Origin: Deltaproteobacteria bacterium | GTDB lineage: Bacteria; Myxococcota_A; Polyangia; Fen-1088 | Direction: 5' to 3' | NCBI GenBank assembly: GCA_016935975.1 | Contig: JAFGPX010000125.1 | Span: 1 to 37,938 of the forward strand | Length of the DNA: 37,938 nucleotides | Shown here: piece by piece, positions 1 to 37,938 of the stretch | Layout of the letters: each line of letters opens with the position of its first letter | How positions within the stretch are numbered: position 1 is the stretch's first letter | Notes under the pieces: model-generated | The model's database searches: none | Seen by the model: the letters and a program-made list of their open reading frames with translations, nothing else | Told to the model about the DNA's origin: nothing | Program-made: the position numbers and the translations under genes

Positions 1-265
1 GAGCGCGGCTGCAACGAGGAGTCGACGGTTCACGACTCGAATCACCATAGCACGCGACGGAAGGGACCGCTTTCGGGGCTGTGGTTCGGCAACTCACCCT
101 CCCGTCAGGCCCGACCGCGCAGGCCCGACCACGCATCGCCGGCCGTCGAGCGCCCTCGCCGTGATCGAGAGCCGAAGTCCGCCGCGACGTTCGCGCCGTA
201 GAGTCTCGCCCGCGCCGTCTCGAGCGTGCGCCGCCGCGATCGGACCTGTCTCGGGCCCGCTACCC
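1..265. other. Left-edge region without a recognisable gene
   Basis: This stretch lies downstream of the TauE-like gene. The long ORFs that cross it (for example the plus-strand ORF opening at 161) are antisense shadows of that gene and carry no recognisable motif. The one structure seen is an 11-bp direct repeat, CAGGCCCGACC, at 106-116 and 120-130. I see no RNA gene or terminator with a T-run. Confidence 0.5.
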
Positions 266-1036
266 CTACTTGCGGAAGGCCAGAAGCGAGAAGGTGGCAA
301 CCACCCCCACCACGATGGCCACGCCCTCGAGGACACGGTCGGACAGCCGGCGGCCTACCGCGGCTCCCAGCGAACCGCCCACCACTGCTCCCGCGCCAAG
401 CACGAGGCCATCGTCCCAGCGAATGGCTCCGGCGCACACGAAGAAGATGCCGGCCAGTCCGTTGGTCGTGGCCGAGAGCAAGTTCTTGACGGCGTTGCGC
501 TCGTGGAAGTCGCTGACGCCGTACAGGCCGAGCGCGGCCAGCATGAGAATGCCCATGCCGGCGCCGAAGTAGCCGCCGTACACCGACACCAGAAGCTGGG
601 CTCCAAACAGGAGCACGGCGTGCCGGGTGCTGCGCTCGGCCGACGTTTTCCCGGCCAGCCGGGTCAACACCGACTTCGCGGCCAGGACGGCGGTGGCGAA
701 GAGAATCAGGTAGGGGACGAAGCCGGAGAAGAGCTTGGTGGGCGTGGCCAGGAGCAGCGCGCCGCCGGCCAGCCCGCCCAGCACTGCCGCCGGCACCAGG
801 GATTTGAGCAGGCGGGGCAGGGCGGCGATCTCGCGCCGGAAGCCCCACGCGGCGGCCAGGGAGCCCGGCCACAGGGCGAGGGCGTTCGTGGCGTTGGCCA
901 GGATGGGATCGCGGCCCGCCCACAGAAGGATGGGGAAGGAGACCAGCGTCCCGCCGCCGGCCACGGCATTCATGATCCCGGCGCACACGCCGCCCGCGAA
1001 GATGGCCAGGTAGTCGAGTCCGAAAACGGCTTGCAT
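266..1036 (-). CDS. TauE/SafE (TSUP) family sulfite/anion permease
   Basis: A 256-residue polytopic inner-membrane protein of the TSUP (former DUF81) family, whose members move small anions such as sulfite, sulfoacetate or related organosulfur compounds; the substrate cannot be read from sequence. About eight hydrophobic helices arranged as two half-repeats are visible. The N-terminal half carries GIMNAVAGGG near residue 20 and the second half carries GGYFGAGMGIL, the two typical glycine signatures. The length is normal for the family. It starts at ATG and is divergent from the beta-barrel gene at 1130, with 93 bp between them. No partner sulfur gene is adjacent, so the family call is firm but the physiological role is open. 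Confidence 0.9.
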   Translation of the reverse strand: MQAVFGLDYLAIFAGGVCAGIMNAVAGGGTLVSFPILLWAGRDPILANATNALALWPGSLAAAWGFRREIAALPRLLKSLVPAAVLGGLAGGALLLATPTKLFSGFVPYLILFATAVLAAKSVLTRLAGKTSAERSTRHAVLLFGAQLLVSVYGGYFGAGMGILMLAALGLYGVSDFHERNAVKNLLSATTNGLAGIFFVCAGAIRWDDGLVLGAGAVVGGSLGAAVGRRLSDRVLEGVAIVVGVVATFSLLAFRK

Positions 1037-1129
1037 CGCTGTCCGGTGTCTTGGCCGGGCAAACTACCAGACCGGGGATGGCGCCGCCATCTGGGACTCC
1101 GCAGCACATTGGTGCTACGATCGAACGCC

Positions 1130-2224
1130 ATGAGACGAAACGCTCTTCTCGTCGCCTTCCTGGGCTTTGCGGCCCTGGCTGTCCCGCCCCGCACGGCCGG
1201 CGCCCAGACCGGCGGCATCACCATCAACCCCGGAGCCGACGCGGACGCGTTCGCGCAAGGCATCGGGACCACGACGGACGTTCTCGTCCAGCAGATCACC
1301 TCGCAGGTGAACGGCCTTTTCCAGGTGGCGAACGTCACGTCGTTCCTGCGGGACTTCCAGAACGCCCAGAACTTCTCCAGCAAAGGCCTGGGGGTCGACT
1401 ACGCCTCCGAGGCGACTCTGGTCGAGGCGGGGGCTACGTTCAGCTTCGCCAGCAACATCGACAAGGCCTACAAGGCCTCGGGCTCCTCCACGGATCCCCC
1501 CTTCGAGGGCGTCGGCACGAATGTCTCGCTCATGGCCGGCGTGGGCGGCGGCCTCTTCGGGTTCGACCCCTTGATGATCTTCGGCAACTGGTTCAAGCAC
1601 GGTATCTCGCTGGGTCAGTTCGACGGCAACTACCACAACTGGGGCCTACACGCGCAGATCCGGCTCTTCGGTCCGTCGCGCAAGACGTCGGCGGTCAAGA
1701 TGCTGGTTCGCTGGGGCGGGATCGCCATCACCAGCGGCGCGGACTACTCGCACATCACGTTGGGCGCGCGCACCTCCCTGCACTCGACCTTCAACTTGCC
1801 GGCCGTCGGCATTCCGCAAGGCGCGCCGGTCACCATCAGGAATACCGGCATCATGACCTTCACGGTGGAGCAGACCACGTGGAGCATCCCCCTCGAGGTG
1901 ACGACCAGCCTGCGCCTGCTCTCCCTGCTCACCGTCTACGGCGGCATCGGGCTCGACTTCCAGCTCGGCGGCGGGAGCGACATGATGCTGGACATGCGGG
2001 ACGCGAGCCTGAGCGGCGAGGTGAGCGGCGTGCGCTTCGACGACCTCGGTACCGCGGATGTCCGGGCGAGCGGGCACGTCAAGCCCAGCCCGGCGCGCCT
2101 GCGCGAGATCGTCGGCGTGCAGCTCGGCATCCTGGACATGATCCGCTTCTTCGTGCAGGTCAACATGACCGCCAGCTCGCCCATGCTGGCCAGCTTGGCC
2201 GGCGGGCTGCGCCTGGCCTACTGA
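1130..2224 (+). CDS. Predicted outer-membrane beta-barrel protein
   Basis: A 364-residue protein. The ORF track opens at 161, but that upstream part is antisense to the permease gene. The start chosen here is ATG 1130 because it is followed at once by a signal peptide (MRRNALLVAF..., cleavage likely after AGAQT). The mature part has alternating hydrophobic strands, Gly-rich turns and a terminal ...GLRLAY; such a C-terminal aromatic strand is typical of BamA-assembled barrels. No SD is present. TACGAT ends 8 nt before the ATG, so the transcript may be leaderless. I do not recognise a named family; similar uncharacterised proteins are common in Myxococcota. The function is unknown and the outer-membrane location is inferred. 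Confidence 0.8.
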   Translation: MRRNALLVAFLGFAALAVPPRTAGAQTGGITINPGADADAFAQGIGTTTDVLVQQITSQVNGLFQVANVTSFLRDFQNAQNFSSKGLGVDYASEATLVEAGATFSFASNIDKAYKASGSSTDPPFEGVGTNVSLMAGVGGGLFGFDPLMIFGNWFKHGISLGQFDGNYHNWGLHAQIRLFGPSRKTSAVKMLVRWGGIAITSGADYSHITLGARTSLHSTFNLPAVGIPQGAPVTIRNTGIMTFTVEQTTWSIPLEVTTSLRLLSLLTVYGGIGLDFQLGGGSDMMLDMRDASLSGEVSGVRFDDLGTADVRASGHVKPSPARLREIVGVQLGILDMIRFFVQVNMTASSPMLASLAGGLRLAY

Positions 2225-2290
2225 CATTCGCCCGAGCGCGCGCTTTGCCCATGGCGGGACAGGACAGAAGACCAGACGGGAGAAACGGCC

Positions 2291-4786
2291 TTGTCCGCGC
2301 TGGGTGAAGCCGTCCGCAGCAAGGTCGAATCGTCAAGGAATACCCGGCTCGCCATTCTCCTCGGAGGCATCGTGCTTTCGCAGGGGATCCTCTACGGGCC
2401 CTGCCTGGTCGGGGCGAAGCTCCTGCTTCCCCTCGACATGCTCTGGCAGGCGGGCGTGTACCTGGCCCCGACCCCGAAGACGGCGGGCAAGCTTGCGCAC
2501 GATTCCGTCCAGTCCGATTTGGTGGACCTCTTCGAACCCGAGCGCCAGTTCGTCGTCTCGGAGATGAGGGCCGGCCGGTGGCCGGAGTGGAACCCCGGGC
2601 AGTACGCCGGCAGTCCCGTCTTGATGCGGCCGTGGCTTTCGCCGCTGTCCATACTCCCGGCCGCGGTGCGCTCGCCCGTGGTGTTGGCTTGGCAACAGCT
2701 CCTGCTGGCGCTGGTCGCGGGAGCGGGGTTCTACCTCTTCTGTCGAGGGGCGCTGCGGGTTGGCTTCTGGGCCGCGGTCTGTCCGGCCTGGGTCTATCCC
2801 ATGACCGGCTTCTTCGTGTTCTGGCTCGGCGCCGCCAATCCAGTTCCCGTGGTGTGGCTGCCATGGCTGTGGTTGGCCATCGATCGGGTGGCGCGCGGCC
2901 CGTCGATGCGGAGCATGGGGATGCTCGCCTTGGTGGTGCTCTTCTGCCTGTGCGCGAGGCAGCTGGATGCGTCGGCCCAGGTTCTGTTCGTCTCGGGAGC
3001 GTACGCGGTCTGGCGCATCCTCGGCGAATTCGGCAGGCGCCGGTCGACTCGGCCGGCAGGGAAGGCGGGAGCCTTCGTGCTGGGCGGCTATCTGCTCGGG
3101 ATGGCGCTGGCCTCTCCCCATGTCCTGCCGTTGCTCGACCATGCCCGGACGGGCGAGCGCCCTTCTCGGCGAGCACGAGGCGCGGAGGATCGCCCGCCGG
3201 GGGACATCGGCGCCCTGCCGCTACTCGTTCTGCCCGACATGCGCGGGTCGACGAAGCGAGGCAGCTACCCGACGTCCGTGCCGTTTCCGGTCGAGAGCCT
3301 GTCGGTGGCGTACGCGGGGCTGGTCGGCACGCTCTTTCTCGCGCCGCTCGCCTGGCGGAGCCGAAGGCACCGGTCGTTTGCCATCTTCGCGCTCGCCTTG
3401 GCCTGCTTCTCGGTGGCATGGTGCCTGGGCCTGGTCGGTTTCGTTGGGTTGCTGCGGCTGCCGCCGCTCAACATGCTGTCGCACAACCGGCTCGTGTTCG
3501 CGGCCGCTTTCGCGATTCTGGCCATGTCGTCGATCGGACTGGATTCGCTGCGCGAGCCGGTCGCAGCCTCGCGGCGTCGCTGGCTGCTTGTCCCCTTCGC
3601 GTTCGTCTTTGTCCTCTCCGCATGGTGGTTCTATCGAGCCGTCTTCCTGCCGGAGCCGATCGCCACCGAGATCGACAAGTTCTTCCGGGAAGGGAAGGCC
3701 AACCGCTGGATTCAAGTGGCCTCCGGGGTTGGCCGCGTCCAGGCATGGTTTCGCTGGGTCTACTTCGTCGGTGGCTGGCTCACGCTCTTCGTGGCGGCTT
3801 GCTGGGCCTTGCTGGCGTCGCTGCAACGCTGGCGCTGGTGGCTTTCGGCCGGTTTGGCCACCGTGATGTTCGCCGACCTGCTGTGGTTCGCGCATGGCCG
3901 AAGCCCGCAGATCGATCCTGCCTACTACTACCCCAAGGTGCCCGCCCTCGAACAGATCGCCGCGAGGACGCAGGGACGGATCATCGGCGTCGGCTGCCTG
4001 CCGGCCACGCTGGCCCAGATGAGCGGCCTGCGCGACGTGCGTGGTTACGATGGCATCGACCCGGCTCGCTACACGGAGCTGCTCTTGCTCGCGGCCCGGG
4101 CCGACCACAAGCACACGGAGTACTCCTTGGTGCAGTGGATGTCGCCCAGGTACGAAACGGCTGCATCCGGCAGCGTGAAGCTCTCGCCCGTCTTGGACTT
4201 GCTGGGCGTGGAATACGTGATCTTTCGCGGAAAGCCCTCGGCCGGGGTCAACCCGCCGATTGTCGGCGCCGACTACTGGGCTCTGCGCAACCCCTCGGCC
4301 TTGCCGCGCGCCTTCGTTCCCCGTCGGGCCGAAAACGTGGTTGACGACGAGGAGCGGCTCGCCAAGCTGGCTTCGGAGGCGTTCGATCCGCGCGACGTCG
4401 TGTACGTCGAGACGCCGGTCTCCTTCTCCACGCCGGCGCACGGGCGGGCGACCATCACGGCCGAGACCACGAAGGAGATCGCGCTTTCGGTGGCGATGGA
4501 CGGCCCCGGCTTGGTCGTGCTCGCGGACCGATGGGATTCGGGTTGGCGCGCCACCGTGAACGGCGAGCCGGCGCCGATCCTCGTCGCGGACCATGCCCTG
4601 CGCGCGGTGATGGTCCCCCGGGGAGCGAGCATCCTCAAGTTCGTCTACAGACCCGCCAGCTTCACCCTGGGGCTGGTGCTCTGCGCCCTCGCTGCCGCGC
4701 TTCTGGCCGCCGGCCTTGTCATCGAATCGCGTCGCCCGCAGCGTCCGGGAAATCCTCGTCGCGCCCCAGCGGTCTTGCGGACGTAG
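2291..4786 (+). CDS. YfhO-like multi-pass membrane protein
   Basis: An 831-residue integral membrane protein resembling the bacterial YfhO family (GT-C-like fold; in Gram-positives linked to glycosylation of cell-wall polymers). About 10-12 hydrophobic helices fill residues 20-510, with the periplasmic signature FEPERQFVVSEMRAGRWPEWNP near residues 80-105 in the first loop. A soluble C-terminal domain follows and ends with the characteristic segment around DRWDSGWRATVNG and a last membrane helix. The start is TTG 2291 with GGGAGA about 9 nt upstream; no in-frame ATG lies nearby. It follows the beta-barrel gene by 66 bp. The glycan target is unknown. Confidence 0.8.
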   Translation: MSALGEAVRSKVESSRNTRLAILLGGIVLSQGILYGPCLVGAKLLLPLDMLWQAGVYLAPTPKTAGKLAHDSVQSDLVDLFEPERQFVVSEMRAGRWPEWNPGQYAGSPVLMRPWLSPLSILPAAVRSPVVLAWQQLLLALVAGAGFYLFCRGALRVGFWAAVCPAWVYPMTGFFVFWLGAANPVPVVWLPWLWLAIDRVARGPSMRSMGMLALVVLFCLCARQLDASAQVLFVSGAYAVWRILGEFGRRRSTRPAGKAGAFVLGGYLLGMALASPHVLPLLDHARTGERPSRRARGAEDRPPGDIGALPLLVLPDMRGSTKRGSYPTSVPFPVESLSVAYAGLVGTLFLAPLAWRSRRHRSFAIFALALACFSVAWCLGLVGFVGLLRLPPLNMLSHNRLVFAAAFAILAMSSIGLDSLREPVAASRRRWLLVPFAFVFVLSAWWFYRAVFLPEPIATEIDKFFREGKANRWIQVASGVGRVQAWFRWVYFVGGWLTLFVAACWALLASLQRWRWWLSAGLATVMFADLLWFAHGRSPQIDPAYYYPKVPALEQIAARTQGRIIGVGCLPATLAQMSGLRDVRGYDGIDPARYTELLLLAARADHKHTEYSLVQWMSPRYETAASGSVKLSPVLDLLGVEYVIFRGKPSAGVNPPIVGADYWALRNPSALPRAFVPRRAENVVDDEERLAKLASEAFDPRDVVYVETPVSFSTPAHGRATITAETTKEIALSVAMDGPGLVVLADRWDSGWRATVNGEPAPILVADHALRAVMVPRGASILKFVYRPASFTLGLVLCALAAALLAAGLVIESRRPQRPGNPRRAPAVLRT

Positions 4787-5106
4787 CAGTCGAGATCCCG
4801 CCGCCGTGCGAGCCGCAGACGAATCTGCCCGGATCCCACCTTCATCTGGCGGTACTGCCCGCTCGCGAGAATCCAGCGCAAGAGGAGCAAGGGCCACTCC
4901 CGCGTCGCCTGCGCGAAATGCCACAAGGCCGTGGCCGAGAAGAACGCGGAGTTCGCGCCGTAGGGCGGCGTCGATCTCGCGCCCGTGATTCCGACTCTTT
5001 TGCACCAGACGGCGCACCCTGGTCCGCTCTGCTCGAACTCCCGAATCTCTATCCTCGGCGTTCGCCGTGGGATCCGCGATGCCCGGCGGTCAAACGGAAC
5101 CCGCGC
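4787..5106 (+). other. Intergenic region with an in-frame Cys-rich extension after the YfhO-like stop
   Basis: No gene with a normal start is seen between the YfhO-like gene and the DUF883 gene. The YfhO frame stays open after the TAG at 4784-4786 until TAG 4961-4963, and the translated 58 codons contain ICPDPTFIWRYC and, later, ACAKCHKAV, a C-x2-C pattern. There is no ATG, GTG or TTG start within it. It may be a gene remnant, a readthrough extension or chance in GC-rich DNA. The rest of the gap holds nothing I recognise. Confidence 0.35.
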
Positions 5107-5135
5107 TTGAACCCGTCCGGTTTGCGCGCTAGCCT
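5107..5135 (+). promoter_or_regulatory. Candidate sigma70-type promoter of the yqjD/E/K-like operon
   Basis: TTGAAC (5107-5112) and TAGCCT (5130-5135) are separated by exactly 17 nt and lie about 80 bp before the first ATG of the operon. The match to the -35 is good and to the -10 weak, so this is a reading of the sequence, not a demonstrated promoter. Confidence 0.35.
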
Positions 5136-5214
5136 TCCACCGGAAATGCGGCGGGGGCAGAGGGTCGGAGGATCCGCGCAAGCGGGTGTCACAACTCGTT
5201 GAAAGGTCTTCACC

Positions 5215-5526
5215 ATGGAAAGCACAGACATCGTAAGCAGGGACAAACTCGTGGCGGATCTGAAGCTTGTCGTGTCCGACGCCGAGGAGCTGCTCAAGAT
5301 CACCGCCGGGGTGGCTGGTGAGAAGGTCGCGGCCGTGAGGGACAGAATGCAGAAAGGCTTGGAGCAAGCCAAGGTCAAGCTGGTGGACCTCGAGCACAAG
5401 GCCGTCGCGCAGACCAAGGCTGCGGCGCGCGCCACGGACACCTTCGTGCACGACAATCCCTGGAAGTCGGTTGGTATCGCCGCGGGAGTCGGCTTTCTGC
5501 TCGGCTTGCTCATCGGCCGCCGCTAG
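5215..5526 (+). CDS. DUF883 / ElaB-YqjD family membrane-anchored protein
   Basis: A 103-residue protein: an amphipathic, Lys/Glu/Ala-rich helical N-terminal region (residues 1-80), then a C-terminal membrane segment starting NPWKSVGIAAGVGFLLG and ending IGRR, which is the DUF883 signature. In E. coli the C-tail-anchored members ElaB and YqjD bind ribosomes at the inner membrane in stationary phase. That role is known for the family and only inferred here. AAAGG lies about 9 nt before the ATG. It heads a tight run with the next two genes (8-bp gap, then a 4-bp overlap), the same order as yqjD-yqjE-yqjK in enterobacteria. Confidence 0.88.
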   Translation: MESTDIVSRDKLVADLKLVVSDAEELLKITAGVAGEKVAAVRDRMQKGLEQAKVKLVDLEHKAVAQTKAAARATDTFVHDNPWKSVGIAAGVGFLLGLLIGRR

Positions 5527-5534
5527 GGTCTCCC

Positions 5535-5933
5535 ATGGCCGACGATCCCGCGGTCCAGGGGAAGAACCACGGGCTTTTGGCGACGGCCAGTCGACTGCTG
5601 GCGACCTTGGTTTCGGCAGCCGAGACGCGCGTGGGCATCCTTGCGACCGAGTTGCAGGAAGAGGGCGTGCGCCTCGGCCGCCTGCTGTTGATCGGCGTGG
5701 CCACCCTGTTCTGTCTAGGCCTTGGCATCGTCTTGCTGGCGGTGTTCGTCGTCGTGCTCTACTGGGACTCGAATCGCCTCGCCGTGCTCGGGCTTCTGAG
5801 CGGTCTGTTCCTGGGGGTTGGCTTGGTCTGCGCCGTCGTCCTGTCGATCGTGGGGCGTAGGCACAAGATGCCGCTGGCGGAAACCGCCGACGTGCTTTCG
5901 CGGGATCGACAGAGCCTGGAGCGGGACCGGTGA
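5535..5933 (+). CDS. YqjE-like (phage-holin superfamily 3-6) inner-membrane protein
   Basis: 132 residues with two membrane helices around residues 50-75 and 82-108. They are preceded by the amphipathic segment SRLLATLVSAAETRVGILATEL, which is typical of the YqjE/Pfam holin-3_6 family. Despite the family name there is no phage context. It lies between the DUF883 and YqjK-like genes, and its TGA overlaps the GTG of the next gene. It probably forms a membrane complex or envelope-stress module with its neighbours; the molecular role is not established in any organism I can name. Confidence 0.85.
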   Translation: MADDPAVQGKNHGLLATASRLLATLVSAAETRVGILATELQEEGVRLGRLLLIGVATLFCLGLGIVLLAVFVVVLYWDSNRLAVLGLLSGLFLGVGLVCAVVLSIVGRRHKMPLAETADVLSRDRQSLERDR

Positions 5934-6217
5934 ATCTGTCCTTGTCCGAGATAGGGCGGCGGCGCGGGGCCCTCGTGGAACGCGCCCACAACGAGCGGGT
6001 CGAAATCGGGCGCTTGCTCGATAGCCAACGGAAGCTGATCCACATGGCGGACGCCAGCGTGTCGCTCGCCAAGTTCGTCGCCACGAAGAAGCACCTTCTC
6101 GTGGTGGCGGCGCTCGCGTTTGCCGTCTCGCAACCACGCCGATTGCTGCGCTGGGGAATCCGGGCTTGGCGACTCGACCGGTTCGTGCGGAAGGCGCGCC
6201 GCTTTTTCGGGGTATGA
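5930..6217 (+). CDS. YqjK-like small protein
   Basis: 95 residues, rich in Arg and Ala, with one hydrophobic stretch (KKHLLVVAALAFAVSQPRR, about residues 56-74) and an Arg-rich tail. Gene order after the DUF883 and YqjE-like genes, size and the R-R-R-L-L-x-W pattern fit the YqjK family. The GTG start overlaps the upstream TGA as GTGA, so it is probably translationally coupled. The function is unknown. Confidence 0.75.
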   Translation: MNLSLSEIGRRRGALVERAHNERVEIGRLLDSQRKLIHMADASVSLAKFVATKKHLLVVAALAFAVSQPRRLLRWGIRAWRLDRFVRKARRFFGV

Positions 6218-6223
6218 TCTGCG

Positions 6224-6502
6224 ATGAAGACCGGCCCGCCGCCGGTCGTGCTTCTGCCGCTTGTCGGGTCGTCGCTCCTGCTTTCCCGCACAGCTCGCGC
6301 GCAGGAGGGCTACGCTCCCCGGAAGGCAGCTCTGCCCCGGCCAGCGGACGCGCGGCTCGACCGGCGCGCCACCGGCAAGGCCACGACCATCGCCGGCTCT
6401 TCCATCCTGGGCGTGGGCACGGGTGTCGGCGACCGCCAAGCCATGCGCTGGCGCCGTCCCGGGCTGTCCGTGAGCGCGCCGGTCTTCCTGCTCGCCTTCT
6501 AG
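6224..6502 (+). CDS. Small putative secreted protein, possibly a shrunken gene
   Basis: 92 residues beginning with a plausible signal peptide (Lys at position 3, hydrophobic stretch, cleavage near ARAQ). Codon third positions are mostly G/C, as in the neighbouring real genes, and an excellent -10 box, TATGAT (6213-6218), ends 5 nt before the ATG. The body is short: a Gly-rich TIAGSSILGVGTGVG and, soon after, PGLSVSAPVFLLAF. These look like the first and last parts of a longer membrane or outer-membrane protein, so an internal deletion is possible. No family is recognised. It converges on the next gene with 14 bp between them. Confidence 0.45.
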   Translation: MKTGPPPVVLLPLVGSSLLLSRTARAQEGYAPRKAALPRPADARLDRRATGKATTIAGSSILGVGTGVGDRQAMRWRRPGLSVSAPVFLLAF

Positions 6503-6516
6503 CTGCTGCCGTCGGC

Positions 6517-7491
6517 TCAGTTGTAGGTGGCCGAGAAGAGCAACGTCAGGCCGACCGCCGACATGCGATTGTCGTAGTTCTTCATCTTCATGGACGCGAA
6601 CTGCAGCATGGTGGCCGCGCCGAGCCCCCAGTCGGCCGACACCCACCACTCCTTGCCGACCATGAGCTTGCCGGAGAAGCCGAAATCGGTGAGCTCGTCG
6701 TTTTCGTCCTCGGCGTTCGCGTCGCTGCTGATGGTGACTTGGGCGAGCCCCAAGGAGCCCCCGAAGTAGAGGTTCAAGGGATCGAGGTAATAGGCCGCGC
6801 CTGCGCCCATCCCGACGAGATTGAGGTTGGTGGACGTCATGGTGTTCGAGGTGTTGCCGGATTGCCAGGTCGGCTCGGAGGTCGCGGACACCGAGAGCTC
6901 GCCGAAGAGCAGGAGGTTGCGCGCCACGGCTCCGCCGAAAGCCATGTCGAGGGCAGGGCCCCAGCCGGACATGGTTTCGTTGACGCCCATGTGACTATCG
7001 CTCATGCGCAGGTAGCCCAGGCCCAGGCCGAGCCGCATGTAGAACCCATCGTGCTCGTGATAGCCCGGCAACGGTCCGGCGGGCCGTGGCGCGTAGTAGC
7101 CCGGCGGCGCGTAGCCCGGTGGGGGGTAGTAGCCGGGCGGATAGGATCCAGGCGGCGGCGCGTAGCCCGGGGGGTAGGCGCCAGGCGGCGGCGCGTAGCC
7201 CGGGGGGTAGGCGCCAGGCGGCGGATAGTAGGCCGGCGCCGGGTAGTAAGGAGTCGGGGCAGGTTGCGCGTTTGGGGGCGCGGCGGTTGGCGCTGCCGGC
7301 GGGGCGGTCGCGTCTGGCGCGGGCGCCGGCTCGGTCGGGGCCGCGGTCGTGGGGCTTTCCGAAGCTGCGGAACCTGCTGCAGCCGGGCTGGCAGCCGGGG
7401 GCTCGGCCTGTGCCGGGGCCGCGCCCAGGCCGAGCGGCAAGGGGACCGCCAGCATAGTGAGGGCGGAGAGCAATTGCGCTTGCACGTGCAT
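6517..7491 (-). CDS. Outer-membrane beta-barrel protein with PPGAYPPGY repeats
   Basis: 324 residues: signal peptide (residues 1-29), an Ala/Pro/Thr-rich stretch (30-80), a PPGAYPPGYAP-type repeat region (about 85-140), then an eight-strand-like barrel domain starting HDGFYMRLGLGLGY and ending LLFSATYN. The Pro/Tyr-rich linker may span or contact peptidoglycan; that is inference. The start is ATG 7491 with AAGGAG six nt upstream, and TAGGAT further upstream can serve as the -10. It is adjacent to another small barrel protein with a Pro-rich linker at 7635-8336, but a strong terminator lies between them, so they are probably expressed separately. The function is unknown. Confidence 0.82.
   Translation of the reverse strand: MHVQAQLLSALTMLAVPLPLGLGAAPAQAEPPAASPAAAGSAASESPTTAAPTEPAPAPDATAPPAAPTAAPPNAQPAPTPYYPAPAYYPPPGAYPPGYAPPPGAYPPGYAPPPGSYPPGYYPPPGYAPPGYYAPRPAGPLPGYHEHDGFYMRLGLGLGYLRMSDSHMGVNETMSGWGPALDMAFGGAVARNLLLFGELSVSATSEPTWQSGNTSNTMTSTNLNLVGMGAGAAYYLDPLNLYFGGSLGLAQVTISSDANAEDENDELTDFGFSGKLMVGKEWWVSADWGLGAATMLQFASMKMKNYDNRMSAVGLTLLFSATYN
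7150..7215 (-). repeat. Two exact 33-bp tandem repeats inside the barrel gene
   Basis: Two identical consecutive 33-bp units (7150-7182 and 7183-7215) encode an 11-residue PPGAYPPGYAP-type unit. Partial copies lie on both sides. Exact nucleotide identity points to recent slippage or unequal recombination. Confidence 0.9.
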
Positions 7492-7578
7492 GAGGACTCC
7501 TTCGGGCCAGGGGAAGGTTCATCCTACTACAGCGGCGGCGCTCGGCAGGGTTTCGCTGTGGTGGCCGGCGCATCAAGC

Positions 7579-7614
7579 AAAAGGGCGTGCCGGCTTTCGC
7601 CAGCACGCCCTTGG
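7579..7614 (-). terminator. Intrinsic terminator of the 7635-8336 gene
   Basis: Read on the minus strand, AAGGGCGTGC and GCACGCCCTT form a perfect 10-bp stem, extended inward by a G-U pair and GGC/GCC closed by a GAAA tetraloop, and followed by TTTT. It sits about 20 bp after the stop at 7635 and before the next gene. Confidence 0.85.
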
Positions 7615-7634
7615 GCAATGAGAAGTAGGACTGC

Positions 7635-8336
7635 CTAGTCCGTGTAGAAGAAGAGCGAGCCCATGTAGTTGATGTTGCTGACCTCGAGCTCCATCGTCCA
7701 GGAATCACCGAGCTTCGAGAAGTCGATGAGATGGAAACCGGCCCCGAGCCCCATGGAGAACCAGCGGGTGAAGAAGTGCTCGACGTTCAGGGCCACGGGG
7801 ATGCCAATGCCGATGGCGGTTTCGTCCGCAACTGCTGGATCCTTGCCGAACGAGAGCCCGAGGCCCACACCGGCGTCGAAGCGGGTGGAAGCACCCTTGA
7901 GCAGGTTGAACATCGCGAGCACCGATGGTGCGAACTCCCAACTCGCATCGACGTCCTTGATCTTGGTCATCGTGAGGGACAGCGATGGCAGGATGGCGAG
8001 CGCGTCACTGAGCCAGTACTTCATCATCACATACGAGGTGTTCGGGATGATGAGGCTGCTGGTGCCCGCGCTGACGCCCACGCCGAAGCCGACGGAGCCG
8101 GTCATGTCGTCTGCGGCCGGGGGCGCCACTACGGGGGCGACCGGCATGACCGCGCCCATCTCGGGGCCAGGCATCGGGGCTGGCGCCGGCGCTGGCGCCG
8201 GCGCGGGGTACGCCATGGGCGGCGGGGGAGCAGGGGCGTAGACGGGCGCGGGCGCGGGCGCCTGCGCGAAGGCAGGCAGGACCGCGCCGAGCATGGCAGC
8301 AATAGCGGTCATTGAGATGAGGGCGATTCTCGTCAT
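7635..8336 (-). CDS. Secreted outer-membrane beta-barrel protein, Pro/Ala linker
   Basis: 233 residues from ATG 8336. The ORF track begins 26 codons earlier (MCPCGTHVG...), but ATG 8336 is preceded by GGAAGGAAGGAAG and followed directly by a signal peptide ending AFAQ, so it is preferred. After a Pro/Ala-rich linker (about residues 26-75) comes a barrel-like domain (VGFGVGVSAG ... NYMGSLFFYTD) resembling small OmpA/OmpW-type barrels, without a named family. An operator-like CATGTG/CACATG cluster lies 57-81 bp upstream, and a strong terminator follows the gene. The function is unknown. Confidence 0.82.
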   Translation of the reverse strand: MTRIALISMTAIAAMLGAVLPAFAQAPAPAPVYAPAPPPPMAYPAPAPAPAPAPMPGPEMGAVMPVAPVVAPPAADDMTGSVGFGVGVSAGTSSLIIPNTSYVMMKYWLSDALAILPSLSLTMTKIKDVDASWEFAPSVLAMFNLLKGASTRFDAGVGLGLSFGKDPAVADETAIGIGIPVALNVEHFFTRWFSMGLGAGFHLIDFSKLGDSWTMELEVSNINYMGSLFFYTD

Positions 8337-8392
8337 GGTTGTCTTCCTTCCTTCCGTCGATGAGTTGAGTCTTGCGACTGTCGAAATCCCAA

Positions 8393-8417
8393 CATGTGTC
8401 CCACATGGACACACATG
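8393..8417. promoter_or_regulatory. CATGTG/CACATG inverted-repeat cluster, possible operator
   Basis: CATGTG (8393-8398), CACATG (8402-8407) and CACATG (8412-8417) form a 3-nt-spaced inverted repeat plus a third half-site. An overlapping 7-bp stem, TGTGTCC/GGACACA, is also possible. It lies 57 bp upstream of the start of the barrel gene at 8336, a natural place for a regulator site. Confidence 0.4.
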
Positions 8418-8429
8418 GGCGCTTTCTAG

Positions 8430-8466
8430 CCCGATTTCGGGTGACTGTCACGTTTCCCGCGAAACG
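8430..8466. repeat. Three short palindromes after leuD, one parS-like
   Basis: In 37 bp there are CCCGA-TT-TCGGG (8430-8441), GTGAC-T-GTCAC (8441-8451) and CGTTTC-CCGC-GAAACG (8451-8466). They lie 26-62 bp beyond the leuD stop. None is followed by a T-run on the minus strand, so they are poor intrinsic terminators, though they may still form hairpins. The last shares the outer GTTTC/GAAAC and the central CG with parS. Confidence 0.5.
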
Positions 8467-8491
8467 CGATGCGTCCTATCTGTGGACGCGC

Positions 8492-9097
8492 CTAGACGTC
8501 GAAGCCCGAGAAATACCCGAGGGTCTTGGCGCGCGCTCGGACCTGGTCCGCGGCTTCGAGCAGCTCGGCGGTCGAGTCCCAGCGGCCGGTGAGGAAGCGC
8601 TGACGCACGCCCTCGGGCATCTCGAACGCGTAGGCCTTGCTCGCCGCTGTGATGGACCTCTCCTCCAGGCTGACGCGGATCGCGAGCTTGGGATCGGCCT
8701 CGACCGCGCCGAGCAGCGCCTCCGCGACGTCGGATGCGACCTTGCAGCAGGGCACGCCGATGGCCACGCAGTTGCCGTAGAAGATCTCGGCGAAGCTCTC
8801 GCCCACGATGACCTTGATGCCCCAGCGCATGATGGCCTGGGGCGCGTGCTCGCGCGACGAGCCGCAACCGAAGTTCTTGTTGACGACGAGCACCTGTGCG
8901 CCTTGGTACGCGTCGAAGGGATGGACTTGGCCGGCGGCCGCGAGCTGGGCGCGGTCGTCCTCGAAAGCGTGCTCGCCCAGGCCGTCGAAGACCACGGTGC
9001 GCAGGTAGCGCGCGGGAATGATGCGGTCGGTGTCGATGTCGTTGCCGCGCAAGGGGACAGCACGGCCGGTGAAGAGATTCCGTTTTGCGTCTTCCAT
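8492..9097 (-). CDS. leuD: 3-isopropylmalate dehydratase small subunit
   Basis: 201 residues. LeuD forms the swivel domain of isopropylmalate isomerase, which with LeuC converts 2-isopropylmalate to 3-isopropylmalate in leucine biosynthesis (cytoplasm). Signatures are [13 protein letters not shown] near residue 20 and [13 protein letters not shown] near residue 75. The start is ATG 9097, preceded by AGGGAGAA; the ORF-track start 15 codons earlier lies in the leuC-leuD spacer and adds nothing family-like. It sits 16 bp after leuC and is the last gene of marR-leuC-leuD. The length is normal. Confidence 0.95.
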
Positions 9098-9113
9098 GGT
9101 GTTCTCCCTGTCT

Positions 9114-10535
9114 CTAGCCAATCCGAAAGACCTTGCGTGCATCCGCGACTTGGCCGGTGACGGCCGCCGCCGCGACCATGAGCGGGCTCATGAGCAGGGT
9201 GCGGCCTTGCGGCGAGCCCTGCCGGCCCTTGAAGTTGCGGTTCGAGGACGAGGCGCAGATCTCGCGACCCTGCAGCTTGTCGGGGTTCATGGCCAGGCAC
9301 ATCGAGCAGCCGGCCTCGCGGAACAGGAACCCGGCGTCTGCAAACACCTTGTCCCAACCGCGTGCGATCATGTCCTTGCGCACCTGCACCGAGCCGGGCA
9401 CGACAAGCGCGCGCACGTTCGGCTTGACCTTGTGCCTGCCGCCCTCGAGCACCTTGACCACCTCCTCGAAGTCCGACAGGCGGCCGTTGGTGCACGAGCC
9501 GATGAAGGCCACGTCGATCTTCGTGCCGGCGATGGGCTGGCCGGGCTTGAAGTCCATGTAGCCGTAGGCTTCGCGGACCCCGTCGCGCTCGTCGGTCGGG
9601 AAGGCGTCCAGCGCCGGGATGGTGCCGTCTACGGCGACGGACTGGGCCGGCGTGATGCCCCAGGTGACCACGGGCGGGATGTCCTCGGCCTTGAACGAGA
9701 CCACGTCGTCGTACCGGGCGCCGGGATCGCTCCTGACGCTCTCCCAGTAGGCCACCGCGCGCTGCCAGGCCGCGCCCTTGGGCGCGTACTCGCGCCCCGC
9801 AAGGTAGTCGTAGGTGGTCTGGTCCGGGTTGACGTAACCGCAGCGCGCGCCGCCTTCGATGCTCATATTGCAGACGGTCATGCGTTCGTCCATGGTCATG
9901 CGGTCGAAAAGATCGCCCGCGTACTCGTAGGCAAAGCCCACGCCGCCCTTCACACCCAGCTTCTGAATGATGTAGAGGATCACGTCCTTGGCGTAGACGC
10001 CCGGCCCGAGCTTGCCTGTGACCTCGATGCGGCGGACCTTGAGCTTTTCCATCGCGAGAGTCTGCGTGGCCAGCACGTCGCGGATCTGCGAGGTGCCGAT
10101 GCCGAAGGCCAGGGCGCCGAAGGCGCCGTGGGTGGCGGTGTGCGAGTCGCCGCAGCAGATGGTCATGCCCGGCTGGGTCAGGCCGCGCTCGGGGCCCACG
10201 ACGTGCACGATGCCGTTCTCGTTGGCCGCGGGCGAGAAGAAGCGGATGCCGAAGTCCTTCACGCTCTTCTCCAGGCTTCGCATCATCTCCTCCGCCATGG
10301 CGTCCTCGAACGGGCGCAGCTTGGTGTGGGTCGGCACGATGTGGTCCACCGTGGCGAACGTCCGCTCGGGAAACATGACCTTGAGCTTGCGCTCCCGGAT
10401 CATGGCGAAGGCCTGCGGCGAGGTCACCTCGTGCAGCAGGTGCAGCCCCATGAGCAACTGCGCCTGCCCCGAGGGCAACTGGCGGACGACGTGGTTGTCG
10501 AAGACTTTCTCGTAGAGGGTTCGGGCCGTGGTCAC
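9114..10535 (-). CDS. leuC: 3-isopropylmalate dehydratase large subunit
   Basis: 473 residues, aconitase superfamily. It binds a [4Fe-4S] cluster through the Cys of GSCTNGR and the two Cys of AGCSMC, all present, and carries [21 protein letters not shown]. The ORF track reads through from 10949, but that part is antisense or out of frame with marR. The true start is GTG 10535, which overlaps the marR TGA as GTGA and has a perfect AGGAGG seven nt upstream, inside the end of marR. The length matches bacterial LeuC. Translation is probably coupled to marR, so the regulator and the enzyme should be made from one mRNA. No other leu gene is in the window. Confidence 0.96.
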
Positions 10536-10993
10536 TTGTGCTCCTCCTTCCTGCCGTACTGTTCGAGCCGGTCGCAAAGCCGATTGCCGAATCCGACGAA
10601 GTTCTTCACCTCCGACGGGTCGAGCCCAAGCCAGATCCGCTCGATGGCCTGCTCGCGCTCCTGCCGCAGGGCTTCGAGCGCGCGCTTGCCTTTGGCGGAA
10701 AGCTGGTAGGCGCGCTGGCGTCCGTCGGCTTTCGACAGGGACACGCTGACCAGGCCCTTGCCGAGAAGCTGGCGCAGGGTCTTGGAGACGGCGGCGGCCG
10801 AGCTGTCGCGCGTCTTGGCGAACATGCTGGGCATGAAGTGGTCGGTCGCGATCTCTTCCAGCAACGCCCACTGTCCGTCCGAGAGCCCGACCGACAAGGC
10901 CAGCTCCTCGCGCCGGCGGCGGAAAGCGTCGGACAGCCGGCGCAGGCAAGCGATGCCCGCGTGGGCCGAGGCGACGGTCGTTTTGCTTGCCAT
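10532..10993 (-). CDS. MarR-family transcriptional regulator heading the leuCD operon
   Basis: 153 residues with a winged helix-turn-helix: [14 protein letters not shown], then [40 protein letters not shown] spanning the recognition helix and wing. It is a probable dimeric DNA-binding repressor whose ligand is unknown. The ORF track starts at TTG 10999, but ATG 10993 is the better start because the -10 (AATTAT) ends six nt before it, making a leaderless mRNA likely. The promoter contains a palindrome, TTAACC-CA-GGTTAA, between -35 and -10, so autoregulation, and with it control of leuCD, is strongly suggested. Its TGA overlaps the leuC GTG. MarR control of isopropylmalate isomerase is not a textbook arrangement. 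Confidence 0.9.
10543..10548 (-). promoter_or_regulatory. Perfect Shine-Dalgarno that fixes the leuC GTG start
   Basis: AGGAGG on the minus strand lies seven nt before GTG 10535, inside the last codons of marR. It decides between this start and the far upstream ORF-track start. Confidence 0.85.
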
Positions 10994-10999
10994 GGGCAA

Positions 11000-11028
11000 A
11001 TAATTAACCCAGGTTAACTAAAAGTCAA
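11000..11028 (-). promoter_or_regulatory. Promoter of marR-leuC-leuD
   Basis: Minus strand: TTGACT (11028-11023, 5 of 6 to the consensus), a 17-nt spacer, then AATTAT (11005-11000). Transcription would start at or within a nucleotide or two of ATG 10993. Confidence 0.7.
11001..11020. promoter_or_regulatory. Palindromic operator, probable MarR binding site
   Basis: TTAACC-CA-GGTTAA (11004-11017) is a perfect 14-bp palindrome with 2-nt centre, extended by TA/TA at the ends to 20 bp. It fills the spacer between the -35 and -10 of the marR promoter, where a bound dimer would block RNA polymerase. A 15-20 bp AT-rich palindrome is typical of MarR sites. Confidence 0.7.
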
Positions 11029-11088
11029 GGGCGCGATGAATCGCGCCCTGCGTCCTGACGCATGTGTAGGGGCGCAATTCATTGCGCC
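11028..11088. repeat. REP-like cluster of three consecutive palindromes
   Basis: AGGGCGCGAT-GA-ATCGCGCCCT (11028-11049), TGCGTC-CT-GACGCA (11049-11062) and GGCGCAAT-TC-ATTGCGCC (11071-11088) follow one another, each with a 2-nt centre. The flank GTAGGGGCGCAATTC resembles the short GTAGGGGCG... palindromic units dispersed in intergenic DNA of many bacteria. It lies between the MFS gene end and the marR promoter, whose -35 it touches. It could insulate or terminate the upstream transcript. Confidence 0.65.
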
Positions 11089-11125
11089 TCGGGGCGGGCG
11101 ATCGCCATGACGCCCGTGCGGCCGC

Positions 11126-12457
11126 TCACGTCGCGGGTGCCTGGTTGGCGTCGGGATTCTTGCCGAACGGCGCGAGCCAGGCCAGCGCGATGGACGGGAT
11201 CGACGCCAGCAGCACGAAAAGGAAGAAGTTGTGGTAGTGCAGCGCCGCCTGGATCTTCCCGCTCACCATCCCGGTGAGCATCATGTTGAGCGCCATGACG
11301 CCCGTGGCGAAGGCGTAGTGGGCCGTGCGGTAGGGGCCGGGCGACAGCTCTTGCATCATGTAGAGCATCATCCCGACCGTCCCGAGGCCGTAGCCGAACT
11401 TCTCGACGAACACCGTCCCCGCGATCAGGGTCAGGTTCGTGGGCATGGTGTGGCTCAGGTAGAAGTAGGTGACGAGCGGGACGTTGAGGCAGAAGGCCAA
11501 GAGCACGAACACGCGGCGCAGGGTCAGGCGCGCGGCGACGAAGCCGCCGAGCAGGGTGCCGGCGACGAAGACCACGGTGCCGATGGCGTTGATGTGGCCG
11601 AGCGCCATGTTGTCGAGCCCCAGGCCGCCGACCTCGCGCCGGTCGATGAGGAAGAGCGGGCCGATCTTCTCGATGAACCCTTCGCCGAAACGATAGAAGA
11701 AGACCACCGCGATCATCATCCACACGCGCGGCTTGCGAAAGAAGCTGGCCCAGGCGTCTCCCGTGGTGCGCAAGGCTTCGGACACGCTGCGGGCGGCATC
11801 CGGCGCCTTCGAGCCCGGCGGCAGCAAGAAATAGTGCCAGAGCGCCGTCGCGGCCAGGATGGCCGCGATGATGAGCATGACGACCATCCACGCCACGAAC
11901 CAGGCCGGATGCGGCCCTGCGGCCGGCGCGGGGCGGCCGGCGGCGGCCCAGTCGAAGAGGATCTTGGTGAGGCTGACGAGCGAGCCGGACACCAGCACCC
12001 GCCCCAAGTTCCAGAACGCCCCCTGGACGCCAATGTAGAGCGCCTGCTCTTTCTCCGTCGAGGAGGTCAGGTAGACGCCGTCGCCCGCGATGTCCTGCGT
12101 GGCCGAGGCGAAGCCGATGATCCAGAAGAACGCGATGCTGAGCGGCAGGTAGATGGGCAGCCTGAGCGCCAAGGCTAGGCAGGTGAAGGTCACGACCATG
12201 GTGCACTCCATGGCCAGCACGAAGAACTTCTTGGTGCGGAACAACTCGACGAGCGGGGCCCACAGCGGCTTGAGCACCCAGGGCAGGTACATGGCGCCGG
12301 TGTAGGCCGCGATCTCGGTGTTCGACAGCCCCAGGTTCTTGTACATGATGGCCGCCACGACCGACACGGCGATCATGGGCGTGCCCATGGCGAAGTAGAG
12401 GCTGGGAACCCAGAGCAAGGGATGCGCGCGCTTGGCTTCGCCGGTCATGGTGCGCAT
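11126..12457 (-). CDS. MFS transporter, AmpG/PAT-like
   Basis: 443 residues, twelve predicted helices, Major Facilitator Superfamily. The segment WIIGFASATQDIAGDGVYL near residue 115 matches the ATQDI signature of AmpG-type permeases, which import anhydro-muropeptides for cell-wall recycling in Gram-negatives. The substrate here is not proven. A large cytoplasmic linker (residues 205-250) separates the two six-helix halves. Start: ATG 12457 or ATG 12448 (nine bases later); TAGAGC upstream would suit a nearly leaderless transcript from 12448. It is a single gene, with the REP-like palindromes beyond its stop. Confidence 0.8.
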   Translation of the reverse strand: MRTMTGEAKRAHPLLWVPSLYFAMGTPMIAVSVVAAIMYKNLGLSNTEIAAYTGAMYLPWVLKPLWAPLVELFRTKKFFVLAMECTMVVTFTCLALALRLPIYLPLSIAFFWIIGFASATQDIAGDGVYLTSSTEKEQALYIGVQGAFWNLGRVLVSGSLVSLTKILFDWAAAGRPAPAAGPHPAWFVAWMVVMLIIAAILAATALWHYFLLPPGSKAPDAARSVSEALRTTGDAWASFFRKPRVWMMIAVVFFYRFGEGFIEKIGPLFLIDRREVGGLGLDNMALGHINAIGTVVFVAGTLLGGFVAARLTLRRVFVLLAFCLNVPLVTYFYLSHTMPTNLTLIAGTVFVEKFGYGLGTVGMMLYMMQELSPGPYRTAHYAFATGVMALNMMLTGMVSGKIQAALHYHNFFLFVLLASIPSIALAWLAPFGKNPDANQAPAT

Positions 12458-12539
12458 AGCTCTACCAGAAAACCCGCGCGCCAGGTCTGCCTTGGGCCGG
12501 TCGAGCGTCTCGTTGCTCCCTCAGACGAGGGCCCACCGG

Positions 12540-12586
12540 GCTAGCTCTTCCCCACGGGCGAAGCTTCGCCCGGGTGGCGTGCTAGC
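12540..12586. terminator. Long interrupted inverted repeat with an 18-bp perfect palindrome
   Basis: CGGGCGAAGCTTCGCCCG (12555-12572) is a perfect palindrome. It is extended by CCAC/GTGG arms and, after mismatches, by GCTAGC at 12540-12545 and 12581-12586, the latter overlapping the stop codon of the next gene. It is the best terminator candidate for the minus-strand Cys-rich gene. There is no T-run, so the terminator assignment is uncertain. Confidence 0.5.
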
Positions 12587-13307
12587 CGCACAACATCGCG
12601 ACGTCGGGGTTCTCGAGACCGCTGCTCTTGCAGGTGCCGCCGTCGCAGGTGCTCGACCGGCACTCGGAAAACGACGTGCAGGCGGCTCCGTTCTCTTTCT
12701 GGGCCGTGCACTGGTTGGTGCCGGACGGGCAGTAGTACCCATCGAGGCACTCGCTGCCGAGCGTGCAGGCGCCGCCTGCTGCCACGCGGGCGGCACACAG
12801 GTCGGAATCGTAGTCGCAGTAGGCCGAGTCCACGCAGTCGAAGGTCGATTCGCATGGCGCCCCGACCTCCCCGAGAGCCTTGCAGGTGCCGACGCCGGAG
12901 TCGAAGTCGTACTCGCACGTCGCTTTGCCCTCCGTCCCGCCCGCGCAGTCGTTGTCGAAGTCGCACTTCTCGCCGACCTGCTTGGTGCCGGAGCTGCCGC
13001 TGCCGTAGACCGAATCGCAGGGCGAGTCGGCCGAGGATGAGGAGCCGCTGCAGAAGGTGCCGGCGCTGACCTGGGCCTGCATCTCCGCCAGGCAGGCATC
13101 GCCAGCCGCGGAGTCGTACGAGCCATACGAGGCGAGGAACGACATCACCAGATGGCACGTCTTGCCGTCCGCCGGCATGCCGGCCTGGGCGCAACATTTC
13201 GCGACCTCGGCGCAGTAGGCGTCGTTGAACTTCTCGGCATCGCTCTTGCCGCAGCCCAAGGCCAATGGAACCGACAGAATCGACAGCAAGCCAAGCAATG
13301 ATCTCAT
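12582..13307 (-). CDS. Cys-rich lipoprotein with four tandem four-Cys units
   Basis: 241 residues from ATG 13307, which has GAGAGGAG just upstream; the ORF track starts 59 codons too early, inside the M16 gene. The signal peptide ends PLALGC, a slightly atypical lipobox. A helical Cys-containing domain (residues 18-90, with CAEVAKCC) is followed by a Ser-rich linker and four units of the form C-x5-C-x(4-9)-C-x(4-10)-C. Two of them are spaced exactly 5,5,6 (CESTFDCVDSAYC..., CTLGSECLDGYYC...). This Dickkopf-like Cys pattern is common in myxobacterial surface proteins. The function is unknown and disulfide bonding is inferred. It follows the M16 peptidase by 50 bp in the same direction. Confidence 0.85.
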   Translation of the reverse strand: MRSLLGLLSILSVPLALGCGKSDAEKFNDAYCAEVAKCCAQAGMPADGKTCHLVMSFLASYGSYDSAAGDACLAEMQAQVSAGTFCSGSSSSADSPCDSVYGSGSSGTKQVGEKCDFDNDCAGGTEGKATCEYDFDSGVGTCKALGEVGAPCESTFDCVDSAYCDYDSDLCAARVAAGGACTLGSECLDGYYCPSGTNQCTAQKENGAACTSFSECRSSTCDGGTCKSSGLENPDVAMLCG

Positions 13308-13320
13308 GTTCGCTCCTCTC

Positions 13321-13337
13321 GCGGGCATGCCGCCCGC
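13321..13337 (-). terminator. Small hairpin between the M16 and Cys-rich genes
   Basis: GCGGGC-ATGCC-GCCCGC forms a 6-bp stem with a 5-nt loop. It has no T-run. It may attenuate readthrough into the lipoprotein gene, but a functional role is doubtful. Confidence 0.3.
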
Positions 13338-13357
13338 TATGTGACGTCCGGGCAAGC

Positions 13358-16093
13358 CTACTTGTTCTTTGCTAGAGCGCCGGCTCTGACCTTGGCCAGT
13401 TTCTCGGCGTCGACGAACTTCTTGGCCGCTTCGTTGACCTCGGCCACGGTCAGCTTCTCGATCTTGCTGTTGAGATCGCTCCAATAGGCCAGGGTGCGGC
13501 CCAGGAAGAGGCCCTGGTCAAGCTCGCCCACGACGAAGTCGTCCTCGGCGATGCGGCCCTGCCAGGACTTGGCGTAGCTCTGCTTGGCGTCGGCCAGCTC
13601 TTTTTCGGTCACGCCGCCCTTCACCATGCCCTCGACCTCGCCCAGAATGCCGGCCAGGGCTCGATCCATGTTGTTGGGCGCGGCCAGGGCGCCGGCGAAG
13701 AAGAAGGCGCTCCGGTCGATGGGGTGGGCGACAAGGTGCGAGAAGGCGCCGTAGGAAATGCCCTCTTTCTGGCGCAGGCGCAAGAACAGGCGCGAGCTCG
13801 GGCTGCCGCCCAGCATGTAGTTCCACAGGAAGAGCGCGGCATACGCCGGGTCGTCGTCGCGCAGCGGCAGCGCCCGGCCGGCGGCCACGAAGGCCATCTC
13901 CTTGTCGGGCGTGTCGATGGTGTCCTCGCTCGCCTTGCCCTCGTGAAAGGGCAGCGGGATGCGCTGGTAGGGCTTGCGCGCCTTCCAGTCGGCGAGAGCC
14001 TTGGCGATACCCTCCCGAACCGCGACCGGATCGAAATCGCCCACGACGGTGATCTGCGCGGCGTTTTGCCCCCATAGCCGCCTGTGCAGGGAAACCAGAT
14101 CCGCGTACCTGGTCCGGCGCAGGCGCTCGATGTTTTCCTTGATGGTCGGGGTGTAGCGGACGTCGTCGGGCGGGAAGGGCAGAAGGCGTCGCGTGAGCGT
14201 GACGCTGGCGTTGGCCATGGGGTCCGAGAGCTGCTCCTCGAGCTTGGTCAGCTTCTCCTTGCGCAGCGCCTCGAACTCCTTTCTGGCCAGGGCGGGCTCG
14301 CGCAACATCTCCCCGAGGATCTCGATTGCCTGCGGCAGATTCTCGCGCACGGTCTTCACGCGCAGCTGCGCGACGTTCGCCGTGGCGGGCGAGCTGCGGC
14401 CGCGGGCGAGGCTGACTTCCGCCTTGAGCAGGTCGAGCTTGTCCTTGAGCTGCTCGAAGGAGAGCTTGCGCGTGCCGCGCAACAGCATCTCGGGCAGCAG
14501 GTCCGCGGCTGCAACCATGCCCTTGAGATCGGTCTGGGAACCGAAGCGTACGGTGAACGCCAGGCGAACCTGCCCGCCCTTGGTCTTCTTCGGGAGCAGC
14601 GCCAACTTGAGGCCCGAGGGCAGCTCGGCGCGCAGCGTCCGCTTCTCGATGTTCTCGACCGTGGCCACGAAGGCCTCACCCGCCGTGGAGACGGGCTCGC
14701 CCTTGTAGTCCTTGAGCATGGCCGCCACGTCGGGCACGGGCGGCAGAGGCGCGCGCGCGGGCTGCTTCTCCGGGTGGAAGAGCCCCAGGGTGCGGTTCGA
14801 CGGTTTCAGGTAGGCGCGGGCCACACGCGCGACGTCGTTTGCCGTCGTCTTCCTCACGCGGTCGCGCGTCAGGAAGAGCAAGCGCCAGTCGCCCATGGCG
14901 GCGAACTCGGACAGAACCACGCCGGCTTTGGCTGTCTCGGACATGGTGAGGTCGAAGTCGCGGAAGAAGCCGGCGCGCCAGCGCTCGATCTCCTCCTTGG
15001 CAATCTCGCTTTCGCCCAAGGACTCCACGATGCCAATCATGACGTTGCGCACCTCCTTGGCCGAGCCTTCCTTGGCCACCTTGGCCGAGAAGACCATCAC
15101 GCCGGGCTCGGCCATGGGGTAGGCCACGCCGTTGACCTCGCTGGCGATGCCCTTGTCGACCAGGGCCTTGTACAGGCGCCCGCTTGGCTTGTTGGTCAGG
15201 ATGTCGACGATGGCGTCTTCCGCCACCTTGTCGGGATCGGCGCCCGCCACGCCGTGATAGACCAGCGACACGATGGCCACGTCGCCCGCGCGGCGGACCG
15301 TCACCTGGCGTTCTCCGTCCTGCACGGGCTCGACGGTCCAGGTCGGCGCCAGCTTGCGCGTGGGGCGCGCTATGGCGCCGAAGTACTTGCCGACCAGCTC
15401 CAGGGCGCGCTTCTCGTCGAACTTGCCGGCCACGATGAGGATGGCGTTGTCGGGCTGATAGTAGCGTTTGTAGAAGGCGCGCAGGTTCTCGATGGGCACG
15501 CGCTCGATGTCGCTGCGCGAGCCGATGGTGGACTTGCCGTAATTGTGCCACTGGTAGGCGGTGGCCAGCATCTTGTCCTCGAGCACGATGTCGGGCGAGT
15601 TCTCGACTTTCTCGAACTCGTTGCGCACCACTTGGAACTCCTTGGCCAGATCCTCGGCAGCGATCTTGCTGTTGACCATGCGATCGGCTTCCAGGGCCAG
15701 CGCGAATTCGAGGTTCTCGTCGGAGGCCGGCATTTCCTCGAAGTAGTTGGTGCGGTCCCACCAGGTGGTGCCGTTGAAGTGCGCGCCATGATCCTGCAGC
15801 AGCTTCCAGATGTCGGGCCGGCTGGGCGTGCCCTTGAAGAGCATGTGCTCGAGCAGGTGCGCCATGCCGGTTTCGCCGTAGCCTTCCAGGCGCGAGCCCA
15901 CGAGGTAGGTGATGTTGACCAGCACGGTGGGCTTGCTCTGGTCCGGGAAGATGAGGACCCGCAGCCCGTTGTGGAGACGGTATTCGGTGATGCCTTCGAC
16001 CGAGGTCACCTTGACCAGCTTGGGGGTGGTCGCCGCGGCCGCAGTGGTGGCGACAAGAGGCAGAAGCACGAGTCCTAGCAGGATGAGGCGCAT
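13358..16093 (-). CDS. M16 family zinc metallopeptidase (two-domain, pitrilysin/insulinase type), exported
   Basis: 911 residues with an N-terminal signal peptide (MRLILLGLVLLPLVATTAAAA). The inverted zinc motif HxxEH is present as HLLEH at residues 79-83, and the third ligand Glu lies about 76 residues later (RNEFE), so the first half should be catalytic. The second half repeats the M16 fold, but the equivalent site reads ADLLPEMLLRGT and cannot bind zinc. The normal arrangement for M16 pairs is one active and one inactive half; here both are on one chain. It probably degrades peptides in the periplasm. SD AGGAGA precedes ATG 16093. It lies 36 bp after a small two-helix membrane protein and 50 bp before the Cys-rich lipoprotein. 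Confidence 0.93.
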   Translation of the reverse strand: MRLILLGLVLLPLVATTAAAATTPKLVKVTSVEGITEYRLHNGLRVLIFPDQSKPTVLVNITYLVGSRLEGYGETGMAHLLEHMLFKGTPSRPDIWKLLQDHGAHFNGTTWWDRTNYFEEMPASDENLEFALALEADRMVNSKIAAEDLAKEFQVVRNEFEKVENSPDIVLEDKMLATAYQWHNYGKSTIGSRSDIERVPIENLRAFYKRYYQPDNAILIVAGKFDEKRALELVGKYFGAIARPTRKLAPTWTVEPVQDGERQVTVRRAGDVAIVSLVYHGVAGADPDKVAEDAIVDILTNKPSGRLYKALVDKGIASEVNGVAYPMAEPGVMVFSAKVAKEGSAKEVRNVMIGIVESLGESEIAKEEIERWRAGFFRDFDLTMSETAKAGVVLSEFAAMGDWRLLFLTRDRVRKTTANDVARVARAYLKPSNRTLGLFHPEKQPARAPLPPVPDVAAMLKDYKGEPVSTAGEAFVATVENIEKRTLRAELPSGLKLALLPKKTKGGQVRLAFTVRFGSQTDLKGMVAAADLLPEMLLRGTRKLSFEQLKDKLDLLKAEVSLARGRSSPATANVAQLRVKTVRENLPQAIEILGEMLREPALARKEFEALRKEKLTKLEEQLSDPMANASVTLTRRLLPFPPDDVRYTPTIKENIERLRRTRYADLVSLHRRLWGQNAAQITVVGDFDPVAVREGIAKALADWKARKPYQRIPLPFHEGKASEDTIDTPDKEMAFVAAGRALPLRDDDPAYAALFLWNYMLGGSPSSRLFLRLRQKEGISYGAFSHLVAHPIDRSAFFFAGALAAPNNMDRALAGILGEVEGMVKGGVTEKELADAKQSYAKSWQGRIAEDDFVVGELDQGLFLGRTLAYWSDLNSKIEKLTVAEVNEAAKKFVDAEKLAKVRAGALAKNK

Positions 16094-16129
16094 GGGGTTC
16101 TCCTGACGGTCGAGACTAGCAGCGGTACG

Positions 16130-16309
16130 CTATCCCGAGAAGAAGCGTTCGGAAAGCAGGCGGCCGGCGCCCAGCATGGCGATGACCATGCCGGCCGCGG
16201 CCAAGAACCCGCCCAGCAAATCGAACGGCCGTCGCCTGGCCGTGGCGAGCCGCACCCCGTACGCGCACGAGACGAGGCCGCCGAGGATGAGCAAGATCGC
16301 GAGTGCCAT
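16130..16309 (-). CDS. Small two-helix membrane protein
   Basis: 59 residues from ATG 16309: helix 1 MALAILLILGGLVSCAYGV, an Arg-rich turn (TARRRPFD) and helix 2 LLGGFLAAAGMVIAMLGAG. GGAGG lies upstream at slightly long spacing. The ORF-track versions start inside the divergent manC gene and are rejected. It is probably co-transcribed with the M16 peptidase 36 bp downstream. No family or function is recognised. Confidence 0.6.
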   Translation of the reverse strand: MALAILLILGGLVSCAYGVRLATARRRPFDLLGGFLAAAGMVIAMLGAGRLLSERFFSG

Positions 16310-16389
16310 GACGCTGGCGCCTCCGAGGCGGGAATCCGGCCGCGCGACGAGCGGTCTCTCTGCCGGGAGGCAACAGGTCCTATTCTTGA

Positions 16390-16395
16390 TATAAA
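16390..16395 (+). promoter_or_regulatory. -10 box of the mannose-1-phosphate guanylyltransferase gene
   Basis: TATAAA stands out in GC-rich DNA and ends 8 nt before ATG 16404. No SD follows, so the transcript is probably leaderless or nearly so. A good -35 is not seen. Confidence 0.55.
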
Positions 16396-16403
16396 GACGG
16401 GCG

Positions 16404-17471
16404 ATGTCCAAGCCCCAAGCCTTCGCGCTGGTTCTCGCTGGTGGCGGGGGAACACGTCTGTGGCCGGCCTCGCGCCGCAGCCGGCCGAAGCAGCTCCTGA
16501 GCCTGGGAGGCGCGGAGTCGCTCATCGCCGCCACCTTCGGGCGGGTGAGCCGCGTTCTGGGCCGGGAGCATACGCTGGTCGTGACCGCCGCGGATCAGGC
16601 CGAGGCCATGGCGCGCGCTTTGCCCGAGTTGCCAGCCGAGAACCTGATAGCCGAGCCGGCCGCGCGCAACACCGGTCCGGCCGTCGGGCTGGGCGCGCTC
16701 GTCGCCGCACGCCGGGCCGGAGACGACGTGCGCCTGGCCGTGATTCCCTCGGACGCTTTCATTGCCGACGAGATCGAATTCGGTCGCCTTCTTGCCGTGG
16801 CTATCGAACATGCGGCCGAGGCCATCGTCACCATCGGCGTCAGGCCGCTGCGCCCCGAAACCGGCTACGGCTACCTCCAGCGCGGCGCGCTCGTGCGCGA
16901 GGGGGTCTTCGAGGTGGCCCGTTTCGTCGAAAAGCCCGACAGCGCCACGGCCGTGCGCTATCTGGCGAGCGGCGACTTCCTGTGGAACTCGGGTATGTTC
17001 TTCTTCACGGCGCGGCGGCTCTTCGACGAGACGGCCGCGCACCTGCCCGAGCTGGCGGCGATCCTGGCCGCGATCCGCGGCAGCGCCGATCCCATCGCAA
17101 CGGCCAGGGCGCTCTACCCCCGAGCGCCCAAGATCTCCATCGACTATGGCATCATGGAGAAGGCGAGCGACATTCGCGTGGTGCCGGGTGCTTTTGGCTG
17201 GAACGACGTGGGCAGCTGGTCCGCGCTTGCCGACATTCGCGCCAAGGACGGCAAGGGCAACGTGGTCATAGGCGATGCGCTTGCGAGCGATGTCGCGGGC
17301 AGCGTGCTGGTGGCCGAGTCCGGCGGTCCCTTCGTGGGCGTGGTGGGCGTCGACGACCTGGTGGTGGTGGCGACCAAGGACGCCGTCTTGGTGGTGAGGA
17401 AGGATCGCGCGCAAGAGGTGCGGGCGCTCGTGGACGCGCTGGCGGCGAAGCAGCGCCACGAGCTGTTGTAG
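16404..17471 (+). CDS. manC: Mannose-1-phosphate guanylyltransferase
   Basis: 355 residues. It makes GDP-mannose from mannose-1-phosphate and GTP, feeding polysaccharide and LPS synthesis. The nucleotidyltransferase signature LAGGGGTRLWPASR...RPKQLL is at residues 11-32, and RFVEKP, WNSGMFFF and DYGIMEKA follow in the expected order. It is the short form without the C-terminal mannose-6-phosphate isomerase cupin found in bifunctional AlgA/ManC proteins, so a separate isomerase must exist elsewhere. The start is leaderless-like (see the -10 box). It converges on the AgmX-like gene with 48 bp between, and no clear terminator is seen there. Confidence 0.93.
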   Translation: MSKPQAFALVLAGGGGTRLWPASRRSRPKQLLSLGGAESLIAATFGRVSRVLGREHTLVVTAADQAEAMARALPELPAENLIAEPAARNTGPAVGLGALVAARRAGDDVRLAVIPSDAFIADEIEFGRLLAVAIEHAAEAIVTIGVRPLRPETGYGYLQRGALVREGVFEVARFVEKPDSATAVRYLASGDFLWNSGMFFFTARRLFDETAAHLPELAAILAAIRGSADPIATARALYPRAPKISIDYGIMEKASDIRVVPGAFGWNDVGSWSALADIRAKDGKGNVVIGDALASDVAGSVLVAESGGPFVGVVGVDDLVVVATKDAVLVVRKDRAQEVRALVDALAAKQRHELL

Positions 17472-17519
17472 GCGCCGGTCAGCGCTCGGACGTGCCGCAA
17501 CGACGTCGCCGTTCCCATA

Positions 17520-18134
17520 CTAGCTGAGGGTGAAGGGGTACGTGACGATCTGACTGGTGCCGGCGCTCGGGAAGCGCAGGCGTCCGACCACGCCCTTGAT
17601 GCAGCCGAACAGGCCGTTTCGCTGCAACACGACGGGCGCCTCGACGCGCACGCCGCGCACGGTGCCGGCGCGCTGGATGCGGAACTTGATGGTCACGCGG
17701 CCGGGCACGTAGGTTTCCAGGTCGGGCCGCGCGCGCGCGATGCACTCGAGGATGGCGCCTTCCTGGCTGCGAAAACGCTCGTCGATCTGATCCTGCGACA
17801 GCTCGGCCAGCTCCTGGTCGTTCGACATGTCCAGACGGAGCACGTCGGGGGTCGACAGGTCGTCGCCCATCGCCACCGAACGCAGATCCGCGGCGGACAG
17901 GCGCGCGGGCTCGGCCTCGGATTCCGGCGCGACGAAGCCGTCGCCTGCCGCCGGTCCACGTGCGACGCGCCTGGCGCCGCGCGGCCGCCGCCGCGTCCGC
18001 TTGCCGGCCGTCGCCGCTCCGGCATCCGGCGCTTTCGCCGCCGCCGGGGAGGTCGCGGACTGCATGTGCTGCCAGGCGAGGTACCCGCCGAAGGCGAGCC
18101 CGGCAACGAGCAGACCGAGCAGGAAGCCCTTCAT
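17520..18134 (-). CDS. AgmX/PglI C-terminal-domain protein (TonB-like), membrane anchored
   Basis: 204 residues: an N-terminal membrane helix (MKGFLLGLLVAGLAFGGYLAW), a basic Arg/Ala/Pro-rich linker (residues 30-65), and a C-terminal domain with EGAILECIARARPDLETY, then GRVTIKFRIQRAGTVRGVRV and a final strand. This is the TonB-like fold found at the end of myxobacterial gliding proteins AgmX and PglI, with conserved Cys residues (C130 region and LFGCIKGVV). It is probably envelope-spanning. It lies 35 bp after pilD on the same strand, so it is likely co-transcribed with it. A role in motility or secretion is inferred from that context only. Confidence 0.8.
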   Translation of the reverse strand: MKGFLLGLLVAGLAFGGYLAWQHMQSATSPAAAKAPDAGAATAGKRTRRRPRGARRVARGPAAGDGFVAPESEAEPARLSAADLRSVAMGDDLSTPDVLRLDMSNDQELAELSQDQIDERFRSQEGAILECIARARPDLETYVPGRVTIKFRIQRAGTVRGVRVEAPVVLQRNGLFGCIKGVVGRLRFPSAGTSQIVTYPFTLS

Positions 18135-18169
18135 CGCGAGGAGAGCCTACAACGCGGGCGAGACGGCCG

Positions 18170-19150
18170 CTAACCCCCCAGCAGAACCCGTTCGAGGAAG
18201 GCCCACGCTTGGCGGTGCAGGAAGAGATAGGCGAGGGCGCTGGCCGAGAGGAACGGCCCGAAGGGGACCTCGGCGCGGCGGATCGAAACCGGCGTCGCGC
18301 CAGCTTGCGCCGGGCCGGCGGCGTCGTCCTGGCCTCCGGGCACAGCGGCGTCCGGGGCCGGTTCGCTGGTCGCGGGGCTTGCCTGCGGGCCAGCCGGCGC
18401 CGGGGCCGCGGCCTTGGTCCGGCGCCGGCGCTGCACGACCAGCACGGGGACGCTGACGAGGATGCCGACGCAGGACGCGGCGCACACGATGGCCGGCAGG
18501 GCTTTCCAGCCGAGGAGCGCGCCCATGACGGCGAGCAGCTTGCCGTCGCCGAGCCCCAGGCCCTCACGGCCGGTGCTGTAGTAGTAGATGTCCGCGATCA
18601 GTCGCACGAATGCGTAGCCGGCAACGGCGCCGATGGCCCGTTCCAGCCAGGCGACCTCGCCAATGGCGAACCCTCCGAGGAAGAAGACCGCGACCGAGGG
18701 CAGGGTGATCACGTCGGGCAGGCGCTTGGTGTCGAGGTCGATGAAGGTCAACGCCAGCAGTACCGCCGCGAAGGCGAAGTAGACCGAAAAACGCGCGACG
18801 CGCACGCCGAGCGGCACCCCGGGCACGTCGAGGGCGAAGGTCCACAGCACCAGGACCGACAGCGCGGCGGTCAAGGCCTCGACCAGGGCGTGGCGGGCCG
18901 AGAATTTGGCGCCGCAGTCGCGACAGCGACCGCGCAGCAGGAAGTAGGACAGGATCGGGATGTTGTCGCGCGCCCGCACGCGACTGCCGCAGGCGAAGCA
19001 GTGCGAGGGGGGCGACACCACCGACATGCCGCGCGGGATGCGGGCGATGCACACGTTGAGGAAGCTGCCCCAGATTGCGCCGAAGGCGGCGGCCGTGACC
19101 AGCAAGGCGATGTCGAGGGCGCCCAGGCCTTGGGCGGGAAGAGGGTTCAC
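18170..19150 (-). CDS. pilD: Type IV prepilin peptidase / N-methyltransferase
   Basis: 326 residues from GTG 19150; the ORF-track start 116 codons earlier lies over the divergent lipoprotein gene. The enzyme cleaves and N-methylates type IV prepilins and type II secretion pseudopilins in the inner membrane. The zinc-binding C-x2-C pairs are at residues 51/54 and 76/79. The two catalytic aspartates are in FIDLDTKRLPD (about 138) and GLGLGDGKL (about 202). A long Ala/Pro/Gln insert of roughly 60 residues (about 225-290) in the last third is unusual. No pilin gene is adjacent. TACGGT six nt upstream of GTG suggests a leaderless start. Confidence 0.93.
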   Translation of the reverse strand: MNPLPAQGLGALDIALLVTAAAFGAIWGSFLNVCIARIPRGMSVVSPPSHCFACGSRVRARDNIPILSYFLLRGRCRDCGAKFSARHALVEALTAALSVLVLWTFALDVPGVPLGVRVARFSVYFAFAAVLLALTFIDLDTKRLPDVITLPSVAVFFLGGFAIGEVAWLERAIGAVAGYAFVRLIADIYYYSTGREGLGLGDGKLLAVMGALLGWKALPAIVCAASCVGILVSVPVLVVQRRRRTKAAAPAPAGPQASPATSEPAPDAAVPGGQDDAAGPAQAGATPVSIRRAEVPFGPFLSASALAYLFLHRQAWAFLERVLLGG

Positions 19151-19193
19151 GCCTAGACCGTAGCATTTTGATGGTAGATTTCGTCGCCTCTTG

Positions 19194-20063
19194 ATGCGGA
19201 TCTGTCGCTTTGCTGCGCTCGCTCTGCTGGTCGTGGCCGCCGCCTGCCGGCGGAGCGCGGGCCCTGCGGCTCCCGCCCCGGTCGTGTCCCTCGATAGGGC
19301 GCTGACCCCCGCCAGCTTCGTTGCGAACCTGCGCGAAGCAGGCGGAGGGCATTTCCACGCCGCGGCCATGTTTCGCGTCGAGGCCGGTGGCCAGGGGGCG
19401 GGCGACGACGCGGGCCGGCCAGTCTCGCCGGCGGCGGTCACGACCACCACGGATCTGTGGATGAGCAAACAGGGCGACTTCCGGCTAGTCGAGAGCAACG
19501 ATCGAGATGGCGGCCGCGAGATCGTGCGCGTGGGCGGCGACGTGGCGGTAGCCCTGCGCTACGGCAAGATGGTGCGACGGGCAGCGCAGGACGCGGAAAG
19601 CGATCGCTTCTTGGCCGAGGCGCTGGGGGGGCCCTGGGCGGCCTGGGAGATGGTGCGCCGTCAGGTCGAGGTGGAAGACGGCGGTCAAGGCAGCCTGCGT
19701 TTCAAGCTCGGCGGCCAGCCTGCCGGCCTACCGCCGGGCTTTGCCGCCGTGGAGGGCTTGCGCAAGTGGCGCGAGAGCGTGCGCGTGCAAGCCCTCGCGG
19801 GGCAGGCCACGCTGGCGGCCGGAGGCGAGTTGCCGCTTCGCTTCGCTTGCAGGGCGAGCTACGAGGCCATGCGCGACGGTGTGTCCATCGTGGGGGAGAT
19901 CGATGTCGCGGCCTCGCTCGACGAGGTGGGCCGGGTGGCGGACATCGTCATGCCCGAGGCCGAGACCCTAAGCCCGCGCCAACGCACGGTGCTCGAAGAG
20001 CGCGCCCTGCTCGGCGGGCTTTCCGCCGCCTCCGCAGCGTCAGCCGCAGGGTCTTCGCGATGA
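19194..20063 (+). CDS. Predicted lipoprotein of unknown function
   Basis: 289 residues from ATG 19194; the ORF track uses the TTG just before it. The signal peptide ends LLVVAAAC, a good lipobox, with Arg-Arg right after the Cys. The mature part has regularly spaced beta-type segments (TTTTDLWMSKQGDFRLVESND, SLRFKLGGQPAG), which could resemble LolA-like or DUF-type sensor folds, but I do not recognise a family. It is divergent from pilD with 43 bp between and has TAGATT 13 nt upstream of the ATG. Its TGA overlaps the next gene as ATGA, so the two are translationally coupled. Confidence 0.75.
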   Translation: MRICRFAALALLVVAAACRRSAGPAAPAPVVSLDRALTPASFVANLREAGGGHFHAAAMFRVEAGGQGAGDDAGRPVSPAAVTTTTDLWMSKQGDFRLVESNDRDGGREIVRVGGDVAVALRYGKMVRRAAQDAESDRFLAEALGGPWAAWEMVRRQVEVEDGGQGSLRFKLGGQPAGLPPGFAAVEGLRKWRESVRVQALAGQATLAAGGELPLRFACRASYEAMRDGVSIVGEIDVAASLDEVGRVADIVMPEAETLSPRQRTVLEERALLGGLSAASAASAAGSSR

Positions 20064-20878
20064 GCCGCGAGCCCGCCCCTGTCCCGGCCGAGCCGGTGGA
20101 TCCGAAAGCGTCAGAGCAACTCGGACACCTCGCTGCGCACCGGGGGCTCATCGTGCGACGGGCGTTGTTCGTGGGCGCGATTCGTGGCTTCTTCCCCGTG
20201 CCCGTGGTGGACGAGCAGCTGGCCAGCCGCTTGGGCGCGGGCCTGCTCGGCAAGCTGGCGGCCGGCCGCCAGGTAGACCTGCCCCCGGCGGCCGCGGCCG
20301 TGCTCGCCGCCGATGACAGCGCCGTCGCCACGCTGACCTTGACGGCAGTAGCCGCGGTCGTGGCCAGGTTCGCCGGGCGCAAGTTTCTCGCGCTCTTGGC
20401 CGCCGGTCGCGGCGCCGACGAGATGGCGCGCATCTTCTATCGGGCGACGCTCTTCGACCACTACTGCGCTAAGCTGCACGTGGGCGGCCCCATCACGGCC
20501 GAGCAAGCGTCCCGCTTGCGGGCCGCCATCGATGCCGAGATGCGCGACATGACCCTGGGTCCGGCGCTGACCGCGTTTCGCGAAGGCAGCCGGATTCTCG
20601 GGCGCTCCCTGCTCGAGGCGCCGCGCTGGTTCTTGCAACGCATAACCCGTCTTGGCGAGCGCTTCGTGCGCAGTGGCGGCAATCCCGACGTGCTCGATGC
20701 CGTGCCCGAGCCGCCGAGCGAGGATGACACATGGCTTGAACGCGCCAGCCGGGCGGTCGAGGAGGTCCTGGCGCGTTCGGGCAGCGCGCACTTGGCGAAG
20801 CTCATTGGCAGCTTCGAGCGGCGCTGGCAGGAGGGCTCTGCGCAGGAGGGCGCAGCCAAGAGCGCGGACGGCGATTGA
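20060..20878 (+). CDS. Unknown protein with hydrophobic segments, coupled to a lipoprotein
   Basis: 272 residues starting at ATG 20060, in the ATGA overlap with the upstream lipoprotein gene. It has two hydrophobic stretches (LIVRRALFVGAIRGFFPVPVVDEQL, about residues 30-54, and TLTLTAVAAVVARF, about 92-105). Later amphipathic helices follow, with an acidic C-terminal region. The first segment loosely recalls EcsC/DUF697-like membrane-associated proteins, but the match is not strong enough to name it. The coupling to the lipoprotein suggests a joint envelope role. Confidence 0.65.
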   Translation: MSREPAPVPAEPVDPKASEQLGHLAAHRGLIVRRALFVGAIRGFFPVPVVDEQLASRLGAGLLGKLAAGRQVDLPPAAAAVLAADDSAVATLTLTAVAAVVARFAGRKFLALLAAGRGADEMARIFYRATLFDHYCAKLHVGGPITAEQASRLRAAIDAEMRDMTLGPALTAFREGSRILGRSLLEAPRWFLQRITRLGERFVRSGGNPDVLDAVPEPPSEDDTWLERASRAVEEVLARSGSAHLAKLIGSFERRWQEGSAQEGAAKSADGD

Positions 20879-20912
20879 GGAGCCCGCCGCGCTTTGCTAC
20901 GATGGACCGTAC

Positions 20913-21482
20913 GTGAAGAAAGCAAAGCGCTCCCCAAAGTCCACGAGGCATCGCAAGCACACAAGACCCGCAGCCGCGGCGAAGCAGCAGGCGGCGCGCA
21001 GAGAGGGGGCCAGGCCGAGAGAGCCAGGGGTTCGGTCGCTGCGGCCGGCCACGCCGTCGGCTCCGGGCCCGGCCAAGCAGCGCGAGCGGCGCGAGGCGCT
21101 GGCTTTCGCCAAGACGGCAATCGCGGCGGCGCTCGAAAAGAAGGCCATCCAGCCCGTGCTCATCGACGTGACCGGCCGCTCCAGCTACGCGGACTTCATC
21201 GCGGTGCTTAGCGGCCGCAGCGATCGCCAGGTCGAGGCCATCGCGGAAGGGGTGTGCGAGGCCATGGCCGCGGCCGGGCGCAAGCCGCTCGGGCGGGAAG
21301 GCGCGCGCAACGGCCGTTGGGTGCTCATCGATTTCGGCGACATCGTGCTGCACGTCTTCTACCACCCGCTGCGCGAGATCTTCGACATCGAGAGCCTGTG
21401 GGTGGATGCGCCGCGGGTGAAGCTGCAAGTCCCGGCCGAGGCGCGGGCCGACGGAGCGCCGGGCCGCGACGGCGCTTCGTGA
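20913..21482 (+). CDS. rsfS: Ribosomal silencing factor RsfS with a basic N-terminal extension
   Basis: 189 residues from GTG 20913. The RsfS/Iojap domain runs from about residue 62: LAFAKTAIAAALEKKAIQPVLIDVTGRSSYADF, SGRSDRQVEAIAEG, then WVLIDFGDIVLHVFYHPLREIFDIESLW. RsfS binds ribosomal protein uL14 and blocks subunit joining in stationary phase. The first about 60 residues are a Lys/Arg/Ala-rich extension, longer than in typical RsfS. TACGAT ends nine nt before the GTG and no SD is seen. The GTGA overlap with rlmH shows coupling, a common bacterial neighbour pair. Confidence 0.92.
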   Translation: MKKAKRSPKSTRHRKHTRPAAAAKQQAARREGARPREPGVRSLRPATPSAPGPAKQRERREALAFAKTAIAAALEKKAIQPVLIDVTGRSSYADFIAVLSGRSDRQVEAIAEGVCEAMAAAGRKPLGREGARNGRWVLIDFGDIVLHVFYHPLREIFDIESLWVDAPRVKLQVPAEARADGAPGRDGAS

Positions 21483-21901
21483 AGATCCTGGTCCGCGCCG
21501 TCGGCAAGATGCGCGACCGGCGTCTGGCCTCGCTGTGCGAGGAATACGCCGAGCGCGTGCGGCGTCACGTGCCGATGGCCGTCGAGGAAGTGGAGGACGA
21601 AAAGGGACTTCTGCTCGGTCTGCCGGCGGGCACCGAGATCGTCGCGCTCGAGCCGGGCGGAGAGGCGTGGAGCACGGCCGAGTTCACGAGGTACGTGGAA
21701 CGCGGGATGGTACAGGGGAGGCGAGCCGTCGCTTTCCTCATCGGCGGCGCCGAGGGGCTCGCCGCGGTCACGGTCGAACGCGCGCAGAGGCGGCTTTCGC
21801 TCTCGCCGCTCACCTTGCCGCACCGCCTGGCGCGTGTGCTCCTGTGCGAGCAGATCTACCGCGCCGTCTCGATCATTCGGGGCGAACCCTATAGCAAGTA
21901 G
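21479..21901 (+). CDS. rlmH: 23S rRNA pseudouridine-1915 N3-methyltransferase
   Basis: 140 residues, SPOUT (knotted) methyltransferase acting on helix 69 of 23S rRNA. The SAM-binding loop reads FLIGGAEGL, and the C-terminal knot reads SLSPLTLPHRLARVLLCEQIYRA...IIRGEPYSK. The usual Asp of GGADG is Glu here, and the usual terminal PYH is PYS, so two normally conserved positions differ. The GTG start overlaps the rsfS TGA. The length is slightly short of the usual 155, lacking residues near the N-terminus. Confidence 0.92.
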   Translation: MKILVRAVGKMRDRRLASLCEEYAERVRRHVPMAVEEVEDEKGLLLGLPAGTEIVALEPGGEAWSTAEFTRYVERGMVQGRRAVAFLIGGAEGLAAVTVERAQRRLSLSPLTLPHRLARVLLCEQIYRAVSIIRGEPYSK

Positions 21902-21931
21902 GCGGTCGCTTTGGCGTAGACTCGGGTTTCC

Positions 21932-22450
21932 ATGAGCATCGGCAAGCGACTCTTCAACATGGCGCGTTCGGAGCTGAACTCGCTGCTCGACCGCGCGGCC
22001 GAGGCCGAGCGTCGGTCGAAGGCGGGCCGCGACCCCGACGAGGATCTCTACCGCCGTTTCAGTCTGGACGAGCTCTCCGACGAGGAGCTGGAGGCCGAGA
22101 TCGAGCGGCGCTATCGCGCGCGGCAAGCGGCGCGCGGTCCGGCCAAGGGCCCGCCGCCACGCTCGTCGGCCGGGGCTCGCCAAGCGCATCGCGCGGGCAG
22201 CGCGCGGCCGTCGGGCGCCGGGCCGGCGCACAGGCACGTGCCGGCGGACGAACTGCGCCTGGCCTATGCGGCGTTGGAGGTGCCGTACGGCGCGGATTTC
22301 GCGACGGTGCGCAAGTCGTACCGAACGCTCATGCGCAAGTACCACCCGGATCGCCACACCGGCTCGGCCGACAAGCAGAAGGCCGCCACCGAGCTGGCGC
22401 AGAAACTGACGCACGCCTACGACCTGATCGAGAAGCGCTCGCGCACCTGA
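21932..22450 (+). CDS. J-domain protein with a C-terminal J domain
   Basis: 172 residues. The J domain lies at the end (about residues 106-170) with the HPD motif at 138-140 (LMRKYHPDRH), so it can stimulate an Hsp70 (DnaK) ATPase. The N-terminal about 65 residues are acidic and helical (DELSDEELEAEIERRYRARQ), followed by a Gly/Ala/Pro/Arg linker. There is no Gly/Phe or zinc region, so it is a class III, non-DnaJ protein with an unknown client. It follows rlmH by 30 bp; TAGACT ends nine nt before its ATG, so it may have its own promoter. Confidence 0.85.
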   Translation: MSIGKRLFNMARSELNSLLDRAAEAERRSKAGRDPDEDLYRRFSLDELSDEELEAEIERRYRARQAARGPAKGPPPRSSAGARQAHRAGSARPSGAGPAHRHVPADELRLAYAALEVPYGADFATVRKSYRTLMRKYHPDRHTGSADKQKAATELAQKLTHAYDLIEKRSRT

Positions 22451-22453
22451 TTT

Positions 22454-22480
22454 CCGCCTCTTCCCAGCGGGCAGAGGCGG
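22454..22480. terminator. Hairpin between the J-domain gene and gpmA
   Basis: CCGCCTCT and AGAGGCGG form an 8-bp stem, extended after one mismatch by CCC/GGG with an AGC loop. It lies right after the J-domain stop, between convergent genes. No T-run follows on the plus strand. The rest of the gap to gpmA (22481-22594) is a G-rich plus strand with a further CCCC-GAA-GGGG hairpin. Confidence 0.5.
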
Positions 22481-22594
22481 CCGAGCCGCGAGGGCGCGAG
22501 CCAAGCGAGCGGAGGAGGTGGGGGAGGTGCGGGTCCCGAAGTCCCCGAAGGGGGGGCTTTGCGTTTGAGGGGGCCGCGCGACGCTACGTAGCCT

Positions 22595-23350
22595 CTATTT
22601 CTTCGCCTTGCCCTGGTTGGCCACGGCGTTCATGGCCGCCGCGACCGCCTCCTGGTCGCCCAGGTAGTAGTGTTTGATGGGCTTGAGCTTGTCGTCGAGC
22701 TCGTAGACCAACGGGATACCGGTCGGGATGTTCAGCTCGATGATGTCCTTGTCGGACATCTCGTCCAGGTACTTGACCAGAGCGCGCAGGCTGTTGCCGT
22801 GGGCCGCGATGAGCACGCGCTTGCCGCTCTTGATGACAGGCGTGATTTGCTCGTGCCAGGCGGGCAGAAAGCGCGCGACGGTGTCTTTCAAGCACTCGGT
22901 GGCCGGTAGCTCGTCGGGCTTCAGATCCGCGTAGCGTTTCTTCTCGTCGTTGCCCGGGTGGCGCGGATCGGTCCGCTCGAGCGCGGGCGGCGGAATGTCG
23001 TAGGCGCGCCGCCAGATCTTGACCTGCTGCTCGCCGAACTTGGCGGCGGTCTCGGCCTTGTTGAGCCCCTGCAGGGCGCCGTAGTGACGTTCGTTCAGCC
23101 GCCACGTCCGGTGCACCGGGATCCACATCAGATCCATGCCGTCGAGCGTGATCCACAGGGTGCGGATGGCGCGCTTGAGCACCGAGGTGAAGGCCACGTC
23201 GAAGGTGTAGCCCTCGGCCAGAAGCGTCTTGCCCGCCTGCTCGGCCTCGGCGAGCCCCTTTTCCGACAAGTCGACGTCGGTCCAACCCGTGAACTTGTTC
23301 TCCTTGTTCCATACGCTTTCGCCGTGCCGCAGCAGCACTACTTTGTACAT
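22595..23350 (-). CDS. gpmA: 2,3-bisphosphoglycerate-dependent phosphoglycerate mutase
   Basis: 251 residues. It interconverts 3- and 2-phosphoglycerate in glycolysis and gluconeogenesis through a phosphohistidine. The catalytic RHGES is at residues 8-12 and the second His is in AHGNSLRAL (about 184). The family block [17 protein letters not shown] and [10 protein letters not shown] are intact. The length is normal for dPGM. SD AGGAG precedes ATG 23350. It is transcribed on the minus strand after the DUF4178-like gene with 10 bp between, so the two may share a transcript although no metabolic link is obvious. Confidence 0.96.
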
Positions 23351-23360
23351 GTCGTTTCTC

Positions 23361-23843
23361 CTATCCGCCTTGGGGCGTTGCGGGGCGTATTTCTAGCATG
23401 CTCTGGCGCACGGTTGCGCCCGCAAGCATGCGCACGCCGTCCGGCCAGGCCTCGATTTGCAGGGCCCGCCCGCCCGCGGCGCGGTACCGCGAGAGCGCGC
23501 ACTCGCTTTCCACACCGCCCCGCGCCGCGTCCGTCGACTCGATCCGAGCCGTTCCCGAGAGCTTGAGCAGGTAGCTTTCGCCGCCGTGGTAGATGATCGC
23601 GGGCGGGGGCGTGGCGATGTCGAACGACGGGATCTCCGCAAGAAGCAGAATACGATCTTCGATGTCGCTACCCGGGAGATCGAGATAGCGCACCTCGCCA
23701 GCCGCGACCAGGCGGGCGAGGCGCAGGGTGCGGCCCTGCAAGCGATAGCTCGTGATGGCCTCGACACGATAGGCGATGCCCTGGTAGTCGACGGTGTCGC
23801 CAAGGTGCATTTTCACGCGTTGTGCCCGGCAGTATTCTGCCAT
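23361..23843 (-). CDS. DUF4178-like domain protein
   Basis: 160 residues from ATG 23843, preceded by AAGGA; the ORF-track start lies over the archaemetzincin remnant and is rejected. The segment [23 protein letters not shown] resembles the beginning of DUF4178 beta-rich domains. The rest is predicted beta strands with a conserved-looking [15 protein letters not shown]. No signal peptide or membrane helix is present, so it is cytoplasmic. It is probably co-transcribed with gpmA. The function is unknown and the family call is tentative. It is divergent from the broken peptidase gene. Confidence 0.6.
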
Positions 23844-23868
23844 GCCGCCGTCCTTGGCAACCCCGTGA

Positions 23869-24242
23869 CCGCACAAGAGATTCTGCACCAAGGAGAACCG
23901 CAACTTCCCCCTGCTGGCCGACACCGACAAGAAGGTGACTTCAAGGTCCTGGCCCACGAGACCGGGCACATGTTCTCCATGGCCCACTGCACGGAAAACG
24001 AGTGCCTGATGAACGGCTCGAACTCTCTGGACGAAACGGATCGCAGCAGCATGCACCTCTGCCCGGTGTGCTTGCACAAGCTGCAATGGAACCTGAAGTT
24101 CGACGTGATGAGGCGCTACCGCGAGCTACGCGACATCTACGCCCGCGCCGGCTACGCCGATCTCGCGGACTGGACGCGAAGGCGTATCGCCAGCCTGCAG
24201 CCGGCAGATCCCTCCGCCGTGGAGCCAACGGCCTGCCGCTGA
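23869..24242 (+). pseudogene. Archaemetzincin zinc metallopeptidase, 5'-truncated and frameshifted
   Basis: The 3' part encodes the archaemetzincin core in one frame: HETGHMFSMAHC, then C-x4-C-x-M, a 16-residue gap and CPVC, closely following HEXXHXXGXXHC-X4-CXM-X17-CXXC (the usual Gly is Ser). The C-terminal helix region (KLQWNLKFD...RYRELRDIY) also fits. Upstream there is no room for the N-terminal half: the start of the divergent DUF4178-like gene is at 23843. G/C third-position bias is strong in this frame only from about 23937; from 23869 to 23936 it is strong in another frame, which reads KENRNFPLLADTDKK. A one-base shift near 23936 is the simplest reading. It is therefore a remnant, though a short functional start (GTG 23865) is not excluded. 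Confidence 0.75.
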
Positions 24243-24289
24243 CTGCCCATTGTCGAACCTGCTTTCGCGCAGAGCACAGGCGCGTGATT

Positions 24290-25147
24290 TCAACGCGTCC
24301 GCGGGAACACGATGGCGTAGGACGAGTCGCCCCGTCGCACGAGCGTGACCCGGCCGCGGCGGTAGGCGCGGCGATAGACCCCGTACCAGGGTTCTTCCGT
24401 GACCAGCGCGTTCTTCGCGATGAACTCGGGGACGTAGAGATCGATCTCCAGATAGCGGCCGTCCACGGCGGCGGACACGGCGGGGCCGAAGGCGTAGGGC
24501 GCAAACTCGGGCGATGGTCTGAGGTCGTTGTGGAGCGCGCCGCCGTAGCTCAGGACCGTGCGGCTGCCGGGCCGGGCCAGGGCCGCGAGGATCTGCTTTC
24601 CCAGTTGTTCACGGGTCAAGCGCAGCAAGCGATCGAAGTCGACCTCGGCCCCGCCCATCATGGCCTGGTAGTCCTTGCACCCGACCTCCAGAATGCGCGG
24701 GACCATGCCGCCGGCCTTCGCCCGACGGAGCAGCGTGACGACCTCGTTTTCGGTGCGCGCCGGGCGTCGGGTTGCCTTGTCGACCTGGGCCACGGCCTTT
24801 TCTTCCGCCTCGCCGCAGGCTCCGGACGCGATCCAGGTTTCCACGACCAAGTCCGTGGCGCCCGCCGCGCGCAGGGGGCCGAGAAGATCGCGCGTGAATC
24901 GCTTGAGAGCGGACGGGATGCGGGCCGTGGCCTTGGTCTGGTGGAACTCGCCGAAGGCGATCACGCGCGGCTCGCCGGCGAGCAGGTCGCGCAGGGCCGC
25001 AGCAGCGTTCGGGTACGAGGTGGCGGTAGGAGCGACTGCCGACGGTGGGACCGCGTCGATGGGCGTGGCCGCCTCTTTCGCATCGCGGCCCGGTCGCGCG
25101 GTCGCGGCAGCGAGCGCGAAGACGGCAAGCAACCCCGAGGCACACAT
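24290..25147 (-). CDS. Secreted ChaN/Tiki-superfamily-like protein
   Basis: 285 residues with an N-terminal hydrophobic signal (MCASGLLAVFALAAATARPG). The body shows RVIAFGEFHQTKATARIPSAL near residue 62, a distant VLSYGGALHNDL near residue 195, and a helical middle with VVETWI and LEVGCKDY. The GE-x-H and GG-x-x-H pattern is shared by the ChaN/Tiki/EreA-like superfamily, which includes iron-regulated ChaN and metal-dependent hydrolases; which one cannot be decided. A -10-like TAGAAT (25163-25158) overlaps the stop codon of the ParB-N-like gene and ends 10 nt before ATG 25147, so the gene probably has its own promoter and a very short leader. Confidence 0.55.
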   Translation of the reverse strand: MCASGLLAVFALAAATARPGRDAKEAATPIDAVPPSAVAPTATSYPNAAAALRDLLAGEPRVIAFGEFHQTKATARIPSALKRFTRDLLGPLRAAGATDLVVETWIASGACGEAEEKAVAQVDKATRRPARTENEVVTLLRRAKAGGMVPRILEVGCKDYQAMMGGAEVDFDRLLRLTREQLGKQILAALARPGSRTVLSYGGALHNDLRPSPEFAPYAFGPAVSAAVDGRYLEIDLYVPEFIAKNALVTEEPWYGVYRRAYRRGRVTLVRRGDSSYAIVFPRTR

Positions 25148-25157
25148 GACGGGGGCG

Positions 25158-25163
25158 ATTCTA
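25158..25163 (-). promoter_or_regulatory. -10 box overlapping a stop codon
   Basis: TAGAAT on the minus strand includes the TAG stop of the ParB-N-like gene and lies 10 nt before the ATG at 25147. Confidence 0.45.
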
Positions 25164-26129
25164 GCCCTCCTCTGGCGGGCCGCCGCCGCTGCGGGCCACG
25201 TCCTCGGGACGTATCTTGTCGAGCTTGAGCCCGCGGGCTCGCTTGCTCATGGTGGCGAGGAGGTCGGGCAATGCGGGCAGGGCGCCTTTGATGAACGGCA
25301 GCGGGTTGACGCGGGCCACGACGAACGTCTTGACGTAGGGACTCGCGAAGCCACGTTCCTTGAGCCCGGCCACCACGGCCACCACCGCATCGTCGAGGGC
25401 CAGCAAGGCATCGGCGCGCACTTCGCGCTCCGCGATTGCCGCGCGCAGCCGGCCGGGCAGCCAGGCGTCGGTCTTGCGCAAGATCGGATGGTAGGCGCCG
25501 CCCGAGAAGCGTGGCCTCTTGACGTAGGCGAAACCCAGGGTGATGAGCGCGGGCTCCTCGAATTCCAGGGCGTAGTCTTCTTCTTCGCCGTCGGCGAACG
25601 AGGCCAGGTCGCGCACCATGCGCAGAACGCCGATGGCCCGCTCGCGCAGGTTGTGCGCCTTCTCGATGTTGAGCGCCAGGATCTGGTAGGCGACCGCGGT
25701 CTCGGGCACGAGTAGGCCGAGCACCGTCTTGGCGCCCAGCTCCTTGAGCGCGGTCAGGCGGTGGTAGCCGTTCGGCACCCAGTAGCGGTAGAGCGCCTTT
25801 TCGCCTTCGCCCGCCGCGCGCTCTTCGCGCACCACGATGACGGGGTCGAGGAAGCGCTTGGTCTTGTCCATGGCCCTTACCAGGCGCCGGACGTGGCCGT
25901 CCGCAACGTCGCGCTGGAAAGGCGTGGGCGCCACCCGCTCGATGGGCAGGGCCACGAGGAGCAGGGTGTGCCCCCCGAGCGGCTCGCGGTAGCTCGACAG
26001 CACCGCGCCACCGTCGTCGGCCACGGCGCGCGCCAGGCGGGCCACTTCCGCCGGCAGGTCGGCGAGCGCGAGATCCGCAGGCAGGAGACCCGTGGGTTTG
26101 AGCTTGATACCGCGCCGGCGCTTGGGCAT
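25161..26129 (-). CDS. ParB/Spo0J N-terminal-domain protein (ParB-like nuclease fold)
   Basis: 322 residues. The N-terminal half has IERVAPTPFQRDVADGHVRRLVRAMDK followed by DPVIVVRE and YWVPNGYHRLTALKELGAKTV. This is the ParB-N order in which the classical GERRxRA loop is replaced by NGYHRLTAL. The C-terminal half has EKAHNLRERAIGVLRMVR, a helix-turn-helix-like region, but no clear ParB dimerisation domain. It is not a chromosomal ParB: no parA is near. Such orphan proteins are CTP-binding or DNA-processing regulators in other systems; the role here is unknown. SD GGGAGG and TACCAT precede ATG 26129. Confidence 0.75.
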   Translation of the reverse strand: MPKRRRGIKLKPTGLLPADLALADLPAEVARLARAVADDGGAVLSSYREPLGGHTLLLVALPIERVAPTPFQRDVADGHVRRLVRAMDKTKRFLDPVIVVREERAAGEGEKALYRYWVPNGYHRLTALKELGAKTVLGLLVPETAVAYQILALNIEKAHNLRERAIGVLRMVRDLASFADGEEEDYALEFEEPALITLGFAYVKRPRFSGGAYHPILRKTDAWLPGRLRAAIAEREVRADALLALDDAVVAVVAGLKERGFASPYVKTFVVARVNPLPFIKGALPALPDLLATMSKRARGLKLDKIRPEDVARSGGGPPEEG

Positions 26130-26448
26130 GGGGGACCTCCCTGCGATGGTACACCTTCGTTCCGACCCGGGTGGGAGCCCATCCCCCCCGCCGTGAGCCA
26201 GCGTCCATTTTCCATTCTCGTCCCTTGCACATGCGCCCTGGCGCGAGCGCTTGCACGGCCCACGTGCACGGGGGTGGCGTCACCACCATCGGCTTCGGCG
26301 ACGGCCACGACGAGGTGCTCGGGCAAGGGCTTTCGGGCGCCGCGACTCCGGCCGTCGTTTTGCCGGTTCCAGGCCCTTCTGTTTCGGCTACGCTCTTGAT
26401 GGTGCGACTAGCAAGAGCGAACGCTTGGGCAAGGAACCGGGAGACAAG
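26130..26448. promoter_or_regulatory. Divergent intergenic region with a regulatory stem-loop
   Basis: This gap separates the minus-strand ParB-N-like gene and the plus-strand FHA gene. It contains a perfect 8-bp inverted repeat, CGCTCTTG (26391-26398) and CAAGAGCG (26412-26419), with a 13-nt loop about 30 bp before the FHA start, and a small stem TGCACG-gccca-CGTGCA (26252-26268). The ParB-N-like promoter lies at the left end. No gene is seen; the ORF extension from 26251 lacks coding features. Confidence 0.5.
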
Positions 26449-27747
26449 ATGATCGTGCTAGTTCCCATCGACGAAGACGGTGAAGACAGGACACCGTTGG
26501 AATTCGACCAACCGCGCATCCGTGTCGGCCGCGGCCCACACAACGAGCTCGTTCTCGACGAGGAAGACCAGGCCGCCTCCTACGAGCACGCCCTGATCAA
26601 CGTCCAGGAGAACAGCGCGGTCGTCGTCTGCGAACCGACGGCCAACCCCACCTACATCGACGGCGCCGACATAAGTCTCGCTCCCGAGGAAGAGCGCCAG
26701 CTCAAGCCGGGCGACATCGTCTCCTTCGGGAAGGGCAGGTCCATGTTCCGTGTGAGTCGCATCGGAGAGCTTGCCGAGCCACGTCGGGTCTTGCAGAAGA
26801 AGGGGCGAGGCCGCTCGGGCACGACCCGTGGCAACCAGGGATCGGAGCGGCGTGCCGACGGCCCGCCCCCGCCACCTCGTGCAAGGGACGAAGATCACGA
26901 CCGAGATGTTTTCCCAATCACCTTTCAGGTCTTCAAAGCGGACCGGATGGTGCGAGAGGAAACCTTCGAGCAGCCGCTCGTTCGCATCGGCAGAATGAAG
27001 TCATCGCATCTCCTTCTTGACGACGAAAGCGTCTCGCGGACGCACGCCGTCGTCGAGGTCACGGCAGAGGGCGAGGTCCTGCTCATCGATCTCGATTCGA
27101 GCAGCGGCACGGCGATCGATGGCAAGAGAGTCAAGAAGGCGGTCCTCGCGTCGGGCGACCAAGTCGAATTCGGCAAGGCGCGCGTGGTCATCAAGTACGA
27201 CAAGACGGCCGCGAACGCGGCGACGAGGCCGAGGGCAGCCGTTCGCGGAAGAGGCGAACGACGTCGCCCCATCTCGACCCCGCCGCCTCCGCACGAGGCG
27301 GGCTTCGGCTCCAGCGGCACCGAGGTGCTGTCCCTGGACCAGCTGGAGGTCATCGACAGCCCGCGGCTCGTGGTGCGCCGCGGCGGCGCAGAGCAAGACG
27401 AGATCCCGTTGGTGAAGCCCTGCACCAGCATTGGCCGTCTTCCAGAAAACGACGTTCAACTCGACGATGGGGCGGTCAGCGGCAAACACGCCATGGTGGT
27501 CGCCGAGGCGGGGGTCTACCTGATCATCGACCAGCACAGCACGAACGGGACCTACTTGAACGGGGAGAGGTGCGTCGGCGAAAGCCTACGGCATGGTGAT
27601 GTCATCCAGATCGGCCGGTACGAGCTTGTCTTCGTCGCTTCGGGCCCGGAGTTCGCCCAGCACCCGCCGGGGACGGAGGTCTTGAGCCCGGAGGCGGCAC
27701 GCGCCATCTTCGCCAAGGTCGGCGGGCGTCGTCGCAACCAGAAGTGA
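26449..27747 (+). CDS. Triple FHA-domain protein
   Basis: 432 residues from ATG 26449 (GGGAGA upstream; the ORF-track start 66 codons earlier has no support). Three forkhead-associated domains, which bind phosphothreonine, lie at about 20-105, 175-250 and 325-400. Each has the GR motif. FHA2 keeps S-x-x-H (SVSRTHAVV) but has SSSGT where NGT is usual. FHA3 is canonical (SGKHAMVV, STNGTYLNG). FHA1 is degenerate, lacking the binding Ser/His and with NPTYIDG. It has no kinase, membrane or effector domain, so it is a soluble adaptor for Ser/Thr kinase signalling, abundant in myxobacteria. No kinase is adjacent. Confidence 0.92.
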   Translation: MIVLVPIDEDGEDRTPLEFDQPRIRVGRGPHNELVLDEEDQAASYEHALINVQENSAVVVCEPTANPTYIDGADISLAPEEERQLKPGDIVSFGKGRSMFRVSRIGELAEPRRVLQKKGRGRSGTTRGNQGSERRADGPPPPPRARDEDHDRDVFPITFQVFKADRMVREETFEQPLVRIGRMKSSHLLLDDESVSRTHAVVEVTAEGEVLLIDLDSSSGTAIDGKRVKKAVLASGDQVEFGKARVVIKYDKTAANAATRPRAAVRGRGERRRPISTPPPPHEAGFGSSGTEVLSLDQLEVIDSPRLVVRRGGAEQDEIPLVKPCTSIGRLPENDVQLDDGAVSGKHAMVVAEAGVYLIIDQHSTNGTYLNGERCVGESLRHGDVIQIGRYELVFVASGPEFAQHPPGTEVLSPEAARAIFAKVGGRRRNQK

Positions 27748-27774
27748 TCCAAACGCGGGCCACGTGCTCGTTTC

Positions 27775-27799
27775 GGCGCGGGCCCGCGCCCTCGCGGGC
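27775..27799. terminator. Perfect 16-bp palindrome between convergent genes
   Basis: GGCGCGGG-CCCGCGCC (27775-27790) has no loop. It overlaps a second stem, GCCCGCG-CCCT-CGCGGGC (27782-27799), so two mutually exclusive hairpins can form. It lies 28 bp after the FHA stop and 30 bp from the beta-helix stop and probably serves both transcripts. No T-run is present. Confidence 0.5.
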
Positions 27800-27819
27800 G
27801 CGCACGATGGCTGCCGCGC

Positions 27820-30027
27820 TCATGGCGTCGAGCGAGGCGAGGCTTGCCGTGTCGTCGTCGGAAGCGCTTCCGTTCCGGCCTTTTGCGCCGGCACGCCGGC
27901 GCCGCGATGGCGGGATCGGCGCAGGGCCGCGAACGCGGTCAAGACCAGGACTGCGATCTCGCCGCCGCCCGTCGGGCCGACCGTGTTGCAGCCACAGCCG
28001 CCGCCCTTGCCCGCGGCCGTGCCCGCGTCGGGCGAGAGGCCGCCGGTCCCAGGCGCGCCACCCGTGCCGACCGCTCCCCCGCCGCCCGAGACGCCGCCGG
28101 CGGCGCCAGGCCCGTCTGCGATCGCGGCGTCGCGGCTGCCCACCGCGCCGCCGGTGCCGGGGACGCCGCCGGCTCCCGGGGCGCCGCCCCCGGCCAGGCC
28201 CGAATCGACGACGATGCCGCCGTCCATGCCGATGCCGCCCGTGCCCATCGAGCCGCCCGCGCCGCCGCTGCCGAGCGCGCCTCCCGTGCTCGCCACTCCG
28301 CCGGTCCCGATGACGCCGCCCAAGCCACCCGTGCGCGGGCCATAGACCGGGGCAGCGACACCGATCTCGTACGCGCCGAGATCGGGCGCGGCGCCGGAAA
28401 AGCCGTCGTTGACGCCGGGAAGCGCGAGCCCCTTGTCCACGGCAGCGCTACCCGCGGCGAGCCGCAGATCGGGGGCGGGCTTGGGTGGGAAAGGATTGGA
28501 CGGGAAGGCGGGGCTGCTGGCGAAGATGCCCATGTCCACCTGCACGCCGTGCACCTCGGTGGTGCTCGACTGCATGGTCGCCACGCTGGAAAAGCGCGTG
28601 CCGCCGATCTTGCCCTCGAACTTGCCCGTGTCGATCGAGCCCAGGCCGTCGTAGTCGAACGAGCAGGTGCCGTCTGCGTCGCCCAGATCGAGCACGCGGC
28701 CGTTGCCGTTGCCGTAGCCGCCATAGGTGCCGCCGCCGGCGCCGCCGACGAAGAGGTTGTTGCGGAAGAAGGCGCGGCTCCAGGACTCGCCCGCGTAGCA
28801 GCCCCAGCCGTCGCCGCACTTGACCACGGTGTTGTGGAAAGCGACGTCGCCCACCGTGCCGTTGTGGAACTTGAAGGGCGAGTAGACCACGTTGTACATG
28901 ACGTTGCGGATGTAGTACGTCGGGCCGCCCAGGCTCGGCTGCGAGCTGGCGCCGACGAAGCAGTTGCGGATGCGGTTCTTCATGACCCGCACGTTGCCCA
29001 TGGCCGAGTCGGCCTCGATGCCGTCGTCGGTCGCCTCCTCGAGGTCGTTGTTGCAGATGTCGTTGGAAACCTGCTCGAAGGCCTCGTCGTATTCCATGTG
29101 CGAGATGTTGTCGCGGAAGCCCTTGACGTGATTCCAACACACCACGTGGCCCGAGCCGGTGAGCTGGATGCCTTCGCCGCCGTCGTAGCCGTCGGCGCCG
29201 AGCTGGCTGTCCTCCCAGGTCGCGCCGCCCACGATGTCGTTGTCCACGATGTAGTTGTTGCGCGGGATCGCGTCGCTCGTCTGCATGTTGATGCCGTTGC
29301 CGCTCGTGCGAATCCTGCAGCCGCGCACCACCACGTTCGAGGCGCCGCGCAGGCGCACCTCGCCCTGCACGGTGACGTTCTCGAGATAGACCCAGCGGCG
29401 GTTGTCCATGGTCACGCGGCCGCCGATGATCGCCGTGTCGGCCGATTCGCCGCGGATGACGATGGGCTGGTCGGTGGCGCCGCTCTTTGACACCGAAAAC
29501 GACGGGTAGCTGCCCGCGCCGAGCAGCAGGATGTCGCCGGGCGCCGCGGCCGCGAGGGCGCTGGTGAGCGTCGACGGGGTCACGGGCTTCGTCGTGGCGG
29601 TGGCCGGAGCGACGGGAATCGGGCGAGTGGTCGCAGTCGTGGTGGTCGTCGTCCCGCCGCCGTCGGGATCGGTCAACGTCAATGCGATCTCGTAGGTCTT
29701 GCCGGGCTCCAGGTCGAACAGACTGCCGGCGTGCTTGTTGGGCCATTGGCCGTTCCCCGAGCCGAAGTCGCCGGTGTCGTTCGCCCCCGCGGGCACACGG
29801 AAAAGCGGCAAACCGGTCTGCCACGCCGTCGCGCCGGCCTCGCGGTAGCGCACGTCGACGACGCCGTCGTTGTTGGCGTCGCCGGTGATGGCCCACTCGA
29901 TCGAGATGGCCTGGGTCGTCGGGTACGGCGTGGTCACCGCCCCGGGCGTGGTGGCGTTCTGCGCGAACGCAGAGCCGGCCCCCAGACCGCACAAAACCGC
30001 CGTCGCAATTCCAGCTCGCCGAAGCAT
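27820..30027 (-). CDS. Exported right-handed beta-helix surface protein with a MYXO-CTERM-like tail
   Basis: 735 residues. Signal peptide (residues 1-22), a fibronectin-III-like region (about 35-130, LEPGKTYEIALTLTDPDGGG), then a right-handed parallel beta-helix (about 155-480) with repeated N-x-V/I turns (YLENVTVQG, VVVRGCRIRTSGNGINMQ, VSNDICNNDLEEATDDGIEAD), as in polysaccharide-binding or -cleaving proteins. A Gly-Gly-Thr/Ala-rich linker (about 565-670) precedes CGC, a hydrophobic helix and LRRSRHRG: a MYXO-CTERM-like sorting signal for the myxobacterial surface. Unusually, about 25 more residues follow the Arg cluster. TAGAAT ends six nt before ATG 30027, so it is probably leaderless. Substrate unknown. 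Confidence 0.88.
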   Translation of the reverse strand: MLRRAGIATAVLCGLGAGSAFAQNATTPGAVTTPYPTTQAISIEWAITGDANNDGVVDVRYREAGATAWQTGLPLFRVPAGANDTGDFGSGNGQWPNKHAGSLFDLEPGKTYEIALTLTDPDGGGTTTTTTATTRPIPVAPATATTKPVTPSTLTSALAAAAPGDILLLGAGSYPSFSVSKSGATDQPIVIRGESADTAIIGGRVTMDNRRWVYLENVTVQGEVRLRGASNVVVRGCRIRTSGNGINMQTSDAIPRNNYIVDNDIVGGATWEDSQLGADGYDGGEGIQLTGSGHVVCWNHVKGFRDNISHMEYDEAFEQVSNDICNNDLEEATDDGIEADSAMGNVRVMKNRIRNCFVGASSQPSLGGPTYYIRNVMYNVVYSPFKFHNGTVGDVAFHNTVVKCGDGWGCYAGESWSRAFFRNNLFVGGAGGGTYGGYGNGNGRVLDLGDADGTCSFDYDGLGSIDTGKFEGKIGGTRFSSVATMQSSTTEVHGVQVDMGIFASSPAFPSNPFPPKPAPDLRLAAGSAAVDKGLALPGVNDGFSGAAPDLGAYEIGVAAPVYGPRTGGLGGVIGTGGVASTGGALGSGGAGGSMGTGGIGMDGGIVVDSGLAGGGAPGAGGVPGTGGAVGSRDAAIADGPGAAGGVSGGGGAVGTGGAPGTGGLSPDAGTAAGKGGGCGCNTVGPTGGGEIAVLVLTAFAALRRSRHRGAGVPAQKAGTEALPTTTRQASPRSTP
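28005..28340 (-). repeat. GG-rich low-complexity linker of the beta-helix gene
   Basis: DNA rich in GCCGCC/GGCGGC-type units encodes a degenerate Gly-Gly-x(1-4) linker just before the sorting tail. Similar linkers occur in the two lipoproteins at 32426-33631 and 33801-35234. Confidence 0.75.
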
Positions 30028-30033
30028 GACGGC

Positions 30034-30039
30034 ATTCTA
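30034..30039 (-). promoter_or_regulatory. -10 box of the beta-helix gene
   Basis: TAGAAT on the minus strand, six nt before ATG 30027, with no SD. The -35 is not recognisable. Confidence 0.5.
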
Positions 30040-30124
30040 CCAGCCCGTCGCAGTGTCGGGGGGATCTGGGCCGGTCGACGTCCTCAGCTCCATCGCAGGG
30101 CCTAGGCCGCGTTGTGGCGATGCC

Positions 30125-30178
30125 GAGCTGAGGCGCTCGACCCATTCACGGGGCCGCCATCCCCGCCCGCCTCAGCTC
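30125..30178 (-). terminator. Nested 11-bp inverted repeat beyond the MscS gene
   Basis: GAGCTGAGGCG (30125-30135) and CGCCTCAGCTC (30168-30178) are exact reverse complements. Between them GGGG and CCCC (30150-30153, 30161-30164) form an inner stem. It lies 25 bp after the minus-strand MscS stop and before the beta-helix promoter, and is probably the end of the MscS transcript. No T-run is present. Confidence 0.5.
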
Positions 30179-30203
30179 CTCCGTTCCTTCCTGTGTTCCC
30201 CTG

Positions 30204-31652
30204 CTAGGCGCGGGCTGCTTCCTTGACCGCTTCCCGAAGCGGCCCCGGGCCCACATCCGCGCGCAGCTTGGGCAGGCACTGCGGATGCTGCTGCTGCAGG
30301 TAGGCGATGAGCTTCTCGCGGATGCGGCAGCGCAGATCCCACGACTTGGAGGAATCCGCGGACGTGGCCAGCACGCGGATCTGCATGGTGCGCTCGGACG
30401 CCTCGGTCACCTGCAGATTCCAGAAGCGCTTGTCCCACAGCGGATCCGTCTCGATGATCTCCTTGAGCGCCGCGCGCACTGGGTCGAGAGGCAGACTGTA
30501 GTCGACCCAGACGAAGACCGAGCCGAGCAACTCGGCCGAGCTGCGCGTCCAGTTCTGGAACGGCCTCTCGATGAAGTGGCCGAGCGGCACGACCAGCCGG
30601 CGGTCGTCCCAGATGTGCACCACGACGTAGGTCAAGGTGATCTCCTCGATGCGGCCCCACTCGCCCTCGACGATGACCACGTCGTCGAGACGGATCGGCT
30701 GGGTCATGGCCAACTGGAAACCGGCGAAGAGATTGGCGATGGTCTTCTGCGCCGCGAAACCGAAGATGATGCCGACCACGCCGGCGGAGGCCAGGATGCT
30801 CGTGCCGAAGCGCTGCACTTCCTTGAACAGCATCAAAATCGAGGCCAGCGCGAAGAGCGTGATGACGAAGTACAGGGTTTTGCTGATGACGTGCACCTGG
30901 GTGTAGGCCTTGCGCGCGCGCAGGTTGTCCGCGGCGTTGATGTCGTATCCGGCCAGCACGGCCTTTTCGCCCATGCGCACGACCTGGGACAGGATCAGCG
31001 CCACGGCCACGATGAGGAGAATGCTGCTGCCCTTGCCCAGGATGTCCGTGTACTTCTCCGGCAGGTCGAGTAGCGGCAGGGCGAAGATGATGCCCAGCAC
31101 GGGCACGATGATGCGCAGGCTCTTGCCCAGAAGCGGAACCACGAGGTCGTCGATCTTGCTGGAGGTCTTCCCCGACAGCGTCTTGAGCCAGGCTTCGAGC
31201 ACGTGGGTGAAACGGAAGAAGAGCCACAGGAAGGCGGCGAAGACGGCGACGTCGAGCAGCTTGGCGACCATCCCGGCGACGACGTGCCCATCGTCACCCT
31301 GGCCCGGTTTCGGCAGAAGCGGAGTGCCGGCTAGGTACAGGCCGAAGATCCAGAGGAGCAAGTAGATCGGCTTGCGCACGACCTGGAACGACTGCCGGCG
31401 CAGATCCTCGGCGGCGGGTTGCTCGACGGCTCGGCGCGTCTGCCGGCGCAGGACCACGGCGAGCAACGCGTTGAGAAGCAACGTCAAGACCACGAAGAAG
31501 GCGACGACCCCTAGGTCGGCCCAGGTGACGGAGCCCAAGGCCTCCGCGCGCATGCCCGGTCCACCGAGGCCTTCGAGCCAACCGCGCAGCACGTTCACGA
31601 TCCCGTAGGCGTAGGTATCCATGAGGGCTTTGCCAGCTTGGTCGGAAGTCAT
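30204..31652 (-). CDS. MscS-family mechanosensitive ion channel
   Basis: 482 residues from ATG 31652. About five to six membrane helices are seen (for example VVAFFVVLTLLLNALLAVVL and RIIVPVLGIIFALPLL). The pore-lining TM3 and beta domain carry LASAGVVGIIFGFAAQKTIANLFAGFQLAMTQPIRLDDVV and GRIEEITLTYVVVHIWDDRRLVVPLGHFI, then a C-terminal alpha/beta domain. These are diagnostic of MscS channels, which release solutes under hypo-osmotic shock. No SD is clear; the next in-frame ATG 31622 (MDTYAYG) is an alternative, while the ORF-track start 26 codons upstream looks non-coding. It is divergent from the rubrerythrin-like gene. Confidence 0.92.
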   Translation of the reverse strand: MTSDQAGKALMDTYAYGIVNVLRGWLEGLGGPGMRAEALGSVTWADLGVVAFFVVLTLLLNALLAVVLRRQTRRAVEQPAAEDLRRQSFQVVRKPIYLLLWIFGLYLAGTPLLPKPGQGDDGHVVAGMVAKLLDVAVFAAFLWLFFRFTHVLEAWLKTLSGKTSSKIDDLVVPLLGKSLRIIVPVLGIIFALPLLDLPEKYTDILGKGSSILLIVAVALILSQVVRMGEKAVLAGYDINAADNLRARKAYTQVHVISKTLYFVITLFALASILMLFKEVQRFGTSILASAGVVGIIFGFAAQKTIANLFAGFQLAMTQPIRLDDVVIVEGEWGRIEEITLTYVVVHIWDDRRLVVPLGHFIERPFQNWTRSSAELLGSVFVWVDYSLPLDPVRAALKEIIETDPLWDKRFWNLQVTEASERTMQIRVLATSADSSKSWDLRCRIREKLIAYLQQQHPQCLPKLRADVGPGPLREAVKEAARA

Positions 31653-31802
31653 GGACAAAGGAATGATCCATGCCGTGATTTTTGCAAGGGCGAAGCGCTC
31701 GATCTGCAGATCGCGGCGCCACGCTCGCAAGCGCAGCTACGACTTCATCGCGGCGCCGCGACGACCGGCGCCTGGGCCTTCTGCCGGCGCTTCCCGCCGT
31801 AG

Positions 31803-31808
31803 TAGGAT
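31803..31808 (+). promoter_or_regulatory. -10 box of the rubrerythrin-like gene
   Basis: TAGGAT ends six nt before ATG 31815 without an SD between them, another leaderless-type arrangement. Confidence 0.45.
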
Positions 31809-31814
31809 AGTCCC

Positions 31815-32258
31815 ATGTCCATCACCCTGGCCCAGGCCATCAAGAACGCCATTGCCGCCGAGCAGGCGGCCGAGAAGTTCTATCTTCGCCTGGCCGAGGG
31901 CTGCGCGGCCGAGAAGGGACGCAAGATATTCAAGGACATCGCGGCACAAGAGCGCAACCACGCCGCCACGCTGGAAGCGCTGGCCGCCAAGCTGGTCGCC
32001 GGCCAGCTACCCGAACGCGCCGACGATCTGGTCGACGGCATCGAGACCGCTCCGGCCGGCGCCGCGTCCGAGAACCTGAAACTGATCGAGGCCCTGGAGA
32101 TTGCCATCGACGCCGAGAACAGCGCCATCCTCTACTACGACGCCCTGGCCTCCACCTCGACCGGCGAGGCGTCTGCCTTCTTCGAGCGCATGGGCGAGGA
32201 AGAAGAAGGCCACGCCGCCGCGATCCGCGCCATGCTGGCCGAGGCCGGCGCCGGGTAG
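31815..32258 (+). CDS. Rubrerythrin-like ferritin-superfamily diiron protein
   Basis: 147 residues, almost wholly helical. Four helices carry the diiron ligands in the usual order: AAEQAAEKFY (about residue 15-22), QERNHA (about 45-50), DAENSAILYY (about 98-107) and GEEEEGHAA (about 129-137). There is no rubredoxin-type Cys4 domain, so electron transfer must use another partner. Likely functions are peroxide detoxification or iron handling in the cytoplasm. It stands alone, preceded by a leaderless-type -10. Confidence 0.88.
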   Translation: MSITLAQAIKNAIAAEQAAEKFYLRLAEGCAAEKGRKIFKDIAAQERNHAATLEALAAKLVAGQLPERADDLVDGIETAPAGAASENLKLIEALEIAIDAENSAILYYDALASTSTGEASAFFERMGEEEEGHAAAIRAMLAEAGAG

Positions 32259-32425
32259 CCGGGACTGCGGGCTGCCTGTTCCTAGGGCGGGTCCGGGCCT
32301 GCGCTCAAGCCACGTGCGCTCGGCGTCTTGTCGATCCCTTGCTGCAATCGGCGGTCGGCAGGCGGTGTCTTCCTCATGCCCAATCCACACGGAATGCTTG
32401 TCCCAGTGCTGGGAGCGGAAGACCC

Positions 32426-33631
32426 ATGATGCAGTCGCGATCTACGAGCCGCGTTGTCCTTTCCATGACCCTTGTCATCGGGGTGTCGGCCTGTTTGTCC
32501 GGGGCTTCCACCGAAAACGACGGCGCGGGCGGCACCAGGGCCTCGGGCGGGACCGCGAGCACGGGCGGCACCACTTCCTCGGGCGGGATCGCGAGCGCGG
32601 GTGGCACCGGGGCCTCGGGCGGGACCACGAGCACGGGCGGCACCACCGGCGCGGGCGGCACCAGGGCCTCGGGTGGGACCACGAGCACGGGCGGCACCAC
32701 CAGCTCAGGCGGCACCAGCGCCTCGGGCGGGAGCACAAGCGCGGGTGGCAGCGCCAGCTCGGGGGGCACCACCGGCGCGGGCGGCACCACCGGCAGCGGA
32801 GGCGCCCCTGCCACCGGAGGAGCGACGGGCAGAGCGGGTTCTTCGGGCAGAGTGACCTCGACAGGCAGGGGAGGCGCGATCGGCGTAGGTGGAGCACAGG
32901 GAACCGGCGGAACCCCAGGGACGGGCGGAACTCCAGGGACGGGCGGCTCGACGGTCACTGGGCTGGCGAAGTTCAGCTTCTTCGTCACCAGCATCGAGGC
33001 GATGCGCCGGCTTTCCAACAACCAAAATGGATTCGGCGGCGACCTGCGCTACGGAGAAGCGGACGGTCTGGCGGGCGCCGACAAGATCTGCACCGAGATT
33101 GCCGAGTCGAGCATGGCAGGCTCGTCCGCCAAGGTATGGCGCGCTTTTCTCAGCACCACGGCACCGGTAAACGCCGCTGACCGCGTCGGCAACGGTCCTT
33201 GGTACGACCGCATCGGGCGTCTCGTGGCCGACTCGAAAGCGAACCTGATCCAAACGCGTCCCAAGGCCGACGCGGCCATCGCCAATGATCTCCCCAACGA
33301 GAACGGCACTCCGAATCATCAGAACGTGGACAACCACGACGTACTGACCGGCTCCACGACCGCCGGGCAGATCGGCAACGCCACCACGACGAGCACCTGC
33401 AACGATTGGACCAGCACGTCCGTGTCCGGTGCCAAGCCGATCATCGGGCATTCGTGGCCGCGCAGCGGGGGCGGGGGCGGTGGCGACAGTGCCGCGCACT
33501 GGATCAACGCACACACGGCCGCGGGGTGCGCAGCCAGCGTGAACTTGAGCACCTCGATGGGCGGCGGCAGTGGCGGCGTGGGCGACGGCGGCGGGTACGG
33601 GGCCATCTACTGTTTCGCGCTATCGCCGTAG
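32426..33631 (+). CDS. GG-repeat lipoprotein with a DUF1554-like C-terminal domain
   Basis: 401 residues from ATG 32426 (a second ATG follows at once; GGGAG about 10 nt upstream). The signal ends VIGVSAC, a good lipobox (Cys 23). Residues 35-137 are 17 near-regular hexapeptides of the GGTxxS/T/A type, followed by a looser GG region to about 175. The C-terminal domain has GDLRYGEADGLAGADKIC, KVWRAFLSTT and CNDWTST, ending IYCFALSP. It resembles the lectin-like DUF1554 domain of bacterial surface lipoproteins; Cys pairs probably form disulfides. It likely extends from the outer membrane. The ORF-track start 29 codons upstream is unsupported. Confidence 0.85.
   Translation: MMQSRSTSRVVLSMTLVIGVSACLSGASTENDGAGGTRASGGTASTGGTTSSGGIASAGGTGASGGTTSTGGTTGAGGTRASGGTTSTGGTTSSGGTSASGGSTSAGGSASSGGTTGAGGTTGSGGAPATGGATGRAGSSGRVTSTGRGGAIGVGGAQGTGGTPGTGGTPGTGGSTVTGLAKFSFFVTSIEAMRRLSNNQNGFGGDLRYGEADGLAGADKICTEIAESSMAGSSAKVWRAFLSTTAPVNAADRVGNGPWYDRIGRLVADSKANLIQTRPKADAAIANDLPNENGTPNHQNVDNHDVLTGSTTAGQIGNATTTSTCNDWTSTSVSGAKPIIGHSWPRSGGGGGGDSAAHWINAHTAAGCAASVNLSTSMGGGSGGVGDGGGYGAIYCFALSP
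32528..32835 (+). repeat. 18-bp-period repeat encoding GGTxxS hexapeptides
   Basis: About 17 tandem units of 18 bp, with core GGCGGGACC or GGCGGCACC and variable second halves, translate to GGTRAS, GGTAST, GGTTSS and similar. The repeats are imperfect in DNA but nearly regular in protein. They form the linker after the lipobox. Confidence 0.9.
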
Positions 33632-33679
33632 CCTCGGCTCGCTTCGTTGCGCCGCCAAGGTGTGTGTGGGTCCGCCGGG

Positions 33680-33770
33680 TCACCCAGGAAGAACACGGAG
33701 CAACAGAGCAGCAGAGGCGCCTACGAATGTCGGCCTCCTTTTCCGGCTCCGTTTGTCCGTTTCTGCCTGT
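33680..33770. repeat. Degenerate CACGGAG/CAGAG intergenic repeat
   Basis: AACACGGAGCAACAGAGCAGCAGAGG (33694 region) is a short A/C-GAG tandem, and about 35 bp later CTCCTTTTCCGGCTCCGTTTG is a partial inverted partner. Similar ACGGAG-type elements are scattered in intergenic DNA of several bacterial phyla. No gene is seen in 33632-33800. Confidence 0.35.
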
Positions 33771-33800
33771 TCGTTCCGCCCCGACTGACCGGCACTGGGG

Positions 33801-35234
33801 CTACGACGAGCAGATCGAGATCCCCTGGTAGATCGTCGTGCTGGTCTCCCCGGCGCTGTACCAGGACTTGCCGTCCGCGGAGAAGGTGAGCCCCTCGCTC
33901 TGCGGCTCGCTGGCCGAAGGAAGCTCGACCGGGGCGGCGCCGAAGGTGGTCGCCCACGTGCTGCCGCGACACCACAACCAGATCGCGGTGTAGGTACGCA
34001 GGATGATGCTGTCACCGCTCGGAGAGATGTCGCCCGCCGACACCAACGCGCTCTGCGCTCCGGAGCTGCCGAGCGACAGCGTGGCCACGAGCTCGAGGAC
34101 CGTGGGGGTGTCGGTTGGCGTGGCGCCCGCGGCGCGGAACACTTGCGAAGCCCCGCTGGTTTCCTTGGTGACGATGAGGAGGTCCCCGCTGGCCGGGTCC
34201 ACAAGGAGGGTTTCGGCGTCGTGCGCCTTGTCGGGATAGGTGAAGCGGAGGCGCTGCCAAGCGCTCAAGGTCTGGGGTCCCACCGGCGCCGTCACCTCGA
34301 CCTCGGGCTCGGACACGCGATAGATCCGGATTTCGTCTCTGGCGTTCCCGCTGCCGGTTCTCGCAGCGTTGTCCCCGATGTCGCCCACGTACACGAAGGT
34401 GCCCGGGCTCGGCCCTGGCCCGACGGCGATGTCCTCCCAGTCCGTCGTGCCGGCGCCAGCGAGCGTGAAGGTGCCGAGCGATGCTCCGGCGACGCTCATG
34501 GCGTAGAAGACGGCGCCGGCGCCGGAATCTGCATGCGCGTAAAGGACACCGGGATGCGCCCGGCTGGCGACTATGCCGGAAAGCTCCGTGAGACCCGAGA
34601 CGGCGATCTGGCCCGCCTTGCTGGGCGCGCCGAATTGCCTGCAGCAGGTGGCGGCCGTGCCCGTCGCGCCGCCGTTGCCTGGAGCGCCGCCGGTCATGGT
34701 GGCAACGCCACCATCGCGGCCGGTCGTGCCACCGCCGGTCGCGGAGGCGCCGCCCAGGCCACCGCCGGTCCGGCCCCCCGTGGCCACACCGCCGGTCCCC
34801 GCGCCACCGGTTGCCAGGCCGCCTTGGCCGGAGCTGGCGGTGCCTCGTCCGCCCGTCGCGATACCGCCACCCTCGCCCGCCAGGCTCTGCCCGCCGGTTG
34901 CGTTGCTACCGCCGCTGGCTCTGCCCGCCTGCCCGCCGGCGCCGCCCCCTGCCGAGGCGGAGACGGTTGCTCCGCCAGAACCGGAAGCAATCTGGCCACC
35001 CCGGCCTCCTAGGTTGCTGCCCGTCGCGCCGCCGTTACCCGGCGCGCCGCCGGCGGTCGTCTGGCCACCAGACGATGTCGTGGAGGCTGCATCGTTCGTC
35101 TGGCCCCCCGCGCCAGAGGAGCCGCACGCGTCGAGCAGCATCAGGAACCAGGCCAGGCAAAGAGGAGCCATCGTCGCTCGCTGGCTTGGCGCCGAGCCCG
35201 AAGTGGTGTTGCAGCAGGATAGGCCAATCCTCAT
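33801..35234 (-). CDS. GG-repeat lipoprotein with a beta-propeller-like domain
   Basis: 477 residues. The lipobox LMLLDAC lies near residue 38 if ATG 35234 is used (AAGG nine nt upstream; Arg residues supply the n-region). The internal ATG 35171 would give a signal without basic residues, so the longer start is kept, with doubt. Residues 40-200 form a GG-rich linker in which GGAPGNGGATG occurs twice. The rest looks like a propeller: GLTELSGIVASRAHPGVLYAHAD, DWEDIAVGP, VYVGDIGDNAARTGS, AETLLVDPASGDLLIVTKE, SEGLTFSADGKSW. These motifs match a widespread uncharacterised secreted family (SdiA-regulated/TolB-like). Function unknown. Confidence 0.8.
   Translation of the reverse strand: MRIGLSCCNTTSGSAPSQRATMAPLCLAWFLMLLDACGSSGAGGQTNDAASTTSSGGQTTAGGAPGNGGATGSNLGGRGGQIASGSGGATVSASAGGGAGGQAGRASGGSNATGGQSLAGEGGGIATGGRGTASSGQGGLATGGAGTGGVATGGRTGGGLGGASATGGGTTGRDGGVATMTGGAPGNGGATGTAATCCRQFGAPSKAGQIAVSGLTELSGIVASRAHPGVLYAHADSGAGAVFYAMSVAGASLGTFTLAGAGTTDWEDIAVGPGPSPGTFVYVGDIGDNAARTGSGNARDEIRIYRVSEPEVEVTAPVGPQTLSAWQRLRFTYPDKAHDAETLLVDPASGDLLIVTKETSGASQVFRAAGATPTDTPTVLELVATLSLGSSGAQSALVSAGDISPSGDSIILRTYTAIWLWCRGSTWATTFGAAPVELPSASEPQSEGLTFSADGKSWYSAGETSTTIYQGISICSS
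34660..35110 (-). repeat. GG-rich linker with duplicated GGAPGNGGATG segment
   Basis: Low-complexity DNA encodes Gly-Gly-Ala/Thr/Gln units. The stretch encoding GGAPGNGGATG occurs at both ends (near 34664 and 35017), suggesting an internal duplication. Confidence 0.75.
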
Positions 35235-35378
35235 GGCGTGCCTTGTGTGACACCGGCCAGGGCTCTCCGATTGCGGGCAGCCGCGCGGAGAAGACGGAAG
35301 GATGGTGTTTCTTGCTCTGTCACCAAGACGTCACGTCCATGTCGATTTCATGCCACGGCGACTCGGCATCCTAGAGGC

Positions 35379-35654
35379 ATGAAGAAGACGAAGATTTGGA
35401 GCAGGGAAAGAACCCGGGGGCTGCTCGGCGGGCCCGAGGGTTGCAGCGTCAAGGGATGTGCAGCACGTCCCACCCTCGTCATGACTGGCGACGAATCGGG
35501 CACGACCCGCATGTGCCTGCGCCACGCGGAGGCCTGGAGCGAGTCCAGCCTGTGCAAGGACGTCGCCCAGCACAACAGCGGCGCGAGCCACCTCGCTCTC
35601 TCGACCTGGCTCGACATCGCCCAGGCCGGGGGCTTGGCCGCGGATCTGGCGTAG
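35379..35654 (+). CDS. Small Cys/His-rich putative zinc-binding protein
   Basis: 91 residues from ATG 35379. The N-terminus is basic (MKKTKIWSRERTRG), then GCSVKGCAARPTLVMTG, RMCLRHAEAW and LCKDVAQHN. A C-x4-C pair followed by C-x2-H is the layout of a small treble-clef or zinc ribbon. There is no signal or membrane segment. The ORF-track extension to 35238 is rejected as unsupported. It converges with the metallophosphatase gene, 2 bp apart. No family recognised; a nucleic-acid-binding role is only a guess. Confidence 0.55.
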   Translation: MKKTKIWSRERTRGLLGGPEGCSVKGCAARPTLVMTGDESGTTRMCLRHAEAWSESSLCKDVAQHNSGASHLALSTWLDIAQAGGLAADLA

Positions 35655-35656
35655 CC

Positions 35657-36700
35657 TCATGGGCCCAGGATGAAGTCGTTGTCCTGGTCGGTTCGGTACC
35701 GATCGAGAAACGGCGAGTAGGTCTGCACGACGACCCTGCCGTCCGGCTCGAAGGTCAGAAGTCGCAGATAGCCGTAGCCGCCGTACGCTTCGTGCTGGTA
35801 GTCGGCCAGCAGCTGATGCACGGGCGGCGCCCCTGGCCGCTCGCTGGTGAGCCGGGCCTGGGCGTGCATGTGCCCACACAGCACGAACCGGATCTGCGGT
35901 CTTCCGGCGATGAGCTTCTGCCACATCTCCTCGGCGTCGTTCACGCCGCCGAGGCGGCCGTCGATGTCGTAGTCGTGCGGGTTCGAGTATTGGTCGGTGC
36001 GGTTGGCGGCGTCGAAGCGCGTGCCGTCCACGAAGAGGTACGCGTGCGTGACGAGGATGGCATGGGCGGCCGGGTTCGCCGCGAGAACCTCCGCGACCCA
36101 GCTCAGGACGTTGTCTCTCGGTCCGAACTCCAACGCGAAGATGAGCCAGGTCTGGCCATTGCCCCAGAACTTGTACGCCGCGTTGACCGCCGAATCCGGG
36201 TCGAGCATGGCCACGAATCCGAGCTGGTTTGCCACCCGGCTCGGCGGGAACCGGGCATCGAATCCCGAGGTGTCGCGGCTCTCCACGCCGCCGCCGCCCG
36301 GGTAGTCGTGATTGCCCAAGGCCAGCGCGTAGGGCACCCGCTCGTCGAGCAGCCGAAAGCCGTGGTCCACGGTCCGCCATTCCTCCTCGGTCGCATCGTT
36401 CGTGATGTCTCCCTCGTGCACGACGTATTTGATGTTGAGGGCGGCGGCTTTGTCCCTGATCCAGTACGCCTGCGCGTAGAACATCTCCGGGTAGGGGAGC
36501 ACGATGCCTTGGGTGTCGGGCAAGGCGACCAGCGTGAAGCGCTCTCCCGGCGGCGTCTCGCCGTCCCGGCCCGCATCGGCGCGCGGGAAGTGCGGGTGGA
36601 ACTCCCCGCAGCCGGCGGCAGAGAGAACGCCGAGCAGGAGTCGTAGCCCGATCGACCGCCGTAGGCGCCAGGTCATGAACGCATCATGTTCGCTGGACAT
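35657..36700 (-). CDS. Lipoprotein calcineurin-type metallophosphatase
   Basis: 347 residues from ATG 36700 (ATG 36676, eight codons on, is an alternative). The signal ends LSAAGC, a lipobox. Metal-binding motifs of calcineurin-like phosphoesterases occur in order: LPDTQG (D-x-Q in place of D-x-H, common in this subgroup), HEGDITND, LGNHDYPG, ILVTHAY and LCGHMHAQ. It should hydrolyse phosphomonoesters or diesters at the periplasmic or cell-surface side. The start is 8 bp after the upstream AsmA-like gene, so the two are probably an operon. The ORF-track start at 37327 lies inside that gene. Confidence 0.88.
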   Translation of the reverse strand: MSSEHDAFMTWRLRRSIGLRLLLGVLSAAGCGEFHPHFPRADAGRDGETPPGERFTLVALPDTQGIVLPYPEMFYAQAYWIRDKAAALNIKYVVHEGDITNDATEEEWRTVDHGFRLLDERVPYALALGNHDYPGGGGVESRDTSGFDARFPPSRVANQLGFVAMLDPDSAVNAAYKFWGNGQTWLIFALEFGPRDNVLSWVAEVLAANPAAHAILVTHAYLFVDGTRFDAANRTDQYSNPHDYDIDGRLGGVNDAEEMWQKLIAGRPQIRFVLCGHMHAQARLTSERPGAPPVHQLLADYQHEAYGGYGYLRLLTFEPDGRVVVQTYSPFLDRYRTDQDNDFILGP

Positions 36701-36708
36701 CGTTTTTT

Positions 36709-37914
36709 CTACTCGGCCCAAGGCGCAAGGCCGCACGCCGGCCGGTAGGTCCATTCTGGCCGATAGCCGGCGCCGGCGCCCGCCCGCACCTGCACCGCGA
36801 GCCGGGCGGGCAGCGGTGGTTTGACCGCCGACGTGCGAGACCGGTTGGGCTGGGCCGCGAGAAACCGTTGCACCTGGTCGCGCTCGGGTGACGGCGGCAG
36901 GAGAGCGCCGAGCTCGCGGCACACCCGCTCGCCTTGTGCGGTCAGGGCCAGGGCAGGCCGGCGGTCGAGATCGACGTGTCCTTGGCCCACAAGCGAGAAC
37001 ACCGGCATGGTGATCGCCACGCGCGGCAGCTCCCAACGCGAGCCGTACGCGGCCGGCACGAGGTTCGACAAGAGCGAAAAAGAGCGGCCGAGCACCGCCT
37101 TCGAGCCGGCCGGAGCTCCAAGCGGCCAACCGTCGAAGACGAACTGCACGCGGCCGCGGGGCGGCTCGGCCGGATCGTCCGGCACGTCGAGCGAGATTCC
37201 GCCCGCCACCTGGGCGCCAGCGAACGCCTCGCCCAAGTCCCAGCCGAAGCGACCGAGCAGCGGTCGCACCGGCTGATGGAGCACATTGAGCAGCCAGCGC
37301 GCCGCGCCGCCGGCCGGCGGAAAGCACGAGAGCTGCAGCCGCGCCGACGCGACCTCGCCGCCCCAGCCAATCACGAACATGTCCTTGCGCGGCTCGATGA
37401 AAAGACGCACGTCCGGCCAGTCAAGCCCGCCCGCGTGCGCCCGTTCCGCCTCGACCAGCAGGGACGGCCCGGCGGCCTCCACCGTGACACCGTCGAAGGC
37501 GATCCTGCCGAGCACGCGGTGCTCGTAGATGACGGCGAGGTCGGTCACCGCAACCTCGGCGAGCTCGACCCGCAAGGCTCGCGTGATCGCCGCCAGCAGT
37601 GGCACGGGCTCCCCGCGCAGGCGAACGTGCGCTTGGGAGACCGTCACCTGCGGCGAAACGAACGGCCAGTGGTCGAAGCGCAGCATGCCCATCTCGACCG
37701 TGACGCCCGGAGCGTCCCGTAGCGACAGCTTCGCGCTGCGCCAGCTCGACGAGAACCAGCCCTCTTCCTTCTTCCCACTCTCGAGCAATAGGCCGTGCCT
37801 AGCCGCGGCGGCGATCAGCCGCGTGGGAGAACCACGATGCGGCCCGAAGACAAACCACAGCGTCCCGGCCGTTCCCAGCATGAACAGCAAAGTGATCGGC
37901 ATCACCCGAGCCAA
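36709..37914 (-). CDS. AsmA/GspN-like membrane-anchored protein, 5' end possibly outside the window
   Basis: 401 residues in the ORF track, starting at TTG 37914, but the frame stays open to the window edge (W-R-A-D-A-R-T-R precedes), so the true start may be beyond 37938. One N-terminal membrane helix (VMPITLLFMLGTAGTLWFVFG) is followed by a long beta-rich periplasmic part with SAKLSLRDAPGVTVEMG, VRLFIEP and ARLQLSCFP. This is typical of AsmA-like or type II secretion GspN-like proteins that face the envelope. No motif settles the family. It is the first gene of a pair with the metallophosphatase. Confidence 0.6.
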   Translation of the reverse strand: MARVMPITLLFMLGTAGTLWFVFGPHRGSPTRLIAAAARHGLLLESGKKEEGWFSSSWRSAKLSLRDAPGVTVEMGMLRFDHWPFVSPQVTVSQAHVRLRGEPVPLLAAITRALRVELAEVAVTDLAVIYEHRVLGRIAFDGVTVEAAGPSLLVEAERAHAGGLDWPDVRLFIEPRKDMFVIGWGGEVASARLQLSCFPPAGGAARWLLNVLHQPVRPLLGRFGWDLGEAFAGAQVAGGISLDVPDDPAEPPRGRVQFVFDGWPLGAPAGSKAVLGRSFSLLSNLVPAAYGSRWELPRVAITMPVFSLVGQGHVDLDRRPALALTAQGERVCRELGALLPPSPERDQVQRFLAAQPNRSRTSAVKPPLPARLAVQVRAGAGAGYRPEWTYRPACGLAPWAE

Positions 37915-37938
37915 GCGGGTCCGCGCATCGGCACGCCA

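Follow-up and report, generated by a model that had tools for sequence, protein, structure and literature searches.

A probable inverted pair of GTAG-type REPs beside the conserved, older promoter of a marR gene in a deltaproteobacterial genome

The palindromes on the right-hand side of a cluster upstream of a marR gene are, with a probability of about 0.93, one inverted pair of GTAG-type REPs (small hairpin elements that are not autonomous) lying beside an older marR promoter. The DNA analysed (the window) is the 37,938-nt forward strand of contig JAFGPX010000125.1 of Deltaproteobacteria bacterium (assembly GCA_016935975.1), and the host genome that was searched is a 94%-complete draft of 5.39 Mb in 341 contigs. 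The marR site was compared using orthologues from 10 relatives; genomes G001 and G002 are congeners of the host, and G039 belongs to the same class.

Direct reading and a repeat search both show four perfect palindromes, each with a 2-nt centre, within 11004-11088 at one promoter, as the sequence-only reading had it. They represent three different things, namely a probable MarR operator, a REP pair and the spacer of that pair:

10532-10993, minus strand: marR, gene for a MarR-family regulator, ATG at 10993 (translation, Pfam, orthologues in 10 relatives)
11000-11028, minus strand: marR promoter (consensus scan; layout shared by 10 orthologues)
11004-11017, no strand: probable operator and first palindrome, TTAACC (11004-11009), CA, GGTTAA (11012-11017) (sequence, conservation in orthologues)
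11028-11052, minus strand (canonical strand): REP copy 1, partly decayed
11028-11049: second palindrome, within REP copy 1, AGGGCGCGAT (11028-11037), GA, ATCGCGCCCT (11040-11049)
11049-11065, no strand: spacer of the REP pair
11049-11062: third palindrome, within the spacer, TGCGTC (11049-11054), CT, GACGCA (11057-11062)
11066-11088, plus strand: REP copy 2, GTAGGGGCGCAATTCATTGCGCC, with an intact GTAG head at 11066-11069
11071-11088: fourth palindrome, within REP copy 2, GGCGCAAT (11071-11078), TC, ATTGCGCC (11081-11088)
11126-12457, minus strand: MFS transporter gene (PF07690), upstream of marR on the same strand

Four centres in 88 bp are not a chance occurrence: in 20 first-order Markov surrogates of the whole window there were at most three centres per 88 bp, and never four. 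The spacer palindrome taken alone is a weak signal (chance P ~0.005 in shuffles of the spacer). The order of the palindromes had been read correctly, but the operator is not followed at once by the next one, as 10 nt (11018-11027), comprising most of the -35, intervene. Elsewhere in the window there is only one other perfect palindrome of 10 bp with a 2-nt centre, at 8183-8204. An Rfam scan of the window matched no family, and a tRNA scan found no tRNA.

The consensus of the dispersed repeat is GTAGGGGCGCRATTCATYGCGCCC, and 11028-11049 and 11066-11088 are its two inverted copies. The defining feature of the group, an unpaired GTAG (GYAG/GTRG) at one foot of the stem, is found in both, as GTAG in copy 2 and as GCAG in copy 1, whose stem foot is also short by one G and which matches the search pattern with 1 mismatch (11030-11049, minus strand). 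The window holds a single GTAG-headed unit, compared with an expected 0. The pair is arranged tail-to-tail with the GTAG heads inside. A further pair, on contig C103, is also tail-to-tail and almost matches it in spacing and geometry; the palindrome TGCGTC-CT-GACGCA was not found there. The earlier proposal that all three right-hand palindromes form a REP/BIME-type unit survives for two of them, which are copies of a multicopy REP, but not for the middle one, which is spacer only.

When the pattern is oriented, the host genome contains 53 REP copies at up to 1 mismatch in the core and 0 matches to a reversed control. A near-symmetric pattern, which reads almost alike on both strands, gave 82 and 74; we prefer the value of 53 because the near-symmetric pattern counts many copies twice. 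The unit, whose dispersal had been suspected from the window alone, is therefore multicopy and is absent at this site in relatives, rather than unique in the genome and conserved in all relatives. The full GTAGGGGCGC head is borne by 28 distinct sites whose loci were read. Among the 15 neighbouring pairs no more than 250 bp apart, GTAG lies outside in 11, inside in 2 and in tandem in 2, so that 13 of the 15, the window pair included, are inverted. All 35 scored REP sites are intergenic (the coding fraction of the window is 0.895), and according to a codon-usage gene caller written for this analysis they are flanked by convergent genes in 17 cases, by unidirectional genes in 16 and by divergent genes in none, with the remaining 2 at contig edges. 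At approximately 14 sites the end of a gene coincides exactly with the REP edge, and the stop codon is mostly the TAG of the GTAG head. The copies thus carry the hallmarks of GTAG REPs/BIMEs, being intergenic, missing between divergent genes and supplying TAG stops from their heads. A literature search for the core sequence of the repeat returned no matching paper.

None of the relatives with a marR orthologue carries the REP at this site. Two REP matches, at least one of them with a decayed head, were found in the congener G001, and none in G002 or in the other family members searched; both congeners match the marR promoter but not the adjoining repeat. In the host the gap between the MFS gene and marR is 132 bp, much of it occupied by the REP pair. 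The two congeners have MFS orthologues 89% identical to the host gene, and in G002 the MFS gene and marR are encoded on the same contig in the same order, approximately 2 kb apart, separated by a nitronate-monooxygenase-like gene (C212:40261-42271) that is missing in the host (11034-11161). In G001, a similar gene end precedes marR. A clean empty site cannot be shown, since the flanks in G002 are ~2 kb apart with another gene between them; loss of this gene here and its gain in the congeners are indistinguishable, and the REP is therefore not to be read as a clean insertion into an ancestral gap.

The product of marR matches Pfam MarR_2/MarR slightly below the cut-offs and HTH_27 at the cut-off. 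A consensus scan places the -35 (TTGACT) at 11028-11023 and the -10 (AATTAT) at 11005-11000, with a 17-nt spacer. The marR mRNA is probably leaderless, because the ATG lies only 6 nt past the -10; the distance is about 6 nt in the orthologues too, and the layout suggests that the transcript is probably leaderless across the whole family. The operator occupies the promoter spacer and the -10. TTAACC..GGTT(A/C/T)A or TTAAC..GTTAA is retained upstream of marR orthologues, and the promoter/operator block is present in all 10-11 orthologues compared (for example CCTTGACTTTTAGTTAACCGTAGTTAACTATTATCCCATG in G002). By analogy with the MarR family, TTAACC-CA-GGTTAA is a probable MarR autoregulatory site, and it owes nothing to the dispersed repeat. 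The marR promoter is conserved, older than the REP pair and probably autoregulated.

The current view is that a REP-associated tyrosine transposase (RAYT/TnpA-REP) copies REPs of the GTAG kind in the form of single-stranded DNA. The cognate transposase of this family would be a RAYT of subclass 2.4 (group 4), and such an enzyme may have mobilised the pair in the past. The pair would then have come to lie between the MFS gene and marR, ending at the -35 and supplying neither promoter nor operator sequence. Folded as RNA on the marR strand, it reaches -39.8 kcal/mol (z -6.35 versus shuffles). The transporter mRNA would carry it as a strong 3' hairpin, with 3'-end protection or weak transcription termination as possible effects, both of which have been proposed for REPs elsewhere. 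The likeliest view is that this hairpin is neutral or of slight benefit at the 3' end of the transporter transcript. We regard the pair as an ordinary repeat and not as a new control element, since it is a dispersed REP pair beside a promoter that it did not create.

A different question is whether the pair has been co-opted as a terminator or insulator, the hairpin AGGGCGCGAU-UCAUCGCGCCCU followed by UGACUUUUAG ending MFS transcription before the marR promoter; this concerns function and is compatible with REP identity. There is room for such a role because a terminator-like match exists on the marR strand at 11049-11028 (REP copy 1 followed by TGACTTTTAG) and because in G002 an unrelated, single-copy hairpin, GGCGAAATCGCCGCGATTTCGCC (C212:42271-42293), abuts the marR -35 at the identical spot. 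Being single-copy in G002, that hairpin was rejected as another REP. However, the T tract is weak and interrupted, and the T run falls within the conserved promoter, where most relatives have it without a hairpin; the 60 nt upstream fold unremarkably in other genera (z -0.8 to 1.2) and only modestly in G001 and G002. An insulator role of a hairpin at the -35 is thus possible, is not conserved across the family, and seems to us unlikely for the REP pair. Still more doubtful is a broader scenario in which the intervening gene was lost, a stray REP pair then took over as insulator of the autoregulated marR promoter, an unrelated hairpin fills that role at the same position in the sister species, and the REPs have been kept by a genome lacking a cognate transposase of its own.

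The crowding of four palindromes with 2-nt centres at one promoter could also suggest an array of local regulatory sites used by MarR or another factor. This is very improbable, as three distinct sequences are involved, conservation at the orthologues is confined to the operator, and two of the palindromes belong to a dispersed repeat; for the REP copies, multicopy dispersal and absence in relatives rule it out. The earlier suggestion that the repeat supplied the -35 or other marR promoter sequence, based on the outer end of REP copy 1 touching TTGACT, has next to nothing left in its favour: relatives without the repeat still have the -35, operator, -10 and start codon in conserved form (CCTTGACTTTTAGTTAACC is identical in the REP-less G001 and G002 and recognisable across the family). 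This explains the palindrome cluster and distinguishes the probable MarR operator from the neighbouring repeat sequence, which guards against reading the REPs as regulatory sites.

The RAYT-type Y1 transposase for which the sequence-only reading recommended a search did not appear in the host draft (94% complete, 341 contigs), and the cognate type was found in other genomes. No Y1_Tnp (PF01797) was detected in the host assembly, a cognate RAYT protein query gave nothing above noise, and the RAYT model NF047646 recovered no cognate gene, its one match being G000:C201:44-202. That match was considered as a RAYT cut off at a REP and rejected, as it covers only a C-terminal part of another transposase, which is longer and has no REPs. 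RAYT-like genes of G001 and G002 were likewise rejected as cognate, since they are of a distant type with no GTAGGGG repeats nearby. Absence from the host is provisional because a repeat-riddled gene is easily lost from a draft of 341 contigs, and we therefore claim REP identity for the repeat but not a working REPtron in the host.

In G039 and in the complete genome of gamma proteobacterium HdN1, the same REP flanks a RAYT gene and also occurs in frame within it, encoding ...GAMNRAPTLG.... It is further found inside the RAYT in G141, G091 and G076 and beside it in G143, and in other RAYTs of the phylum it is replaced by sister REPs with the same GTAGGGGC foot; the query used for this phylum search contained the REP-encoded peptide, which slightly favours REP-bearing genes. 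A REP within or beside the RAYT is described as the trait that sets TnpA-REP subclass 2.4, or RAYT group 4, apart from the others (PMC6006769), and we accordingly count this arrangement as already known.

The exact consensus 24-mer occurs in at least 116 stretches from many bacterial phyla. Among the matches listed are Deltaproteobacteria, Myxococcales, Gallionella, Coriobacteriales, Armatimonadetes, Poribacteria, Acidobacteria, Chloroflexi, Gemmatimonadetes, Planctomycetota, Nitrospirae, Omnitrophota and others, and some of these taxon labels may be wrong because most are metagenome bins. Identity across phyla may reflect horizontal spread, strong constraint or bin contamination; a letter-identical 24-nt REP in bins of many phyla offers a small lead on the spread of REPs and their transposases between lineages.

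Among known systems, the REP/BIMEs of E. coli with their TnpA-REP (PMC8266576) share GTAG-headed hairpins and inverted pairs with the repeat described here, but have a bulged stem and a transposase of another subclass. The REPs of TnpA-REP subclass 2.4 / RAYT group 4 (PMC6006769) share the long canonical REP and three G-C pairs at the stem foot, although no transposase of that type was found in the host draft. Di Nocera et al. 2013 (PMC3733652) list 24 families of GTAG REPs and describe dimers in inverted orientation, spacers with structure of their own, heads that provide stop codons, and tolerance of GYAG in the head. Compared by such features, the repeat shares the GTAG head, a short perfect stem, a 2-nt loop fitting TY, inverted pairs with structured spacers, the use of the TAG of the head as a stop codon, and an intergenic location at convergent and unidirectional gene ends.
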